Source: Gordonibacter massiliensis (ex Traore et al. 2017) (GTDB lineage Bacteria > Actinomycetota > Coriobacteriia > Coriobacteriales > Eggerthellaceae). From it: a DNA stretch of 64,000 bases. The stretch is taken from contig LT827128.1 in the NCBI GenBank assembly GCA_900170005.1, positions 1,980,168 to 2,044,167 on the forward strand, in the 5' to 3' direction. Shown piece by piece: positions 1 to 64,000 of the stretch. Made by a program: the position numbers and the translations under genes. Under the pieces are notes generated by a model, which did not search any database, was not told where the DNA came from, and saw only the letters and a list, made by a program, of their open reading frames with translations. The number at the start of each line of letters is the position of its first letter. Position 1 is the first letter of the stretch.

Positions 1-1919
1 TGGACCGGTGCGGCGGCTGACGCGACCGGGGCGGAAGACGCCGCCGCGGGGGCAGCGGCCTCGGCAACCGGGGCGACTGCGGAAGCCGCAGGCTCCGCGC
101 CCGGCCCCTGAACGTACGTGAACGGCAGCGCCGCGCCGCATGCCTGCGTGAGCGCCGTCAGGACGGCTTCCTGCACGTCGGGCTTCTGCACGGCCTTGAA
201 CGCGAACGAATTCTCGGCGGGAAACTCTATGACGAGCAGGCCCTTGTCCGCGCGGTAGAGGGCCTTCGTGTTCAGGAACAGCACCCCGTACGCCGCCTTG
301 TTCTTCTTGAGCGTTGAGAGCGCGGCCTGCCAGATGCGCTGCAGGGCCGCAGGGTTCTGCAGGCTCGCGGCGAGCTCTGCGGACGGCGCCGCTCCCGCAC
401 CGGCCGCAGGAGCGGCCTGCGCGACGGCAGGCTGGGACGCGGCAGGAGCACCCGCCTGCTGCACCGAAGCCGCGGCAGGCTGCGCAGCCGCAGGGGCAGG
501 CTGCGCGACAGCGGGACTAGGTTGTGCAACAGCGGAAGCAGGTTGCGCATCCACCTGTGACGCGCGCGCATCCGCCACAGGTTGACCTTGACCACCCGCA
601 GGTCCACCAACGTCAGCGAGGGTTCCCGCAGTGCCCGATATCGTGGGGATGGCGGAGGCGCCGCGTACTTCGGTACGCAAGTCTCCGGCATCGCCGCGAG
701 GTCGGGTGCTGCGGGAAGCCGCAGCGTCGGCTACGCCGCCGTTCGGCAGAACGGCGGCCGTCACGTGCGCCACGGCCGAATGGCCGCTTTCCAGGGCCTC
801 GACGCGCTCGGCGAGCGCTTCGAGCGTCAAATCAGAATCGGGGCGCACCATGCGCGTGAGCGCGATCTCGAACGACAGGCGCGGGTTCGTGGACGTTTTG
901 AGCTCGGCGGAAAGGTCGCCCAGCACGCCCAGGAGGCGCGCGAGCCTATCGGCGCCGAACCACTGCATCTCCAGCGTCAACTCGCGCCGCGCGGCGTCGC
1001 TCACCTCGAGGGCCACGTCGGCGCCCGCCAACGTCAGCACGTACATGTTGCGCACGTGCTCGGCCAGATCGCGCGTGAACTGCGCGAGGTCGGCGCCCGT
1101 CTCGATGTAGTCCGCCGTCCAGCGGAAGCACGCGGCCACGTCGCGCGTGCCAATGGCGCGCATGATCTCGGCCAGGTCGTTCGTGTCCAAACCGCCCAGC
1201 AGGCGCTCGGCCACCTCCAGCGTGACCTTGCCCTCGCCGAACGCGATGAGCTGCTCGAGCGAGGTGAGCGCGTTGCGCATGCCGCCTTCGGCGCGATGCG
1301 CGATAAGGTCGAGCGCCTCTCCCTCGAACTCCACGTCCTCGGCCACGCAGATGGCGCCCAGCCGCGACACGATGGATTCCGCCGAGATGCGGCGGAAGTC
1401 GAAGCGCTGGCAGCGCGAGTGGATGGTCTCGGGAACCTTCTGCGGATCGGTGGTGGCCAGGATGAACACGACGTGGCTCGGCGGCTCCTCCAGCGTCTTC
1501 AGCAGCGCGTTGAACGCCGCCGTGGACAGCATGTGAACCTCGTCGATGATGTATATCTTGTAGCGCCCGCGCGTGGGAGCGAACTGCACGCGCCCGATGA
1601 TCTCCTCGCGCACGTTCTCCACGCCGGTGCGCGACGCGGCGTCCAGTTCGTACACGTCGGGGTGCTCGCCGTTGGCTATCATCACGCAGTCGTCGCAGGT
1701 GCCGTCGGGCTCGGGCGTGGGACCGTGCTCGCACAGAAGCGCCTTCGCCAACAGGCGCGCCGTGGTGGTCTTGCCGGTGCCGCGCGGGCCGGTGAACAGG
1801 TAGGCGTGGCTCACCTTGTCCTGCTCGATGGCGTTCTTGATGGTGCGCTCGATGTGCTCCTGGCCGACGACGTCCTCGAAGATCTGCGGCCGATATTTAC
1901 GGTAAAGTGCCTCTGCCAT
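1..1919 (-). CDS. dnaX: DNA polymerase III subunit gamma/tau (3' end outside window)
   Basis: This is the clamp-loader ATPase of the replisome. It begins MAEALYRKYRPQ at 1919 and is cut by the left window edge, so the C-terminus is missing. The N-terminal AAA+ domain shows a Walker A (GPRGTGKTT, about residue 44), a zinc-binding cysteine cluster (CEHG...CDDC), a DEVH-type Walker B (IIDEVHML) and the sensor-1 region (ILATTDP). After about residue 380 the protein becomes an Ala/Pro/Gln-rich linker of repeated AQPA and AVAQP units, and then a tau-like domain starting near PAALQRIWQAALSTL. The long low-complexity linker is typical of high-GC actinobacteria. No other identity fits. Confidence 0.96.
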   Translation of the reverse strand, partial: MAEALYRKYRPQIFEDVVGQEHIERTIKNAIEQDKVSHAYLFTGPRGTGKTTTARLLAKALLCEHGPTPEPDGTCDDCVMIANGEHPDVYELDAASRTGVENVREEIIGRVQFAPTRGRYKIYIIDEVHMLSTAAFNALLKTLEEPPSHVVFILATTDPQKVPETIHSRCQRFDFRRISAESIVSRLGAICVAEDVEFEGEALDLIAHRAEGGMRNALTSLEQLIAFGEGKVTLEVAERLLGGLDTNDLAEIMRAIGTRDVAACFRWTADYIETGADLAQFTRDLAEHVRNMYVLTLAGADVALEVSDAARRELTLEMQWFGADRLARLLGVLGDLSAELKTSTNPRLSFEIALTRMVRPDSDLTLEALAERVEALESGHSAVAHVTAAVLPNGGVADAAASRSTRPRGDAGDLRTEVRGASAIPTISGTAGTLADVGGPAGGQGQPVADARASQVDAQPASAVAQPSPAVAQPAPAAAQPAAASVQQAGAPAASQPAVAQAAPAAGAGAAPSAELAASLQNPAALQRIWQAALSTLKKNKAAYGVLFLNTKALYRADKGLLVIEFPAENSFAFKAVQKPDVQEAVLTALTQACGAALPFTYVQGPGAEPAASAVAPVAEAAAPAAASSAPVASAAAPV

Positions 1920-1939
1920 CGCGTATGCTCTCTTCCCTG

Positions 1940-2779
1940 CTACTCCGTTTCAGACTCCGCCTTCGCATGGGCCCCGCGCGACGCGTCCTGGGCCGCCTTC
2001 GCAGCGGGGGACGCGTGCTTGCCGGCGGGGGCGTCTTCCGCCACCGCATGCGCGCCGCGCAGTTCCAGCTCCTCAGCAAGCTCGGCGTCGATCTCGGCCT
2101 GGACCTGCGTGCGCCCGTCGGCCGTTTTCTTCTTGCGCGAGCTCATGGCCGCTTTGATGGCGCCGATGATGGCCGGGGCCACCGACACGGCGACGATGCC
2201 CAGCACGATGACCTCGAAGTGGTCCTGCACGAGCGGAATGCCGCCGAAGAAGTACCCCACCAGCACGAACAGGCTCACCCACGCGATGCCGCCAATGCAG
2301 TTGAACAGCGTGAACTTAGCGAAGTTCATGTGCCCCGTGCCCGCGATGAACGGGGCGAACGTGCGGAAGAACGGCATGAAGCGCGTGATGACGATGGTGA
2401 GGCCGCCGAACCGCGCGAAGAAGTGGTCGAGCTTGGCCATGCGCTCGGGCGTGAGCGCCTTCACCTTGCCGGAGTCGATGATGCGCGTGCCGAAGAACCG
2501 CGCGATCCAGTAGTTCGACGTGTTGCCCAAGATGGCGGCCACGTAGAACACGATGAGCGTGGCCCAGATGTTCAGCCCGCCGCCGTCGGCCGAGAACACG
2601 CCCGCCGCGAACAGCAGCGAATCGCCCGGCAAGAACGGGAAGAACACGAGACCCGTCTCCACGAACACGATGAGGAACAGCGGTGAGTAGACCCACAGCG
2701 GCCCCAACGCGATGATCCAGCCTGCGATAGCCCCCCGCGGATCGGAGAGCAGGTTGACGAAGAAGTTGATGATGTCCAA
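1940..2779 (-). CDS. DedA family membrane protein
   Basis: This 279-residue integral membrane protein belongs to the DedA/SNARE-associated (VTT) family, whose members are proposed lipid scramblases or proton-dependent transporters acting on undecaprenyl phosphate or phospholipids. The family signatures are a first hydrophobic segment after residue 20, the motif VETGLVFFPFLPGDSLLFAAG (positions about 40-60), a GNTSNYWIARFFG segment and the conserved FARFGG...RFMPFFRTFAPFIAG region. Three to four further membrane spans follow. The last 70 residues are a charged Ala/Lys/Glu-rich cytoplasmic tail, longer than in most DedA proteins. It lies 20 bp upstream of dnaX and the SRP RNA lies just upstream of it. 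Family is certain; substrate is not. Confidence 0.9.
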   Translation of the reverse strand: MDIINFFVNLLSDPRGAIAGWIIALGPLWVYSPLFLIVFVETGLVFFPFLPGDSLLFAAGVFSADGGGLNIWATLIVFYVAAILGNTSNYWIARFFGTRIIDSGKVKALTPERMAKLDHFFARFGGLTIVITRFMPFFRTFAPFIAGTGHMNFAKFTLFNCIGGIAWVSLFVLVGYFFGGIPLVQDHFEVIVLGIVAVSVAPAIIGAIKAAMSSRKKKTADGRTQVQAEIDAELAEELELRGAHAVAEDAPAGKHASPAAKAAQDASRGAHAKAESETE

Positions 2780-2805
2780 GACGCACCCTCAATCGAAAAC
2801 AGAAA

Positions 2806-2918
2806 AGTACCCCGGATAGGCAGGGCGCTCGCCAGCGGTCCCTTATGGCTGCTTCCTCCCGGACCTGACCAGGTTCGGAACATGGCGCCGCCCGGCCCAT
2901 CCGAGGTACTCGGTACAT
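2806..2918 (-). ncRNA. ffs: Signal recognition particle RNA (small bacterial SRP RNA)
   Basis: Read on the minus strand, the region holds the SRP RNA apical loop: CTGGTCAGGTCCGGGAGGAAGCAGCC in two adjacent blocks at about 2846-2871, with the GGTCAGG and GGAAGCAGC core that binds Ffh. The 5' end (GTACCTCGGATGGG) pairs with the 3' end (CCTATCCGGGGTAC), closing one long helix of about 105 nt. A T-rich stretch (TTTTCTGTTTTC) follows immediately as a terminator. A minus-strand -10 box (TATACT at 2929-2934) lies just upstream. The ends are estimated from the helix. Confidence 0.93.
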
Positions 2919-3084
2919 ACAAGTTGCCAGTATAGACGATGCGCCGAACCACCGCCTAGCCGCCAGCCTGAAGCAACCAAATGTCCACAGACCCGGAGCT
3001 CGCACGGACCTTTAGCGCAGATCCGGTATCGCCTCCCTCTCTCCTTATGAAAGCGTCGAAGCTTGGCGCGACGCGGGAGGCGGG

Positions 3085-3771
3085 CTACCTTGCTTCGGTC
3101 GAAGCACCCTGCAAAAAGCCCTCGACGCCCGAGAGGATGGCGGCGCTCGTCAGGGCGGCCAGGTTCTCCAGCGGCATGTCGGAGTCGATGGCGAGCCAGT
3201 GGCGGTACGACGAGAGCAGCCCGCCGCAGAGAAACGACACGCCGTAACTCAGGTACGGGCCCATGGCCGAAGCCAAGCCCAACGCATCGCACTCGACGAT
3301 GGCCTCGGTGAGCGGGCCCTCCACTTTGCTGAGCAGCTTTTCCGGCGATACGTGCCTCACCATGTTCTCGGTTATCGAATAATCCTGCACCAGCGCCACG
3401 CTCAACCGAGCGAACAGGTCCGCAACGTCCACGCCTCCGCCCTGCGCCAAAGATTCCTCGCGCAGCGAGGCGACCATCTGCTCGGCCCTCTCGCGGATGA
3501 ACTCGTCCAGCACGTCGTCGACGGAGTCGTAGTGCAGGTAGAACGTCTTGCGATCGATGTCGGCCTCGCGCGCCACGGCGGTGATGGTCACACGGTCGTA
3601 GTCCTCCGAGCGCAGCAGGTTCAGAAACGCCTCGCGGATGGCCTTCCTCGTGCGCACGACGCGGCGGTCGTCCGATCGCGCAGCGCCCTTCCTCGCTCTT
3701 TCAACCACGGTGATCGCACCCCACATCCCCTCGAAACGCGGCATAAGCCGCATTCGTTCCCAAGCTGGCAA
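3085..3771 (-). CDS. TetR/AcrR family transcriptional regulator
   Basis: This 228-residue regulator has a TetR-type helix-turn-helix at about residues 38-85 (TRKAIREAFLNLL ... VAREADIDRKTFYLHYDS). The C-terminal ligand-binding domain is not related closely to any family I recognise. The reading frame opens with TTG at 3771 behind GAAGAAGGG; ATG codons at 3753, 3744 and 3726 are alternatives, because the first 35 residues are not conserved in the family. It is divergent from the radical SAM gene at 3838, and a perfect inverted repeat lies between their start codons. By the usual TetR arrangement it represses itself and that gene. The inducing ligand is unknown. Confidence 0.88.
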   Translation of the reverse strand: MPAWERMRLMPRFEGMWGAITVVERARKGAARSDDRRVVRTRKAIREAFLNLLRSEDYDRVTITAVAREADIDRKTFYLHYDSVDDVLDEFIRERAEQMVASLREESLAQGGGVDVADLFARLSVALVQDYSITENMVRHVSPEKLLSKVEGPLTEAIVECDALGLASAMGPYLSYGVSFLCGGLLSSYRHWLAIDSDMPLENLAALTSAAILSGVEGFLQGASTEAR

Positions 3772-3816
3772 TTGCCCTTCTTCGCTTCGTTACTATAATC
3801 AACATAAGATGATTAT
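3772..3816. promoter_or_regulatory. Divergent promoters with a TetR-type operator
   Basis: Plus strand: TTGCCC (3772-3777), a 16-bp spacer and a perfect TATAAT (3794-3799), reading toward the radical SAM gene. Minus strand: TTGAAT, a 17-bp spacer and TATAGT, reading toward the TetR gene. An exact inverted repeat ATAATCA-N8-TGATTAT at 3795-3816 overlaps the plus-strand -10 box and lies between the minus-strand elements. A 22-bp palindrome over both promoters is what an autoregulated TetR repressor would bind. Binding is inferred. Confidence 0.72.
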
Positions 3817-3837
3817 TCAACATATGTGGAGTAATCG

Positions 3838-5319
3838 ATGCACGAAAGGATGGACGAGATGAAGGCAACCGACCAAATCAAGCACGCGGCCTTCGAGAAG
3901 ACGCTCGACTACCTCTTGGAAGATCCCGAGCGCAACGCCACCAAGATCATGGACATGTTGGACAAGGTGGCGCCGGCCGACCTGTTCCCCAGCCAGCGCG
4001 CGGCCTTCCGCACCGCCATCGACCAGCAGAACAACTGGTACCAGCTCATCGAGCGCGTGCTGGAGCTGAACCCCGCGATGCGCAACGACTTCATCAAGAC
4101 GTTCCTCATCGACGGCAACCTCATGGCCTGGCCCAAGCAGGAGGCCATGCGCGAGAAGCATCAGTGCAACGTCCCATGGGCCATACTCATGGACCCTACG
4201 AGCGCCTGCAACCTGCACTGCACCGGCTGCTGGGCCGCCGAGTACGGTCATAAGGAGAACCTCTCCTACGACGAGCTGGACTCCATCATCCGCCAGGGCA
4301 CGGAGCTGGGCACCTACGTGTACATCTACACGGGAGGCGAGCCGCTCGTGCGCAAGCGCGACCTCATCGCGCTCTGCGAGGCGCACCCCGACTGCTCGTT
4401 CCTCTCGTTCACGAACGCCACGCTCATCGACGAGGACTTCTGTCAGGATCTGCTGCGCGTGAAGAACTTTATCCCCGCCATCAGCGTGGAGGGTTTCGAG
4501 GAGGCCACCGACGGCCGACGTGGCGACGGCACGTTCGGCAAGGTCGTCGACGCCATGCGGCTGCTCAAGCAGCACGGCCTCCCCTTCGGCGTGTCGTGCT
4601 GCTACACGTCCGCCAACGCCGATTCCATCGCCTCGGAGGAGTTCTTCGACTGGATGATCGACCAGGGCGTGCTGTTCGCCTGGATATTCACCTACATGCC
4701 CGTGGGCGTGGACGCGCCTGTCGAGCTCATGGTGCGGGCCGACCAGCGCGAGCACCTCTATCGCTTCGTCCGCGAGATGCGCAGCAAGAAGCCGCTGTTC
4801 ACCCTCGATTTCCAGAACGACGGCGAGTTCGTGGGCGGCTGCATCGCAGGAGGCCGGCGCTACCTGCACATCAACGCCGCCGGCGACGTAGAGCCGTGCG
4901 TGTTCGCGCATTACGCCAACGCGAACATCCGCGAGACGTCGCTGCTCGACGCGCTGCAATCGCCCATCTTCATGCAGTATTACGAGGGGCAGCCGTTCAA
5001 CGACAACCTGCTGCGCCCCTGCCCCATCCTTGAGAACCAGGATGCGCTGGCGAACATGGTGGAGGCGGCCGGCGCCCACTCCACCGACCTGCAAGCGAAG
5101 GAAAGCGCGCGCGATCTGTGCGCCAAGTGCACGCGCTCCATCGAGGAATGGGCGCCCGTGGCCGAGCGCATCTGGACCGACCCCGCCGACCCGCTGTTCG
5201 ACAAGCGCCATGACCCCGGCCAGGGCATGGCCGACACCGACAAGAACAAGTTCGCCCGCCTGGGTCGGCAGCGCGAGCCCCTGGCCGACGAGGCGCGAGC
5301 CGGCGAACCGGCGGCGTAA
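3838..5319 (+). CDS. Radical SAM protein with extended N- and C-terminal domains
   Basis: This 493-residue enzyme has a radical SAM [4Fe-4S] motif C124-x3-C128-x2-C131 (SACNLHCTGCW), followed by a TGGEP SAM-binding motif near residue 167. About 115 residues precede the core as a helical domain. After the barrel come a SPASM-like cysteine region (GGCIAGGR, EPCVFAH, RPCPILEN) and a second cysteine pair (CAKC) before the C-terminus, which suggests an auxiliary Fe-S cluster. The start ATG follows GTGGAG at 6 nt. It is divergent from a TetR repressor, with no substrate peptide gene beside it, so the substrate cannot be predicted; small-molecule modification is as likely as peptide maturation. Confidence 0.85.
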   Translation: MHERMDEMKATDQIKHAAFEKTLDYLLEDPERNATKIMDMLDKVAPADLFPSQRAAFRTAIDQQNNWYQLIERVLELNPAMRNDFIKTFLIDGNLMAWPKQEAMREKHQCNVPWAILMDPTSACNLHCTGCWAAEYGHKENLSYDELDSIIRQGTELGTYVYIYTGGEPLVRKRDLIALCEAHPDCSFLSFTNATLIDEDFCQDLLRVKNFIPAISVEGFEEATDGRRGDGTFGKVVDAMRLLKQHGLPFGVSCCYTSANADSIASEEFFDWMIDQGVLFAWIFTYMPVGVDAPVELMVRADQREHLYRFVREMRSKKPLFTLDFQNDGEFVGGCIAGGRRYLHINAAGDVEPCVFAHYANANIRETSLLDALQSPIFMQYYEGQPFNDNLLRPCPILENQDALANMVEAAGAHSTDLQAKESARDLCAKCTRSIEEWAPVAERIWTDPADPLFDKRHDPGQGMADTDKNKFARLGRQREPLADEARAGEPAA

Positions 5320-5340
5320 CCTGATGTAGGAACGCGGATG

Positions 5341-5398
5341 CATTGTCGCCCGATTCGGTCGGTTTCGCAGCGAAAAACGACCGAATCGGGCGACAATG
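5341..5398. terminator. Long perfect hairpin between convergent genes
   Basis: A 21-bp perfect stem (arms starting CATTGTCGCCCGATTCGGTC at 5341 and ending at 5398) encloses a 16-nt loop. It lies between the ends of the radical SAM gene and the convergent aspS gene, so it can serve as a bidirectional terminator. The arm sequence recurs with one main change at 48045-48096, also between convergent genes, so it belongs to a dispersed family. Confidence 0.7.
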
Positions 5399-5460
5399 TG
5401 CGCGGATAAAGAAGGGGCCCGCCGATGTCGACGGGCCCCAAGTGCGTTCCGCTCGTTTCC

Positions 5461-7239
<1,779 letters not shown>

Positions 7240-7415
7240 AATGGTGGTTCCTTGCTCCTTGGCGCTGCTATCGGTATCCGCCGCGCCTCTGCGGCGGAAT
7301 TGCTCAAACTTGGTCATTGTACTGCAAGAAGGGCGCGTCGGTCGGAACGGGGTCGCCACTCCATGCAAAATGCGCCGCCTGCCGAGCCGCCAGAAGCGCG
7401 CGCCTATGCAAGCCG

Positions 7416-7829
7416 CTAGAACTCGGTGTCGGTGAACACGCAGTTCACCCCGTTGTCCAAGCACAGCTGCTGCAGCTTGCGATCCAGCGTGAACAACGTA
7501 GCCGCATTGCGCCGAGCAAGCACGAAATAGAGCATGTCGTAGGCGGGATGCCGCAGCCGCATCGCTTCTTTCGTGGCTTCGCAGCACTGTGTTTTATCGA
7601 GATCGCAGAACTCATCTACCAAAGCGAGCGCCTTCTCTATGTTAGCGCATACCGTTTTCTCATCAAGAAGACCGGCTTTATGGTATTTCCAGAAGGCATT
7701 CGACACCTCGATGAGAAAGAATTGAGAACTGACGACCTCTTCTCCTTCAAGCATCAACTGCCTCAAAGCCCGACCGGACTCGGTATCCCTCACTATGTCA
7801 ACCGCCGCAGAGCAATCGAGTACTATCAT
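7416..7829 (-). CDS. PIN-domain ribonuclease toxin (VapC family)
   Basis: This 137-residue protein has the PIN nuclease fold. The four acidic positions expected at a Mg-dependent VapC active site are visible: D5 ([10 protein letters not shown]), E41 (LIEVSNAFW), D98 ([10 protein letters not shown]) and D116 (TLDRKL). VapC toxins cleave tRNA or rRNA and stop translation. Its ATG overlaps the stop codon of the upstream antitoxin (ATGA, 7826-7829), the usual arrangement for translational coupling. Five cysteines are more than usual for the family. The RNA target cannot be predicted. Confidence 0.9.
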
Positions 7830-8212
7830 GCTTCGACCGCCTTCTGCTTCTCGTCAGCGATCATCGCGTCGATGATCGCATCCCGCTCCTCGCGACCCTG
7901 GCGTATAAGCTCCACCGTATCGGGAAAATCATCGGGAACATCGAATTTCGGCAGCTTGTCGATCTCCGCGAACAGCTCCTTGCGCTTCTCGATGCGCGCG
8001 GCCCGCTTCGCCTCGGTGTCGAAATCAGGGATCGGACGCACGGCGCGACACAGCCGCTCGCCGTCCCAATAGTGCGACGCCTCCGGATGCGCGAGCATCT
8101 GCTCCACGGCCACGATGGTTTGCTGGGCGATGCTGCGGTGCTGGCTGGCGGCGTACGCCTTCAGCTGCTCGTACAGATCGTCGGGGAACTCCCTCACTTG
8201 CAACGCCGGCAT
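7826..8212 (-). CDS. FitA/VapB-like ribbon-helix-helix antitoxin
   Basis: This 128-residue antitoxin starts at 8212 (MPALQVREFPDDLY) behind an AAGGAGG site, which is clearly preferable to the longer upstream frame. Residues 1-45 form a ribbon-helix-helix DNA-binding domain (LQVREFPDDLYEQLKAYAASQHRS) of the FitA type. Residues 60-128 are a charged helical tail that would wrap and inhibit the toxin. At 128 residues it is longer than the usual 70-80 for VapB/FitA. It overlaps the toxin by 4 nt and probably represses the operon through the ACATGT palindromes in its promoter. Confidence 0.85.
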   Translation of the reverse strand: MPALQVREFPDDLYEQLKAYAASQHRSIAQQTIVAVEQMLAHPEASHYWDGERLCRAVRPIPDFDTEAKRAARIEKRKELFAEIDKLPKFDVPDDFPDTVELIRQGREERDAIIDAMIADEKQKAVEA

Positions 8213-8226
8213 GGCAGCCTCCTTTT

Positions 8227-8275
8227 CGAACATGTTCGTTGCATGCATTGTACATGTTTTCGCTTGCTGCTGCAA
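8227..8275 (-). promoter_or_regulatory. vapBC promoter with two ACATGT operators
   Basis: Minus strand: TTGCAG (complement of 8270-8275), a 17-bp spacer and TACAAT (complement of 8247-8252). The palindrome CGAACATGTTCG (8227-8238) lies just downstream, and a second ACATGT (8252-8257) overlaps the -10 box. The two ACATGT centres are 22 bp apart, two helical turns, as expected for cooperative binding of a ribbon-helix-helix antitoxin. Function is inferred. Confidence 0.65.
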
Positions 8276-8360
8276 GCTGACGAGGGCAATCGTTGATACC
8301 ATCGCTCATGGCAGCGGCGTTTGCCTGCCGGGTGGTGCCCGACGAAAGGAAGGTGCCTTT

Positions 8361-8516
8361 ATGGACGTATTTGAATGCGCGGCTTTGGCTACGATTATTC
8401 AGGTTGCGACTTGGCTTCTCCTGGTCGCGATCAAAACGCTCGACCGGATGAGGCGAATGGTGAGAGAGGACAAAGAAAGACCCGGGGACGCGACCAAACC
8501 CCCCCGGGCTGAGTAA
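8361..8516 (+). CDS. Small hydrophobic protein, candidate type I (holin-like) toxin
   Basis: This 51-residue protein starts with MDVFECAALATIIQVATWLL behind a strong AAGGAAGG site. One transmembrane helix (about residues 7-24) is followed by a basic stretch (KTLDRMRRMVR) and a charged, proline-containing tail. This layout is that of the small membrane toxins of type I systems (TxpA/BsrG/Fst and 'putative holin-like toxin'). Support comes from the opposite strand: a promoter 45 bp past the stop codon drives an RNA that would end inside this coding region. It sits between hisS and vapBC. Toxicity is untested, and a plain small membrane protein remains possible. Confidence 0.55.
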   Translation: MDVFECAALATIIQVATWLLLVAIKTLDRMRRMVREDKERPGDATKPPRAE

Positions 8517-8554
8517 GTGACCCGCACCACCCGGCATCGCGGGCGCTGCTGTCG
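8471..8554 (-). ncRNA. Candidate antisense RNA to the small hydrophobic protein
   Basis: A minus-strand promoter, TTGCGC (complement of 8584-8589), 17 bp, TATACT (complement of 8561-8566), would start transcription near 8554. About 50 nt on, the RNA reaches a hairpin (CCCGGGG at 8481-8487 pairing with CCCCGGG at 8502-8508). On this strand the hairpin is followed at once by TCTTTCTTTG, a plausible intrinsic terminator. The RNA of about 80 nt would overlap the last 45 nt of the toxin-like gene. Alternatively the promoter reads through toward vapBC. Confidence 0.5.
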
Positions 8555-8654
8555 TATCGAAGTATACCGCCCCGCGCCTCCGTGCGCAATCAGAGCGGAG
8601 TGCTTCACACCGTTTCTTAACGTTCCCGCGACCCGTTCTCGCAACCGGCTTCCG

Positions 8655-10028
8655 CTACTCCACTTCAAGCTGCCCGAACACGTCGTCGATGTTCGGAATC
8701 GGCGCGCCGTAGGGCTCGCCTCCGAAGCAGGAGAGGAAGTTCTTGAGCGCCGCGATCTCCACCTCGCGTTCGCGATGCGCGCGCATGTTGCGGATGGTGA
8801 CCGTGCCCCTGTCCAGCTCGTCGGGCCCCAGCACGGCGACCAAGGCGGCACCCATCTTGCCGGCGAGCTTGAACTGGCTTTTCAAGCTGCGGCCCTGGTG
8901 ATCCATATCGCCTGTGAGGCCGGCGTCGCGAAACGCCTGCATGATGGAGAACGCCTCGGCGCGCACGGAATCGTCCACGCACGCCACGAAGAAGTCGCAG
9001 GCCTGCGCCGCAGGAAACTCGCAGCCCGCGGCCTCCAGCGCCAGCACGCAACGCTCGTAGCCCAGCGCGAAGCCGAAACCGGGTGTGGGGCGGCCGCCCA
9101 CCTCCTCGGCCAACTTGTCGTAGCGCCCGCCGCCGCCGATGGCGTTCTGGCTGCCCATGCCCTCCGTGACCTGCACCTCGAACACGGTGCGCGTGTAGTA
9201 GTCCAACCCGCGCACGAGCTTCGGATCCTCCACGTACGAAAGCCCGGCGCCGCTCAAATACGTCTTCACGGCGTCGTAGTGATCGCGGCAATCGTCGCAC
9301 AGGTGATCGGTGATCTTCGGCGCGTGCTCCATGACGGCGGCGCAGGCGGGGTTCTTGCAATCGAACGCGCGCAGCGGGTTTATCTCGGCACGGCGCTTGC
9401 ACTCGTCGCACAGCTCGTCGGCATGGGCGTCCATATAGGCTTTCACGGCATCGCGATACGCGGGGCGGCACGCGTCGCAGCCCATGGAGTTCACCAGCAG
9501 CGCCGTGGACTCCACGGGAATGCCGATGGTTGCGAAGAAGCGCATGAGCATGATGATGCCCTCGGCGTCCACGCTGGGCTCCTCAGCGCCCAGACATTCG
9601 ATGCCCACCTGGTTGAACTGGCGCTGCCTGCCCTTCTGCGGGCGCTCGGCGCGAAACATCGGGCCCGCGTACACCAGCTTCACGGGAGCGGCGCCCTGCG
9701 GCACCAGGTCGTGCTGCACCACGGCGCGCACGACGCCGGCCGTGCCCTCGGGGCGCAGCGACAGACGGCTCTTCGCCTTCACGGTGCCGCCCTCGCGCAG
9801 CTTCTTCAGGTTCTCGCCCGAGATGGCGGTGAACATCTCCTTGGACACGACGTCGGTTGCCTCGCCGATGCCGCGCACGAACAGATCCGTCTGCTCGAAC
9901 ACGGGCGTCTCGATGGGTTCGTAACCGTAACGGCCGAACACGGCGGTGGCCACCGCCTTGAAATGCGTCCAGAACTTCGCCTCTTCCGGCAACAGATCTT
10001 TCGTTCCCTCGGGAGCTTGCAGCGCCAT
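8655..10028 (-). CDS. hisS: Histidyl-tRNA synthetase
   Basis: This 457-residue class II synthetase charges tRNA-His. Motif 1 lies near ETPVFEQTDLF, motif 2 at GPMFRAERPQKGRQRQFNQ, and the histidine-binding motifs are LVRGLDYYTRTVFE and a region near GFGFALGYERC (motif 3). A central insertion carries four CxxC pairs (CDAC, CDEC, CxxxxC, CDDC, residues about 187-262), suggesting a structural zinc site. The anticodon-binding domain closes the protein. The start MALQAPEGTKDL at 10028 follows AAGGA at 6 nt, the same leader motif as aspS. A minus-strand TACAAT box lies about 45 nt upstream. Confidence 0.97.
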   Translation of the reverse strand: MALQAPEGTKDLLPEEAKFWTHFKAVATAVFGRYGYEPIETPVFEQTDLFVRGIGEATDVVSKEMFTAISGENLKKLREGGTVKAKSRLSLRPEGTAGVVRAVVQHDLVPQGAAPVKLVYAGPMFRAERPQKGRQRQFNQVGIECLGAEEPSVDAEGIIMLMRFFATIGIPVESTALLVNSMGCDACRPAYRDAVKAYMDAHADELCDECKRRAEINPLRAFDCKNPACAAVMEHAPKITDHLCDDCRDHYDAVKTYLSGAGLSYVEDPKLVRGLDYYTRTVFEVQVTEGMGSQNAIGGGGRYDKLAEEVGGRPTPGFGFALGYERCVLALEAAGCEFPAAQACDFFVACVDDSVRAEAFSIMQAFRDAGLTGDMDHQGRSLKSQFKLAGKMGAALVAVLGPDELDRGTVTIRNMRAHREREVEIAALKNFLSCFGGEPYGAPIPNIDDVFGQLEVE

Positions 10029-10106
10029 GATGGTTCCTTCTCGTCTCGTGCGATTCGACTGCCCGCTATTGTAACGTATCCGCAACGCGATCGACGCAGT
10101 CAAGCG

Positions 10107-10136
10107 AAAAGGAGCCCCGGCGTGCGCCGAAGCTCC
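10107..10136 (-). terminator. Intrinsic terminator of the dsrD-dsrN operon
   Basis: On the minus strand a hairpin with outer arms GGAGC/GCTCC and inner arms CGGCG/CGCCG is followed directly by TTTTCGCTTG. It lies about 85 bp past the dsrN stop codon and would end the operon before hisS. Confidence 0.75.
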
Positions 10137-10219
10137 CGAAAACCAACCGTGCGGAAACCGTCGCGCACCGCCGCGCGAAAGGCGGCTAACCGTCGGCGAC
10201 GCCTACCGAGGGGCTCGCG

Positions 10220-11725
10220 CTACAGCCCCTGGCGCAGCGTCCGGTACCGCGCGGCCGCCTGCACGAAGCTCGGCGCCCATGCGGGCGACGCGATGGCGTT
10301 GACGTGCAGGTACCCGGCCACGATGCCCTTGCGGCACAGGCCGTCGCGCTCGCCGGTCACGCCGCTGCCGCGACGCATCTCGCAGGCAAGGGGCAGCGCC
10401 GGATCGAGGTCGACCACCTGCGAATGATGGTGCTCGTGGCCCTTGAGCACCGCCCCGGCCGGCAGCCAGGAATCGGATTCCCGCACGACGGCGAGCGCGT
10501 AGCCGTGGGCGCGCTGCTTCTCGTGCATGACCGTGTCGAACCCCAACGCGCCTGCCATGTCGTAGGTCGCCCCGCGAAAGCTCAGGCGCCGCCCCAGGTA
10601 CATCAGGCCGCCGCACTCGGCGTAGATCGGCATCCCCCGCTCGGCGGCCGCGCGCACGCTCTCCCGCATGCCTGCGTTGACCTGGAGCCGCGCGGCATGC
10701 TCCTCGGGGAAGCCGCCCCCTATGTACAGGCCGTCCGCATCGGACGGCAGCGCAACGTCCGCCAAGCTGCTCACGAACGCCAGCCGCGCCCCCGCGCGCT
10801 CGAGCGCCAGAAGGTTCTCGGGGTAGTAGAACGAGAACGCCTCGTCCCGCATAACGGCGATGACGGCGCTCGCATCCGACCGGTTCGACGCCGACGCCCG
10901 CACCGCAGCCGCAGGCCGCGCCTCCTCCGCTGCTTCGCGCGTAAGCGCCTCAGTCGCAAGCCCGGCTTCCGCAACCGCGCGGGCGGCTTCCGCAGCCCCC
11001 GGCATCGGTCCGGCACAGCGGGCGATGAACCGCACGGCGTCCAGGTCCACGTGGCGCGCCACCACGGCGGCGATGCCGTCGAGCAGCTCCTCCCGCCCGC
11101 GCGTCTCGGGCCCCGTCACCAGCCCCAGATGCCGATCGGGCACGTCCATCCCCGCATCCTGCGGCACCGACCCCACCACCGGGACGTCGCAGTACCGCTC
11201 TATGGCCTGGGTGACCAGCTCCCGCTGCCGTTGCCCGCGCACCTTGTTCAGAATGACGCCGGATATCCGCACGTCCGGATCGAACGCGCAGCACCCCATG
11301 ACCAGGGCCGCCGCGGTTCTGGTCATGCGGGTCACGTCGACCACCAAGATCACCGGAGTCGCCGTCAGCTTCGCGATCTCGGCCGACGAGCAGCTTCCCT
11401 CCACGTCGAGCCCGTCGTAGAGCCCCATGGCCGCCTCGACCACGCACATATCGGCGCCGACGGCGTTCTCCAGCATCACCTCGCGCAGCTGGTCGGGCTC
11501 CATGAAATAGCGATCGAGGTTGCGGCTCGTCGCCTTGGCTGCAAGCGCATGCCAGCCGGGATCGATGAAGTCGCACCCCTTCTTGAAGGGCCGCACGTCC
11601 ACGTCGCGTTGGCGCAAAGCGCGCAGCAGCCCCAGCGTCAGAACGGTCTTGCCGCTTCTGCCGTGGGGCGCTGCGATCATCACCCGGGGGATCGCCGCGA
11701 GCGGCGTCCCCTCCTTTTCATGCAT
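10220..11725 (-). CDS. dsrN: Sirohaem amidase DsrN (CobB/CbiA family)
   Basis: This 501-residue protein resembles cobyrinic acid a,c-diamide synthase. An N-terminal dethiobiotin-synthetase-like ATPase has a P-loop (APHGRSGKT, residues 19-27) and KKGCDFIDPGWH. A C-terminal class I glutamine amidotransferase carries the nucleophile cysteine in YAECGGLMYL and a late histidine in GYLHVNA. As the last gene after dsrC in a dsr operon, it is best read as DsrN, which amidates sirohaem to siro-amide for DsrAB. The start at 11725 (MHEKEGTP) is the first ATG after dsrC; a cobalamin role is less likely because no other cob/cbi gene is present. Confidence 0.85.
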   Translation of the reverse strand: MHEKEGTPLAAIPRVMIAAPHGRSGKTVLTLGLLRALRQRDVDVRPFKKGCDFIDPGWHALAAKATSRNLDRYFMEPDQLREVMLENAVGADMCVVEAAMGLYDGLDVEGSCSSAEIAKLTATPVILVVDVTRMTRTAAALVMGCCAFDPDVRISGVILNKVRGQRQRELVTQAIERYCDVPVVGSVPQDAGMDVPDRHLGLVTGPETRGREELLDGIAAVVARHVDLDAVRFIARCAGPMPGAAEAARAVAEAGLATEALTREAAEEARPAAAVRASASNRSDASAVIAVMRDEAFSFYYPENLLALERAGARLAFVSSLADVALPSDADGLYIGGGFPEEHAARLQVNAGMRESVRAAAERGMPIYAECGGLMYLGRRLSFRGATYDMAGALGFDTVMHEKQRAHGYALAVVRESDSWLPAGAVLKGHEHHHSQVVDLDPALPLACEMRRGSGVTGERDGLCRKGIVAGYLHVNAIASPAWAPSFVQAAARYRTLRQGL

Positions 11726-11775
11726 GGCGCTTCCGCCGTGGAGCGCGCCCTTGTCGCACGCGCCGCCCACGATGC

Positions 11776-12090
11776 CTACACGCAGCCGGTCGGCTTGAGC
11801 AGGCCGGCGATCTTGCAGGCTCCCTTGCCGGGGCCGCTGGGGAACAGCTCGTAGATCTCCGCGTTCGACTTGCCGGTGTCCCTCAGCATCTTGCGCACCA
11901 TGGGCGCCACGCCGAACTCGGCGTAGTAATTGCGCAGGTAGTTGATGATCTCCCAATGCTCGGGCGTCAACTCCACTTCCTCGGTCTTGGCAAGCGCCTC
12001 CGCCACCTCTTCGTCCCACAGGCTCGCATCTTCGAGAAAACCGTCCTCGTCGAGGGCGAGCGTGCGATCTCCAACCACCAAATCAGCCAT
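11776..12090 (-). CDS. dsrC: Sulfur carrier protein DsrC
   Basis: DsrC is the 104-residue substrate partner of DsrAB. It carries sulfite-derived sulfur as a trisulfide, which DsrMKJOP then reduces. Both redox cysteines of the mobile C-terminal arm are present (C92 and C103 in ACKIAGLLKPTGCV). This separates true DsrC from TusE/RspA homologues that have only one. The insert typical of DsrC is present, and the length matches the Desulfovibrio protein (105). It lies between dsrP and dsrN in the same operon. Confidence 0.96.
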   Translation of the reverse strand: MADLVVGDRTLALDEDGFLEDASLWDEEVAEALAKTEEVELTPEHWEIINYLRNYYAEFGVAPMVRKMLRDTGKSNAEIYELFPSGPGKGACKIAGLLKPTGCV

Positions 12091-12165
12091 TTCGAACCTC
12101 CTTGTCGATCTGTACGTCTTCGTTCTTTATGCCCAGCCGCCGGATAGCCGGCGACGATGCATCGT

Positions 12166-13389
12166 TCACGATGCGGCCGGCTCCTCGCAGGCAGCGGCCG
12201 CCGCGTCGCCGTCGGCCCCGTGCTCGCGCGCCGGTGCGATCTCTTTGGCCCGAACGCCCACGGCCACCTTGCACAGCACCGTCAGCACGAGGAAGCCTAT
12301 GCCGTACACGCCCAAGATGACCAGCACCTCGTTGATGTTGGGGGCGTACTCCACCACCTGCTCGAACGTGTTCGGCACGAAGCCGCCCAGCACCAGGCCC
12401 AGCCCTTTGTCTATCATGCAGGCGAAGAACACGGCCATGAGCGCCGGCACGAGCGTCTTGTAATTGTGCCGGAACTTGGGAACCAGCAGCAGGAAGATGC
12501 CGATGGCCGCCAACGCCGTCGCCACCCACATGAAGGGGACGAGCTGCCCGTGCCCGTCCAACCCGACGAACAGATACTCCAGCGGCGCCTTGTGGCCGGG
12601 CACGTTGCTGTAGAACGCCGTGAACACCTCCAGCAGGAAGAAGAACACGTTCGCGATCATGGCGTAGCACACCGTCTTCGCCAGCGAGTCGAGCGCCTTG
12701 CGCGGCACGTCGAACCCGGCGGTCTTCTTCAGAATGAGGCACAGCACGACGAGCAGCGCCGGCCCCGCGGCGAACGCCGAGGCCAAGAAGCGCGCCGCCA
12801 TGATGGCCGTGAGCCAGTAGTCGTGGCCCGCCAAGCCCGAGAACAAGAACGCCGTGACGGTGTGGATGCCCACGGCCAGCGGTATGGCGATCAGGCTGAG
12901 CACGTGCGTCCACTTGGGCGGCGGAAAGCCCTTCTTCTCCGCGCCCAGCACCGTCCACCCGATAACCAGGTTCACGATCAGGTACGACGAGAGCACGCAC
13001 ATGTCCCAGAACAGCATGGAGTTCGGCGTGGGGAACAGTATCACGTTCAGCACGCGCATGGGCTGGCCCAGGTCCACCACCACGAACAGCACCGCCGTGA
13101 GCACCGCCGCCACCGCCATGAACTCGCCGATGATGACGATCTTGCCGTACGATTGGTAGTGATGCAGGTAGAAGGGTATGGCCACCATGACGCCCGAGGC
13201 CGCCACGCCCACCAGGAACACGAACTGGGCGATGTAGAGGCCCCACGACACGTCGCGGCTCATGCCGGTGAGCGTGAGCCCGTTCATGAGCTGGTTCGCG
13301 TAGGCAGCCACGCCCACCGCGATGGCCAGCAGCAAAACGGCGATCCAGACGTAGTAGCCTTTGGAGCCGTGCAGGGCTTTCTCAAGCAT
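12166..13389 (-). CDS. dsrP: DsrP, NrfD-like integral membrane subunit of DsrMKJOP
   Basis: This 407-residue membrane protein has about ten transmembrane helices and belongs to the NrfD/PsrC family of quinone-interacting subunits. DsrP exchanges electrons between menaquinone and the periplasmic DsrJO module. Conserved features include the helix-1 region QLMNGLTLTGMSRDVSWGLY, DLGQP and the charged loop PKWTH. The start ATG at 13389 has AAGGGGG upstream and overlaps the end of dsrO by 8 nt. A short Ala/Glu-rich cytoplasmic tail ends the protein. Confidence 0.95.
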   Translation of the reverse strand: MLEKALHGSKGYYVWIAVLLLAIAVGVAAYANQLMNGLTLTGMSRDVSWGLYIAQFVFLVGVAASGVMVAIPFYLHHYQSYGKIVIIGEFMAVAAVLTAVLFVVVDLGQPMRVLNVILFPTPNSMLFWDMCVLSSYLIVNLVIGWTVLGAEKKGFPPPKWTHVLSLIAIPLAVGIHTVTAFLFSGLAGHDYWLTAIMAARFLASAFAAGPALLVVLCLILKKTAGFDVPRKALDSLAKTVCYAMIANVFFFLLEVFTAFYSNVPGHKAPLEYLFVGLDGHGQLVPFMWVATALAAIGIFLLLVPKFRHNYKTLVPALMAVFFACMIDKGLGLVLGGFVPNTFEQVVEYAPNINEVLVILGVYGIGFLVLTVLCKVAVGVRAKEIAPAREHGADGDAAAAACEEPAAS

Positions 13390-14158
13390 GCTCCTCAACC
13401 CCCTTGAGCACGTAGTAGACGCTCGGACCGGTGCCGAGCGACGCCCTCCGCCTGATGGAGAACGATTGCGCCAGCGCGCGCCGCACGTCCGAGTCCGGGT
13501 CGTTCAGGTCGCCGAACAGGATGGAGCCGTTGGAAGCCTCCGCGCACAGCGGCGCCTCGCCCCGGTCGATGCGATCGGAGCACAGGGTGCACTTCTCCAC
13601 CACGCCCCTGGTGCGGGTGGGGAAATCGGGGTTGACGTGGTCCAAGTGCTTCGCGGGGTCGCTGAAGTTCAGGCTGCGCGCGCCGTAAGGGCAGGCCGCC
13701 ATGCAGAACCGGCAGCCGATGCAGCGGTGGTAGTCCATCTCCACGATGCCGTCCTTGCGCTTGAACGTGGCCTGCGTGGGGCATACGCGCACGCACGGCG
13801 GCTCCTCGCAGTGGTTGCAGAGCACCGGCACGCCGGATTCCTTGACGGCGTCGGGCAGGTACGCCTCGTCCATGTCGGCGAAGCTGTCCTCGAAGGGTTC
13901 CTCCCAGATCCACTTGATCTCTTCCTTGGGATCGTCGATCGAGGGGATGTTGTAGGCCTGGGCGCACACGGAGCGTATCTTGTCCATGTCGGCCACGCGG
14001 TTGAACTTCTCCACGTCTACCACGAACCCCCAATGCCGTCCGGGGGTTCCACCCTCCGCACGCGCGGGCGCGCCTTCGGTCGGGCTGCATCCGCTCAGAG
14101 CCCCCAGGCCGGCGGCGCCGAGCGCCGCTCCCACTATCAGAAAATCTCGCCTTTTCAT
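13382..14158 (-). CDS. dsrO: DsrO, exported Fe-S subunit of DsrMKJOP
   Basis: This 258-residue ferredoxin-like protein carries several [4Fe-4S] sites: CNHCEEPPCVRVCP, CIGCRFCMAACPYGA and CTLCSDRIDRGEAPLC. The N-terminus combines a twin-arginine motif (MKRRDFLIVGAAL) with a possible lipobox (LSGC at residues 23-26). It is therefore probably exported folded by Tat and may be lipid-anchored. In the complex it passes electrons between DsrP and the cytochrome DsrJ outside the membrane. The start at 14158 is fixed by the RR signal. Confidence 0.95.
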   Translation of the reverse strand: MKRRDFLIVGAALGAAGLGALSGCSPTEGAPARAEGGTPGRHWGFVVDVEKFNRVADMDKIRSVCAQAYNIPSIDDPKEEIKWIWEEPFEDSFADMDEAYLPDAVKESGVPVLCNHCEEPPCVRVCPTQATFKRKDGIVEMDYHRCIGCRFCMAACPYGARSLNFSDPAKHLDHVNPDFPTRTRGVVEKCTLCSDRIDRGEAPLCAEASNGSILFGDLNDPDSDVRRALAQSFSIRRRASLGTGPSVYYVLKGVEEHA

Positions 14159-14214
14159 GGCCAAAACCCGGCTCCTCTCATCGCCTCGCCGAACGCGTGC
14201 GCCGCCTCTTCCGT

Positions 14215-14610
14215 TCACGACGCGGAGCCGTCGTGGCAATCCCAGCAGTACAGGTCGACCCCCGCGTAGTCGTGGCAGGCGTCGCAGAACTCCTCCTTGT
14301 TCGAATGGCAACCGAGGCAGGTGCCGTCGAGGCTCTTCTCGTACACCTGGCCCGAGTCGCTCGTGTACTCGCGCGAGCCGTTGCGCACCACGTCGGTGCG
14401 CCACTGGTCGAGCATCTGCATGTGGGAGCTCTTCATGTACTCCGTCTGCGCCACGCATTGCTTCTCGTCCATCTGGTTGATGGCGGGCGTGTCGGTGCTC
14501 ACCTCGGGGCCCGACGAAGCCGACGCGCCGAAGGCGTTCGCCCAGAACGGCATGAGCACCACCGCGCAGAACACCACGGCGAAGGCGACGATGCGCTTAC
14601 CCTTGTACAT
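14215..14610 (-). CDS. dsrJ: DsrJ, triheme cytochrome c
   Basis: This 131-residue protein has a single N-terminal membrane anchor (residues 6-27) and three c-type haem sites (CLGCH at 98, CDACH at 109, CWDCH at 122). The conserved segment around C52 and H63/M64 (QCVAQTEYMKSSHMQML) supplies the unusual distal ligands known for DsrJ, including the Cys ligand of one haem. It faces the outside of the membrane in the DsrMKJOP complex. Its start overlaps the end of dsrK by 14 nt. Confidence 0.95.
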   Translation of the reverse strand: MYKGKRIVAFAVVFCAVVLMPFWANAFGASASSGPEVSTDTPAINQMDEKQCVAQTEYMKSSHMQMLDQWRTDVVRNGSREYTSDSGQVYEKSLDGTCLGCHSNKEEFCDACHDYAGVDLYCWDCHDGSAS

Positions 14611-16255
14611 GGTCGGTTCCCTCCTCGCTCGCCGCGTCCGCGCTTGCGGGCTTGGGCTTGCGCGGCAGCTCCTGCAGGCGCAGATCGAGCGTGCGCTCGC
14701 CCTCCCCTTCGAGCACGAGCGCGTTGCCCACCAGCTCGTGCACCCCGGTGACCCGCGTTCCGGGAACCCAGTAGTCCATGAGAGCCGGGAAGGCGGCGCG
14801 GTCGATGGCGCAGATGTTCGCCAGCGTGTTCACCCCGTACGCGTCGCGCACCTGCCGCACGGCCTGCGCGCGGGGGAAGCCCCCTCGCATGCGCAGCTCC
14901 ATGTTCTCGCCGGCGTTCAGGCCGGCTCCGCTGCCGCAGCACAGGGTTTTCTCGCGGATGGTCTCCTCCGCCATCTCGTGGAAGTTGTTGCACACCTTGT
15001 TGATGATGTAGCGCGGCTCCTCCAGAAGGCCCATGGCGCGGGCGGTGTTGCAGGAGTCGTGGTACGTCACCACCAGGTGGTCGTTGCGGCTCGGGTCGAC
15101 CTTGATCTTGTCGTGGTACAGCAGATCGGCCGTGAACTCGGTGATGTGCACCATCTTCGTGGACTTGGCGTTCTCGAACCGCGTGCCCGTGACGGGCGAC
15201 ACCGGCACCTCCATGAAGTCGGCCGGGCCGTTCCAGGTGTCCATGTACTGGTTCACCAGGCGCCACATGTGCCCGCACTCGCCGCCCAGCATCCACTTCA
15301 CGCCCAGCCGCTTGGCCTCGGCGTACATCTTCGCGTTCAGGCGCTTGGCCATGTCGTTGGCCGTGAAGAAGCCGAAGTTGCCGCCTTCGGACGCGTAGGT
15401 GCTCAGCGTGTAGTCCAGCCCCAGCTCCTCGAGCAGCATGATGTAGCCCATGAACGTGTGGGTGCCCGGCTCGGCGTACAGGTCGCCCGACGGCACCACG
15501 AACAGGATCTCCGCGCCCTTGCGGTTGAACGAGGGGTTGTAGGTCTTGCCGGTGATCTCTTCGAGGTCCTCCATCATGAACTCGACATTGCTCATGATGG
15601 TCTGCGGTTCGAGGCCCACGTGGTTGCCCTTGTTGTAGCAGTTGGCCACCGGCCCGGCTATCCACTCGGTGTTGAGCCCCAGCAGGTTCAGCAGCTCGCG
15701 CCCCATCATGGTGATCTCGGCCTGGTCGATGCCGTAGGGGCAGAACACCGAGCAGCGCCGGCATTCGGTGCACTGGAAGAAGTAGTAGTACCACTCCTTG
15801 ATGACGTCCTCGGTGAGGTCGCGGGCGCCCACCAGCTCGCCGAACATCTTGCCCGACAGCGTGAAGTAGCGGCGGTACACCGAGCGCAGAAGCTCCGCCC
15901 TCACCACGGGCATGTTCTTGGGGTCGCCCGACGCCAGGTAGAAGTGGCACTTGTCGGCGCAGGCCCCGCAGCGCACGCACACGTCCATGAACAGCTTGAA
16001 CGAGCGGTACTTCCCCATGAGGCTCTGCATGCCGTTGAGGACGGTTTCCTTCCAGCCTTCGGGCAGGTGCCAGTCTTCGTCGGCAGGCGACCATGCGTGC
16101 CCGTTCGGCATGCCCACCGCCTCGACCGTCTTCTCCTTCGCGCCGTGGCAGTACATGCCCGGCTTGAACTCGACCGGCGTGTGCATCCAGTCTGTCTTGG
16201 GAAGGTCGTAGGAAAAGTCGAGCAGCTCGTTTTCCGGTATCACTTGGTTAGCCAT
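14597..16255 (-). CDS. dsrK: DsrK, catalytic HdrD-like subunit of DsrMKJOP
   Basis: This 552-residue cytoplasmic iron-sulfur protein contains two ferredoxin-type motifs (CVRCGACADKC, CTECRRCSVFCPYG). It also has a CCG domain (GECGHMW, DSCNTAR, LCCGSGAG) that binds a catalytic [4Fe-4S] cluster like heterodisulfide reductase HdrD. It reduces the DsrC trisulfide or disulfide at the inner face of the membrane, taking electrons from DsrM. The start ATG at 16255 (MANQVIPENELL) lies right after the dsrM stop. The last 30 residues are a Lys/Pro/Ala-rich tail. Confidence 0.95.
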   Translation of the reverse strand: MANQVIPENELLDFSYDLPKTDWMHTPVEFKPGMYCHGAKEKTVEAVGMPNGHAWSPADEDWHLPEGWKETVLNGMQSLMGKYRSFKLFMDVCVRCGACADKCHFYLASGDPKNMPVVRAELLRSVYRRYFTLSGKMFGELVGARDLTEDVIKEWYYYFFQCTECRRCSVFCPYGIDQAEITMMGRELLNLLGLNTEWIAGPVANCYNKGNHVGLEPQTIMSNVEFMMEDLEEITGKTYNPSFNRKGAEILFVVPSGDLYAEPGTHTFMGYIMLLEELGLDYTLSTYASEGGNFGFFTANDMAKRLNAKMYAEAKRLGVKWMLGGECGHMWRLVNQYMDTWNGPADFMEVPVSPVTGTRFENAKSTKMVHITEFTADLLYHDKIKVDPSRNDHLVVTYHDSCNTARAMGLLEEPRYIINKVCNNFHEMAEETIREKTLCCGSGAGLNAGENMELRMRGGFPRAQAVRQVRDAYGVNTLANICAIDRAAFPALMDYWVPGTRVTGVHELVGNALVLEGEGERTLDLRLQELPRKPKPASADAASEEGTDHVQG

Positions 16256-16260
16256 GTCCC

Positions 16261-17250
16261 TCACTCCGCATCCAGCGGCAAGCCGGCCTTCGCCATCTTG
16301 TCCTTGTACTCTTCCTCGTACTCAGCGTACGTGTGCACTTTGACGTCGGGGTTCCACGGGTTGACGTGGCGCACCATACGCGAGTCGTTGGCCGCGTTGC
16401 GCGTGGGCGACAGCACGATCCCGCCGGCATGCATGAGCTTGCTGAACGGGAAGTACGCGATAAGCGCGCTGGCCAGGAACAAATGGACGTAGAATATCGC
16501 CCCGACGCCGTCGACGACGACCGGATGCAGCGTCACCAGCCCCATGGTCATCTCCTTCACGCCCACCAGGTCGATCCTGAACACGTAGCGCATGGCCACG
16601 CCAACCAGCACGATGCCGATGATCAGGAACAGGGGGAAGAAGTCGTTGGGCAGCGAGAGGTAGCGCACGCGCGGAACCACCACGCGGCGGACGAACAGGA
16701 ACGTGAGCGCCGCCACGATGGTGAAGTCGGTGATGTAGAGCAGGGGCAGGCCCACCTGAAGGAAAGCGTCCGCGCCGTCGAGGCCCGCGAGGAACCCGGG
16801 CACGGGATCCACGAAGAAGCGCAGGTGCCGCACGATGACGAGCAGAAACGACCAGTGGAACACCAACGCGCCCAGCCAAAGCCATTTGGCGGAGCCCACG
16901 CCCAGCCGGTCGCCGCGCTTCTCGGTCTTCGTGTTGCGGAACAGCGAGCGGAACACCAGCACCTCGAGGAGCATGCGCCCCACAACGCCCGCGAACGACG
17001 AGGGGTTCTCGATCTTGTTCTGCTTGATCCACGGCAGCGACTTCTGCTGCCCGCAGGTGGTGGGAATGCGGAACGGCACGGCCGATTTGCCCCATCTGAC
17101 CAAGCGGAAGACGAAGCCGACGACGAAGCAGGCAACGGCGGCGTAGGGAATGACGATGCCGAAAAGAACCTGCAGGCCCAGATACTCCGTGCCCGCCCAT
17201 GCCAGCGCGGCAAGCAGCGCGGTGAGCGCCAGGGGGATCGCTATCTTCAT
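16261..17250 (-). CDS. dsrM: DsrM, NarI-like cytochrome b subunit of DsrMKJOP
   Basis: This 329-residue membrane protein has about six spans and the NarI-like histidines that hold two b haems (LVFHWSFLLVIVRHLRFF, RYVFRIDLV, HPVVVDGVGAIFYVHLF). DsrM oxidises menaquinol and feeds DsrK. The start at 17250 (MKIAIPLALTALL) overlaps the stop of the upstream RsbRD-like gene in an ATGA. The open frame runs farther upstream, but only as a shadow of that gene. The C-terminus (VKVHTYAEYEEEYKDK) is cytoplasmic. Confidence 0.95.
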   Translation of the reverse strand: MKIAIPLALTALLAALAWAGTEYLGLQVLFGIVIPYAAVACFVVGFVFRLVRWGKSAVPFRIPTTCGQQKSLPWIKQNKIENPSSFAGVVGRMLLEVLVFRSLFRNTKTEKRGDRLGVGSAKWLWLGALVFHWSFLLVIVRHLRFFVDPVPGFLAGLDGADAFLQVGLPLLYITDFTIVAALTFLFVRRVVVPRVRYLSLPNDFFPLFLIIGIVLVGVAMRYVFRIDLVGVKEMTMGLVTLHPVVVDGVGAIFYVHLFLASALIAYFPFSKLMHAGGIVLSPTRNAANDSRMVRHVNPWNPDVKVHTYAEYEEEYKDKMAKAGLPLDAE

Positions 17251-17774
17251 ACGGCTTCTCTTTCGCGCGCGGTGCGGTTGCCTGCCTGCCTCCGCTGCGC
17301 AAGGCCCTCGCCTCGCTGCATCTCGGCTACCCTGATCAGGTATATCTTCTCCCTGAACTCCGAATAGCGATCGAAGGCCAGCAGCGCCAGCTCGTCGATG
17401 CGGTCGTCCACCTGCCCGAGTTCGGCTCCCTCCCGCTCCTTGCCGGAGGCGGTCAGGGCCGAGCGGATGGCCCGCTTCAAGTCGAAGATGAAGCCGAACG
17501 CAAGCGACGGGCTCGCCTCCTGCACGGCCTTCAAACGGCAGAGGTCCACCAAGCTTTCGGGAATGTCCTCGGCGCCCCTCTGATCGACCAGCCACGTGAC
17601 GACGTCGCTCGTTCCCTCGTTAACCAGATAGGTCACCGAGGCGGTGAAAGGGTTGGCTTTCTTCGTTGACGAAGGGCGCGACTCTCCGGACGCGCCGTCG
17701 AGGCCCGCCCTCCATGCTTTGAGGATGGAGCCTCGCCTGGCCTCTATTTCCCCATAGATCGCGTTCATCGGCAT
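17247..17774 (-). CDS. RsbRD N-terminal domain-like protein of the dsr operon
   Basis: This soluble, largely helical protein of 175 residues looks like an RsbRD N-terminal domain (RsbT co-antagonist type): EIEARRGSILKAWRAGL near the start, then VTWLVDQRG and a helical C-terminal half. Similar genes occur upstream of dsrM in other sulfite and sulfate reducers; the role is unknown, possibly sensory or in assembly. GGGGAG precedes it, but two ATGs are possible (17774 or 17768). It overlaps dsrM by 4 nt, so its expression is probably coupled to the complex. Confidence 0.65.
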   Translation of the reverse strand: MPMNAIYGEIEARRGSILKAWRAGLDGASGESRPSSTKKANPFTASVTYLVNEGTSDVVTWLVDQRGAEDIPESLVDLCRLKAVQEASPSLAFGFIFDLKRAIRSALTASGKEREGAELGQVDDRIDELALLAFDRYSEFREKIYLIRVAEMQRGEGLAQRRQAGNRTAREREAV

Positions 17775-17829
17775 TCATCTCCCCTGCTTCGCTTGCGTCC
17801 GACAGCATGCTCCCCGCATGGCGAGCGTT

Positions 17830-18051
17830 TTATTCGGGCGGCGCGACCTTGCCCTTCAGGGCGATGAACGTGGTGGTGATGTAGAGGTACTCCACCTTGT
17901 CTTCGAAGGAAAGCTCCTTGACGGCGAGGTCGACGGCGGACTTGTCCTCGGAGATGGCCTTGGCTATCTCCTTGCTCTTCGCCTTTTCAACCGTCTCAAG
18001 GTAATCGAGAACTTTTTGCTTGATGGCAGGATCTGCGGCACCTTTTTGCAT
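17830..18051 (-). CDS. dsrD: DsrD-like activator of sulfite reductase
   Basis: This 73-residue protein has a small winged-helix fold pattern. The C-terminal part (LSFEDKVEYLYITTTFIALKGK) aligns in layout with the Desulfovibrio DsrD ending, where a short hydrophobic-acidic helix leads into LEYW...TTMYGLKG. DsrD is reported to activate DsrAB allosterically. Here it heads the dsrMKJOP operon, whereas in Desulfovibrio it follows dsrB. The start ATG at 18051 (MQKGAADPAIKQKV) is the most likely. The identification rests on size, fold pattern and context, so it is probable rather than certain. Confidence 0.75.
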   Translation of the reverse strand: MQKGAADPAIKQKVLDYLETVEKAKSKEIAKAISEDKSAVDLAVKELSFEDKVEYLYITTTFIALKGKVAPPE

Positions 18052-18329
18052 ACTAGCCTCTTCCTCGATGGTGCATGAATGAAAGGGCCTTCTCCGGATG
18101 GACCGGTTGCCCATTGCACGTGACTACCAGTAAATCACCCTTGTTTCGACCTGTAAAATAAAAGGTTTTCATCAAAGCATTACGAAAGCCGATGACGGAG
18201 CGTAACACCTGATGAACGACGTTTTTCAGCGCATGTTGCGCCGTGGGCGCGCACCCGCGGAACCCATCCGATGGTACAATGGGCGCGCACGGTAGCTTCC
18301 CGTCCGACAACGCAGAGCAGGGGGTCGCG

Positions 18330-18986
18330 ATGCCTCGAACGTATCCCGTTTCACTCGTTCTCGAAGGCCAGTCGGTGCTCGTGGTGGGCGGCGGCGCCGT
18401 AGCCACCAGAAAGGTCGAAGGGCTGCTGCCCTACGACGTGTCGGTCACCATCGTCGCGCCCGCGCTCACGGACGCCCTGCGCGCGTTGGCGGACGCCGGG
18501 CGCTGCGCCTGGCGCGCCAAAACCTACGACGCGGCGGACCTCCACGGCGCCGACATCGTGTTCGTGGCCACCGACGACGAGTCCGTGAACGCGCAGGCGT
18601 ACCACGACGCGTCGGGGCGGCATCTGATGATCAACGTGGCCGACCGCCCGGAGCTCTGCACGTTCTTCCTTCCCTCGGTGCTGCGCCGCGGCAGGCTGTC
18701 CATAGCCGTTTCCACGGAGGGGGCGAGCCCCCTCACCGCACGTCGGCTGCGCAACGACCTGGAGGAGCACATACCCGCCAGCTTCGAAGCGTACCTCGAT
18801 TTGCTGTGCGCCTGGCGGCCGCGCGTCATAGCGGCGCTGCCCGACGAGGCCGACCGCTACCGGTTCTGGCAGCGCGCCACGGACGGCTGCGTGCAGCGCC
18901 TCATCGACGTGGGCAAGCTGCGCGCCGCAGACGAGCTGCTCGACGGCATCCTGGTCGAGCTGAGCCGGAGCGCGGCGCGTTCCTAA
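18330..18986 (+). CDS. Precorrin-2 dehydrogenase/sirohydrochlorin ferrochelatase (Met8-type sirohaem synthase)
   Basis: This 218-residue protein matches the N-terminal module of CysG and yeast Met8p. A Rossmann NAD site (SVLVVGGGAVATRKVEGLL) is followed by the catalytic region NVADRPELCTFFLPS and the dimerisation helices (ISTEG-type AVSTEGASPLTARRLRNDLE). It oxidises precorrin-2 to sirohydrochlorin and inserts iron to give sirohaem. The methylation step is supplied by CobA-HemD at 27330-28865. ATG at 18330 follows AGGGGG. It is divergent from dsrD and converges on the next gene with a 4-nt overlap of stops. Confidence 0.92.
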   Translation: MPRTYPVSLVLEGQSVLVVGGGAVATRKVEGLLPYDVSVTIVAPALTDALRALADAGRCAWRAKTYDAADLHGADIVFVATDDESVNAQAYHDASGRHLMINVADRPELCTFFLPSVLRRGRLSIAVSTEGASPLTARRLRNDLEEHIPASFEAYLDLLCAWRPRVIAALPDEADRYRFWQRATDGCVQRLIDVGKLRAADELLDGILVELSRSAARS

Positions 18987-19456
18987 AGCGCCTCGCGCAA
19001 AGCCCGCACCTGCTCCTCGAAGGGCTGCGTCAACGAAGGTTCCGCAGCGGACACCAGCTCGAACGCCGCGAGCAGGGAGGGCTGGAACGAAGGCTCGTCC
19101 ACGGCCGCGTGGAACAGGTACGAGAAGAAGCCGCCGTACCGCATGGGCGAGCCTGCGATCACCGCGCCGGCGACTTCCGGCGCCGACCAAGCCACGTTAC
19201 CGCCCTCCTCGTTCATCTCCCACAGGCTGCGGCGCACGATTTCCAAGAAGAACTCGGGCATGCGCTCCGACCGCTCCCGCGAAAGCGTTTCGAAGCATGC
19301 GACGGCGCGGGCGCGACAGGCGTCGTCGGCCGCGCGCGTAAGCCGCGTCAGATAGCGCCTCACCCGGCTCGGGTCCTCGTCGAACAGCGCCAGAAGGGTT
19401 CGCTCGTCGCCGGCCTCGACGAGCGCCCGGATGCCGCTTTTCGTGATCTCTCCCAA
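18983..19456 (-). CDS. DVU0298-type helical repeat protein
   Basis: This 157-residue helical protein resembles the DVU0298 family seen in sulfite and sulfate reducers (IRALVEAGDERTLLALFDEDPSRVRRYLTRLTR, then an SLWEMNEEGGNVAWSAPEVAGAVI block), with HEAT-like helix pairs. The function is unknown. A TTG at 19456 lies 6 nt after a GGGAGGA site and gives MGEITKSGIRALVEAG; the open frame upstream has no such signal. It is the last gene of the long minus-strand run from the second DsrMK pair. Family assignment is from memory of the WSAPEVAG pattern. Confidence 0.6.
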   Translation of the reverse strand: MGEITKSGIRALVEAGDERTLLALFDEDPSRVRRYLTRLTRAADDACRARAVACFETLSRERSERMPEFFLEIVRRSLWEMNEEGGNVAWSAPEVAGAVIAGSPMRYGGFFSYLFHAAVDEPSFQPSLLAAFELVSAAEPSLTQPFEEQVRALREAL

Positions 19457-19506
19457 ATCAGCTCCTCCCTTCGTGCGGAAAGGCTCAGCAGCCACGCTGC
19501 CCCTGC

Positions 19507-20385
19507 TCAGGACGGCAAAGGGGTCTCTTCCGCCGGCGCGCCGACGAGTTTCTTCCGGCTTTCCTTCTCGAGCCGTTTCTTCGCCTCCGCGGCGCACCAG
19601 GTGGTACCGCCGTTCTCCGCCGCGTAGGCGAGACGCGCATGCCGTTCGGCAGGATCGGCCAGACAGTCCGCCGCCTTCAGCGAGAACAGCACGCGATGCG
19701 CGGGAAGGGCCTTGGCGCCGTCGGCAACCTCGATATAGTCGGCCGCCGCCTTGGACGCCTTTCCGTTGATCTCCTTGGCCAGCATGTCGCGCAGGGCGAC
19801 GTGTTCGGCTAGGTGCGCGGACGCGTCCTTCGACAATTCCTCACCGCGAAGCTCCTTCAATGCTTTGACCTCGGCCGTGAGGCCCTTGAGGTCGCGCTTG
19901 TCCCAGGCGCAGTACGCCATCAGGTTGTGGTAGATGAACGCGCTTTGAGGGTCGGGGTCGTCCTCCAAGTCGCGCATGAGCTTGGCCGCCTCGTTCCACT
20001 TCCCCTGCCAGCGCAGGGCATAGGCGTAGCTGAACAGCCCGCTGCGCGGATCGGCGTTCTTCTTGTCCTTTTCGAGCAGCGCGAGCGTCCGGCGCCCGCA
20101 CAGAAGCGGATCGCAATCCTGGTCGATCAAGCGCGTGAGGCGCTTGTTCACCGAGCCGCGCATGAACACCCCGAAAAACACCGCGACGATCATGAGCGGC
20201 AGAAGGACCAGGGTACTGATGACGAACCACGGGGTGCCCGACATTCCCATGATCATTATGAAGAACGCGAAGGCGGCAACCCCGGCCACGCGCACCCTCA
20301 TCGTGTAGTTCCGGCGCACCCATGCGCGCGACTCCTCATCGGCCCTATCGCCCAGGATCTCCCCGATACGCTCGTAAGCCCTCAT
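19507..20385 (-). CDS. Membrane-anchored TPR-like protein of unknown function
   Basis: This 292-residue protein has two adjacent transmembrane helices (about residues 31-50 and 54-74) after a short N-terminal domain. A soluble helical region of TPR type follows (RSGLFSYAYALRWQGKWNEAAKLMRDL, YHNLMAYCAWDKRDLKG, HRVLFSLKAADCLADPAERHARLAYAAENGG). Such proteins usually act as scaffolds. It lies between the 124-residue protein and the DVU0298-type protein in the dsr neighbourhood, which hints at a role in assembly or localisation of the Dsr machinery. I do not recognise a specific family. Confidence 0.7.
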   Translation of the reverse strand: MRAYERIGEILGDRADEESRAWVRRNYTMRVRVAGVAAFAFFIMIMGMSGTPWFVISTLVLLPLMIVAVFFGVFMRGSVNKRLTRLIDQDCDPLLCGRRTLALLEKDKKNADPRSGLFSYAYALRWQGKWNEAAKLMRDLEDDPDPQSAFIYHNLMAYCAWDKRDLKGLTAEVKALKELRGEELSKDASAHLAEHVALRDMLAKEINGKASKAAADYIEVADGAKALPAHRVLFSLKAADCLADPAERHARLAYAAENGGTTWCAAEAKKRLEKESRKKLVGAPAEETPLPS

Positions 20386-20423
20386 CTTGCTTCCTCTCCC
20401 GCTCTGCCTCCACCTTGAAAAGC

Positions 20424-20457
20424 CGCAGGCAGCCTCGTTTGCGCGAGACCGCCTGCG
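20424..20457. terminator. Hairpin terminator downstream of the 124-residue gene
   Basis: CGCAGGC (20424-20430) pairs with GCCTGCG (20451-20457), with a second pairing CTCG/CGAG inside. A TTTT tract follows on the plus strand and a GGCTTTTC tract on the minus strand. It lies between two minus-strand genes and could end the yeiH transcript. Confidence 0.55.
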
Positions 20458-20481
20458 TTTTCGAGCATGAACTCCAGGAGG

Positions 20482-20856
20482 CTAGATCATCCCCCATTTG
20501 CGCGTGTACTCGCTGTAGAGCGCGTAGTCGTTCTCGCTGATGCCCGCCTCTTCGAGCTTGGGAAGGATGTCCTCGTAAATCATCGTTTCCGTTTCCATCC
20601 ACACCCCGTCCTTCTTGACGGTGATCTCCCAATCGTCATGAATGCTCAGAAGGAACTCCATGACGGCCGCGCTATGCGACATGCATCGATTCGTGTAGGC
20701 TGCAAGCTCGCGAATCGCATCCGGGGTCGTCTCGATCTTCTTGACGGACTTCCAAGGCGATTTCCCCCTCCGGCGCCATTCCCCCGCTTCGAAAAACGGA
20801 AGGAAGAAACAGGCGCTTTGAATGCAGGTATGCTTGACTACGGTTGGTTCTTCCAT
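20482..20856 (-). CDS. Unrecognised 124-residue cytoplasmic protein in the dsr cluster
   Basis: I do not recognise this family. The protein is soluble with four cysteines and the ordered segments FFLPFFEAGEWRRRGKSPWK, PDAIRELAAYTNRCMSHSAAVMEFLLSIHDDWEITVKKDG and a C-terminal helix ending YSEYTRKWGMI. ATG at 20856 is 3 nt beyond the stop of the YeiH-type transporter gene, so the two genes are almost certainly translated from one mRNA and may act together. A terminator hairpin follows. Confidence 0.75.
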   Translation of the reverse strand: MEEPTVVKHTCIQSACFFLPFFEAGEWRRRGKSPWKSVKKIETTPDAIRELAAYTNRCMSHSAAVMEFLLSIHDDWEITVKKDGVWMETETMIYEDILPKLEEAGISENDYALYSEYTRKWGMI

Positions 20857-20859
20857 GGT

Positions 20860-22221
20860 TTACCCAAGTCCCACGGTCGTCCAGTAGTTGTTCAGGATCA
20901 TCGTGGAGAACAGGAAACCGAGCGCCACGTTGACAACCACGCCGCAGGTGAAGGCCGCGAAGGGCTTCCAGCCGGTGGCGGCAAGGGCCTTGAAGCGCGT
21001 GGTGAGGCCGATGCAGAGGAAGCACAGGATGAACGCCCAGCCGCGCAGGCCCTTGATGGGGCCGAGAACCTGCTTGTCGATAGTGGCCGCAACGTCGGGA
21101 GAGGAGGCAAGCGTCACGATGGTGATGATGATGGAGGCGATGAAGAAGCCCACGACGAACTTCGGGAAGCGCTCCCAGATAACGCCCGCGGACGGCTTCT
21201 GGCGGGTGCCGTCGGCGCTTTCGCCCTTTTCCCACATGGTGACGGAGATGATGGCCAGGATGAAAGCCCACACGCCGACGAAGATGTCGCGGCCGACGAC
21301 CTTCATAAGGGTGAACGTGGTGATGGCGCCGTCTCCGAACTGGGCGGCCGCGGCCATGCCGGCGGCATCAGCGAACTCGGACGTGCCGATCCAAGCGCCG
21401 GAGGCGCCGTCGGACAGGCCCAGGGCACGGCAGATGATGGGAAGCAGGAACACCATGACGGTAGCCCAGATGACAACCATGGAGATCGAGACGGACACGT
21501 GCTCCTTCTTGGCGTTGACGGCGCTGCCGATGGCGATGGAGGCGGAGACGCCGCAGATGGAGCCGCCGGTGGCCAGCGTCGCCGCGAACGGCTTCTCAAG
21601 CTTGAACAGGCGCGTGGCGCAGAAGTAGATCACCAGGAAGGTGGACACGGCGATGACGGTGGCCTGCAAAAGGGCGACCGGGCCGGACTGGAGGATCAGC
21701 GTGAAGGGAAGCGTGGCGCCCATGAGCACGATGCCGGTCTTCACGTAGAACTCGGTGCGCATGCCGGCTTCGAACCAATCCGGGATCTTGACGAAGTTGC
21801 CGATGATGATGCCCACGATCAGGGCCATGACCGGCGCTTCGAGGCTGAGCGTCTTGGCCAGGCTCCAAGCGGAGAGGATCTGGACCAAGATAGCCATCAC
21901 GTACAGAAGCGTGAAGCCCCCGAGAAACTTGGGGACGTTCTTGCCCATGATGCCCATGACGATCGAGAAGATGATGGCCAGCACGACGTACAGGATAATC
22001 GCGTTCGGGAAGATTCCGGTCACGCACGGCAGCAGGCCCGCGAAGTCGCTGTAGCCCGCGAACTTCACGTTGAGCACGCCCAAAATGCCGGACTGGCCGG
22101 CAGCCCACAGGACCAGGGCGACGACAACGATGCCGAGGCCGATCCATACGGCCCACCAGTCTTCCTTCAGGTAGAGGCTTTTGAGTCCGCCTCCGTTGGT
22201 CTTGGTGTTGTTTGTTGACAT
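20860..22221 (-). CDS. YeiH/UPF0324 family transporter (putative sulfate/sulfur-compound exporter)
   Basis: This 453-residue membrane protein has about eleven spans. It carries the YeiH family signature around ATGGSICGVSASIAIGSAVNAKKE and the ALIVGIIIGN and GIVLMGATLPF segments. Family members are annotated as putative sulfate exporters but lack firm substrates. In a dsr cluster it could move sulfite, sulfide or an organosulfonate breakdown product. The start follows GGGGAAATTT. It is preceded by a 150-bp gap with three hairpins after dsrB and followed at 3 nt by the 124-residue protein. Confidence 0.85.
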   Translation of the reverse strand: MSTNNTKTNGGGLKSLYLKEDWWAVWIGLGIVVVALVLWAAGQSGILGVLNVKFAGYSDFAGLLPCVTGIFPNAIILYVVLAIIFSIVMGIMGKNVPKFLGGFTLLYVMAILVQILSAWSLAKTLSLEAPVMALIVGIIIGNFVKIPDWFEAGMRTEFYVKTGIVLMGATLPFTLILQSGPVALLQATVIAVSTFLVIYFCATRLFKLEKPFAATLATGGSICGVSASIAIGSAVNAKKEHVSVSISMVVIWATVMVFLLPIICRALGLSDGASGAWIGTSEFADAAGMAAAAQFGDGAITTFTLMKVVGRDIFVGVWAFILAIISVTMWEKGESADGTRQKPSAGVIWERFPKFVVGFFIASIIITIVTLASSPDVAATIDKQVLGPIKGLRGWAFILCFLCIGLTTRFKALAATGWKPFAAFTCGVVVNVALGFLFSTMILNNYWTTVGLG

Positions 22222-22243
22222 AAATTTCCCCTTTTCTCTGTTC

Positions 22244-22358
22244 GGGCAGCGGCATCGCTGCCCGTCCCTCAGATACTCGACCAGCGGTAAGTGACGTCGT
22301 CAGTTATCGCTGGCCAATCCGCGTCGACCGGTTCCGCCATTCCCTGCCGACGCGGATT
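22244..22358. other. Three consecutive stem-loops between dsrB and the YeiH gene
   Basis: Hairpins lie at 22244-22263 (GGGCAGCG/CGCTGCCC), 22281-22313 (CCAGCG/CGCTGG with nearly perfect inner pairing) and 22316-22358 (AATCCGCGTCG/CGACGCGGATT, 11 bp). None is followed by a clear T run on the minus strand. They may stabilise the dsrAB mRNA end, act as processing sites or lower read-through into the transporter gene. Confidence 0.55.
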
Positions 22359-22372
22359 GAGAGCCTTGAACG

Positions 22373-23428
22373 CTAGTACTTGAAGGCAGCCGACGTTCTA
22401 AACGTCTCGCGCGAGAAGATGTAGTCGTCGATGTGCTTGTCGGTGAACGGGATTCCCGACATGCTGAAGAAGCGCTCCCAGCCAATGCGCTCGATCCACT
22501 CGCCCAAACGCTCTCCCCTGCGGGCGTTCTCGATCCAGAGGTCCACGATGTGGCGCACGGCGTCGGTCACCTCGGGCCAACGCGGCGGGTTGTTCGGCAA
22601 GAACGGGATGACCATGCGCGAGAAGCTGGGCGCCGTGCGAGCGTTGGAGACCTTGCCGCCCACGAGGATGGCCACGCCGTCGTTCTTGGCGTCCATGATG
22701 TGCATGCCAGGCGACATGGTGTAGCAGTTGCCGCAGTACATGCAGCGCTCCTCCACGATGGTCACGCTCTTGTTCTTGGGGTCGGGGCGGATGGCCGCGG
22801 TGGGGCAGCTGGCCACGAGGCTGGGAATCTCGGTGCCCTTGCGGATGGCGTCGTGGTCCATGCGCGGCACGGTGCGGTGGATGCCCACGAGCGCGATGTC
22901 GCTCACATGTGCGGCGCCGCACATGTTCAGGCAGCACGCCATGGCGATGCGCAGCTTGTTGGGCAAATCGTCGCGCTGGAAGTACTCGAACAGGTCGTCC
23001 ATGACCGCCTTGGTGATGCCGGACGCGTCGGTCGCGGGCGTGTGGCAGTGCACCCAGCCCTGCGTGTGCACGACGTTGCTGATGGACGCGCCGGTGCCTC
23101 CCACGGGCATCCCTTGAGCCTCGCACTCGGCGATAAGCGGCTCGACGTTCTGCTCGTCGGACACGAGGAACTCGATGTTGTTGCGGCTGGTGAAGCGCAG
23201 GTAGCCATCGCAGTACTTGTCGGCAAGCGCGCACACGTCGCGGATGAAGTCGACGCACACGAGGCGGGGCGAGGCGCAACGAACGCTGTACAGCGCGCCG
23301 GCCGGACCCACGTGCTTCAGAACGCCGGGGCGGGGCGACTCGTGGTAGTCCCACTTGCCGTAGTTCTGCTCGATGATGGGCGGCAGGTTCTTGCGGTAGT
23401 CCGGAGGTCCATTGTCGATCTTGGGCAT
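22373..23428 (-). CDS. dsrB: Dissimilatory sulfite reductase subunit beta
   Basis: This 351-residue subunit of the alpha2beta2 sirohaem enzyme binds the catalytic sirohaem-[4Fe-4S] pair and reduces sulfite with DsrC. It starts at 23428 (MPKIDNGPPDYRKNLP) behind GAGGTG. The cluster region is visible as ACCLNMCGAAHVSDIALVG with the later cysteine in ASCPTAAIRPD, followed by the ferredoxin insertion (CMYCGNCYTMSPGMHI). The C-terminal SiR half ends near MSGIPFTDKHIDDY. It lies 124 bp downstream of dsrA in the same orientation. Confidence 0.97.
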   Translation of the reverse strand: MPKIDNGPPDYRKNLPPIIEQNYGKWDYHESPRPGVLKHVGPAGALYSVRCASPRLVCVDFIRDVCALADKYCDGYLRFTSRNNIEFLVSDEQNVEPLIAECEAQGMPVGGTGASISNVVHTQGWVHCHTPATDASGITKAVMDDLFEYFQRDDLPNKLRIAMACCLNMCGAAHVSDIALVGIHRTVPRMDHDAIRKGTEIPSLVASCPTAAIRPDPKNKSVTIVEERCMYCGNCYTMSPGMHIMDAKNDGVAILVGGKVSNARTAPSFSRMVIPFLPNNPPRWPEVTDAVRHIVDLWIENARRGERLGEWIERIGWERFFSMSGIPFTDKHIDDYIFSRETFRTSAAFKY

Positions 23429-23552
23429 GTAACTCACCTCATCTTTCAACGGGAACAATATGGTTCACGCGCATCGCGGCGGGCGCGGGAGGGGCGCGGG
23501 GCCCGAAAACGCCGCGAGGACGATGCGCGGCAGAGCACGACGGCGCGGCGCG

Positions 23553-24743
23553 CTATTCCTCGATCTCGTCCTTCTGCCAGAACACGTAGGGGTTGGCGCG
23601 CGGGCGGTACACCATCTGGGGAACGGCGGGGATGCCCGTCGCGCGCAGGAACTCGCCCATGCCCAAGCGGTAGATGAGCTCGCCGATACGCTCGCGCGTC
23701 TTGCCGTTCTCGTCCCACCAGTCCCAGATGCGGTCCATCATCTCCTTGAACTCAGTGTAGGGCGGCTCCATCTTCATGAAGGGAACGACGACCCACGACA
23801 TGAACGCGGACTTCACGATGGTCGACTTCGCGCCGATCATGATGGTGGCGCCCTTCTCCTTGCCCTGCTTGATGGCCTTGCCCATGACGTTGATGCAGTG
23901 CATGCACCGCGAGCACTCCTCGGCGTTCACCGTGAGCTCCTGGGTGTCCTTGTCGTAGGTCAGGCAGTGCGTCGGGCAGCGGTGGCACACGTCCATCTGG
24001 ATGTCCAGGCCCGCCTCGGCGTACTTCTTCACCTCGTCTTGGTCGATGATGATGGAGTCGCGCCACGTGCCGATGATGGAGCAGTCGGCGCGCGCCTGGG
24101 CCGCCACGCAGTCGTTCGCGCAGCCCGACATCTTGAACTTGAACTTGTACGGCCACATGGGACGATGGATCTCGTCCTGGTACTCGTTCGTCAGGTCGTA
24201 GCACATGTCCAGCGTGTCGTAGCAGGCGTGCTCGCAACGGCCGGGGCCCACGCAGCAGCTGGGCGAGCGCAGATCGGAGCCGGAGCCGCCCAGGTCGAAG
24301 CCCTTGTCGCTGATGTCGTCGAAGATGGGCTGCAGCTGGTCGGTGTGCGTGCCCAGCAAGATGATGTCGCCGGTGGAGCCGTGCATGTTCGTGAGGCCGC
24401 TGCCGCGCTCCTCCCACACGTCGCAGATGTCGCGCAGCATGTCGGTGGTGTAGAACCAGCCGCTCGGCTGGGCCACGCGCACCGTGTGGAACTCGCTGAT
24501 GTTCGGGAACTCCTCGGGCATGTCGGTGTAGCGGCCGATGACGCCGCCTCCGTAGCCCTTCACGCCCACGATGCCGCCGTGCTTCCAGTGCCCCACCTTG
24601 TCCTCGTAGGACTTCTCGAGCAGCCCCAGCAGGTCGTCGGCCATGGCGTTCTTCTCGCCCGCGCGCTTGATCTGGGTCACGAAGCTTGGCCAGGGACCCT
24701 TCTCCAGCTCGTCGAGCTGGGGGGTTTCTCTCTTTTCTGCCAT
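23553..24743 (-). CDS. dsrA: Dissimilatory sulfite reductase subunit alpha
   Basis: This 396-residue subunit pairs with DsrB for six-electron sulfite reduction. The sirohaem-binding cysteines appear in [14 protein letters not shown] and [15 protein letters not shown]. The ferredoxin insertion appears as [12 protein letters not shown] and [14 protein letters not shown]. The start [13 protein letters not shown] at 24743 has an exact AGGAGG site 5 nt upstream. The ferredoxin gene lies 34 bp upstream and dsrB downstream. The chain is slightly shorter than Desulfovibrio DsrA (437), mainly at the N-terminus. Confidence 0.98.
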
Positions 24744-24777
24744 AATATCCTCCTGTTTTCCGGGGGGTTCGTTGGCG

Positions 24778-24966
24778 CTACAGTTCCATCACGGTGATAG
24801 CACCGGACGGGCACACCGTCACGCAGGCCTCGCAGCCCATGCATTCGCAGGGGTCGCCCTTTATGGAGGCCTTTTCCCCGTCGAAACTCAAAATGCCCGC
24901 GGGACAGCCGTCGGCGCATGAGTTGCACCCCGTGCACGCCTCCTCGTCAAGAGAAACCATATACAT
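24778..24966 (-). CDS. 2[4Fe-4S] ferredoxin
   Basis: This 62-residue ferredoxin has two clusters ([14 protein letters not shown] and [14 protein letters not shown]) and an extra CEC just before the second motif. ATG at 24966 ([14 protein letters not shown]) lies 8 nt after AAGGGGG; the inner ATG at 24960 is possible. Sitting 34 bp before dsrA, it is the natural low-potential electron donor to DsrAB, as with similar ferredoxins next to dsr genes elsewhere. That role is inferred from position. Confidence 0.93.
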
Positions 24967-25018
24967 ACCAATCACCCCCTTCCCGTTTCGAACTCGCTTC
25001 GGTACCGCACGCACGTGC

Positions 25019-26305
25019 CTACAGGGCGCGCAGGGCGCGCTCGGCTTGCTCCAGCGTGTACGCGATGTCCTGTTCGCTGTGGGCCGTCGAGACGAACGCC
25101 GCCTCGAACTGGCTCGGGGCCAGGTACACCCCCGCCTCGAGCATGGCCCGGTAGTACCGGGCGAACTTCTCGGCGTCCGCGTTGCAGGCGCTCCGGTAGT
25201 CCGTCACCGGCTCGTCCGTGAAGAAGGCCGAGAACATGGCCCCCACCCGGTTGACGCAAAGGGGCACGCCAACGCGGCGCGCGACGTCCTCCAAGCCGTC
25301 CGCGAGGGCGGCGGCGGTTTCGAACAGGCGCTCATAGGTGCCGGGCTCTTGCAGCAGCTTGAGCGTCGCCAAGCCACCGGCCACCGCCAGCGGGTTGCCC
25401 GAGAGGGTTCCCGCCTGGTACACCGGCCCTTGCGGGGCCAGGCCCTCCATGAGGTCGGCACGCCCGCCGAAGGCCGCGAGCGGCAGGCCGCCGCCGATGA
25501 CCTTGCCCAGGCACACGAGATCGGGCAGCACGCCGTAGTAGCGCGAGGCGCCGCCGTAATCGACGCGGAAACCCGTCATGACCTCGTCGAAGATGAGCAC
25601 GCTTCCCTGCTCGAGGGTGAGGGCGCGCAGGTCGAGCAGGAAGCCGGGATCAGGCGGGACCACGCCCATGTTGCCCGCGACCGGCTCCACGATGACGGCG
25701 GCGATGCGCTCGCGGTGCTCCTCGAACAGCGCCGCCACGCTGGCGCTGTCGTTGTAGCGCGCCACGAGCGTCTTCTCGGCCACGGACGCGGGCACGCCGC
25801 TCGAGCTAGGCCGCCCGTTCGTGAGCGCGCCGCTGCCGGCCTTCACCAGCAGGCCGTCGGAATGCCCGTGGTAGCAGCCCTCGAACTTCACGATGTAGTC
25901 GCGCCCGGTGGCGCCGCGCGCCAGGCGCAGCGCGCTCATGGTGGCCTCGGTGCCGGAGTTCACGAACCGCACCATCTCCACGGCGTCGTAGGCCCGGCGG
26001 ATCTCCTCGGCCAGAGCCGTCTCCGCCTCGGTGGGGGCGCCGAACGACGAGCCCATCTGGGCGGCGCGGCACACGGCCTCGACCACGGCGGGATGAGCGT
26101 GTCCGCAGATGAGCGGGCCCCACGAGCCCACGTAGTCGACGTAGTCGTTCCCGTCGACGTCCCAGACGCGCGAGCCCTCGCCGCGCGCCAAGAACACCGG
26201 GTTGCGGCCCACCGCGCGCGCCGCGCGCACGGGCGAGTCCACCCCGCCCGGAATCACCTGGCAGGCGAGCCGGTACGCTTCCTCGCTTTTCGTGGTATCG
26301 AGCAT
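25019..26305 (-). CDS. hemL: Glutamate-1-semialdehyde 2,1-aminomutase
   Basis: This PLP enzyme of 428 residues converts glutamate-1-semialdehyde to 5-aminolevulinate, the second step of the C5 tetrapyrrole pathway. The PLP lysine is K268 (DLVCLGKVIGGGLP) and the PLP-binding region IFDEVMTGFRV precedes it; the N-terminal pattern VIPGGVDSPVRA is diagnostic. The start follows AGGAGGTG. It is the last of five haem-precursor genes in one direction and leads into ferredoxin-dsrAB. Confidence 0.97.
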   Translation of the reverse strand: MLDTTKSEEAYRLACQVIPGGVDSPVRAARAVGRNPVFLARGEGSRVWDVDGNDYVDYVGSWGPLICGHAHPAVVEAVCRAAQMGSSFGAPTEAETALAEEIRRAYDAVEMVRFVNSGTEATMSALRLARGATGRDYIVKFEGCYHGHSDGLLVKAGSGALTNGRPSSSGVPASVAEKTLVARYNDSASVAALFEEHRERIAAVIVEPVAGNMGVVPPDPGFLLDLRALTLEQGSVLIFDEVMTGFRVDYGGASRYYGVLPDLVCLGKVIGGGLPLAAFGGRADLMEGLAPQGPVYQAGTLSGNPLAVAGGLATLKLLQEPGTYERLFETAAALADGLEDVARRVGVPLCVNRVGAMFSAFFTDEPVTDYRSACNADAEKFARYYRAMLEAGVYLAPSQFEAAFVSTAHSEQDIAYTLEQAERALRAL

Positions 26306-26361
26306 GCTCGGTACACCTCCTGTTTCCCAAGCCGGCGCATCGCGCCGACGATCGGTCGGTT

Positions 26362-27333
26362 CTAGTCGCGCAGCCACGCGGCGACGTCGAGGGCGTGGTA
26401 CGTGATGAGCAGGTCGGCGCCCGCGCGCTTGCAGCCCAGCAGCGCCTCCATGACCACGCGGCGCTCGTCGATCCACCCCTGCGCGGCGGCGGCCTTCACC
26501 ATGGCGTACTCGCCGCTCACGCAGTACGCGGCCACGGGTAGGCCGCAGGCCCGCTTCGTGCGGTACAGCACGTCGCCGTAGGCCATCGCGGGCTTCACGA
26601 TGACGAGGTCGGCGCCCTCCTCCACGTCGAGCATGACCTCGCGCAGGGCCTCGTCGCCGTTCGCCGGGTCCATCTGGTAGGTCTTGCGGTCGCCGAACTG
26701 CGGCGCCGAGTCGGCCGCCTCGCGAAACGGCCCGTAGAAGGCCGAGGCGAACTTCGCCGCGTAGGACATCACGGCCACGTGCGCAAAGCCGTTCTCGTCG
26801 AGCGCGTCGCGGATGGCGCCCACGCGGCCGTCCATCATGTCGGACGGCGCCACGATGTCGGCGCCCGCCCGGGCGTGGGACACGGCCGTGGCGGCCAGCA
26901 GCTCCACCGACTCGTCGTTGAGCACGCGCTCGCCGTCCACGAGGCCGCAGTGGCCGTGGTCGGTGTACTCGCACAGGCACACGTCGGTGATGACCGTGAG
27001 CTCGGGGTGCCGCTGCTTGGCAAGGGCCACGGCCTGCTGCACGATGCCGTCGTCGGCATAGGCCTGCGTGCCGCGCGCGTCTTTGAAAGCGGGCAGCCCG
27101 AACAAGAGGATGGCGGGAATGCCCTTGCCCGCCACCTCGTCGAGCACCGGCCCGAGCCGGTCGAGGGAGTAGTGGAACACGCCGGGCATGGAGGGCACGG
27201 GCTCCTGCTTGCCCGCGCCGCTGCACACGAACAGCGGGTAGATCAGGTCGTCCACGCGCACGTGGTGCTCCCGCACCATGGCCCGCAACCCGGCGGTTTC
27301 CCGCAGGCGGCGGGGGCGTTTGCGCATCTTCAT
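26362..27333 (-). CDS. hemB: Delta-aminolevulinic acid dehydratase (porphobilinogen synthase)
   Basis: This 323-residue enzyme condenses two 5-aminolevulinates to porphobilinogen. The metal-site cysteines are in TDVCLCEYTDHGHCG. The two active-site lysines lie in SYAAKFASAFYGPFR and LVIVKPAMAY. The start at 27333 overlaps the stop of cobA-hemD in an ATGA, so translation is coupled. The N-terminus (MKMRKRPRRLRE) is typical. Confidence 0.97.
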   Translation of the reverse strand: MKMRKRPRRLRETAGLRAMVREHHVRVDDLIYPLFVCSGAGKQEPVPSMPGVFHYSLDRLGPVLDEVAGKGIPAILLFGLPAFKDARGTQAYADDGIVQQAVALAKQRHPELTVITDVCLCEYTDHGHCGLVDGERVLNDESVELLAATAVSHARAGADIVAPSDMMDGRVGAIRDALDENGFAHVAVMSYAAKFASAFYGPFREAADSAPQFGDRKTYQMDPANGDEALREVMLDVEEGADLVIVKPAMAYGDVLYRTKRACGLPVAAYCVSGEYAMVKAAAAQGWIDERRVVMEALLGCKRAGADLLITYHALDVAAWLRD

Positions 27334-28865
27334 CGGGGCTCTCCTTCTTCTTGCGAATCGACCAGCGCGGCCACGAGGCCCGCGATGGTGTACTCGGCGG
27401 CCTGCGCCCGGGGCTCGAGGCCCGCCTCGCGCAGCGTTTCCGTGGTTACGGGACCGATGGAGTACAGATCGACCCCTTCGAGCAGCGCGGGGCCGTCCAG
27501 GCAGGCCAGCAGGTTCGCCACCGTCGACGAGCTGGTGAACGTGACGGCGTCCACCTCGCCCGCGCGCAGGGCGTCCGCAAGCGCGTCCGCGCCCTGGGCC
27601 ACCGCGCGCGTGCGGTAGGCCGCCACGTCGTTCACCGTCGCACCGAGCTTCGCGAGCTCGCGGGGCAGCACGTCGCGGGCATCCTCGGCGCGGGCGATGA
27701 GCACGCGGTCGCGCGCGCCCACCTTGCCGGCCAGGAGCTCCACGAGGCCCTCGGCGCAGAACTCCCGCGCCACGTGCACCTGCACGATGCCGTGACGGGC
27801 GAGCGCGGCCTGGGTTCCCGAGCCGATGGCCGCCACCTCGGCGCGCGCCAGGCAGCGCGCGTCGAGGCGAAGGGACGCGGCCTCGGCGAAGAAGGCGTCC
27901 ACGCCGTTCGCGCTCGTGAACACGACCCACTGGTACGCCTCGATACCGGCCACCGCCTCGCCCAGCGGGCGCGGATCGGTCGGGGGAACCGTTTCGATGG
28001 CCGGGAACTCCAGCACCTGCGCGCCGCGTTCCTCGAGCGCGGACGAGAGCGCCGACGCCTGGTGGCGGGCGCGCGTGACCACGACGGTCTTGCCGAACAG
28101 CGGCTTGCGCTCGACCCACGCCAAGCGCTCACGCAGCGCGGCGACCTGCCCCACCACGATGACGGCCGGGTTCTCGATGCCCTCTTCGCGCACAAGCTCC
28201 TCGATGCTCGCCAGCGTGCCGAGCACCGTGCGCTGCATCGGCCAGGTGCCGTAGCGCACGACGGCCGCCGGGGTGGCGGGGTCCATGCCGTGCTCCACGA
28301 GGCTGCCCACGATGCGCCCCAGGTTGTCCATGCCCATGAGGAACACGAGCGTGCCCTTCAAGCGCGCCACCTGTTCCCACGGGATGGCCGACGCGCTCTT
28401 GTCGGCGTGCTCGTGCCCCGTGATGACGGTGAAGGACGAGGCCGCGTCGCGGTGCGTCACCGGTATGCCCGCGTAGGCGGGCGCGGCCACGGCCGATGTC
28501 ACGCCCGGCACCACGTCGTAGGAGATGCCGTGCGCGCGCAGCTCCTCGGCTTCTTCGCCGCCGCGACCGAACACGAACGGGTCGCCGCCCTTCAGACGCA
28601 CGACCACGTTGCCCGCCAGCGCCTTCTCCACCAGCAGCGCGTTGATCTCGCGCTGGGGCAGCGTGTGGTGGTCGGGGGTCTTGCCCACGTACACGAGCTC
28701 GCAGTCCGGCCGGGCGTAGCCCAGCAAGCGGGGAGACACCAGCCGGTCGTACACCAGCACGTCGGCTCGTTCGATGGCCGCGCGCCCCTTGAGCGTGAGC
28801 AGCCCCGGATCGCCGGGGCCGGCGCCCACGAGGTAGACCTGCGGTCTTCCCGTCAGCGTCGCCAT
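27330..28865 (-). CDS. Fused uroporphyrinogen-III C-methyltransferase and uroporphyrinogen-III synthase
   Basis: This 511-residue fusion has two domains. Residues 1-245 are a CobA/SUMT methylase (VYLVGAGPGDPGLLTLKG, VVRLKGGDPFVFGRGGEE, VVPGVTSA), which makes precorrin-2 from uroporphyrinogen III. Residues 255-511 are HemD (KTVVVTRARHQASALSSALEE, WVVFTSANGVDAFF, TFTSSSTVANLL), which cyclises hydroxymethylbilane. The fusion channels the HemC product straight to the sirohaem branch. It ends in an ATGA overlap with hemB and lies 1 bp from hemC. It is often annotated cobA/hemD. Confidence 0.96.
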   Translation of the reverse strand: MATLTGRPQVYLVGAGPGDPGLLTLKGRAAIERADVLVYDRLVSPRLLGYARPDCELVYVGKTPDHHTLPQREINALLVEKALAGNVVVRLKGGDPFVFGRGGEEAEELRAHGISYDVVPGVTSAVAAPAYAGIPVTHRDAASSFTVITGHEHADKSASAIPWEQVARLKGTLVFLMGMDNLGRIVGSLVEHGMDPATPAAVVRYGTWPMQRTVLGTLASIEELVREEGIENPAVIVVGQVAALRERLAWVERKPLFGKTVVVTRARHQASALSSALEERGAQVLEFPAIETVPPTDPRPLGEAVAGIEAYQWVVFTSANGVDAFFAEAASLRLDARCLARAEVAAIGSGTQAALARHGIVQVHVAREFCAEGLVELLAGKVGARDRVLIARAEDARDVLPRELAKLGATVNDVAAYRTRAVAQGADALADALRAGEVDAVTFTSSSTVANLLACLDGPALLEGVDLYSIGPVTTETLREAGLEPRAQAAEYTIAGLVAALVDSQEEGEPR

Positions 28866-28866
28866 G

Positions 28867-29796
28867 TCACGCCTCCGTCCGGCAGGCGCTTGCGGGCAGG
28901 ATGTCCGCCGCGCCCTGCGCGAAGGCGTCCTCGGCGGCCTCGCGGCCCACGCGCTCGGGCTGCGTGCCCGTACGCTCCACGCGCACCATGCGGCTGCCGT
29001 CCAGACTGCACACCATGCCCGCGAGCCTGATCACGTCGCCGGTGCACACGGCCAGCGCGCCGATGGGCGTTTGGCAGCCGCCCTCGAGCGCGGCCAGGAA
29101 GCTGCGCTCGGCGCGCGCCGCGCGCTCGGACTCCGCATGGTTCACGGCCCGCACGAGCGCCGCGACGTCGTCGCGCCCCGCAGCCACCTCCACCGCGATG
29201 ACGCCCTGGCCCGCGGCCGGCATGACCACATCGGGCGCCAGGTACTCGGTTATCCGATCGCGCCACCCCAGGCGCACCACTCCGGCCACGGCCAGGATGA
29301 TGCCGGCCATGCCCTCGTCCTCGTGCAGCTTGCGCCAGCGGGTGGCCAGGTTGCCGCGGATGCTCTCGCACTCCACGTCGGGACGCACGCGATGCACCTG
29401 CGCGGCCCGGCGCAGGCTCGACGTGCCGATGCGCGCGCCTTCGGGCAGGTCGGCCAACGCCAGGCCGTCCTTTCCCAGGAACGCGTCGCGCGGGTCGTGC
29501 CGCATGCAGTAGGCGCCGATCTCGAAACCATCCGGCAGCACCGTGGGCAGGTCCTTCAGGCTGTGCACGGCAAGATCGATGCTTCCGTCGCGCAGGCCCT
29601 CCTCGATCTCGGCCGTGAACACGCCCTTGCCGTCCACGAGCGGCAGCGGGGTCGCAAGGTCGCGATCGCCCGCCGTGTCGGTCTCGGCCAGCTCCACTTC
29701 CAGGCCGGGGTGCGCCTCTATCAGGCGGTCGCGCACCCACGCGGACTGCCACAGCGCAAGCTCGCTCTTCCTTGTGCCGATGACCAGTCGTTTCAT
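28867..29796 (-). CDS. hemC: Porphobilinogen deaminase (hydroxymethylbilane synthase)
   Basis: This 309-residue enzyme polymerises four porphobilinogens. The dipyrromethane cofactor attaches to C241 (LEGGCQTPIGA). The substrate-binding arginines appear in IGTRKSELALWQ and GTSSLRRAAQ, and the catalytic aspartate in HSLKDLP. Start and stop are tightly coupled: the ATG overlaps the hemA stop by 4 nt and the stop lies 1 bp before cobA-hemD. Confidence 0.97.
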   Translation of the reverse strand: MKRLVIGTRKSELALWQSAWVRDRLIEAHPGLEVELAETDTAGDRDLATPLPLVDGKGVFTAEIEEGLRDGSIDLAVHSLKDLPTVLPDGFEIGAYCMRHDPRDAFLGKDGLALADLPEGARIGTSSLRRAAQVHRVRPDVECESIRGNLATRWRKLHEDEGMAGIILAVAGVVRLGWRDRITEYLAPDVVMPAAGQGVIAVEVAAGRDDVAALVRAVNHAESERAARAERSFLAALEGGCQTPIGALAVCTGDVIRLAGMVCSLDGSRMVRVERTGTQPERVGREAAEDAFAQGAADILPASACRTEA

Positions 29797-31130
29797 TGCG
29801 CGCCTCCCGTCTGCTTCCCCTCGGCCCCCGCTTCCGCGCGCGCGGGCTCCCCCTCGGGCTGCAGGTGGAACAGCTCCTCCAGCATGGCGGCGTACGCGCG
29901 GCTCTTCTCCGAGCCCGCCATGGCGTTCAGCGACGCCACGGGTTCGTGCATGAGCTGGTGGGTGATGGACGTGGCCAGGCACTGCACGACGTTCTTCTGG
30001 CTGGGCGTGAGGCCCGAGAGCTTGCTCATGGCGCGCTCCAGCTTGTCGGCCTTGATGCGCTCGGCCTGGCGGTACAGTGCGTCGATGGTGGGAAGGTACT
30101 CCAGCGAGCGCTGCCAGCGCTCGAAGTCGGCCGCCGCCTCGTCGATGAGCCGGGCGGCGTTCTTGGCCGCGCGCAAGCGCTCGTTCTGGTGGCGGTTGGC
30201 CACGTCGCGCAGCTCGTTGATGTCGTAGCAGCTCACGTTCGGGATGCTGCGCACCTCCGGGTCGATGTCGCGCGGCAGCCCCATGTCGATGCACAAAAGC
30301 GGTCGAGCGGGGCGGCGCGCCATGACGGCGGCCAGGCGCGCCTTGTCGACAAGGCAGCCCTTCGCGGCCGTGGCCGAGAACACCACGTCGGCCTGCTCCA
30401 GGCAGGCGTCCATCTCGTCGAGCGAGCAGGCGCCGAAACCGTACTGGTCGGCCAGCCGCTGCGCTTTGTCGAGCGAGCGGTTCGACACCATAGCCACCGA
30501 CACGTCCTGCGCCACGAGGTACTTCATGGTCAGCTCGCTCATCTCGCCCGCGCCCAGGATGAGCACCCGCTTGTCGGCGATGCCGCCCAGCTCGCGCACG
30601 GCCAGGTCCACGGCGATGCGTCCGATGGAGGTGGAGTAGCGGCTGATACGCGTTTCGGAGCGCACCTTCTTGCCCAGCGACAGCGCGCGCTGGAACCACA
30701 CGTTGATGATCTTGTCGTTGGCTCCCGCTTTGCAGGACGCCTGGTAGGCGCGGGATACCTGCCCCGCCACCTCCGTCTCGCCCACGATGAGCGAGTCCAA
30801 GCCGCACACGACCTCGAACAGGTGGCGCACGGCGCGGTCGTCCGCGTAGGCGTACAGCAGGTCGCGGAACCGCCGCTCCTGCACGGCATCGCCCGCCTTG
30901 CCCTGGCCCAGGATGAAGTCGCGCACCCGGGCGACGCCCTCGTCGGCATCATCGCACACGCCGTAGAACTCCAGGCGGTTGCACGTGCTCAGCACTACCG
31001 CGCCGGCAAGCCCCGCAGCGGCCTTCACGTCCTGCACGCACAGGGCGTTCTGCGAATGGTGCACGCTCAGCTGTTCCAGAATCTCGATGGGAGCCCGCTT
31101 TATGCTTAGCCCCACGACGATGGTATGCAT
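29793..31130 (-). CDS. hemA: Glutamyl-tRNA reductase
   Basis: This 445-residue NADPH enzyme is the first committed step of the C5 pathway. The catalytic cysteine is C50 (VLSTCNRLEFY). The NADP-binding domain shows VLILGAGEMSELTMKYL, and the dimerisation helices (residues about 320-430) end the protein. The N-terminal MHTIVVGLSIKRAPIEILEQ is diagnostic. It heads the hemACDBL run 103 bp after the second DsrK-like gene, with a GC-rich hairpin in the gap. Its glutamyl-tRNA substrate links translation to sirohaem supply. Confidence 0.97.
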   Translation of the reverse strand: MHTIVVGLSIKRAPIEILEQLSVHHSQNALCVQDVKAAAGLAGAVVLSTCNRLEFYGVCDDADEGVARVRDFILGQGKAGDAVQERRFRDLLYAYADDRAVRHLFEVVCGLDSLIVGETEVAGQVSRAYQASCKAGANDKIINVWFQRALSLGKKVRSETRISRYSTSIGRIAVDLAVRELGGIADKRVLILGAGEMSELTMKYLVAQDVSVAMVSNRSLDKAQRLADQYGFGACSLDEMDACLEQADVVFSATAAKGCLVDKARLAAVMARRPARPLLCIDMGLPRDIDPEVRSIPNVSCYDINELRDVANRHQNERLRAAKNAARLIDEAAADFERWQRSLEYLPTIDALYRQAERIKADKLERAMSKLSGLTPSQKNVVQCLATSITHQLMHEPVASLNAMAGSEKSRAYAAMLEELFHLQPEGEPARAEAGAEGKQTGGAQ

Positions 31131-31195
31131 AGTCCCGCTCCCGTCTCATCCCCTGCGGCCTGCCCCCACAACAGGCGCGCGCAAAACCGGTCAAC

Positions 31196-31226
31196 CCCGG
31201 GGCCGCACGCGTCGCGCGGCCCCGGG
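31196..31226. other. GC-rich hairpin between the second DsrK-like gene and hemA
   Basis: CCCGGGGCCGC (31196-31206) and GCGGCCCCGGG (31216-31226) form a perfect 11-bp stem with a 9-nt loop. On the minus strand it is followed by GGTTGACCGGTTTTG, not a clean T run. It may be a partial terminator or mRNA processing site separating the two operon halves. Confidence 0.5.
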
Positions 31227-31233
31227 CAAGCGC

Positions 31234-32853
31234 CTACTCCGTTTCCAAGAACTCGAAGTAGGGCCGGTCCATGCTCGCCAAGCCGTTGACCATGAGCTCG
31301 ACGATGCCGCCGTACTGCACGTTGTAGCGCGCAGTGGCCTTGTACGCCTGAAGGAGGTCGCGTATCGTGCCCTTGCAGTTGGAGCACGGCGCGCAGACGT
31401 ACTTCACGATGTCGGGGTTCTCGATCTCGTCTTCGAAGGCGTTCAGGATCTGCGCGAACTTGGTGCGCGCGCTCACCTTGTTGCGGAAGTCGCCGAAGTT
31501 GTACGAGTTCATGATGGCGAACCCGCTGCCGCCGCCGCAGCAGTAGTTGTCCACCCCGTGGGGCGTCATCTCGCGGAACTGCGGCGCTATCTTGTGCAGG
31601 ATGTCGCGCTGGGGCTTCACGATGCCCATCTGCCGCACCATGTTGCACGGGTCGTGCAGCGTCACGGGGAAGTCGTTCTTCGACGGGTCGAACTTTAGCC
31701 GCCCGGTTTTCACGAACTCGGCCATCATGGGCAGGAAGCTCTCCACGGGCACGCCGCGCTGGTCGCTGTCGGCCATGCGGTCGGCGCCCACGACGGCCGC
31801 CTTGTGGGCATGCCCGCACTCGCCGATGACGATGCGCTTCACGCCCAGCTTCTTGGCCACCTCGAACTGCGCCATGGCCACGTTCTTGGCCTGCACGTCG
31901 TCGTACCAGATGCCGTAGTTCACGCTGTCGAAGCCCATCATGTCGGTGCTGAGCGTCCAGTTCACGCCCGCCTCGTCCAGCAGGATGGCGAAGGCCGCGG
32001 GGTTCTCGGGCCAAGCCAGGAACTCGCCCGCGTTGTGCACGAGCAGCACGTCGGCGCCCTCTTTGTCCAGGGGGAACTTGATCTTGCGCCCGGTGCGCTC
32101 CTCGATGTCCTCTTCGATGAACTCCAGCGTGTCGATGAAGGCGGGCTTCGTCAGGCCCGTGGTGGAGCCCACCTTGAGCTGCAGCTGCGTGCCCTTCGTG
32201 TGCACGGGCGTGGGCGCCAAGCCCATCTCCATGCTGAATATCTTGCGGATCTCGCGGGCCATCATGCCGTTGTCGAGCCCCAAGGGGCACACCTGCGCGC
32301 AGCGGCGGCACAGGTTGCAGCGGTAGGACAGCTCGCCCAGGCGCGCGATGGTCTCCCAGTCCAGGTCGATGTCGGCGCCGGTGAAGGAGCCCAGCAGCTT
32401 GCCGGACGGCGTGAAGTACTTCTTGTACAGCTTGCGCAGCACGTCCACGCGGAAGATGGGGCGGTAGATCTCGTCGCCGTCCGTCGCCTGGAACACGTGG
32501 CACGCCTCCGAGCACGTGTTGCACTTCGCGCAGTACTCCATGGTCAGGCTCAAGGGCTGGAGGTACTTGTTGTTGGCGTCGAGGAACAGCTTCTCCAGGC
32601 CTTTGAGGAACTTGGCCTTCAGCTCGTCTTCCTCTTCCTTGGTGGCGGGACGCTTCATGGTGTCGATGGCGCAGAAACCGTCGAGCGAGCAGCAGTTCGT
32701 CTCGGCCCATTCGGGCTTCGGCTCTTTGAACGCGGGCTCGAGCCCGTTCTTGTCGTAGGGCGCGGGCAGGGGCGCCAGGTCGTCCAACGTGCTCAGGAGG
32801 TCCTTTTTCCGCGAGATGTCGGTGGTCCTCACCATCTTGTTTTCGATAGCCAT
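31234..32853 (-). CDS. Second DsrK/TmcB-like CCG-domain iron-sulfur protein
   Basis: This 539-residue cytoplasmic protein is homologous in layout to DsrK and TmcB. It has two [4Fe-4S] motifs (CAKCNTCSEAC, CNLCRRCAQVCPLG) and CCG-domain cysteines (IGECGHAH, DPCNMVR, YCCGGGSGF, CAPCSNCKG). Such proteins reduce a disulfide or trisulfide with electrons from a cytochrome b partner, here the preceding gene, whose stop overlaps this gene's ribosome site. It differs from the DsrK at 14597-16255 by a cysteine-rich N-terminal TNCCSLDGFC segment and a longer C-terminus. Whether it serves DsrC or another carrier is unknown. Confidence 0.85.
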   Translation of the reverse strand: MAIENKMVRTTDISRKKDLLSTLDDLAPLPAPYDKNGLEPAFKEPKPEWAETNCCSLDGFCAIDTMKRPATKEEEDELKAKFLKGLEKLFLDANNKYLQPLSLTMEYCAKCNTCSEACHVFQATDGDEIYRPIFRVDVLRKLYKKYFTPSGKLLGSFTGADIDLDWETIARLGELSYRCNLCRRCAQVCPLGLDNGMMAREIRKIFSMEMGLAPTPVHTKGTQLQLKVGSTTGLTKPAFIDTLEFIEEDIEERTGRKIKFPLDKEGADVLLVHNAGEFLAWPENPAAFAILLDEAGVNWTLSTDMMGFDSVNYGIWYDDVQAKNVAMAQFEVAKKLGVKRIVIGECGHAHKAAVVGADRMADSDQRGVPVESFLPMMAEFVKTGRLKFDPSKNDFPVTLHDPCNMVRQMGIVKPQRDILHKIAPQFREMTPHGVDNYCCGGGSGFAIMNSYNFGDFRNKVSARTKFAQILNAFEDEIENPDIVKYVCAPCSNCKGTIRDLLQAYKATARYNVQYGGIVELMVNGLASMDRPYFEFLETE

Positions 32854-32858
32854 GAGGC

Positions 32859-33722
32859 CTATCCTTTCGACGTTTCAGACGATGGGCTCTGCGGCTTCGT
32901 GGCCGACCAAGGCGACGTCACCGGCTGCTGTGCCGCATCCTCGAACCGGCGCTCCACCGCGCTGCCCTTCAGGTTGGGATCGTTGTCCCACAGCACCTTG
33001 TGGAAGCAGAAGAACTTGCCCACGTAGTGGCTCATCTTGGAAAGCGGGATGTACAAAAACATGATGCCCAGCAGCACGAAATGCACGAGCACGACGGGAG
33101 GCAGGTTCGTTGCGCTGAGCGTGAACACCTGCGCGGCCACCGTGAAGGGCGACGCGACGAACAGCCACGAGTACGCGCCGGTGAGCAGCACGACGAGCAG
33201 CAGCACGATGTTGAAGTACTCGAGCGGCGTGGTGTACTTCGCCAGCACGCGGTCGAACACGCGGCGCACGAGCAGCAGCACGCAGCCGATCGCAGCCAGC
33301 GCGAACCCGACGACGCCGATGATGGAAACCACCGTAACGTACCACGCCGGGTGCCAGGCCACGCTGATGAGCAGCAGCACCGACCACCCCAGCATGACGT
33401 AGATGCCCAGGTGCATGGAGTACGATGCCCACCACAGCGAGCGCTGGTGCACGAACAGCTTCTTGATGAAGAGCATCTCCTTGATGATGTCCACGGTCTC
33501 GCTGACCCGGTTGATCTTGCGCGGCTTCGTCCACCACTCGGGCTCCTCCATGTAGGAGCCGCCGTAGGCGGCCCTCCCCGCCCCTTCCTTGGGCACGGGA
33601 TAGAGGTCGAGGCGCGCGTGGATCTGCATGTGCGCGAACTTGTAGGCTTTCCTCAAAGACAGCGCGAAGAAGCCGAGCATGGCGATGATGATGAACACGG
33701 ACACGAGCATTTCAGCAGACAC
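32859..33722 (-). CDS. Second DsrM/TmcC-like cytochrome b membrane subunit
   Basis: This 287-residue protein has about five transmembrane helices of the NarI type, with candidate haem ligands in WASYSMHLGIYVMLGW and VLVHFVLLGIMFLYIPLSKMSHY. A GTG start at 33722 lies 7 nt after an exact AGGAGG; the later ATG lacks a comparable site. Paired with the CCG protein downstream, it resembles DsrMK or TmcCB and would link menaquinol to that enzyme. It is the first gene of the minus-strand run, divergent from the LysR gene. Confidence 0.85.
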   Translation of the reverse strand: MSAEMLVSVFIIIAMLGFFALSLRKAYKFAHMQIHARLDLYPVPKEGAGRAAYGGSYMEEPEWWTKPRKINRVSETVDIIKEMLFIKKLFVHQRSLWWASYSMHLGIYVMLGWSVLLLISVAWHPAWYVTVVSIIGVVGFALAAIGCVLLLVRRVFDRVLAKYTTPLEYFNIVLLLVVLLTGAYSWLFVASPFTVAAQVFTLSATNLPPVVLVHFVLLGIMFLYIPLSKMSHYVGKFFCFHKVLWDNDPNLKGSAVERRFEDAAQQPVTSPWSATKPQSPSSETSKG

Positions 33723-34144
33723 GGAAAAGCCTCCTTACGTCCTTGCCCCGGAACAACACCCCCTCAGCGTTACCGCTCCGGCGCTTCTTTAAAACTAAAG
33801 CACCGTCATCGGGGTGTAAAATTCTGATTTGCAATCGCGGCATAAAAAGAGGCTATGTCTTGGTGTATCATGGCTGCAGGGGGTTTCGGGTCCGGGTGCC
33901 CTCATCTCGTGTTTTCGCTGTTTTACCTGCAAATCCTCGAGCGGACGACCTTGTTTTGCACTGCTGGCGTCAGGGGTGGGCGGCTAGCGCAGCACCCGGT
34001 GCGTGCAGGGATCAAGATATCCTATATCGCCCTCATGTATTCTTATGGTGGCATTCCTACCTCAGTACTTATAATTTACGTGGGGAATTGAAGCGCATCG
34101 TCAAGGGGGAGACCTGTATCGGCCTGGATGTCGGAGGGGGTCGG
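33723..34144. promoter_or_regulatory. 422-bp divergent regulatory region between the second DsrM-like gene and lysR
   Basis: No gene is visible. The part near 33780-33850 is AT-rich against the surrounding GC and contains CTTTAGTTTTAAAG-type symmetry around 33786-33799, suitable for regulator binding. A plus-strand TATAAT at about 34069-34074 lies 70 nt before the LysR start and could be its -10 box. The middle (33880-34000) is GC-rich with short inverted repeats. I see no recognisable riboswitch. Confidence 0.45.
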
Positions 34145-35077
34145 ATGAGTTCACTAGAGGAATTTCTGGTATTCAAAGACGTTGCCTCGACGGGCAACAT
34201 CACCAGGACTTCTCAGCGCCTGCACATGAGCCAGCCCAGCGTGAGCATCCAGATCCAGAACCTCGAGCGGGACTACGGGGTTCAGCTTTTGGATCGGACG
34301 AATCGCGGCGTGACGCTCACGGAGAACGGGAAGATCCTCTACCGCTATGTGGAGGAGATCATTCAACTGATGATGGAGGCTCGCGAAGCCGTCTCCTACG
34401 CCTCGACCTGCCATCACGGCGGCATTCACATCGGAGCGACGTTCACCATCGGCGAGTACCTTCTGCCCTACCTGGTGCGGGAGTACTGCAGAAGCGAGAC
34501 CGACTCCGACATAGACGCCCGCATCGCCGACACCGAGGTGCTGGCGCAAGAGGTCCTGGACCGCCGGTTGAACGTGGCCCTCATCGAAGGCCCCGTGCCC
34601 AACGACCCCAACTTCACCGTCGAGACCTTTTGGCACGACGAGCTGGTCGTGGTGGTTCCCATCGACCACCCTTGGAGCGAGCGCGGCACCATCAGCTTCG
34701 AAGAGCTCACCACCGAAAGGCTGATCACCCGCGAGCAGGGATCGGGCACGCGCAAGGTCATGGAACTGGCCTTCGCGCGGAACAGCTTCAACTACCTGGA
34801 CCTGAGCATCCGGCTGGAGTTGGGCAGCACGCAGGCCATCAAGCAGGCGGTCAAGTGCGGCATGGGCATAGCCATCATCTCCGCCCTGACCGTGCAAGAG
34901 GAATGCCTGCTCAACCAACTGGTCACCCTGCGCGTGAAGGACTGCTCGTTCACGCGCCCGCTCAGCATCCTCACGCACACCAAGGGGCACCTCACCGAAG
35001 ACGAGCAGTCCTTCGTCGCCCTCTTACGCGACGGCAAGAAGCTGCAGGAGATATTCCCTGCCCCCGTCGTTTCGTGA
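34145..35077 (+). CDS. LysR family transcriptional regulator
   Basis: This 310-residue regulator has a winged helix-turn-helix in residues 1-62 (LEEFLVFKDVASTGNITRTSQRLHMSQPSVSIQIQNLE) and a periplasmic-binding-type effector domain (IHIGATFTIGEYLLPYL ... LGSTQAIKQAVKCGMGIAIIS). ATG at 34145 follows GGAGGGGG; a longer frame upstream lacks homology. It is divergent from the second DsrMK-like pair, so it most likely controls that run, perhaps in response to sulfite or a related compound. CysB and CysL are LysR proteins with sulfur ligands, but this one is not clearly either. Confidence 0.9.
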   Translation: MSSLEEFLVFKDVASTGNITRTSQRLHMSQPSVSIQIQNLERDYGVQLLDRTNRGVTLTENGKILYRYVEEIIQLMMEAREAVSYASTCHHGGIHIGATFTIGEYLLPYLVREYCRSETDSDIDARIADTEVLAQEVLDRRLNVALIEGPVPNDPNFTVETFWHDELVVVVPIDHPWSERGTISFEELTTERLITREQGSGTRKVMELAFARNSFNYLDLSIRLELGSTQAIKQAVKCGMGIAIISALTVQEECLLNQLVTLRVKDCSFTRPLSILTHTKGHLTEDEQSFVALLRDGKKLQEIFPAPVVS

Positions 35078-35115
35078 CGGAGGCAGGTCGCTACGTCGAG
35101 GAGGCTCGGCGGGCG

Positions 35116-36477
35116 TCAGGCCGCTGGAGCCCGAAAGAACGTGACGTTCGCGGCCGTTGTCTGCTCGACCGCGACCGCATCGGCGGACAACGTACCGTCG
35201 GCGTTGATGGGAAGCGCTATCATCTCGTCGCTGTACAGGCACGACACCACCAAGTGCTTCTCATCGGGGCTTAGCGCGCACCCGCGCGGCCATGCGCAGT
35301 CCAGCTCGAGCGCCTGAACGTTGTCGGGAATCCCCGTATCCTGATCGATTTTGAGCACGGCGACCCCTTGGAAGCCGCCGTCGCCGTGAACGCGCTCTTT
35401 GCCCACCAGGTTGTCCGAAGAACCCCGGAACACCGTGTACAGGTACGAGCCGTCCTCGGTCATCTTCATGTCTTGCTGCTCGTATTTTCCATCCTTCTCG
35501 GGCACCCGCACGAGCCATTCCTCGGGTACGACGGCCCCGGCCCCCGTACGCTCCAGCACGCCTTTCTCGTCGAAGGAGAACGCGACCACCTCGTTCGCCG
35601 ATTCGAAGTTGCAGTACATCCACGGCTTCTCGGGGTGAAAGCGCACATAGCGCGGCGAGTAGCCCTTGCCCAAGCTGACGGTTGACGCGAGCTCCAGCTT
35701 GCCCTCGGAGTCGAGAACCATGCTGTAGATATCGCCGGTGCCCTTGTCGGCCACCACGAAGAACTTCCCATTGGGAGCCCACGTGACGGTATGCAGCTGA
35801 GACAAGTGCGCCTCTCCTCGAAACGCCATGATGTCGCGCACCTCGCCGATAGTGCCGTCTTCGTTCAGCTCGAACACCACGCAATTCGCGCTCGGACAGG
35901 CGGGCGCGATCTGCCAGGAGCCCAGGTCGTCTTGCACGATCTTGCAGGGACAGGGCTTTGCCGTGTGGATGGAGCACAGCAGGTACTTCCCCGTGGGATC
36001 GATGCTCACCATCGACGGGTTCGACCCGAACGACGGCGCGCATTGCCTCTCGGTCAGATCGCCGGTGAGCGGATCGACCTCGTACACCCAGATGCGCCCG
36101 CCTCCACCTGCGCCCATGCCGGCGTCCTTGTCGAAGGGCACGTCGCATTCGTCGGTCACATACAGAAGGCTTTTATCATAGTCTATGCAGATGAATCCCA
36201 CGCTGATCTCGTCGGTTATCCGCTTCGCGTCGGTCATCTCGCCGGTTGCCTCGTCGAACGCATGAACCCAGAGGCCCTTCTCGCCACCCTTCTCATCCCA
36301 GCAACCGGTGTAGACGAACGTTTTGGTTCCGTTCGAGGCGGCGACGCTTGCCGCGCCGTCGCCGCTTCCCGCGCACCCGGCAAGCGTCTCGCTTGCCCCC
36401 AGGGCGGCGAAACTGAGACCAAGCACCGCCGCGCCCTTCACGAAGCTGCGACGGCTGTACCTTAGTTTTTCCTGCAT
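35116..36477 (-). CDS. Exported lactonase-fold (YkgE/Pgl-like) beta-propeller protein with Tat signal
   Basis: This 453-residue protein has an N-terminal twin-arginine signal (YSRRSFVKGAAVLGLSFAALG) with a lipobox-like AGC. A seven-bladed propeller of the 6-phosphogluconolactonase family follows. Blade repeats such as GSNPSMVSIDPTGKYLLCS, HTVTWAPNGKFFVVADKGTG, YVRFHPEKPWMYCNFE and WPRGCALSPDEKHLVV are visible. AAGGAGGGAACGAC precedes ATG at 36477. It is a paralogue of the next gene upstream, which lacks the signal. The substrate is unknown; a sugar-phosphate lactone is unlikely outside the membrane. Confidence 0.87.
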   Translation of the reverse strand: MQEKLRYSRRSFVKGAAVLGLSFAALGASETLAGCAGSGDGAASVAASNGTKTFVYTGCWDEKGGEKGLWVHAFDEATGEMTDAKRITDEISVGFICIDYDKSLLYVTDECDVPFDKDAGMGAGGGGRIWVYEVDPLTGDLTERQCAPSFGSNPSMVSIDPTGKYLLCSIHTAKPCPCKIVQDDLGSWQIAPACPSANCVVFELNEDGTIGEVRDIMAFRGEAHLSQLHTVTWAPNGKFFVVADKGTGDIYSMVLDSEGKLELASTVSLGKGYSPRYVRFHPEKPWMYCNFESANEVVAFSFDEKGVLERTGAGAVVPEEWLVRVPEKDGKYEQQDMKMTEDGSYLYTVFRGSSDNLVGKERVHGDGGFQGVAVLKIDQDTGIPDNVQALELDCAWPRGCALSPDEKHLVVSCLYSDEMIALPINADGTLSADAVAVEQTTAANVTFFRAPAA

Positions 36478-36545
36478 GTCGTTCCCTCCTTGATGAAAAG
36501 TGACCGGAAATTCCTGCATGGCGCCGTATCGTCCGACGCGTTCGG

Positions 36546-37748
36546 TTAGGCTTCGTATAACGTCACGCTCGAGCACGTGTCCTGGTCGGCGCGCAACCCC
36601 GTGTCGGAGAGCGTGCCGTCGGCGGCGACGGCGAGCGTGGCCACCTTGTCGCTGTACAGCGAGCCTACGAGCAGAAACCTCCCATCGGGCGAAATATCGC
36701 AGCCGCGCGGCCAGTAGATATCGTCGAACTCGCAGCGCTGCACCGTGGCCACGCTGCCGTCGTCCTGATTCACCGCGTACACCGCCACGCCCTGGAAGCC
36801 GCCCACATGCTCCCGTCCGCCATCGCCTGTGGGGTTGTCGCCCGAACCCCGGAAGCAGCTGTACACGGTGGAGCCGTCGGCGCTGATCTTCATGTCCTGA
36901 GATTCGAAGCGCCAATCCCTCTCCACCGAAGAGCGCTGTTCCTCGGGAACCACCAGGTCGCTGTTGATAAGCGAGAGCCGGCCCTCGTCATCGTAGCTGA
37001 ACGCATCCAGGCGGTTGGCTGCCTCGTAATTCACGTAGCACCAGGGCTTCGAGGGGTGGAAGCGCACGTAGCGCGGCTTGTCGCCGGCACCCGTCCGGTA
37101 CGGCTCGCCTACCAGCTCCAGCTTTTCGTCAGCCGTGATGCGCAAGGTCGAGATGGCCCCCGTGCCCTTGTCGTTCGCGATGAAAAAGTTTCCGCCGGGA
37201 GCCCACGTGCACGAATGCATATGGGAGAGCGCCTTGTCCGTTGCCCGGTACGCATCCAGCACATCGCCAATCGTGCCGTCGTCGTTCATGCGGAACAGCA
37301 CGATGGGCGCGTCGGCATAGCCCGGCACAATGCGCCACGCGCCGCTTTCATCCCGCTCGGTCTGGCACGACATGGGAGCGGCTCCATGGATCGAGCACAC
37401 GCCGTAGCGCTTGTCGGGGCTCAGGGTGAACATGGAGGGGTTCGACCCGAACGACTTCGCCTTCTGCTTAAGGGTCAGGTTGCCGGTCGCGGCATCCACC
37501 TGCCACACCCACACGTTCCCGCCGCCGCCCGATCCGATGCCCGCATCCTTGTCGAAAGGCGCGTCGATCTCGTCCACCATGTACAACAGGCCGCGCTCAT
37601 GATCGACGTAGCAGTTGCTCGTCCTGATGTCGGCGTCAATCTGCCTGCCCTCTCCGAGCGCGCCCGTGGCAACGTCGTAGGTATGGACCCACAAGCCATC
37701 GTTGCCCCCATGCTCGCCCCACATGCCGCAGTATGCATAGATTGCCAT
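36546..37748 (-). CDS. Cytoplasmic lactonase-fold (Pgl-like) beta-propeller protein
   Basis: This 400-residue protein shares the propeller fold with its neighbour (MAIYAYCGMWGEHGGNDGLWVHTYD, GSNPSMFTLSPDKRYGVCSIHG, YVRFHPSKPWCYVNYEAANRL, WPRGCDISPDGRFLLVGS). It has no signal peptide and is therefore cytoplasmic. The two genes are 68 bp apart and look like a tandem duplication with one copy later exported. Pgl-type activity is possible but unproven. It is divergent from the LuxR-type membrane regulator gene at 38036. Confidence 0.87.
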   Translation of the reverse strand: MAIYAYCGMWGEHGGNDGLWVHTYDVATGALGEGRQIDADIRTSNCYVDHERGLLYMVDEIDAPFDKDAGIGSGGGGNVWVWQVDAATGNLTLKQKAKSFGSNPSMFTLSPDKRYGVCSIHGAAPMSCQTERDESGAWRIVPGYADAPIVLFRMNDDGTIGDVLDAYRATDKALSHMHSCTWAPGGNFFIANDKGTGAISTLRITADEKLELVGEPYRTGAGDKPRYVRFHPSKPWCYVNYEAANRLDAFSYDDEGRLSLINSDLVVPEEQRSSVERDWRFESQDMKISADGSTVYSCFRGSGDNPTGDGGREHVGGFQGVAVYAVNQDDGSVATVQRCEFDDIYWPRGCDISPDGRFLLVGSLYSDKVATLAVAADGTLSDTGLRADQDTCSSVTLYEA

Positions 37749-38035
37749 ATTCGCCTTCCTTTCCCCTCGGTCGCTTTACCCCTTCCCCCTTGGGCCGTGC
37801 AGGCCGCCGATGCGCAAAAGGGTCGACTCGATGCTACTCGGCCGGAACGCGCCCCCGTAAGGCCGATTTCTCTACGATACGGCAGTTCGCGTGGATGATT
37901 TTTCTCACACCCCTGCACAACCAGCGCTTTTGAGCGAGCGCTGCGAAGATTGTCAGGACACTTGCCCCCGCATCGTTGCTATAGTTGAAGGGCTCCGCGA
38001 ACCGGAGCATCGCGATGCGGCGGGAGGGGGCATGC

Positions 38036-39490
38036 ATGGGCGCCGATATGAAGCGCTTCAGCGCGAAGGGAACGCTGGCGCTGTATCCCAGCTATGTGGG
38101 CATGGGACTGTTTCTGGCTTGGACCGTGGGCAACTCGTTCGTGCTGAACTTCGAGGGCACCGCAGCGATCGAGCATGCGCGCACCGTCGATTTGTTCTGC
38201 GCCATGGGGACGAACGTCCTCGCGTTGTTCGTCATCGCGTGCCGGTCGAACGAGATAGGGTCGCTGCTGGCCCGACGGCCGGTTCCCCTCGCGGCGGCCG
38301 CATGCGCCTCGTTGGGATCGGCGCTCATGGTGCTGGCAGGCGTGCTCCCCGGCGAAGCGCTGGCCGTGATCGCAGCGGGATCGTGCTTGCGGGGCGTGGG
38401 CTCGGCTCTGCTGTTCATGCTGTGGAGCGAGCTGTTCAGCAGCCTGCCCATCAAGCAGACGAGCATCTGCTATTCGGCGGCGTACCTCATCTCGGTGCTC
38501 TTGGAGGCGGGCATGCGCTCCATCGACGCGAACGTGACGCTCGTGCTGGAGTGCTTCCTGCCCCTGGCCTCGGCCATCCTCATGGGAATCCCGCTCGCCG
38601 GGCACGCCCCCGACGGCGGCGAGGGCGAGAGGGAGCCTGCGCGCGCATGGGCGTTCCCCTACCGGCCCCTTGCGCTGACCATGGCCTACACGTTCGCGGC
38701 GTTCTTCTTCCACAGCGCCATCTCCAGCGAGGCAGGGGGCTTCAGCTGGGTGGGCGGAGGCGCGGTGTCGGCGCTGTGCTTGGCGGCGTCGTTGCTGTTT
38801 GTGAAGCGGTTCGACGCGTCGAAGCTGCAAAACGTCGCGCTGCCCCTCATGATCGCCGGCATCCTGCTCTGGGTGCTTTTGGGCAACGAGGCCGGCAGCG
38901 CCGTCATGATGCTCACCGACGCCGGGAACATCGCGTTCCGCATCTTCATCCTCGTGATGATCTGCAACATATGCTACCGCTACCAGGTGCCCGCGTTGTG
39001 GCTGTTCGCCATCGTGCGCATGGCCATGCTCGTTGCCGAGGCGGCCGGAGTGGGCACGGGGATGGCGCTCGCCGCGAACCGGGACGCCACGAGCGACCTG
39101 GCGGTGGAGGGTTTCGCGTTCGCGCTCGTGCTCGTGCTGGCCACGGTGTCCGCGTTCGCCACGAACGCCGGCCGCAACCTGGCCGACACCTCGTGGCACA
39201 TCGTGCCCCGGGAAAGCGGGCGGACCTCGCGCGCCGACCAGCTGGCGCAGGTGATGGGCGGCTACGAGATGCTCGTATGGCGCTGCGCGAAAGTGGCGCG
39301 CCTGTACGGCCTGACGCACCGCGAGGAGGAAGTGCTCGGCTGCCTGACGAAGGGAATGACGAAAACGCAGGTGCAAGACGACCTGTGCATCTCGGAAGGC
39401 ACCGCGCGCACCCACATCCAACACGTGTACAAGAAGCTGGGCGTGCACTCGCGCGAGGAGATGATCGACATCGTGGAGCAAGTGGAATAA
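38036..39490 (+). CDS. LuxR family regulator with polytopic membrane N-terminus
   Basis: This 484-residue protein has about twelve hydrophobic segments (residues 10-385) and ends in a LuxR/NarL-type helix-turn-helix (LTHREEEVLGCLTKGMTKTQVQDDL, then EGTARTHIQHVYKKLGVHSREE). Regulators of this architecture are abundant in Eggerthellaceae and are thought to sense small molecules through the membrane part. ATG at 38036 follows GGGAGGGGG; an in-frame TTG 51 nt earlier lacks support. Divergence from the lactonase genes suggests it controls them. No phosphoacceptor domain is present. Confidence 0.87.
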   Translation: MGADMKRFSAKGTLALYPSYVGMGLFLAWTVGNSFVLNFEGTAAIEHARTVDLFCAMGTNVLALFVIACRSNEIGSLLARRPVPLAAAACASLGSALMVLAGVLPGEALAVIAAGSCLRGVGSALLFMLWSELFSSLPIKQTSICYSAAYLISVLLEAGMRSIDANVTLVLECFLPLASAILMGIPLAGHAPDGGEGEREPARAWAFPYRPLALTMAYTFAAFFFHSAISSEAGGFSWVGGGAVSALCLAASLLFVKRFDASKLQNVALPLMIAGILLWVLLGNEAGSAVMMLTDAGNIAFRIFILVMICNICYRYQVPALWLFAIVRMAMLVAEAAGVGTGMALAANRDATSDLAVEGFAFALVLVLATVSAFATNAGRNLADTSWHIVPRESGRTSRADQLAQVMGGYEMLVWRCAKVARLYGLTHREEEVLGCLTKGMTKTQVQDDLCISEGTARTHIQHVYKKLGVHSREEMIDIVEQVE

Positions 39491-39534
39491 GGCGGCAGCG
39501 CTTCGCGCGCAGCGCGAAAACGGCCATGCGGGTT

Positions 39535-39582
39535 GCCGTAGGGGCGCTCTCCAGAGCGCCCGTTCGCGCGCAAGCGCGAAAA
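39535..39582. repeat. REP-like palindromic repeat (copy 1)
   Basis: The unit GTAGGGGCGCTCTCCAGAGC, then GCCCG and a variable hairpin (CGCGCAAGCGCG) and AAAA, lies between the convergent luxR and TPR genes. The same unit recurs at 63747-63796 and, inverted, at 63811-63859. Only the distal hairpin sequence changes while its pairing is kept. Confidence 0.7.
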
Positions 39583-39665
39583 CTACCGCCCAGGTTGGCG
39601 TAGTAAGCCAGCGAGGGCGGGCCGCAGCGTCGGCTCGTTCCGTCGGCGGGCAGGCCGCCGGAACC

Positions 39666-42458
39666 TCACTCCTCCAGGGAGCGCAGGACGTTCACCAGCG
39701 CGTCGTCGGGGCGGTAGTGCAGGCGCAGCGACAGCAGGTTGCGCGCGACCGGGAACAGCCCGGCGTCGACGGCGGCCGCCGCGCCCGCATCCAGGGTCTC
39801 GAACACCTCGTCGACAGGCGCCACCACGATGCCGGCTTCGCGCAGCTCGCCGTCCACGGCCTCGCGCTCGATGGGCTCGATGCCGTGCTCGTCGGCGAGC
39901 TCCTTCAGCTCGGCCATGGCCTGCAGCGCCACCACGGGAGAGGTCATCACCGACTTGAGGTAGCACGCCGCGCCCGCGCGGGGCTTGCCCGCCTTCCACA
40001 GCGCATAGGCAAGCTGGTAGTAGGCCACCGCCACGTCGCCCGGCTGCACAGCCACGTGCAGGCAGGCGTCGAGCACGGCGGCTGCGTTGTCCATGTCGCC
40101 CACCAGCATGTAGGCGCGTCCAAGCTGCCGGTATCCTCCGGCCGTGGAGGGGGCGAGTTCTATGGCGCGCTGACCGTAGCGCAAGGCGTCGTCCACGCGC
40201 TCGAACGAGCGCTCCAGCAACGTGACTATCTCCAGATGGCAGAGGTAGAACGAGTCGGGCGCGAGCTCGACGCGCTTGCCCGCGTCGGCTGCCGCCCGCG
40301 CCGCGAGGGCGGGCACGGCCGGCGACGCGGTCGCGTCCGCGCCGATCGGCGCCGCGTCCGAACGCCCGAGCCGAGCGGCACGCAAGGCGCGCTCGTACAG
40401 CACGCGCGCCGCATACGAGTCGAACGAGCGGTACACCGTCGCGGCGCCGTCGACGTACCCGTCGAGGGCGGCGGTCTCGGCCACGGCGTCCATGAGCACG
40501 GCAACCGCTTTCTCGGGATCGCCCTGCGCGAGCGTGCGGGCGCGGCCGAGCGCGGCCAGGCAGCGGTCCTCTCCCAAAAAGCACACCACCACGGCGTTCT
40601 GGTCCTCGGTGTCCAGCTCCCCCTCCGCCAGGGCCGCCATGAGCCGCGTGCACGCCGATGCGGTCAAATCGTCGCCCCGCGCCTCTGCCGCGTCCTGCTC
40701 CTCGCGGACGGCGCGGATGGCCTCGGTGGCGCTCGCCGCGCGCGCCACGCGGTCGGCCAGGCCCTCGCCTATGCGACGACGGCGAGCCTCGGCGGCGATG
40801 CGCAGGTCGCGCGCCTCCTCCGCGCCCAGAACGGGCCGCGCCGCCTCGGGCAGCGCCCCGTCCTCCATTTCGGGCAGCTCCCGACGCCGCACGGTCGAAG
40901 GCAGGGCCGCCACGAGCGCGAACGGATCGGCGGCCGGCAGATCCGCCACCGCCTCGCACAACGAGAACAGCGAGGAGGGGTCGCCCGCCAACGCGGCGCG
41001 AAACCGCCCCTGCTCCTCGTAGACCTGCCGGGAAAACGCCACCTGGTAGTACGCCGTTCCCTCTCGATCGGAGGGGAACTCGCCGCCTCGCTCGGAGGCG
41101 ACCTCCTCCGCGGCCCCCGCCGCCGGTTCGTCGCCGAGCGGGCAGGCGGCCACGTCGACGCGCCGCAGGGACGGCGAAGCCTCGAACGCCGCCGCGGCGA
41201 GCGCGAGGCCGAAATGCATGGCGTAGCGGCGCGCCTGCGCATCGCGCTGCGCTTCGGCCACGTCGACCCAACCCGACCCCGTGGGCGCGTCGACCCAGGT
41301 TTGGGCCGGCATGAGCGCGGCGTCCGGCACGGTCAGCATGAACGCGGCAAGTCCTTCCGCCACGTTCGCCTGCAGCCGAGCCTCGATGCGCACCGGAAGC
41401 TTCAGCCGTTCCAGCACGGCGCTCACGCGGCAGCGCACCTCCCATTCGCCGCCGTCCGCGCCCACGGGGGCCCCGGCTATAGGCTCGCCGGCAAGCGGCT
41501 GGGCTCCCGCCGTCTCGATCAGATAGGCGTCCCAGCGGGCGCAATCCGCATCCGTCGCCAGGGGCGCCCGATCGCCGAACGCCTTTTCCACCAGCGAGAA
41601 CCGGTTGAGCGCGGCCTCCAGCGCCCATACGGTGCGCCGACTCACCGGCGCGTCCTCGTCCTCCACGGCCACGTAGTACAGGTTGGCGTAACGCACGGTC
41701 TTCACCAGACGCAGCGCGTCGTCGGGCACGGCCGACGCGGACAGATCGTCCAGACCGGCATCCTCCAGCCAGCGGACGAGGCTCCGCGCGAGCGCGGGCG
41801 GCCTCACCACGGGGTCCGCCCCGGCGCGCCTCACATCGTCGACGATGGCGCGCAGGCCGGGAAGCAGCTTCTCATCCCTCAGATGCTCGTGCACGAAGCC
41901 GATGCCGCGCGTCGGCACCTCGGCGCCTCCCAGCGCGGGACGGTGCACGAAAGCGAGGTAGGCGCGGGCGAGCGCGTCGTCGTAGGAAAGGTCGGCCGCG
42001 TACGGTCCGAAGTCGAACCACGTGTCCGAGAACGTGTAGCGGTCGCGTCGGCGCGTGTACTGCGCCACCTGGCGGCCCTCGCCTTCGTCCGTGCGCACCT
42101 CCACGCAGCCGCGTTCCTCGCCAGCCGCCTCCTGCTCGGTGAAGCGCGCGAAATCGAGGTCGGGCTTGCGAGCCGGGGGCGAGACGATGGGATGGTCGAC
42201 GGTGAACACGCGCCCGAACCGGTCGACGTAGGCGAGGATGCGGAATTCCCGCTTGCCGGCGAATTCGACGACGTAGCGGTCGCCCTTGCTCGGCGACGCG
42301 CAGGCTCCGGCGATCCAACCGTAGGTCGGCGCGGGCGAGCCCGCGCAGGCAGGCGCAACCGGCACCACGGCGTCGGGCAGCACGCGGCGCGAGGCACCGA
42401 GAAGCGATGCCGTCGCCGTGATCGTGTACGTCCCGCCCTGTTCTTCCGCCTGCCTCAC
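39666..42458 (-). CDS. Large TPR-containing protein of unknown function
   Basis: This soluble protein of about 930 residues has no signal peptide. The C-terminal third holds tetratricopeptide-type repeats (DDALRYGQRAIELAPSTAGGYRQLGRAYMLVGDMDNAAAVLDAC, then AVAYYQLAYALWKAGKPRAGAACYLKS). The N-terminal 600 residues are Ala/Arg/Glu-rich with no family I recognise, including a GDRYVVEFAGKREFRILAYVD beta region. A GTG at 42458 (giving MRQAEEQGGTYTITATA) lies 8 nt after AGGAGG, which is preferred over ATGs up to 174 nt upstream that lack a site. It is monocistronic. Confidence 0.75.
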   Translation of the reverse strand: MRQAEEQGGTYTITATASLLGASRRVLPDAVVPVAPACAGSPAPTYGWIAGACASPSKGDRYVVEFAGKREFRILAYVDRFGRVFTVDHPIVSPPARKPDLDFARFTEQEAAGEERGCVEVRTDEGEGRQVAQYTRRRDRYTFSDTWFDFGPYAADLSYDDALARAYLAFVHRPALGGAEVPTRGIGFVHEHLRDEKLLPGLRAIVDDVRRAGADPVVRPPALARSLVRWLEDAGLDDLSASAVPDDALRLVKTVRYANLYYVAVEDEDAPVSRRTVWALEAALNRFSLVEKAFGDRAPLATDADCARWDAYLIETAGAQPLAGEPIAGAPVGADGGEWEVRCRVSAVLERLKLPVRIEARLQANVAEGLAAFMLTVPDAALMPAQTWVDAPTGSGWVDVAEAQRDAQARRYAMHFGLALAAAAFEASPSLRRVDVAACPLGDEPAAGAAEEVASERGGEFPSDREGTAYYQVAFSRQVYEEQGRFRAALAGDPSSLFSLCEAVADLPAADPFALVAALPSTVRRRELPEMEDGALPEAARPVLGAEEARDLRIAAEARRRRIGEGLADRVARAASATEAIRAVREEQDAAEARGDDLTASACTRLMAALAEGELDTEDQNAVVVCFLGEDRCLAALGRARTLAQGDPEKAVAVLMDAVAETAALDGYVDGAATVYRSFDSYAARVLYERALRAARLGRSDAAPIGADATASPAVPALAARAAADAGKRVELAPDSFYLCHLEIVTLLERSFERVDDALRYGQRAIELAPSTAGGYRQLGRAYMLVGDMDNAAAVLDACLHVAVQPGDVAVAYYQLAYALWKAGKPRAGAACYLKSVMTSPVVALQAMAELKELADEHGIEPIEREAVDGELREAGIVVAPVDEVFETLDAGAAAAVDAGLFPVARNLLSLRLHYRPDDALVNVLRSLEE

Positions 42459-42623
42459 GCGCCGTTCCTCCTCATCAAACCGCGAACGTTCTCGGCCGGC
42501 GAAGGCGTCGAAGCGTTTCCCGGCATCGAGCGGTTCCGAAGCCGAGGGCCGTCGGAACGTTAACGAGCAGCATAGCATGACGCGCCGACGTTGCGAGGAA
42601 AACGCCGAATGACCCCACGCATG

Positions 42624-42666
42624 AAAAAGCATCCCGAAGCACGGACGATGCCGTGCTTCGGGATGC
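42624..42666 (-). terminator. Strong intrinsic terminator after the NifX-like gene
   Basis: A 15-bp perfect stem (GCATCCCGAAGCACG at 42629-42643 with its complement ending at 42666) is followed on the minus strand by TTTTTC (complement of 42623-42628). It ends the NifX-like transcript. Confidence 0.85.
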
Positions 42667-42711
42667 GGCTTTGCGGCAACCTCCTCGCAGGAGGCTTTGC
42701 TGGAAACGGGC

Positions 42712-43086
42712 TCAGTGGCGGCAGGCGTTCTCGGCGCCCATGATCGGCACGTTACCGGCGGCCACGAGACGGGCCGCGTCGCCCACGTTGGGCGTCTGGT
42801 TCTCGAAATACACCGTGATGCCCGCGTCGTTGAAGCCCATGAGCGGGCGCATGCCCATGCCGGCGGCCACGATGGCGTCCACGCCGGCGTCGGCCAGCAG
42901 CCCCACGGGGCGCAGGCAGCCGCCCTCTTCGTGCGGCGGGTTGGCGATAGCCGACGTGCCGGTGATCTCGCCGTCCACGATGTCGACCACGGTGAAGCAG
43001 TCGCAGTGGCCGAAGTGGCCGGAGCGCTCCGAAGCGAGGTCGGCGGCGCCCATCGTCGGCACCGCGAGTTTCAACGTTTCTCCCAT
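42712..43086 (-). CDS. NifX/NifB-C-terminal-like protein (dinitrogenase cofactor-binding family)
   Basis: This 124-residue protein shows the fold of the dinitrogenase iron-molybdenum cofactor family (MTH1175 type): KLAVPTMGAADLASERSGHFGHCDCFTVVDIVDG, then GVDAIVAAGMGMRPLMGFNDAGITVYF. The extra Cys/His cluster (GHCDC) could bind iron. No nitrogenase genes are present, so it is not a nitrogen-fixation protein; relatives act in metal-cofactor or redox contexts that are not well defined. It lies 175 bp downstream of a PadR regulator in the same direction and may be its target. Confidence 0.85.
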   Translation of the reverse strand: MGETLKLAVPTMGAADLASERSGHFGHCDCFTVVDIVDGEITGTSAIANPPHEEGGCLRPVGLLADAGVDAIVAAGMGMRPLMGFNDAGITVYFENQTPNVGDAARLVAAGNVPIMGAENACRH

Positions 43087-43261
43087 GATGATCCTTTCTT
43101 GCCGGGGCCCAACGGCCCCGCTCGTCTTCCGAGGCCTCGTCGCCTCGGGTTATGCCCTTTCCGTTCCGCGTGGCTCCATCGCCAGCTCGGCCGCGTTCGC
43201 CCGGCAAGCGCTCACGCCGGGTCGGCCGAAAACGCGTGCCCGTCGATGCGCGGCGCGTGCG

Positions 43262-43702
43262 TCAGTCGTCTTCCGCCTGCGATGCGACCGGACCTCCGCG
43301 CACGGCGGCGCCCAGCCCGCCTTCCAGCAGGTTCACCAGCAGCTCGTCGAGCCGACGGCGCGCCCGCAGCGCGTCGAGCCACTGCTCGGCCAGCTCCATG
43401 CCCTGCTCGGTGAGCTCGTACTCCCGGCGGCGCGGGCCCGATGCGTCCTCACACCAGCGCGACACCACGGCGCCCTCGTCCTCCAAGCGCCGCAGCGACC
43501 GGTACAGGCCGCCCACGTCCACGTCGACCTCGCCGTCGGTCATCTCCAGGATGGTGCGGCGCATGTCGTAGCCGTAGCCGCCGGCGTACAGCAACGCCGC
43601 CAGCGCGGCCGGCTCCACCAACGCGCCGCCGCCCCCGCCGCGCCGTCGACAGCACGGCTGCCGAGCCCCGGCTCCTCCGCAATCGCCTTGCGGCACAAAC
43701 AT
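43262..43702 (-). CDS. PadR family transcriptional regulator
   Basis: This regulator of about 146 residues has a PadR winged helix (LVEPAALAALLYAGGYGYDMRRTILEM, then VGGLYRSLRRLEDEGAVVSRW) and a C-terminal dimerisation helix. The N-terminal 30 residues are Gly/Cys/Arg-rich (GDCGGAGARQPCCRRRGGGGG), resembling the short metal-linked leader peptides found next to NifX-like proteins. AAGGAGG lies only 2 nt from ATG 43702 but 8 nt from an in-frame GTG at 43696, so the GTG may be the real start. Two palindromes in its promoter suggest autoregulation. Confidence 0.85.
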   Translation of the reverse strand: MFVPQGDCGGAGARQPCCRRRGGGGGALVEPAALAALLYAGGYGYDMRRTILEMTDGEVDVDVGGLYRSLRRLEDEGAVVSRWCEDASGPRRREYELTEQGMELAEQWLDALRARRRLDELLVNLLEGGLGAAVRGGPVASQAEDD

Positions 43703-43762
43703 CGCCTCCTTGCTTCCCGCACCCGCCCGGAGAGACCCGGACGGAGCATGTTTCCCGCAGCT

Positions 43763-43810
43763 ATATGACAACAACATATATACCCCTAAAACATCTATGT
43801 TGTCAACATA
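43763..43810 (-). promoter_or_regulatory. padR promoter with two operator palindromes
   Basis: On the minus strand a perfect TTGACA is followed at 18 bp by TATATA. The palindrome ATGTTGTCAACAT (43797-43809) covers the -35 box, and the imperfect palindrome ATATG-N7-CATAT (43763-43779) covers the -10 region. This is the pattern of an autoregulated PadR promoter; binding is inferred. The surrounding 190 bp (43750-43937) are markedly AT-rich. Confidence 0.65.
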
Positions 43811-43937
43811 TAAAGTTGTAGCGGTTCTTGAATATGAAAATGAGTAATGTTTTTTCGTTACAACCATAAAAACTTTTTATTTTCTATATTTTGTATTGCT
43901 ATACTAGAAAAACTCTACCATCTTCGAAAGGTATAAG

Positions 43938-45158
43938 ATGATCGACCGACCTCGATACCGCGCAGCCGTGGAACCCTACATAAACATGCCCTTAGTGAAG
44001 ATACTCGCCGGCGTTCGACGCTCGGGCAAATCGACCATTCTGCGCATGATCATGGACGGGCTTGAGCGACAAGGCGTGGATCGGGCTCGACTGCTGCATT
44101 ACAGCTTCGACTCCCTCGCCTACGCCGATCTGAAAAGCGCTGCGGAATTCTATCGCATGATCGCCGCACGCATCGCCAACGTGCCGGGACGTGCCTATCT
44201 GTTCCTCGACGAGGTTCAGGAAATGCCCGAATGGGAGCATGTGGTCAACAGCCTCATGGTCGATTTCGACGTGGACATTTACGCAACCGGATCGAACTCT
44301 CGCCTTCTCGCTTCGGAAATCTCCACGTACCTGACCGGCCGTTACGTGAGCATCCCCGTATACCCGCTCTCGTTCGAGGAGTTCCTCGACTTCAAGCGCG
44401 CAAGAGGAGCAACCGTTCTATCGCCACGGGAGGAGCTGCCCGACTTCTTACGCCGAGGAGGCTTTCCCGTAACGAACATCAACGACATGAGCGTCGACCA
44501 AGCATATCGAATCATCAGCGATATATATTCGTCCGTCGTCTTGAAGGACATCGTGCAAAAAAACGACATCAGAAAGCCGGAGCTGCTCGAACGCATCGTA
44601 CGGTTCGCGTTCGACAACGCCGGAAAAACCTTCTCGGCGAAACGCATAGCCGACTACCTGAAAAGCCAGCAACGCGAACTGGGCGTGGAGACCGTATACA
44701 ACTACCTTTCGTTCCTCGAGAAAGCGTTCTTGCTTTACCGATGCTCCCGTTTCGATCTGCGCGGCAAAGAGATCCTCAAGACGCAAGAAAAGTTTTACCT
44801 CGTCGACGCAGCGCTGCGTCCCGCCCTGTTGGGTTCCGACCCCCTATCCGCAGCGGCCCTTTTGGAAAACATCGTGTACCTCGAGCTGAAGCGGCGCGGC
44901 TTCGACGTTTACGTGGGCAAACTCGGAACAAGGGAGATCGACTTCGTAGCGGAACGGCAGGGAGCCCGTCTGTACGTGCAAGTCGCCCGTGAAATATCGC
45001 AGACGGACACCGAACAGAGGGAATACGGCAATCTTCTAACGCTGCGCGACGGCTATCCGAAGTACGTGCTGCGCACCGACGCCTTCTCCGAAGGCGCGCA
45101 CGAGGGCGTGCGCTCGATGCACGTGGCCGATTTCCTCCTGGCCGACGACTGGGGCTAA
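43938..45158 (+). CDS. AAA ATPase with DUF4143 domain
   Basis: This 406-residue protein has an AAA_14 ATPase N-terminus with Walker A (LAGVRRSGKSTIL, residues about 23-35), Walker B (YLFLDEVQEM) and an ATGSNSRLL sensor. A DUF4143 C-terminus with a nuclease-like REIDFVAER motif (residues about 333-341) follows. Proteins of this type are widespread in gut bacteria and mobile DNA; their function is unknown. Upstream DNA is AT-rich and the codon use is less GC-biased than its neighbours, which suggests recent transfer. A TATACT box lies about 35 nt before the gene. Confidence 0.87.
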   Translation: MIDRPRYRAAVEPYINMPLVKILAGVRRSGKSTILRMIMDGLERQGVDRARLLHYSFDSLAYADLKSAAEFYRMIAARIANVPGRAYLFLDEVQEMPEWEHVVNSLMVDFDVDIYATGSNSRLLASEISTYLTGRYVSIPVYPLSFEEFLDFKRARGATVLSPREELPDFLRRGGFPVTNINDMSVDQAYRIISDIYSSVVLKDIVQKNDIRKPELLERIVRFAFDNAGKTFSAKRIADYLKSQQRELGVETVYNYLSFLEKAFLLYRCSRFDLRGKEILKTQEKFYLVDAALRPALLGSDPLSAAALLENIVYLELKRRGFDVYVGKLGTREIDFVAERQGARLYVQVAREISQTDTEQREYGNLLTLRDGYPKYVLRTDAFSEGAHEGVRSMHVADFLLADDWG

Positions 45159-45172
45159 CCAAAAGCCCCCGC

Positions 45173-46552
45173 TCAGCGCACCTTCGCCACGATGAATGCG
45201 AACGTGGCCACGGCGAACGCGGCCGAGAAGGCGAAGGCCATCTGATACGGTAGAGCCGGTGCTGACGCAGAGGCCGAAAGCGATCCCGCCACAGCCATGA
45301 GCAGCACCATCGACGACGTGCCGAGCGACGCGCACGCCTGGCGCCCCGCGATGGAGAACGAGCTGCCGTCAGACACGATGCGCCCCGGAAGGCCCGCCAA
45401 GCTCCACGAGATGAGCGGCCCCATGAGGCCCGACACGCCGAACGCCCGCACGGCTTGGCAGAGCGTGGTCACGGCGAGCGGCGTTTCCCCGTCGATGAGC
45501 ACCATGAGCACCGAGCCCACGGCCAGCAACAGGCCCGACGCAAGCGTGACCGGGCGAATGCCGAACCGGTCGGTGAGCACGCCGGCCAACGGGTTCAAGA
45601 ACAGCGCGGCGATGGTGCCGGGCAGAAGCACGATGCCCGCGTCGAGCGCCGTGCCGCCGCACAACCCCTCGACGTACAGCGGGATGATCAGCGTCACGCC
45701 CATGAACGAGGCGTGCAGCAGGCACAGCACCACGAACCCGACGACGTACTGCTTCGAGGAGAAGATGCCCATGTCGATAAGGGGGTCGTCAACCCGCTTC
45801 TGCCGCCGCACGAACAGCACGAGGAACGCCGCGCCCGCCGCGAGCGGACCCCATACGAACGGGCTGGCGATCGAGAAGCTGCTCGCCTCCGAGAACCCCA
45901 GCAGCAAGCCGCCGAAGCCCAGCGCCGACAGCGTGAACGACAGCGTGTCGAACCGCTCGGCGCGATCCCCCGCCCCGCCGCGCACGAGCAGCGCCGTAGC
46001 CGCGGCCAGCAGCGCCACCGCAACCAGCAGCAGCACGAAGAAGCTGCGCCAGCCGAGCGAGAAGCTCATAGCGCCGCCGATGGTGGGGCCGATGTTGGGT
46101 GCGAAGCCCATGGCGATGCCCGCCACGCCCATGGCCGTGGCGCGGCGCCCCTCGGGGAAGCGCGTCATGGCGATGGTCTGCATGAGCGGCAGCAGAAGCC
46201 CAGTGGAGACAGCCTGGCAGATGCGGCCCGCCAACAGCACGGCGAAGTTGGAGGCAAGGCAATCAGCCAAGGCGCCCACCAGGAAAAACGCCAAGGCGAT
46301 GAACACGTGCTGACGGGTGGAGAACCGCTTGGAAAGATAGGTGGCCGCGGGAACCGCAATGCCCAGCACCAGCATGTAGCTGGTGGTGAGCCACTGGCCC
46401 AAGCTCACGTCGAGCCCGAACTCCCCCATGATCTCGGGCATCATGGCGTTGACGGCCGTCTGCGAAAGGTTGCCGAAGGCGGAGGCCAGCATCACGATCA
46501 CGAACAGCGCGTACACGCGACCGCGCTCGCCTTTGATCAACTCTCGCACCAT
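45173..46552 (-). CDS. MFS drug-exporter-like transporter (DHA2 type)
   Basis: This 459-residue membrane protein has about 14 spans of the DHA2 class (EmrB/QacA-like): FGNLSQTAVNAMMPEIMGEFG, LTTSYMLVLGIAVPAATYLSKRF, LLPLMQTIAMTRFPEGRRATAMGVAGIAMGFAPNIGPTIGG (the antiporter motif C region), LLPGTIAALFLNPLAGVLTDRFG. It probably exports a toxic compound using the proton gradient. The start MVRELIKGE at 46552 is chosen; a GTG one codon later would also work. It converges on the AAA gene, with 14 bp between stops and a small GGGGCT/AGCCCC hairpin. Confidence 0.87.
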   Translation of the reverse strand: MVRELIKGERGRVYALFVIVMLASAFGNLSQTAVNAMMPEIMGEFGLDVSLGQWLTTSYMLVLGIAVPAATYLSKRFSTRQHVFIALAFFLVGALADCLASNFAVLLAGRICQAVSTGLLLPLMQTIAMTRFPEGRRATAMGVAGIAMGFAPNIGPTIGGAMSFSLGWRSFFVLLLVAVALLAAATALLVRGGAGDRAERFDTLSFTLSALGFGGLLLGFSEASSFSIASPFVWGPLAAGAAFLVLFVRRQKRVDDPLIDMGIFSSKQYVVGFVVLCLLHASFMGVTLIIPLYVEGLCGGTALDAGIVLLPGTIAALFLNPLAGVLTDRFGIRPVTLASGLLLAVGSVLMVLIDGETPLAVTTLCQAVRAFGVSGLMGPLISWSLAGLPGRIVSDGSSFSIAGRQACASLGTSSMVLLMAVAGSLSASASAPALPYQMAFAFSAAFAVATFAFIVAKVR

Positions 46553-46706
46553 GCCCCCTTCGTTCTCGCGCGCCCATGTCACGCAATCTCTCAGTATATA
46601 GGCAAAGTAGCCGCGTGTGGGCACCATCCGCATGACAACCGGCGTTTATTCGCCACCGGAAGGCCACCTGGAAGCGAGCCGATCCCCGGCAACCACGAGA
46701 CGTCCC

Positions 46707-46748
46707 TTGCCGCGAGCGGTTTTACGATGGTATACTTAGTATTACTAA
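46707..46748 (+). promoter_or_regulatory. Promoter of the DUF1648 operon with a TTAGTATTACTAA palindrome
   Basis: TTGCCG (46707-46712), an 18-bp spacer and TATACT (46731-46736) are followed directly by the perfect 13-bp palindrome TTAGTATTACTAA (46736-46748). The palindrome covers the expected transcription start, suitable for a repressor. No regulator gene lies next to it. The rest of the 248-bp gap holds no gene. Confidence 0.65.
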
Positions 46749-46800
46749 ATAAGGATACCGCCTTTCGCCACCAGCGACGAGAACGAGAGAAGACGGAACC

Positions 46801-47454
46801 ATGTCCACCTATCCGAAACCCGATGACCGTCCCGACGGCCAGCCAACCGCCCGACCGCACCGCCGGCGCGCCATCATCCTGGTCGCGCTTGCCGTGCTGC
46901 CCGTCGTCCTTACCGCCGCAGCGCAGCCGTTCCTTCCGGACACGGTGCCCGTGCATTACGGGCTCGGCGGTCCCGATAGCTGGGGGCCGAAAAGCGAGCT
47001 GTTCGTGGTTGCGGGGATATCGACGGTGCTGGGCCTTTTCATCGCCGCCCTCTTCGCCGTGTTCGAGCATCAGCGCGCCACGGGGCGGGAGGACTGGATC
47101 GTCTTCAACGACGGGACGATAGGCATGTCGTTTCCCCTCTGCGTCATCGTGCTCGCGGTTCTGGGCGTGGCGCAGAGCGCATACGTTGCCGGCGCGTTCG
47201 GACTGGCGGGGTTCGTTTTGCCCGCGAACCTCGTGCAATGGGGAGTCGACGTGCTGTTCGGCCTCGTCGTGCTCGCCATGTGGGGTTTCTCCGCCTATAT
47301 GATCGTCACGGGAAAGAGCTTGCTCAATTTTCGGCCCGATCCAAGCGAGCTGGAGCTGCGCTTGGGAGACGACAAGCGCCAAGCGCGTGCCATAGGCATC
47401 CTGCTGCTGTTCCTGTCGATATTCGTCCTCGTCGAATGGGGATTGATGAGGTGA
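46801..47454 (+). CDS. DUF1648 domain membrane protein
   Basis: This 217-residue protein begins with a charged Pro/Arg/Asp stretch and has about five membrane helices. The DUF1648 signature is visible (VALAVLPVVLTAAAQPFLPDTVPVHYGLGGPDSWGPKSEL). Relatives include the SdpI immunity proteins of Bacillus, but the domain also occurs in unrelated membrane proteins. It is the first gene of a two-gene operon with the PH-domain protein 34 bp downstream. No function can be given. Confidence 0.8.
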   Translation: MSTYPKPDDRPDGQPTARPHRRRAIILVALAVLPVVLTAAAQPFLPDTVPVHYGLGGPDSWGPKSELFVVAGISTVLGLFIAALFAVFEHQRATGREDWIVFNDGTIGMSFPLCVIVLAVLGVAQSAYVAGAFGLAGFVLPANLVQWGVDVLFGLVVLAMWGFSAYMIVTGKSLLNFRPDPSELELRLGDDKRQARAIGILLLFLSIFVLVEWGLMR

Positions 47455-47488
47455 GGGCAGCATCACCCTATGAGGAAGCTAGGGTAAC

Positions 47489-48028
47489 ATGATCGAAAAG
47501 CGACTAAATCAACCTGAGAAAACAGCATCTGCAGATTCCGCGAGCCATCCGGTTCTGAGGATCTCCATCAGGGTGCACTGGTCGCTCGCCGTGTTGATGG
47601 TCTTCGTGAACGTGCTGATCGTCGCGATGGTCATCGGCATGCTGCTCGAATTCTCCAACACGAACGGCCTCGACTCCGAACAGGCGGGCCTAGTGGTGGG
47701 CATGGCTTTTTGCATGCTGGCTTTGGCGGTCGCCAACGCCCTTGTCGTTCCCATGTTCTTCAGCCACTACATCCAACTCGACGATCATCGCCTGTCCATA
47801 GTTTTGGGAATCCACCGGGCAAGCATCGACTGCATCGGCATCTTGAGCGTATCGGAGAAAATCCCCGCGTCGGCAGGCTACGTATGGAAGCCCACCGCCC
47901 CCGGCCCGGTGCGCATCCACGGCAGACTGTTCGACGAGGTCGTCGCCGTGGCCGATAAGGAACTGCTTTACGAAGAGCTGCTCAAGCGAAATCCCCGCAT
48001 CAGGATCGTGCGGAAGGGCGAAAGCTGA
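47489..48028 (+). CDS. Small membrane protein with a PH-like domain
   Basis: This 179-residue protein has two transmembrane helices (about residues 30-52 and 69-91), followed by a soluble domain (HYIQLDDHRLSIVLGIHRASIDCIGILSVSEK ... LFDEVVAVADKELLYEELLKRNPRIRI) that resembles a bacterial PH (YdbS/YdbT-like) domain. It is 34 bp downstream of the DUF1648 gene, so both are probably part of one membrane complex or immunity-like pair. Ending in a long convergent hairpin, the operon stops here. Confidence 0.7.
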   Translation: MIEKRLNQPEKTASADSASHPVLRISIRVHWSLAVLMVFVNVLIVAMVIGMLLEFSNTNGLDSEQAGLVVGMAFCMLALAVANALVVPMFFSHYIQLDDHRLSIVLGIHRASIDCIGILSVSEKIPASAGYVWKPTAPGPVRIHGRLFDEVVAVADKELLYEELLKRNPRIRIVRKGES

Positions 48029-48044
48029 GCCCGCGCAAACGCAG

Positions 48045-48096
48045 TGTCGCCCGATACGGTCGGTTTGAGCGTGAAAACCGACCGTATCGGGCGACA
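48045..48096. terminator. Long perfect hairpin between convergent genes
   Basis: A 22-bp perfect stem with an 8-nt loop (arm starting TGTCGCCCGATACGGTCGGT) lies between the PH-domain gene and the convergent pth. It is the same family as 5341-5398. Both are suitably placed for bidirectional termination. Confidence 0.7.
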
Positions 48097-48119
48097 ACTT
48101 GCGCACCGGGCTTCGACTC

Positions 48120-48677
48120 TCAGTTGAACGTCTGCTGCGTCTTTTCCAGGCCTGTCGTCACCAGCGAGAGCGCGGCTTGCGCGCCGCGATCGACGGCGTA
48201 GGCGAAATCGTCGGCAGCCTCTTTCTTCGGCAGCGACAGCACCCAGTCCACCACCGGCATGCGTCCCGGCGGACGGCCGATGCCCACGCGCACGCGGTTC
48301 CAGTCGCGCGTTCCCAGCTTGTCGCAGATGGAGCGCAGGCCGTTGTGCCCCGCGTGCCCGCCGCCGAACTTCACGCGCACGGTGCCGGGGTCGATATCCA
48401 GCTCGTCATGGATGACGATGAGGTGCTCCGGGTCCACGCCGTAGGCGTTCATGAGCTGCTTCACCGGGCCGCCCGAAGTGTTCATGTAGCTTTGGGGCTT
48501 CGCCAGCACCAGGTCGTGATCGCGGTAGGCGCCCTTGGCCGTGAGCGAGCCGCACTCCGTCTTCCAGTAGCGCGCGCCCACCTCGGCGGCGATGGCGTCC
48601 ACCGCGTCGAACCCGGCGTTGTGCCGGGTATGCTCGTACTCCTCGCCCGGATTCCCCAGGCCCACGATCAAAAACAT
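48120..48677 (-). CDS. pth: Peptidyl-tRNA hydrolase
   Basis: This 185-residue enzyme releases tRNA from stalled peptidyl-tRNA. The catalytic residues are recognisable: N10 and H20 (FLIVGLGNPGEEYEHTRHNAGF), the MNTSGG motif and the HDELD motif with the catalytic aspartate. It lies 7 bp downstream of prs. Confidence 0.97.
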   Translation of the reverse strand: MFLIVGLGNPGEEYEHTRHNAGFDAVDAIAAEVGARYWKTECGSLTAKGAYRDHDLVLAKPQSYMNTSGGPVKQLMNAYGVDPEHLIVIHDELDIDPGTVRVKFGGGHAGHNGLRSICDKLGTRDWNRVRVGIGRPPGRMPVVDWVLSLPKKEAADDFAYAVDRGAQAALSLVTTGLEKTQQTFN

Positions 48678-48684
48678 CGAGTCC

Positions 48685-49656
48685 CTACTCGAACAGGCTG
48701 GCCACGGAGCCGTTGTCGTACACGTTGACGATGGTCTTCGCGAACAGCGGGCCCACGGACAGCACCTTCACCTTGCCGGTCTGGCGCTCCAGCGGAACGG
48801 GCACGGTGTTCGTGACCACGACCTCCTCGATGCACGAGTTCGCGATACGCTCGTACGCCGGGCCGCTGAACAGGCCGTGCGTGGCGCACGCGTACACTTC
48901 GGCGGCGCCCTTGGCCTTGAGCGTGGACGCGGCCGCCACCAGCGAGCCGGCCGTGTCGATCATGTCGTCGTTCAAGATGCAGATCTTGTCCGTCACCTCG
49001 CCGATAAGCGCCGTGATCTCGGCCTGGTTGTGCTTCGGGCGGTCCTTGTGCATGATGGCGATGTCGCAGTCGAGCATGGTGGAGAACTTCTTCGCCGCCT
49101 TGGCGCGGCCCACGTCGGGGGACACGACGCACAGCCTCTCGTTGTCGAAGCCCTTGCTCTTGAAGTAGTCCACGAAGATGGGCATGGCCGTCATATGGTT
49201 CACCGGCAGGTCGAAGAAGCCCTGGATGGCATCTTGGTGCAGGTCGATGGTGATGACGTTGTCCACGCCGGACGCGGCCAGAAGATCGGCCACGAGCTTG
49301 GCGGTGATGGGCTCGCGCGGCGCGGCCTTGCGGTCCTGGCGCGCGTAACCGTAATGGGCGACCACCGCCGACACGGATCGGGCCGAGGCGCGCTTGGCGG
49401 CGTCCACCATGATGAGCAGCTCCATGAGCGCGTCGTTCACGTCGTAGCCCTCGCCCGCGCACACCGACTGGACAAGGAACACGTCGGCGCCGCGAACGCT
49501 CTCCTGGTAGCGCGCGTATATCTCGCCGTTGGCGAACTTCTCGAGCTTGACGTTGCCGAGCGACGCGTTCAGGTCCCTCGCGATCTCGTCGGCGAGCTCG
49601 GGGTTGACCGACCCCGAGAACAGGGCCATGCTCTTGTGCACTTCCGTCATCGTCAT
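48685..49656 (-). CDS. prs: Ribose-phosphate pyrophosphokinase
   Basis: This 323-residue enzyme makes PRPP from ribose 5-phosphate and ATP for nucleotide, His and Trp synthesis. The signatures GSVNPELADEIARDL, the flexible ATP loop (ARQDRKAAPREPITAKL), CVVSPDVGRAKAAKKF and the PRPP-binding DDMIDTAGSLVAAA are present. The start at 49656 (MTMTEVHKSM) follows AAGGAG; an ATG two codons later is also possible. It is followed by pth. Confidence 0.97.
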   Translation of the reverse strand: MTMTEVHKSMALFSGSVNPELADEIARDLNASLGNVKLEKFANGEIYARYQESVRGADVFLVQSVCAGEGYDVNDALMELLIMVDAAKRASARSVSAVVAHYGYARQDRKAAPREPITAKLVADLLAASGVDNVITIDLHQDAIQGFFDLPVNHMTAMPIFVDYFKSKGFDNERLCVVSPDVGRAKAAKKFSTMLDCDIAIMHKDRPKHNQAEITALIGEVTDKICILNDDMIDTAGSLVAAASTLKAKGAAEVYACATHGLFSGPAYERIANSCIEEVVVTNTVPVPLERQTGKVKVLSVGPLFAKTIVNVYDNGSVASLFE

Positions 49657-49845
49657 GCGCGCTCCTTCAACGTCGCTTCCATCTACGCGCCCGCGCAGCA
49701 TGCGCGGCCGCCCCTATTGTATCCGTAGCCCGACGGGACGCACGGGTAAAACCGAGCCTTCTTCGCATATTGACCGCATGCGGCCGCGCGAAGAAGCGGC
49801 AGCGAAACGCCGCCCCGCCGGAAACGGCCTCGGCGCAGCCCGCGC

Positions 49846-51795
49846 CTACACGTCCAGCGCCGCGTGGTACGCCTCGTACACGGCGGTGCAGATGTTCGCG
49901 GGGCGCCGCGCGTCGCCCACGACGCGCACGAACGGCGCGCAGTCGCGCAGCGCGTCGACCGCGGCGCTGCGCGAGCGCTGGCCGATGGCGCACACCACCG
50001 TGTCGCCGCGAGCCAGCTGTTCCGACCCGTCCGCCAAGGTCACCACCACGCCGTCGCGGCGCACCTCCTTGCCGCGGGCGTTCAGCACCACGTCGATACC
50101 GGCTTTTTCCACCTCGGCGAGCAGGATGGGACGGTGCCGCACGTTCGCGTCCACGGCCAAGCCGTCGCGCATCTCCACGAGGCGCACCTTCTTCCCCTGC
50201 TGGCTCATGAGCAGCGCACATTCGCTGCCCGTCAAGCCACCGCCGATGACGACGACCTCGCCGCCCGTCTCCGCGCCGTCCAGGTAGAGGTCGTCGATGG
50301 AAAGCACGCGCGCGCCGTCCTCGCACGGCATGGGCAGGGCGAGGGGCTCCGACCCCACGCACACGATGGCCGCGTCGGCACCGATCTCGTCGGCCAGCGC
50401 CGCGTCGACGGGCGTGTTCAGGCGCACGTCGACGCCCAGCTGCTCGCAGCGTCGAGCGTAGCTCCGCCCCAGCTCGTACATGTCCCGCTTGAACGGCAGC
50501 GCCTGCTCGGTGCGCAGGATGCCGCCCAACTCGGACTCTTTCTCGCACAGCACCACGCGGTGCCCGCGCTCGGCGGCCGTCGCCGCGGCCGTCATGCCCG
50601 CGATGCCGCCGCCCACCACGAGCACGTCCTTGGGCTTCGCCGCGGGGACGACGTCCATGCCCTCGAACTCGCGGCCGATGCGGGGGTTGATGGCGCATCG
50701 ACGCGTCTGCGTGACCGCGCGTTCCGCCACGCACACGAAGCAGCGCAGGCACGCGACCACGTCCTGGCCGCGGTTCGCCATGACCTTGTTGGGAATGTCG
50801 GGGTCGGCCAGCAGCGCGCGGCCCATCACCACGAGGTCGGCCTTGCCCGAAGCCAGGATGTCCTCCATCTGCCGCGGGTCGGAAAGGCCGCCGATCGTCG
50901 CCACCGGCACGCCCACGTGCTTCTTGATCTGCTCGGCCAGATAGACGTTGCAGCCGTGCTCGCGGAACATGGAAGGGTGCGTGACGGAGAACCCGAACTG
51001 GTACGAGCCCGCCGAAACATGGATGATGTCCACCAGGTCCTCGAGCGCGTGCGCGATGCGACAGCCCTCGTCCACGTCGTACCCGCCGTCGAACAGCTCG
51101 GCCCCGCTCATGCGCAACTCGATGGGGAAACCCGGGCCCACGGCCTCGCGCACGGCCGCCAGCACCTCGCGCGCGAACCGCACGCGGTTCTCGAGCGGGC
51201 CGCCGTATTCGTCGTCGCGCTTGTTGAAGTAGGGCGAAAGGAACTGGTTAACGAGCCAGCCATGCCCCGCGTGCACCATGACCATCTCGAAGCTGGCCCG
51301 CTTCGCAAGCGCCGCCGCCTGCGCGTAGGCCGCCACGATGTCGGCTATCTGCTCATGGGAGAGCGCCTTCACGGGCAGGCCGTCGGGACGCACCGCGTCG
51401 CTCGGGCCGTATTGGCAAAGCCCCTGCTTGCCCTTCTTGTCCACCATGTACGTGCCCGCGTACTGGCCCGAGTGGGACAGCTCGATGCTGGGCACCGAAC
51501 CATGGCGTTTGATGGCGTCGGCCAGGAAGGAGAACGCCGCCAGCTGGCCCGGCGTCTTCAGGCTCAGGCGCAGCATCTGCGACCCGTCCGTCTCGGGATG
51601 CACCACCAACTCGCTCACGGTGACCACGGCCGCACCGCCCTTCGCGCGCAGTTCGTAGAAGCCCTGCGTGCGCGGGCCGGGGCTGCCCTCCGCCGTGATG
51701 TCGGTGGCCCCCAGGGGCGCCGAGCACATGCGGTTGCGCAGCGTCACCCTTCCCACCGTCAGCGGTTCGCACAGATGCGGATAGTCGCGCTTCAT
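49846..51795 (-). CDS. Old Yellow Enzyme-type FMN/FAD/Fe-S oxidoreductase (enoate reductase-like)
   Basis: This 649-residue flavoprotein has an N-terminal OYE barrel with FMN (residues 1-330: LTVGRVTLRNRMCSAPLGA, SIELSHSGQYAG, HAGHGWLVNQFLSPYFNKR). A [4Fe-4S] motif follows (CLRCFVCVAE ... RRCAINP), then a C-terminal FAD/NAD(P) domain (VLVVGGGIAGMTAAATAAERGH, VVVIGGGLTGSECALLM). Enoate reductases, 2,4-dienoyl-CoA reductase and bile-acid enzymes such as BaiCD/BaiH share this build, so a reductase for an unsaturated diet-derived compound is likely. It sits between glmU and prs, genes that are usually adjacent, and looks inserted. Confidence 0.9.
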   Translation of the reverse strand: MKRDYPHLCEPLTVGRVTLRNRMCSAPLGATDITAEGSPGPRTQGFYELRAKGGAAVVTVSELVVHPETDGSQMLRLSLKTPGQLAAFSFLADAIKRHGSVPSIELSHSGQYAGTYMVDKKGKQGLCQYGPSDAVRPDGLPVKALSHEQIADIVAAYAQAAALAKRASFEMVMVHAGHGWLVNQFLSPYFNKRDDEYGGPLENRVRFAREVLAAVREAVGPGFPIELRMSGAELFDGGYDVDEGCRIAHALEDLVDIIHVSAGSYQFGFSVTHPSMFREHGCNVYLAEQIKKHVGVPVATIGGLSDPRQMEDILASGKADLVVMGRALLADPDIPNKVMANRGQDVVACLRCFVCVAERAVTQTRRCAINPRIGREFEGMDVVPAAKPKDVLVVGGGIAGMTAAATAAERGHRVVLCEKESELGGILRTEQALPFKRDMYELGRSYARRCEQLGVDVRLNTPVDAALADEIGADAAIVCVGSEPLALPMPCEDGARVLSIDDLYLDGAETGGEVVVIGGGLTGSECALLMSQQGKKVRLVEMRDGLAVDANVRHRPILLAEVEKAGIDVVLNARGKEVRRDGVVVTLADGSEQLARGDTVVCAIGQRSRSAAVDALRDCAPFVRVVGDARRPANICTAVYEAYHAALDV

Positions 51796-51860
51796 GGCCC
51801 TTATCCCCCTTCTCGCAGGGCGCGGCACCGGCCGCACCCGACCTGCCTGCCGTTTTCCCG

Positions 51861-53237
51861 CTACCGCCCTTGCCGCTCGCGCTTCTTGGCGGCCCAACCA
51901 GGAATCTCGCGCTGCTCGGGCCGCGTGAGGGCCAGCGCATCGGGCGCCACGTCCTTCGCGATGCACGAACCCGCGCCGATGATGGCGCCCGCGCCGATGC
52001 TCACCGGGGCCACCATCATGGTGTCGCTGCCCACGAACGCGCCGTCGCCGATGGTGGTGGGCCATTTCTTCTTGCCGTCGTAGTTGCAGGTGATGGAACC
52101 GGCGCCTATGTTCACGTCCTCGCCGATGGTCGTGTCGCCGATGTAGGAGAGGTGCGGCACCTTCGAGCCCTTGCCCACCGTGGACTTCTTGATCTCCACG
52201 TGGGTGCCGGCCTTCGCGCCCTCGCACAGGTGCGCCGCCGGGCGCAGGTAGGCGCGCGGACCGCACGTGGCGCCGTCGTCGACCTGCGCCTCCACGGCCA
52301 CCGTCTCGTCCACGACGCAGCCGCTTCCCACCTGCGTGTCGGTGAGGCGCGAGTTCGGGCCGATCACGCTGTCCTCGCCCACGCGCGTCGCGCCCATGAG
52401 GAACGTCTGCGGCAGCAGTTCCACGTCTTGCTCGAGCACCACGTCGGGGCCGATCCACACCTGGTCGGGATCGACCATGGTCACGCCGGCCGCCATATGC
52501 GCGCGGTTGATGCGGCGCTGCGCGATCTTCGTCGCCTCGGCCAGCTGCAGGCGCGAGTTCACGCCCAGGCACTCGGACGGGTCGTCGGTGGGCAGCGCCA
52601 GCACGGGGCGCCCGGCCGCGCGGCAGATGGCCAGCACGTCGGTGAGGTAGAACTCGCCCTGGGCGTTGTCGTCGTCCACCTGCTCGAGCGCGTCGAACAG
52701 CGCGCGGGCGTCGAAGCAGTAGAAGCCGGAGTTGCATTCGCAGATGGCGGCTTCGGCGCTGTTCGCGTCCTTCTGCTCCACGATGCGCTCCACGGCGCCC
52801 ACCCGGTCGCGCACGATGCGCCCGTAGCCGTAAGGGTTCTCCAGCTCCATGGTGAGCACGACCACGGCCGCGTCGGCCTGCTCGCGCATGTCCACCAGGC
52901 GGCGGATGGTGTCGGCGGTGATGAGCGGGCAGTCGCCCGACAGCACCACGAGCGAACCGTCGAAGTCGGCCAGCGCGTCCTTGCACACGGCCACGGCGTC
53001 GGCCGTGCCGCGGCGCTCGGGCTGCACGACCACCTGGGTGTCGGCCTCCACCAGCGGTTCCACCTGCTCGCGTTCGTGCCCCACGACGGTTGCGATGCGC
53101 TCGATGCCGGCGGCGTGCGCCGCGTCCACCACCCAGCGCACGAGCGGTTTGCCCAGCACCTCGTGGACGACCTTGGGCTTCTTCGACTTCATGCGGGTTC
53201 CGGCACCCGCGGCAAGGACGATGGCGGCAGCTTCCAT
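51861..53237 (-). CDS. glmU: Bifunctional GlmU (N-acetylglucosamine-1-P uridyltransferase/glucosamine-1-P acetyltransferase)
   Basis: This 458-residue enzyme makes UDP-GlcNAc for peptidoglycan. The N-terminal uridyltransferase (IVLAAGAGTRMKSKKPKVVHEVLGKPLVRWV, SGDCPLIT) is followed by a left-handed beta-helix acetyltransferase with hexapeptide repeats (VGEDSVIGPNSRL, TIGEDVNIGAGSITCNYDGKKK). The full length and both active regions are intact. It is upstream of the OYE-type gene and reads in the same direction. Confidence 0.96.
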   Translation of the reverse strand: MEAAAIVLAAGAGTRMKSKKPKVVHEVLGKPLVRWVVDAAHAAGIERIATVVGHEREQVEPLVEADTQVVVQPERRGTADAVAVCKDALADFDGSLVVLSGDCPLITADTIRRLVDMREQADAAVVVLTMELENPYGYGRIVRDRVGAVERIVEQKDANSAEAAICECNSGFYCFDARALFDALEQVDDDNAQGEFYLTDVLAICRAAGRPVLALPTDDPSECLGVNSRLQLAEATKIAQRRINRAHMAAGVTMVDPDQVWIGPDVVLEQDVELLPQTFLMGATRVGEDSVIGPNSRLTDTQVGSGCVVDETVAVEAQVDDGATCGPRAYLRPAAHLCEGAKAGTHVEIKKSTVGKGSKVPHLSYIGDTTIGEDVNIGAGSITCNYDGKKKWPTTIGDGAFVGSDTMMVAPVSIGAGAIIGAGSCIAKDVAPDALALTRPEQREIPGWAAKKRERQGR

Positions 53238-53340
53238 GGTTCCCCTTCGATCGCTCGACGATTTCCGATCATGAAGTATAGCGCACGCCCTGCGAACCGC
53301 GCCCGAATCTCACGCAGAAGCCATGCGCTCGAGGGGCCCG

Positions 53341-55140
53341 CTACTTCTTCTCGTCGCCGCCCATGCCCGTGACGTCCTCGTCCTCGCGCACGAGCGCGTC
53401 CTTGAGCGCGTCCTCCCCGCGCTCGCGCAGCAGCGTTTCCTCCACGCTCGCAAGCGGCGTGCGGGCGGAGCCTCCGTCGAAGTCCTCCTGCACCTTCTCC
53501 AGCAGCTCGTCCTGGCCTTCCTCGCGCAGGACGCGCACCACCTCGTTGCGCACGGCCTCGCGCACATCCCCGATGGATCCCCCACCCAGAAGGCCGGTGG
53601 GGCCCAGGTCCACGGCGATCTCGAACACGCCGCCGCGCTTCTTCGCGGCCTCGAGCTCCTCTTTGATGGCCGGATCCTCCAGATCGCGCAGCAGCTCCTC
53701 GGACTCGCGCGCCGCCTCGTCGCCCGCCGTCTGGCGCGCGATGTCGTCGCCGCTGGCCGAGAGGTACGCCACGCCGCGCTTCTGCGCCGCCTTCGCCTGC
53801 AGGAACAGCAGCACGAAGCCCAGCACGCCGGCCAGAAGCGACGCCGCCAGAATGCCCAGCTTCGCGGTGGCCACCAGGCCCTCGTCGGGGAACGCCAGGT
53901 TCGCCACGAAGATGGCCATGGTGAAGCCCACGCCGCCCAGGATGCTGGCGCCCAGCATGTGGCCCCAGTTCACGTTCTCGGGCAGCGAAGCCAACTTCGT
54001 CTTCACCACGGCGAAGCTGAACAGCATGATGCCCAGCGGTTTGCCCACCAACAGGCCCAGCAGCACGCCGTAGAGCACCGGGCTGGAGAGCATGGCGCCC
54101 ACGTCGGCGCCCAAGAAGCTCACGTCGGCGTTCGTGAGGGCGAACAGCGGCAGGATGCCGAAGTACACCCACGGGTACAGCCGGTGCTCAAGGCGCGTTG
54201 CCGGCGGCACCACCTGGCGCGCCACGCGGCTTAAGTCCTGCACCGTTTCGATGTAGTCGCCCTGCGCGATGACGGGCGTCTCGGGCTCGAACGCGGCGCG
54301 CGCCTCGCGCACCTTGTCGCCCGACCATGTGAGGAAGCTCTTGATGTTCACGCGCGACCCCGACGGGATGGTGAACGCCAGCAGCACGCCGGCGATGGTG
54401 GCGTGCACGCCCGACATGTACACGCAGTACCACAGCACGGCGCCCACCAGCAGGTACGGGATGAGCGAGTAGATGTGGTTGCGGTTCATGAGCACGAGCA
54501 CGAACAGCACCACGGCCGCGGCGGCCAGCCACGGCAGCGACGGGCTGTGCCCGTAGAAGATGGCGATGACCAGAATGGCGATGATGTCGTCGGCCACGGC
54601 GAGCGTGCTCAAGAACACGCGCACGCCGTTCGGCACGCGATTGCCCAAAAGCGCCAGGATGCCCAACGCAAACGCGATGTCGGTGGCCGTGGGCACGCCC
54701 CAGCCGTGCGCCGTTTCCGGGTTCGTGGCGTTGAACGCCAGGTAGATGCCGATGGGCGCCAGCACGCCGCCCACGGCCGCCACGATGGGCAGCAGCGCCT
54801 GGCGGATGTTCGTGAGCTCGCCCACCGTGAGCTCGTACTTCACTTCAAGGCCCACCAGCAGGAAGAAGATGGCCATGAAGATGTCGTTGATGACGTGCCC
54901 GAGCGACATACCGGCAAGCCCGTCGCCGAAGAACACACCCACCTCCGTGTGCCAGAATTCCAGGAACGCCTCGTACGCCCCCGTGTTCGCCACGATGAGC
55001 GCCACGACGGCCGCCACGAGCATGGCGCCCGCGGCCTTCGTCGAGGAGTGCGTGAACTGGATGAGCTTGCGGTACCGGGCCTGATGGCCCTGCACCTCGT
55101 TGATGAACAGCTTCTGCTCTTTGGCCGGTGTGGATGACAT
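53341..55140 (-). CDS. nhaA: NhaA Na+/H+ antiporter with a C-terminal acidic extension
   Basis: This 599-residue protein has the NhaA core with about twelve spans. The two adjacent aspartates of the ion site appear in LAVADDIIAILVIAI, and the P-T-D of TM4 in GVPTATDIAFALGILALLGNRV. A conserved NINDIFMAIFFLLVGLEVK-like segment is also present. The last 170 residues, after the final helix (LLAGVLGFVLLFLQAKA), are a charged, helical cytoplasmic domain. Such extended NhaA proteins are known in actinobacteria, but the domain's function is not. The start MSSTPAKEQK at 55140 is chosen over an upstream TTG. Confidence 0.93.
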   Translation of the reverse strand: MSSTPAKEQKLFINEVQGHQARYRKLIQFTHSSTKAAGAMLVAAVVALIVANTGAYEAFLEFWHTEVGVFFGDGLAGMSLGHVINDIFMAIFFLLVGLEVKYELTVGELTNIRQALLPIVAAVGGVLAPIGIYLAFNATNPETAHGWGVPTATDIAFALGILALLGNRVPNGVRVFLSTLAVADDIIAILVIAIFYGHSPSLPWLAAAAVVLFVLVLMNRNHIYSLIPYLLVGAVLWYCVYMSGVHATIAGVLLAFTIPSGSRVNIKSFLTWSGDKVREARAAFEPETPVIAQGDYIETVQDLSRVARQVVPPATRLEHRLYPWVYFGILPLFALTNADVSFLGADVGAMLSSPVLYGVLLGLLVGKPLGIMLFSFAVVKTKLASLPENVNWGHMLGASILGGVGFTMAIFVANLAFPDEGLVATAKLGILAASLLAGVLGFVLLFLQAKAAQKRGVAYLSASGDDIARQTAGDEAARESEELLRDLEDPAIKEELEAAKKRGGVFEIAVDLGPTGLLGGGSIGDVREAVRNEVVRVLREEGQDELLEKVQEDFDGGSARTPLASVEETLLRERGEDALKDALVREDEDVTGMGGDEKK

Positions 55141-55471
55141 GGTCGCCCTATCTGTTAACAAAACCTAAAGACTGCATTATCCCTTATACACCCTCGCACC
55201 CCGCTCGCCCGCCACCCGTTTCCAACCCGATTTCACAACGTAGCGCATTCTCTTCAGAGGAGCGATGCCGTTCTCTGCGCCGTTTTCTCAACGGCTCGAA
55301 AATACCCTGCCGCAACCCGGTGTTTTGCGCTATGCTGTACCCATCAGCTTAGGCGTTAGGAGTCGGCTTGGGTCTTGCATGAGCGGCATATCGGTTTCCG
55401 CCCGCATGACCAGGTACGGGGTTCTGAAGCCAGGCTGTTTTTTATTCGCCACGAGGTAAGAGGTGAGTGCT
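55141..55471. promoter_or_regulatory. 331-bp divergent region between nhaA and hpf
   Basis: No gene is visible. On the plus strand TATGCT (near 55331) has a weak -35 (TGCCGC) 17 bp upstream and would give hpf a leader of about 130 nt. A minus-strand GATAAT box lies about 45 nt before nhaA. The leader of hpf contains short inverted repeats but no recognisable riboswitch. Confidence 0.4.
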
Positions 55472-56044
55472 ATGAGCATTACCGTAGCCGGACGCAAAAT
55501 GCCCGTAACCGATGCACTGCGTCAATACGCCGAAGAGAAGATCGGCAACTCCATGAAGGTCATGGACATCGACCCGCTGGTTGCCGAGGTCGTTCTGTAC
55601 GTCGAGAAAAACCCCGCGAACCCCCGCCCCGCCTGCTGTGAGGTCACGCTGCGCACGAAGGGCCACATCATCCGCGTGGAGGAATGCGAAGAGGACATGT
55701 ACGCTGCCATCGACGTGGCCGCCGCGAAGGTGGTCCGCCAGCTGCGCAAGTACAAGACGAAGGTCATCGACCGCAAGCTGCGCGCTGTAGACGAGACCAT
55801 CCGCACCGAGCCCGTGCCGGCCAAGGACCTCGACCAGCTCATGGAGGAGCTCACGGCCGACGAAGAGGTCGTGCGCGTGAAGGAGATCGAGTTCGAGCCG
55901 CTGACCGAGGAGGAGGCCCTGGTGAAGATCGACCTTCTGGGCCACGACTTCTTCGCCTACACCGACCGCGACACCAGCATGGTGAACGTGCTGTACCGTC
56001 GCGACGACGGCGGCTACGGCCTGCTCAAGCAGAAGGAAGAGTAA
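55472..56044 (+). CDS. hpf: Long-form ribosome hibernation promoting factor
   Basis: This 190-residue long HPF joins 70S ribosomes into inactive 100S dimers in stationary phase. The N-terminal domain begins ITVAGRKMPVTDALRQYAEEKI, followed by the linker and the C-terminal dimerisation domain (VRVKEIEFEPLTEEEALVKIDLLGHDFFAYTDRDTSMVNVLYRRDDGGYGLL). ATG at 55472 follows AGAGGTG at 6 nt. A strong terminator lies 24 bp downstream. Confidence 0.95.
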   Translation: MSITVAGRKMPVTDALRQYAEEKIGNSMKVMDIDPLVAEVVLYVEKNPANPRPACCEVTLRTKGHIIRVEECEEDMYAAIDVAAAKVVRQLRKYKTKVIDRKLRAVDETIRTEPVPAKDLDQLMEELTADEEVVRVKEIEFEPLTEEEALVKIDLLGHDFFAYTDRDTSMVNVLYRRDDGGYGLLKQKEE

Positions 56045-56067
56045 GCGCACCTCGAAACCGCGCTTGG

Positions 56068-56094
56068 GAAGCGGCCCTCCGGGGCCGCTTCTTT
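56068..56094 (+). terminator. Intrinsic terminator of hpf
   Basis: GAAGCGGCC pairs with GGCCGCTTC across a six-base loop (56068-56091) and is followed by TTTATGG. It ends the hpf transcript before the convergent SRAP gene. Confidence 0.85.
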
Positions 56095-56128
56095 ATGGTA
56101 AGGCGGGGGCCGCTTCTTCGTTGGGCGC

Positions 56129-56824
56129 TCAAGCCATGCGGCAGGCCAGCTCCACGTCGCGGCGGTCGAACAGGTCCGCGTAGCGCGGGCCGAGCCACGC
56201 TTCCAGCTCGGAGGGGCGCAGCACGAGCGGCATGCGGTCGTGCACGTCGTTCACCCAGCGGTTCGGCTCGCAGGTCATGATGGAGAAGTGGTCGTCCTCG
56301 TATATGCCCGCGAGGAACGTGACCGGGCTTTCCGGCAGGGTGAACGCGCATTGGGCCTTCACCTCGCGGCCCGTCTTGGGGCTCACGGAACGCACGGTTT
56401 TGTGGGGCTCGTAGAACCCCAACGTCGGCACCGCGCAACGCCGGCGGGCGAGCGACTCGCGCCACATCTCGCCGCGCGGGCCGGTGGCGGTGTCCACGCG
56501 CGTGTTGAACACCGGGCGCTTCGACCAGGTGACGGGATAGCCCCAGTTCAAGTCAGTGACAGCGAGGCGTCCTGCATCGAAGCCGGGCACCACCACGGAC
56601 ACGCGCGCGCCGGGAAACGCGTCCGCGCCGGCAGCCGGCAACGAAGAGGGCTCGTGAAGAATCGGCCCGTCTTCCTGGACGTCGAACAGGCCGAGCTGAC
56701 GCGGCGCAACGGGCCGTTCGGGCTGCACCGGCACTTCGACCTCGCCGATGGGCAGGCCCGCCTCCACCTCGCGCACGATGCGCTCCACCACCTCGCAAGG
56801 GATCATGGTGAACCGTCCGCACAT
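56129..56824 (-). CDS. SOS response-associated peptidase (SRAP/HMCES/YedK family)
   Basis: This 231-residue protein forms a covalent bond with abasic sites in single-stranded DNA. C2 in MCGRFTM becomes the N-terminal thiazolidine cysteine after Met removal. The asparagine in FNTRVDTA and the HDRMPLVL histidine fit the conserved active site. The catalytic glutamate lies in GFYEPHK rather than the usual GFYEW. The start is fixed by MCGRF. It is divergent from the acyl carrier protein gene. Confidence 0.92.
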   Translation of the reverse strand: MCGRFTMIPCEVVERIVREVEAGLPIGEVEVPVQPERPVAPRQLGLFDVQEDGPILHEPSSLPAAGADAFPGARVSVVVPGFDAGRLAVTDLNWGYPVTWSKRPVFNTRVDTATGPRGEMWRESLARRRCAVPTLGFYEPHKTVRSVSPKTGREVKAQCAFTLPESPVTFLAGIYEDDHFSIMTCEPNRWVNDVHDRMPLVLRPSELEAWLGPRYADLFDRRDVELACRMA

Positions 56825-56941
56825 ACCGCCTCCTTCGCGCTGCGCCGGGCACACGACGCGCCGCCTTTGCCGCGTGGGGCTGCGCACCGCGCCCGCGTCT
56901 GCTACCATGGGTGCCGACGTTTTCCGAAGAAAGGAAGGCCC

Positions 56942-57160
56942 ATGGCCACCATCGACACCATCACGAACATCCTGCAGGAGAATCTCGACATCGATCCCGA
57001 CACCGTCACCGAGGCGTCCACGTTCGAATCCCTCGGCATCGACTCGCTCGACATGGTTGAGCTCATCTGCGACCTCGAGGAAGCCTGCGAGGTGGACTTC
57101 GGCGAGCCCGAGGGGCTCAACACCGTGGGCGACCTCGTCTCCTACATCGACTCCCTCTAG
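56942..57160 (+). CDS. Acyl carrier protein
   Basis: This 72-residue ACP has the phosphopantetheine serine in GIDSLDMVELICDLEE and the usual acidic helices. AAGGAAGG precedes its ATG. It stands alone, with no fatty-acid or polyketide synthesis gene nearby, so it may be the primary or a second ACP. The window cannot tell. Confidence 0.93.
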   Translation: MATIDTITNILQENLDIDPDTVTEASTFESLGIDSLDMVELICDLEEACEVDFGEPEGLNTVGDLVSYIDSL

Positions 57161-57237
57161 CCCGGCCATCGTAGCACGCCGGCGCAGGCAGGGAAAAGGC
57201 GCTGCGCCGAAAGTGCCGTTCCGTTGATTGCGTTTCT

Positions 57238-58794
57238 CTACAACGCGGCCTTGAGGGCGGCCACCGAGTACAGGCTGCCGAAGGCGCACACCAGGCCCTC
57301 TGGACCGGCGAGCTCGCGGGCGCGCGCGACGGCGTCGGCCATGTCGCGCGCGACGTAGGGGTTCACGCACGCCGAGCAGCCCAACAGATCCTGGCCGGTC
57401 CAACGGATGGCCCGCGCCAGCTTGTCGGCCGGCAGCGCGCGCGGGTTGTCCGGAGCCACGGCGACGAAGCCGCTGCCGTGCGGCAGGATGGCCTCGAGCA
57501 TGACCGGGTAGTCCTTGTCCTCCAACACGCCCACGATGAACACCGGCTTGACGCCGGGAAACACGTCGTCAAGCGACTCTGCGAGCGCGCGAGCTCCCTG
57601 CGGGTTGTGCCCTCCGTCCACCACCACGGTGGGACGGCCCTCGCCCGCGTCGACGATCTCGAACCTGCCGGGCCATTGCGCCCGCTCCACCCCGGCCCGC
57701 TCCGCCTCGTCGGAAATGCTCCAGCCGCGTTCGCGCAGCACGTTCACCGTCTCGAGGGCGAGCGCCGCGTTCGCCGGCTGGTAGCTTCCCAGCAACCGCG
57801 TGCGGTACGCGCGGCCCCGATAGGAGAACGGGCGCGCGAGCGTGGCGGATCGCAGGCCGTCGTCCCCAACAGGGGTGGGCGGCTCCCGCTTTTCGCCATC
57901 CCGAGCGGAGGTGCGCAGCGCCGGAGCCGAAGGATCCCCGGTGGCGACGGCCGGAACAGCTTTCCGTTGGCACCGCGCGGGATCCTTCGACTCCGCTTCG
58001 CTCCGCTCAGGATGACAGGGATCAAGCGTTTCGGCGCTCCGCTCAGGATGACAGGGGTCAAGCGTTTCGGCGGTCTGCTCGGGATGGCAGGATCGCCATT
58101 CCACCGGATCCACCTCCAATTGGGAGAAGTCCGGCACGACGAGCGTCGCGCCGTGGGCCTGCGCGGCCTTCTCGACCACGGCCATAGCCTCGGGGTCCTG
58201 CGGCCACGACACCACGGGCGCGCCGTCCTTCACGATGCCCGCCTTCTCGCCCGCGATAGCGGCGAGCGTGTTGCCCAGCAGCTTCGTGTGGTCCAACCCT
58301 ATGCGCGCTATGACGGTCGCCTCGGGCGCGTCGATGATGTTCGTGGAGTCCAAGCGGCCACCCAGCCCCACCTCCAACACCACGATGTCGCAGGCGCAAC
58401 GCGCGAAATGCTCCAGCGCCACGGCGGTCATGAGCTCGAACTCGGTAGAATGATCGCCGGTTTCAGCCGCCATGGCCTCGGCATGCTCGCGCACGGCCAG
58501 CGTCGCCGCCATGAGCTCGTCGGTCGAGATGTTGCGGCCGTCCACGCGGATGCGCTCCTCGAACGCCTCGATAAAGGGGCTCGTGAACAGCCCGGTTCGA
58601 TAGCCCGCCGCCTGAAGGATGGACGCGAGGTAGGCGCACGTCGACCCCTTGCCGTTCGTGCCCGCCACGTGCACGAACTTGAGGCGGTCCTGCGGCCGCC
58701 CCATACGCTCGAGCAACTCGCGGATGCGGTCGAGCCCCAGCCGCGACTCCTGCCACCGGGGCTCGTTGATGTACGCGATAGGGTCGAATGCCAT
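57238..58794 (-). CDS. folC: Folylpolyglutamate synthase/dihydrofolate synthase with an in-frame repeat insertion
   Basis: This 518-residue enzyme adds glutamates to folates. The P-loop is VAGTNGKGSTCAYL (residues 43-56) and the substrate loop VLEVGLGGRLDSTN, with IARIGLDHTKLLG and VDGGHNPQGARALAE in the C-terminal ligase domain. The start MAFDPIAYINEP at 58794 follows GAAGGTGGG. Residues 236-314 contain CHPEQTAETLDP, CHPERSAETLDP and CHPERSEAESKDP, then a basic Pro-rich stretch. These are translated intergenic repeats, making the protein about 80-90 residues longer than typical FolC, at a surface loop between the two domains. Confidence 0.95.
   Translation of the reverse strand: MAFDPIAYINEPRWQESRLGLDRIRELLERMGRPQDRLKFVHVAGTNGKGSTCAYLASILQAAGYRTGLFTSPFIEAFEERIRVDGRNISTDELMAATLAVREHAEAMAAETGDHSTEFELMTAVALEHFARCACDIVVLEVGLGGRLDSTNIIDAPEATVIARIGLDHTKLLGNTLAAIAGEKAGIVKDGAPVVSWPQDPEAMAVVEKAAQAHGATLVVPDFSQLEVDPVEWRSCHPEQTAETLDPCHPERSAETLDPCHPERSEAESKDPARCQRKAVPAVATGDPSAPALRTSARDGEKREPPTPVGDDGLRSATLARPFSYRGRAYRTRLLGSYQPANAALALETVNVLRERGWSISDEAERAGVERAQWPGRFEIVDAGEGRPTVVVDGGHNPQGARALAESLDDVFPGVKPVFIVGVLEDKDYPVMLEAILPHGSGFVAVAPDNPRALPADKLARAIRWTGQDLLGCSACVNPYVARDMADAVARARELAGPEGLVCAFGSLYSVAALKAAL
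57892..58088. repeat. REP-type palindromic repeats expanded inside folC
   Basis: Units of the dispersed CATCCTGAGCGGAGC ... GAAGGATCC palindrome are visible. One is at 57892-57935, one inverted at 57979-58014, and two partial copies follow at 58025-58050 and 58068-58088. The partial copies and the inverted unit are spaced by 36 bp, a multiple of three, so the folC frame stays open. Each yields a CHPE(R/Q)-type peptide on the minus strand. Confidence 0.8.
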
Positions 58795-59023
58795 ACAGCC
58801 CACCTTCTCTCTTTCCAAGAAGTGAAACGCGCCGCCCTGCTCCCGATCGGAAGCCGGCAGGAAACTCAAGCGCGGCTAGCGCCGGGCGTTCACGGGGCTC
58901 GGGGGTTCGCCGCGAGATTCCGCAGGAGCCAAACAGCCCAGTGGGCTGTTTGCGCGACCTCAGGACTGCCCGAGCGTCGAATTCCCGGGTCCCGCGCACG
59001 CCCGGCGCGCCTCGCAGGTGGGC

Positions 59024-60535
59024 TTATTTCGCCGTCAGATATTCTGCGATGCCAGCCGCGGCGCGCTTGCCGGCGCCCATCGCCAGGATCACCGTCGCCG
59101 CGCCGATGACCGCGTCGCCGCCGGCGAACACGCCCGGCTTCGACGTGGCGCAGGTGCGCTCGTCGGCCACGATGAGGTTGCGCGACGTCGTTTCCAAGCC
59201 CGGCGTGGTTTGCGCGATGAGCGGGTTCGTCTTCGAGCCGGCGGCCACCACCAGCATATCGATGTCGACGACGAACTCGCTGCCCTCCACGGCCACGGGT
59301 CGCCGACGCCCGCTGGCGTCGGGCTCGCCCAGCTCCATGCGCACGCATTCCACGCCGCACGTCCAGCCCTTGTCGTCGCCCAAGATGCGCACGGGGTTCG
59401 TGAGCAGCTGGAACTCGATGCCCTCCTGCTCGGCATGGTGCACTTCCTCGGCGCGTGCGGGCATCTCCTCGCGGCCGCGGCGGTACACCACGGTGACGTC
59501 GGCCCCCAGGCGCTTGGCGGTGCGGGCCGCGTCCATGGCCACGTTGCCGCCGCCCACCACCACGCAGTGCTTGCCCGCGTACACCGGCGTGTCGTACTCG
59601 GGGAACAGGTAGGCCTTCATGAGGTTCACGCGCGTCAGCAGCTCGCTGGCCGCCATGACGCCGTTCAAGCCCTCGCCCTCGATGCCCAGATAGCTGGGGA
59701 TGCCGGCGCCCGTGCCCACGAACACGGCGTCGAAGCCGCGCTCGTCCATGAGCTCGTCGATGTCGTACAGCTTGCCCACCAGCGCGTTCGTCTCGAACGA
59801 CACGCCGCTTTCGCCAAGGGCCTCCACTTCGCGCGCCACGAGGTCCTTCGGCAGGCGGAACTCGGGAATGCCGTAAGTCAGCACCCCGCCCACCTTGTGC
59901 AGCGCCTCGAACACCGTCACGTCGCAGCCGCGCTTCGCCAGCTCGCCCGCGCACGTGAGCGACGCCGGACCCGAACCCACCACGGCAACGCGCTTCCCGG
60001 ACAGGTCGACGTCGGGAACCACGATCTCGTCGGGCTCGTCGGCGGCAACGGCCTCGGCCGGCGTCTCGCCTGCGGCCGCCGCCTCTTCGGCCCGTCGCTC
60101 CGCGAGCGCGGCAGCGGCCTTGGCGGCCTCCTCCGGATGCTCGAACGCCCAATCGGCCACGAAGCGCTCCAAGCGCCCGATGCCAACCGGCTCGCCGTTC
60201 TTGCCGCGCGTGCACACGCCCTCGCACTGCGACTCCTGCGGGCACACGCGACCGCAGATGGCGGGCAGCGCGTTCGCCTCCTTCACCAGCGCGTACGCCG
60301 CGCCGAAGTCGCCTTCGGCCACCTGCGCGACGAACTGCGGGATAGGCACGCCCACGGGACAGCCGTGCACGCAGGGCGACTTGGGGCACTGGATGCAACG
60401 GCGCGCCTCGTTGAAGGCGTCCTCGGCCGCATAGCCGAGCGCCACCTCCTCGAACGTCCGCGCGCGCTCGACCGGGTCGAGCTCGGGCATGGGCGTCTTT
60501 TCCTTCTGTCGGTTCACCTCGTAGCTGGTCGCCAT
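59024..60535 (-). CDS. NfnB/GltD-like NADPH oxidoreductase subunit
   Basis: This 503-residue FAD/Fe-S protein has N-terminal cysteine clusters (RCIQCPKSPCVHGCPVG, CGRVCPQESQCEGVC), an FAD-binding motif (VAVVGSGPASLTCAGELAKRG) and an NADPH domain (CVVVGGGNVAMDAARTAKRLG). With the following gene it matches NfnAB, which bifurcates electrons between NADPH, ferredoxin and NADH. A plain glutamate synthase small subunit is less likely because no large subunit is beside it. An Ala/Glu-rich insertion (residues about 135-165) interrupts the usual spacing. The partner stop codon lies 1 bp before this ATG. Confidence 0.87.
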   Translation of the reverse strand: MATSYEVNRQKEKTPMPELDPVERARTFEEVALGYAAEDAFNEARRCIQCPKSPCVHGCPVGVPIPQFVAQVAEGDFGAAYALVKEANALPAICGRVCPQESQCEGVCTRGKNGEPVGIGRLERFVADWAFEHPEEAAKAAAALAERRAEEAAAAGETPAEAVAADEPDEIVVPDVDLSGKRVAVVGSGPASLTCAGELAKRGCDVTVFEALHKVGGVLTYGIPEFRLPKDLVAREVEALGESGVSFETNALVGKLYDIDELMDERGFDAVFVGTGAGIPSYLGIEGEGLNGVMAASELLTRVNLMKAYLFPEYDTPVYAGKHCVVVGGGNVAMDAARTAKRLGADVTVVYRRGREEMPARAEEVHHAEQEGIEFQLLTNPVRILGDDKGWTCGVECVRMELGEPDASGRRRPVAVEGSEFVVDIDMLVVAAGSKTNPLIAQTTPGLETTSRNLIVADERTCATSKPGVFAGGDAVIGAATVILAMGAGKRAAAGIAEYLTAK

Positions 60536-60536
60536 G

Positions 60537-61415
60537 CTACGCCCCCTTCCGCTCGCCGTCGGCCGCCGCCACCGCAGCCCCGCCGTTGCAGTCGCGCCCT
60601 TCGGCCGCGTCGCGCGCGGCGCTCTCGAAGCTGCGGTACATCACACCGCGCCGCATGGCGTCGTCGAAGTCCACCAGATGCCCGTCGAAGTCCGGCCCGT
60701 CCACGCAGGCGTGCAGGTACTCGTCGCCCACCTTCACGCGGCAGCCGCCGCACATGCCGGTGCCGTCGATCATGAGCGGGTTCATGCTCACGAGCGTCTT
60801 GATGCCGTAGGGTTTCGTGGTGGCGGCCACGAACTTCATCATGATGACGGGGCCCACGGCCAGCACCAGGTCGTAGTCCGCGCCCTCGTCGATGCGCTGC
60901 TGCAGCGCCTGGGTGACCAGGCCCTTGTTGCCGTTGGAACCGTCGTCGGTCATGATGATCTGCCGCGTGGAGCACGCGTTGATCTCGTCTTCCAGCAGCA
61001 CCAGGTCCACGTTGCGGAAGCCCGTTATGACGTCCACTTCCGCACCGTGCTCGTAGAGCCATTTGGCCTGCGGGTACGCGATGGCCGTTCCCAGGCCGCC
61101 GCCGATGACGCACGCGCGCTTGGCGCCCTCGAGCTCCGTGGGGTTGCCCAGCGGGCCCGCGAAGTCCAGCAGCGCGTCGCCCTCCTTCATCTTCGCCAGG
61201 CGCATCGTGGTGGCGCCCACCGCCTGGAACACGATGGTGACGGTGCCTGCCTCCGGGTCGCAATCGTTCATGGTCAGCGGGATGCGCTCGCCCACTTCGT
61301 CGATGCGCAGCATGATGAACTGGCCCGGCTTGATCTTGCGCGCGATCTCGGGCGCGCGCACCACCATGCGGGTCACCTCCGCGTTGAGCGGTTCCACTCG
61401 TTCGATGGGATACAC
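60537..61415 (-). CDS. NfnA/SudB-like FAD/NAD-binding subunit
   Basis: This 292-residue ferredoxin-NADP reductase-type protein starts at a GTG (61415, MYPIERVEPLN) 8 nt after AGAGGG. It shows FAD-binding (GQFIMLRIDE, RIPLTMNDCD) and NAD-binding (CVIGGGLGTAIAYPQAKWL) motifs. The [2Fe-2S] motif with four cysteines follows near the C-terminus (DGTGMCGGCRVKV, HACVDGP). It pairs with the NfnB-like subunit downstream, separated by 1 bp. Together they would supply reduced ferredoxin or NADPH in an anaerobe. Confidence 0.88.
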   Translation of the reverse strand: MYPIERVEPLNAEVTRMVVRAPEIARKIKPGQFIMLRIDEVGERIPLTMNDCDPEAGTVTIVFQAVGATTMRLAKMKEGDALLDFAGPLGNPTELEGAKRACVIGGGLGTAIAYPQAKWLYEHGAEVDVITGFRNVDLVLLEDEINACSTRQIIMTDDGSNGNKGLVTQALQQRIDEGADYDLVLAVGPVIMMKFVAATTKPYGIKTLVSMNPLMIDGTGMCGGCRVKVGDEYLHACVDGPDFDGHLVDFDDAMRRGVMYRSFESAARDAAEGRDCNGGAAVAAADGERKGA

Positions 61416-61625
61416 GGCTTCTGCCCTCTCTCGTCTCAGATACAGAAGCAGCACCGGACGATGCACGGTGCCGCTTCCCATAGAAGTATGGCCGACATTA
61501 TAGCAACATGCCGTCCGCCTCCATGTTTCGAACGTGTTTCCAAGCGGTTAAGGGCAGGAAAACCACCTGCTTGCGGAGCAACCCTATAATCGAGCAGGCG
61601 GCGAAACACGAGCAGAGGGGGCAGC

Positions 61626-62549
61626 ATGGCAAAAAAGTACCTGTTTCGCCCGCATCTGACGCCCGTTGCGCTGAACGAGCCCGTGAAGCCCGACGACCAG
61701 GTGGTCGAGGTCATCTCCTCGGAAGAATTCGCCTCGCTCGGGCTGGGCGATGCCGAGCTGCAAGACGCCCTGCGCGCCCTTTCCACCGTGGAGAACACGT
61801 ACCTCGACGTGTATCCCGAAAGCCTCATCGGATCCTTCGCCGTGCCCGACAAGCACCATGTGCTCAGCGATCCGCTCTGCTTCGCCTTTTATCTGGACAA
61901 GCGGCACCTTGTCTTCATCGACGAGCGCGACACGTGCGTCAAGCTGCTCGACGTCATAGCGCAGCAGCAGGTGGTGAAGCGGCCCACCGTGGCACACTGC
62001 CTGTTCGAGTTCATGAAGCTCCTCGTGAAGGACGATCTAGTGTTCCTCGCCGACGTCGAAGACCGCATGGAAGACGTGGAAGAGCAGATCCTCGATCGCT
62101 GCGGCAACGTGGCGAACCGCAAAATGCTGGGCTTCCGTCGCAGGCTTCTGCGCATCGACACGTTTTACCAGCAGCTCGTCGACATGGCGGGAACGCTGGG
62201 CGACAACGAGAACAAGCTGCTCAGCCACGAAGAGAGCCGTCTGTTCCAGTCGTTGGAGAAAAACGTGGAACGCCTGCTCAAGCGCTCGCAAACGCTCAAA
62301 GAATACAGCCTGCAGCTGCGCGAGCTCTACCAGACGCAAATAGACATCCAGCAGAACGAGACCATGCAATGGTTCACGGTCATCACGACGCTCTTCGCCC
62401 CGCTCACGCTCATCACCAGCTGGTTCGGCATGAACTTCGCGAACATGCCCGGCCTGGATTGGGAATGGGGCTACCCCGCCATGATCGTGCTCTGCATGGT
62501 CATCGTGGCAGTGGAGCTGGTCATCTTCAAGCGCAAGAAGTGGCTGTAA
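61626..62549 (+). CDS. CorA family divalent metal ion transporter
   Basis: This 307-residue protein has a large cytoplasmic N-terminal domain and two C-terminal membrane helices with the GMN pore signature (WFGMNFANMPGL) and a basic tail (FKRKKWL). The family moves Mg2+, Co2+ or Ni2+. ATG at 61626 follows AGAGGGGGC; a TATAAT at 61585-61590 serves as the probable -10 box. The N-terminal domain is divergent from E. coli CorA. Confidence 0.93.
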   Translation: MAKKYLFRPHLTPVALNEPVKPDDQVVEVISSEEFASLGLGDAELQDALRALSTVENTYLDVYPESLIGSFAVPDKHHVLSDPLCFAFYLDKRHLVFIDERDTCVKLLDVIAQQQVVKRPTVAHCLFEFMKLLVKDDLVFLADVEDRMEDVEEQILDRCGNVANRKMLGFRRRLLRIDTFYQQLVDMAGTLGDNENKLLSHEESRLFQSLEKNVERLLKRSQTLKEYSLQLRELYQTQIDIQQNETMQWFTVITTLFAPLTLITSWFGMNFANMPGLDWEWGYPAMIVLCMVIVAVELVIFKRKKWL

Positions 62550-62574
62550 GGGCGCGCCGAACGAGCGGTTCGAC

Positions 62575-62696
62575 AGCGAAAGAAAACGCCCGCTTTCTTT
62601 CGCTACGGCACGCTAACGAAAGAAAATCGCCGATTTCTTTCGTTACGATACGAACGTGTCCCGCTAACGAAAGAAATCTTTCGTTAGCGGGACACG
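62575..62696. repeat. Array of three hairpins built from CGAAAGAAA arms
   Basis: Hairpins lie at 62575-62604 (AGCGAAAGAAA/TTTCTTTCGCT), 62614-62645 (TAACGAAAGAAA/TTTCTTTCGTTA) and 62655-62696 (a 20-bp stem with the arm CGTGTCCCGCTAACGAAAGA). All arms share the CGAAAGA core, so the core appears six times in alternating orientation. It lies between convergent corA and the uracil-DNA glycosylase gene and could end both transcripts. Confidence 0.7.
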
Positions 62697-62722
62697 AGGG
62701 CTCTGCTCCCGGTCGCCCGGAT

Positions 62723-62887
62723 TTGCACAAAAATCACCGACGTCCCCCTCCCAGAATGCGAGAGCAGGCCACACGACCCGCAGTCCAACGCCTAAAGCAA
62801 GAGTTTTCCCAGGTCGCAAATCGTGCTCACGGCAGGAAAGCATGGCTTGAGGGTACCCCCAGGGGGGCATCGGTGATTTTTGTGCAA
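62723..62887. mobile_element. 165-bp MITE-like element with 27-bp terminal inverted repeats
   Basis: The ends are TTGCACAAAAATCACCGA... (62723-62749) and its inverted copy (62861-62887), matching at 25 of 27 positions. The 111-bp interior has no open frame. No target duplication is visible at the flanks. Short size, no coding and long inverted ends fit a MITE-like or palindromic unit mobilised by an absent transposase. Confidence 0.6.
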
Positions 62888-62923
62888 CGCGCACGTTCTC
62901 CGCTGTTAAATCGCCATTGACGC

Positions 62924-62967
62924 GTCTCTGCGGAGCGCCCGACGGCGATCTGACGCTCCGCGGAGAC
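62924..62967. other. Long hairpin downstream of the uracil-DNA glycosylase gene
   Basis: GTCTCTGCGGAGCG (62924-62937) pairs with CGCTCCGCGGAGAC (62954-62967) with one mismatch across a 16-nt loop. It lies about 60 bp past the minus-strand gene without a T run. The rest of the 477-bp gap between corA and this gene holds the hairpin array, the MITE-like element and no gene. Confidence 0.5.
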
Positions 62968-63026
62968 AAACGGGCATGGGCAATTTTGGTTTAATGGCCG
63001 AGCACTCCCGGCGGCTCCGTCGCGTG

Positions 63027-63683
63027 CTACAGCAGCGGCGGCTGCTCCACCTGGGGAGGTTCGGCGGCTTTGGCGGCCTCGTTCGCAGCCTGTTCGGCCT
63101 TGCTCGCAGCCTGCTCGGCGTCGCTCGCACGCAGGAGCTCGCCCAGCGTGGCGAAGTCGTTCTCCAAGGCCTCGCGCTTCGAGCCGTCGTAGATGGCGGC
63201 GGCCGGGTGGAAGATGGGGAACACCTTGAACTTGCCGGCGCGTTGCAGCGTGCCGTGCAGGCGCGTGATGCCGATCTCGGTCTTCAGGATGAACTTCGTG
63301 GAGAAGTTGCCCAGCGTAACGATAAACTCGGGGTCGATGGTGCGCGTCTGCTCGCGCAGATACGGCGTGCAGAGCTCGATCTCCTCCGGACGCGGGTCGC
63401 GGTTTCCGGGCGGGCGGCACTTCAGCACGTTCGCGATGAACACGTCCTCGCGTGCGAGGCCCGCGATGGACAGCAGCTCGTTCAGGTACTGGCCCGCCTT
63501 GCCCACGAACGGCTCGCCCTGCAGCTCCTCGTTCTTGCCCGGGGCCTCGCCCACGATGAGCACGCGCGCGGAGGGGTTGCCCACCCCGAACACCGTCTGC
63601 GTGCGCCCGTCGGCCAACGTGCACTTGCGACAGCCTTCAACCTGCGCGCGGATGTCTTCCAACGGAATGTGCGGCTTGGGCAT
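63027..63683 (-). CDS. Uracil-DNA glycosylase (family 4/5 type)
   Basis: This 218-residue glycosylase removes uracil from DNA. The active-site motif GEAPGKNEELQGEPFVGKAGQ and the HPAA motif place it among the iron-sulfur UDGs. The four cysteines are visible (CRKC near residue 18; ANVLKCRPPGNRDP; ELCTPY). The last 45 residues, after the core, are Ala/Glu/Lys-rich helical repeats (AEQAASKAEQAANEAAKAAE) not found in most relatives. ATG at 63683 follows GGGGGAGG. Confidence 0.93.
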   Translation of the reverse strand: MPKPHIPLEDIRAQVEGCRKCTLADGRTQTVFGVGNPSARVLIVGEAPGKNEELQGEPFVGKAGQYLNELLSIAGLAREDVFIANVLKCRPPGNRDPRPEEIELCTPYLREQTRTIDPEFIVTLGNFSTKFILKTEIGITRLHGTLQRAGKFKVFPIFHPAAAIYDGSKREALENDFATLGELLRASDAEQAASKAEQAANEAAKAAEPPQVEQPPLL

Positions 63684-63746
63684 GTGCCTCCCCCTTCAAC
63701 GATCGATCAACCTTCCCGACGCCGAAACGCCTCTCGGCACCGGGCT

Positions 63747-63859
63747 TTTCGTAGGGCGCTCTCCAGAGAGCCCGCTCCGGCGCAAGCCGGAAAAGCAACC
63801 GAGGGCCGTGTTCTCGCGCTTCGCACGAGCGGGCGCTCTGGAGAGCGCCCCTACGGAGC
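63747..63859. repeat. Inverted pair of REP-like repeats (copies 2 and 3)
   Basis: Copy 2 (63747-63796) and copy 3, inverted (63811-63859), each carry GGCGCTCTCCAGAG..GCCCG and a distal hairpin (CTCCGGCGCAAGCCGG in copy 2, CTCGTGCGAAGCGCGAG in copy 3). Head-to-head pairing is the arrangement of BIME-type doublets. Together with 39535-39582 they show a dispersed family with conserved core and compensated distal stem. Confidence 0.7.
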
Positions 63860-63912
63860 TCCCGGCGAAAGGAACCACCCCGATCAAGAAAGCTGCCCCA
63901 AGGCGGGCCTCC

Positions 63913-64000
63913 CTACACGTACACCCGCGGCATTCTCTGCGCGAAGCCGATGGCCAGCTCGTAGTGGATCGTGCCCAACGTGTTCGCCATATCGTCGAGC
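63913..64000 (-). CDS. alr: Alanine racemase, C-terminal end (gene continues beyond window)
   Basis: The last 28 codons of a minus-strand gene are visible, ending LDDMANTLGTIHYELAIGFAQRMPRVYV. The LGTIHYEL...RMPRVY ending is typical of the PLP-dependent alanine racemase that makes D-alanine for peptidoglycan. The rest lies past the right edge. Confidence 0.8.
   Translation of the reverse strand, partial: LDDMANTLGTIHYELAIGFAQRMPRVYV

Follow-up and report, generated by a model that had tools for sequence, protein, structure and literature searches.

How does a gene for a core enzyme come to carry a cluster of palindromic repeats and still be read from end to end? The question is raised by folC of Gordonibacter massiliensis, which lies in the 64-kb stretch of DNA analysed here (the window), and for which a sequence-only reading had proposed REP-type repeats within the coding sequence, kept in frame. 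The presence of the repeats was borne out: they occupy 57894-58089, the frame is open through them, and the motif CATCCTGAGCGGAGC is found with up to two mismatches at 203 places in the genome, as against 11 for the reversed control. The gene product matches the NCBIfam FolC model TIGR01499 with 361.3 bits, over the curated cut-off of 162.65. Only one of the nine own-genome matches to the protein spans it, and the other eight are confined to parts of query residues 227-308, the insert region, so that folC is single-copy and it is the insert that is repetitive. The source genome is in one contig and is 99.81% complete.

The anatomy of the insert (Table 1) differs from that first described, which had four units at a 12-residue period. 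There are three direct units, read along the minus strand as unit 1, unit 2 and unit 3, with CHPE starting at FolC residues 236, 248 and 260, an exact period of 12 residues with the frame open. After a loop comes the fourth unit, which is inverted, pairs with unit 3 and reads in the folC frame as ...ALRTSARDG.... The hairpin formed by this opposed pair has a z-score of -6.65, with none of 200 shuffled sequences equally stable. A profile of the family found a single copy in the window, the core of this hairpin (57897-58017). The sole Rfam match of the hairpin, at 57911-58009, is to the microRNA precursor family RF03674 MIR5387 (E 0.0038); its 27 bits are far below the gathering score, which is 69, and it was rejected as a classification. 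The MIR5387 family perhaps contains bacterial sequence.

Table 1. Features of folC and its insert; positions are those of the window.
Feature	Positions	Strand	Details
folC coding sequence	57238-58794	minus	ATG start, 518 aa + stop
Direct unit 1	58054-58089	minus	36 nt, CHPEQTAETLDP
Direct unit 2	58018-58053	minus	36 nt, CHPERSAETLDP
Direct unit 3, left arm of hairpin	57979-58017	minus	39 nt, CHPERSEAESKDP
Inverted unit 4, right arm of hairpin	57894-57939	plus	within folC part of ...GDPSAPALRTSARDG...
Hairpin (opposed pair, units 3 and 4)	57894-58017	minus	124 nt, -82.4 kcal/mol
Region with no collinear match in Gordonibacter sp. 28C	~57850-58099	minus	net +228 nt, limits approximate

Of the relatives found, Gordonibacter sp. 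28C (G003 among the genomes compared, in which G. massiliensis itself is G000) is the nearest. Its folC has a short site at this point, with flanks that are 95% and 88% identical at the protein level. The stretch of FolC left unaligned in 28C is 82 residues (query 232-313) and the net gain is 76 residues, less than the lengthening by 80-90 residues claimed earlier. FolC of G001, G002 and G004 also has short gaps here, the C-terminal match of G002 being partial. In an alignment of 20 FolC proteins from Eggerthellaceae the CHPE insert is missing from all, and at the insertion point several of them carry unrelated linkers of greater length, which suggests that the point is a tolerant loop. This comparison with relatives was one that the sequence-only reading had itself proposed, and the short site in 28C supports an insertion into folC with the frame kept. 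We infer a gain in the lineage of G. massiliensis rather than a loss in 28C. The insert has no cleanly duplicated junction by which the insertion could be dated or its point fixed.

The insert had been placed between the two domains of the protein, but that position was not upheld. In an AlphaFold2 model built from a 36-sequence alignment (mean pLDDT 87.1, pTM 0.86), it connects neighbouring beta strands (E231-233 and E317-324); alignment to the FPGS of L. casei puts the insert stretch in the gap between residues 216 and 254, and the Mur_ligase_C match begins only at residue 375. The insert thus belongs to the N-terminal domain, where it falls in a loop. The best 16 structural matches of the model are all FolC enzymes (Z 45.1 to 39.9). 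Residues 240-288 and 309-313 have pLDDT below 50, and the insert is predicted to be a disordered loop.

The repeats in folC belong to a dispersed family. A 260-nt query around the insert has at least 81 matches in its own genome with E no higher than 0.01, 40 of 187 candidates having been scored; many of them span query positions 84-204, which is the hairpin, and some start about one 36-nt unit earlier. A profile run over the window and 111 own-genome loci (0.40 Mb including overlaps) gave 94 distinct sites, which are part of all copies, the loci having been chosen for resemblance to the motif. The units share a common frame, GTCATCCTGAGCG...GAAGGATC, that flanks a variable inner stem in which self-complementarity is kept, for example GGCC/GGCC, GCGCC/GGCGC, GGCGGC/GCCGCC and GCAGAC/GTCTGC. 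Over 123 units with 79 distinct sequences, the longest perfect stem has a mean of 4.24 bp, against 3.17 bp after shuffling, a pattern that could reflect either function or a conversion process. Units start with TGTC in 120 of 125 cases (CGTC in 4 and TATC in 1), and the ends of the element are terminal inverted repeats, TGTCATCC...GGATGACA. At 13 own-genome loci the hairpin sits inside a larger palindrome whose inverted ends are longer, approximately TCCGCTGTTAAACCAGCATTGACAT...ATGTCAATGCTGGTTTAACAGCGGA; the outermost bases of this larger element vary by copy (CCGCTG or CTCTATG), and its two ends still match each other.

By a simple codon-usage gene caller, 67 of the 94 sites are intergenic, 16 lie inside genes and 11 overlap genes in part. 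The intergenic sites are between tandem genes in 42 cases, convergent genes in 19 and divergent genes in 5, with one at a locus edge; the excess of convergent over divergent pairs has a p value of 0.007. Five of the 16 intragenic copies (in folC, purL, pcrA and twice in hypF) were checked against relatives, and every one of these is in frame and free of stops. Another nine were left out of the count, several seeming to be in upstream or doubtful reading frames, and of the remaining two one is between two ABC family matches and the other behind an activase match.

The filled and empty sites differ from gene to gene. In the case of purL, the junction insert is present in G000 and G001 and absent from G002, G003 and G004, and G003 has a copy at a second site that is empty in G000. 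The two hypF inserts are common to G000 and G003, though of different sizes, and are lacking in G001; G002 was left out of this alignment, its matches being in pieces with one internal TGA. The pcrA insert is found in G000 only and is absent from the other four genomes compared. Palindromic repeats in a gene with the frame preserved had been called rare, which does not agree with these further in-frame hosts, nor with the reports for other bacteria in PMC3733652. Two other observations may be recorded here. The hypF gene of G004 has long unrelated linkers at the insert positions of G000 and G003, though G004 has no near-match to the motif. In G. massiliensis two near-identical paralogs of a TorD-like chaperone have CHPE repeats in matching positions preceding the TorD match, which would fit an insert older than the duplication that gave rise to them.

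We can now return to the question of why the frame stays open. In full-length intergenic copies (n=53) a mean of 46% of the six frames are free of stops, so that tolerance of the insert and purifying selection on the host gene can explain the kept frame; if one insertion in three has a suitable length, some 15% of those that fall in genes should be readable. The explanation that we favour is that a dispersed REP-like palindromic element, consisting of an opposed pair of hairpin units of about 40 nt, entered folC within the lineage of G. massiliensis at a loop of the N-terminal domain, the folC copy carrying two extra tandem left-arm units. The GC-rich palindrome being poor in stops, a fair share of insertions of suitable length would be readable and the remainder would be removed by selection on the host gene. 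Translation, which presumably takes place, would then make of the insert a loop of about 80 residues, disordered for the most part and close to neutral for the enzyme. The repeat family, the short site in relatives, the open frame, the other in-frame hosts and the predicted disorder are the documented basis for this explanation, and we consider it probable as a whole that a REP-like element inserted in folC is read through as a near-neutral disordered loop. The earlier proposal that such elements can create protein sequence is sustained in so far as new coding sequence has come from the element, and as coding sequence only.

Neutrality is a part of this explanation that is open to challenge, as a very stable hairpin could slow or alter expression of folC. 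It may be that the insert is kept for a function, with the hairpin in the mRNA tuning folC expression or the loop adding an interaction. The stability of the hairpin would fit, as would inner stems that vary with complementarity kept and the preference of intergenic copies for positions downstream of genes. However no other Gordonibacter genome searched has the folC insert, the host proteins are unrelated, the sites differ among species and the loop is predicted to be disordered, and we regard a retained function as unlikely. Ribosomes are known to bypass a segment of message in phage T4 gene 60 and at the byp elements of yeast mitochondria, and a strong hairpin within a coding region invites the suggestion that the folC hairpin is skipped in the same way to give a protein without the insert. 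Skipping would not require an insert to be in frame and stop-free, as all the copies checked against relatives are; there were no split genes among five close tandem pairs tested, although the gene caller could miss copies that are out of frame. We therefore give bypassing very little weight. Misassembly or a broken allele has still less to commend it: repeats are prone to misassembly and the judgement here is made from the assembly itself, but the genome is in one contig, folC is intact and single, and similar inserts are present in other genes and in sister genomes. Insertion followed by read-through as a near-neutral loop thus remains our preferred explanation.

With regard to how the family spreads, the obvious candidate for REP-like units in opposed pairs is a RAYT (Y1 HUH) transposase, either now lost here or acting from elsewhere. 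Y1_Tnp genes are present in 40 of 79 genomes of the family Eggerthellaceae, including the repeat-rich G003, G007 and G062. However there is no Y1_Tnp match in the G. massiliensis genome, by a search that was positive in 5 of 14 known genomes used as a control, and a Y1 gene is found in 3 of 9 repeat-rich genomes and in 37 of the remaining 70 (p 0.31 by Fisher's test). The surroundings of Y1 genes in G003, G007, G062 and G004, scanned in six stretches, yielded a single unit, 3.7 kb off, in G007, and the unit tags are unlike those of published REPs. A role for a RAYT is thus doubtful, though it has a little more in its favour than the alternatives for folC discussed above. The RAYT-like genes of G007 and G062, coding for 316 and about 256 residues, have on their flanks short palindromes (approximately GGGGACTGTCCCC in G007 and GAGACAAAGGGACACTCCTAATGTCTC in G062) that are not of the folC-repeat family.

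No target-site duplication of 2-12 bp was significantly above shuffled pairs over 38 full-length copies, a test in which tandem units may blur some element ends. The sequence GCGATCC, which flanks the folC insert and was considered as a target-site duplication, was dropped on this result. The idea that the flanks are inversely symmetrical outside the TGTCA ends was also dropped, one of 12 positions having p of about 0.01 and the others none. The family presumably spreads by a copying mechanism, and the Y1_Tnp search brought up no mobiliser for it.

The distribution of the motif is patchy. At least one near-match is present in 34 of the 79 Eggerthellaceae genomes and at least 18 in nine of them; within Gordonibacter there are 149 in G. 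massiliensis, 95 in G003 and none in G004. In two further pairs of species, each pair from one genus (G021/G062 and G047/G080), one species has 272 or 110 near-matches and the other none, which indicates that the family expands or is lost quickly. The unit pattern was found in 9 of 296 genomes of the phylum, control columns giving none. It is possible, though we would put it no higher than tentative, that the REP-like family of some Eggerthellaceae is distinct in its TGTC end and its hypervariable, self-complementary inner stems, that it is moved by machinery that is neither RAYT nor target-duplicating, and that the family has repeatedly written disordered loops into core enzymes of Gordonibacter (for example in purL at two sites in three species).

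It remains to compare the family with known palindromic elements. PMC3733652 describes REPs as having a GTAG or CGTC tag and high copy number, mostly in opposed pairs, and as sitting between tandem or convergent genes; it also covers REPs inside genes that add amino acids and are proposed to be tolerated in linkers or loops, with a UvrD/Rep helicase among the hosts. In the light of that account the folC family is like REPs in its short palindromic units, high copy, opposed pairs, mostly intergenic location and occasional intragenic copies that add amino acids, and even in having a helicase host, here PcrA. The original REP-type label therefore holds for structure and fails on the tag and on Y1_Tnp: the units have a TGTC end and neither a GTAG nor a CGTC tag at the unit end, and, unlike the GTAG families, there is no linked RAYT, with no Y1_Tnp in the own genome and no flanking units at the six Y1 loci of sister genomes. 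A variable inner stem with complementarity kept is a further difference from REPs.

Another close parallel by description is with the Rickettsia palindromic elements (RPE; PMC10969869 and PMC2229807), which are hairpins of about 100-150 bp, both intergenic and in frame within unrelated conserved genes, for which end duplications are not established. One host, a Rickettsia guanylate kinase, is active with the RPE insert in place, though its affinity for substrate is altered (PMC2229807). The folC family is similarly an in-frame hairpin element in conserved genes (folC, hypF, purL and pcrA), but it is in another phylum and a GC-rich genome, and the likeness is one of description. MITEs, described for example in Coxiella (PMC5896051), are also small, dispersed, non-coding by themselves and bounded by terminal inverted repeats, but the folC family differs in showing no target-site duplication of 2-12 bp over the 38 full-length copies. 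No related insertion sequence was identified, by a transposase search for Y1_Tnp only. For the GTAG/CGTC superfamilies and for MITEs a defining feature was in each case looked for and not found, and the family is therefore placed outside both. We found no description of it by motif, peptide or genus in a literature search covering few subscription journals; the motif CATCCTGAGCG gave animal studies only, judging by titles, longer motifs and the encoded peptides gave no paper, and none of the titles listed under the genus names was relevant. The family is thus a newly seen case within a known broad kind, that of protein-coding palindromic repeats.

The finding means that a REP-like family is abundant in a genome that gives no RAYT-type match, and that there is a gut genus outside Rickettsia whose sister species have the same core enzymes with and without inserts. 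The two states can thus be compared side by side, to learn whether selfish palindromes within genes do harm, make no difference or supply protein sequence, and there is a second natural system for asking how such palindromes add to proteins.
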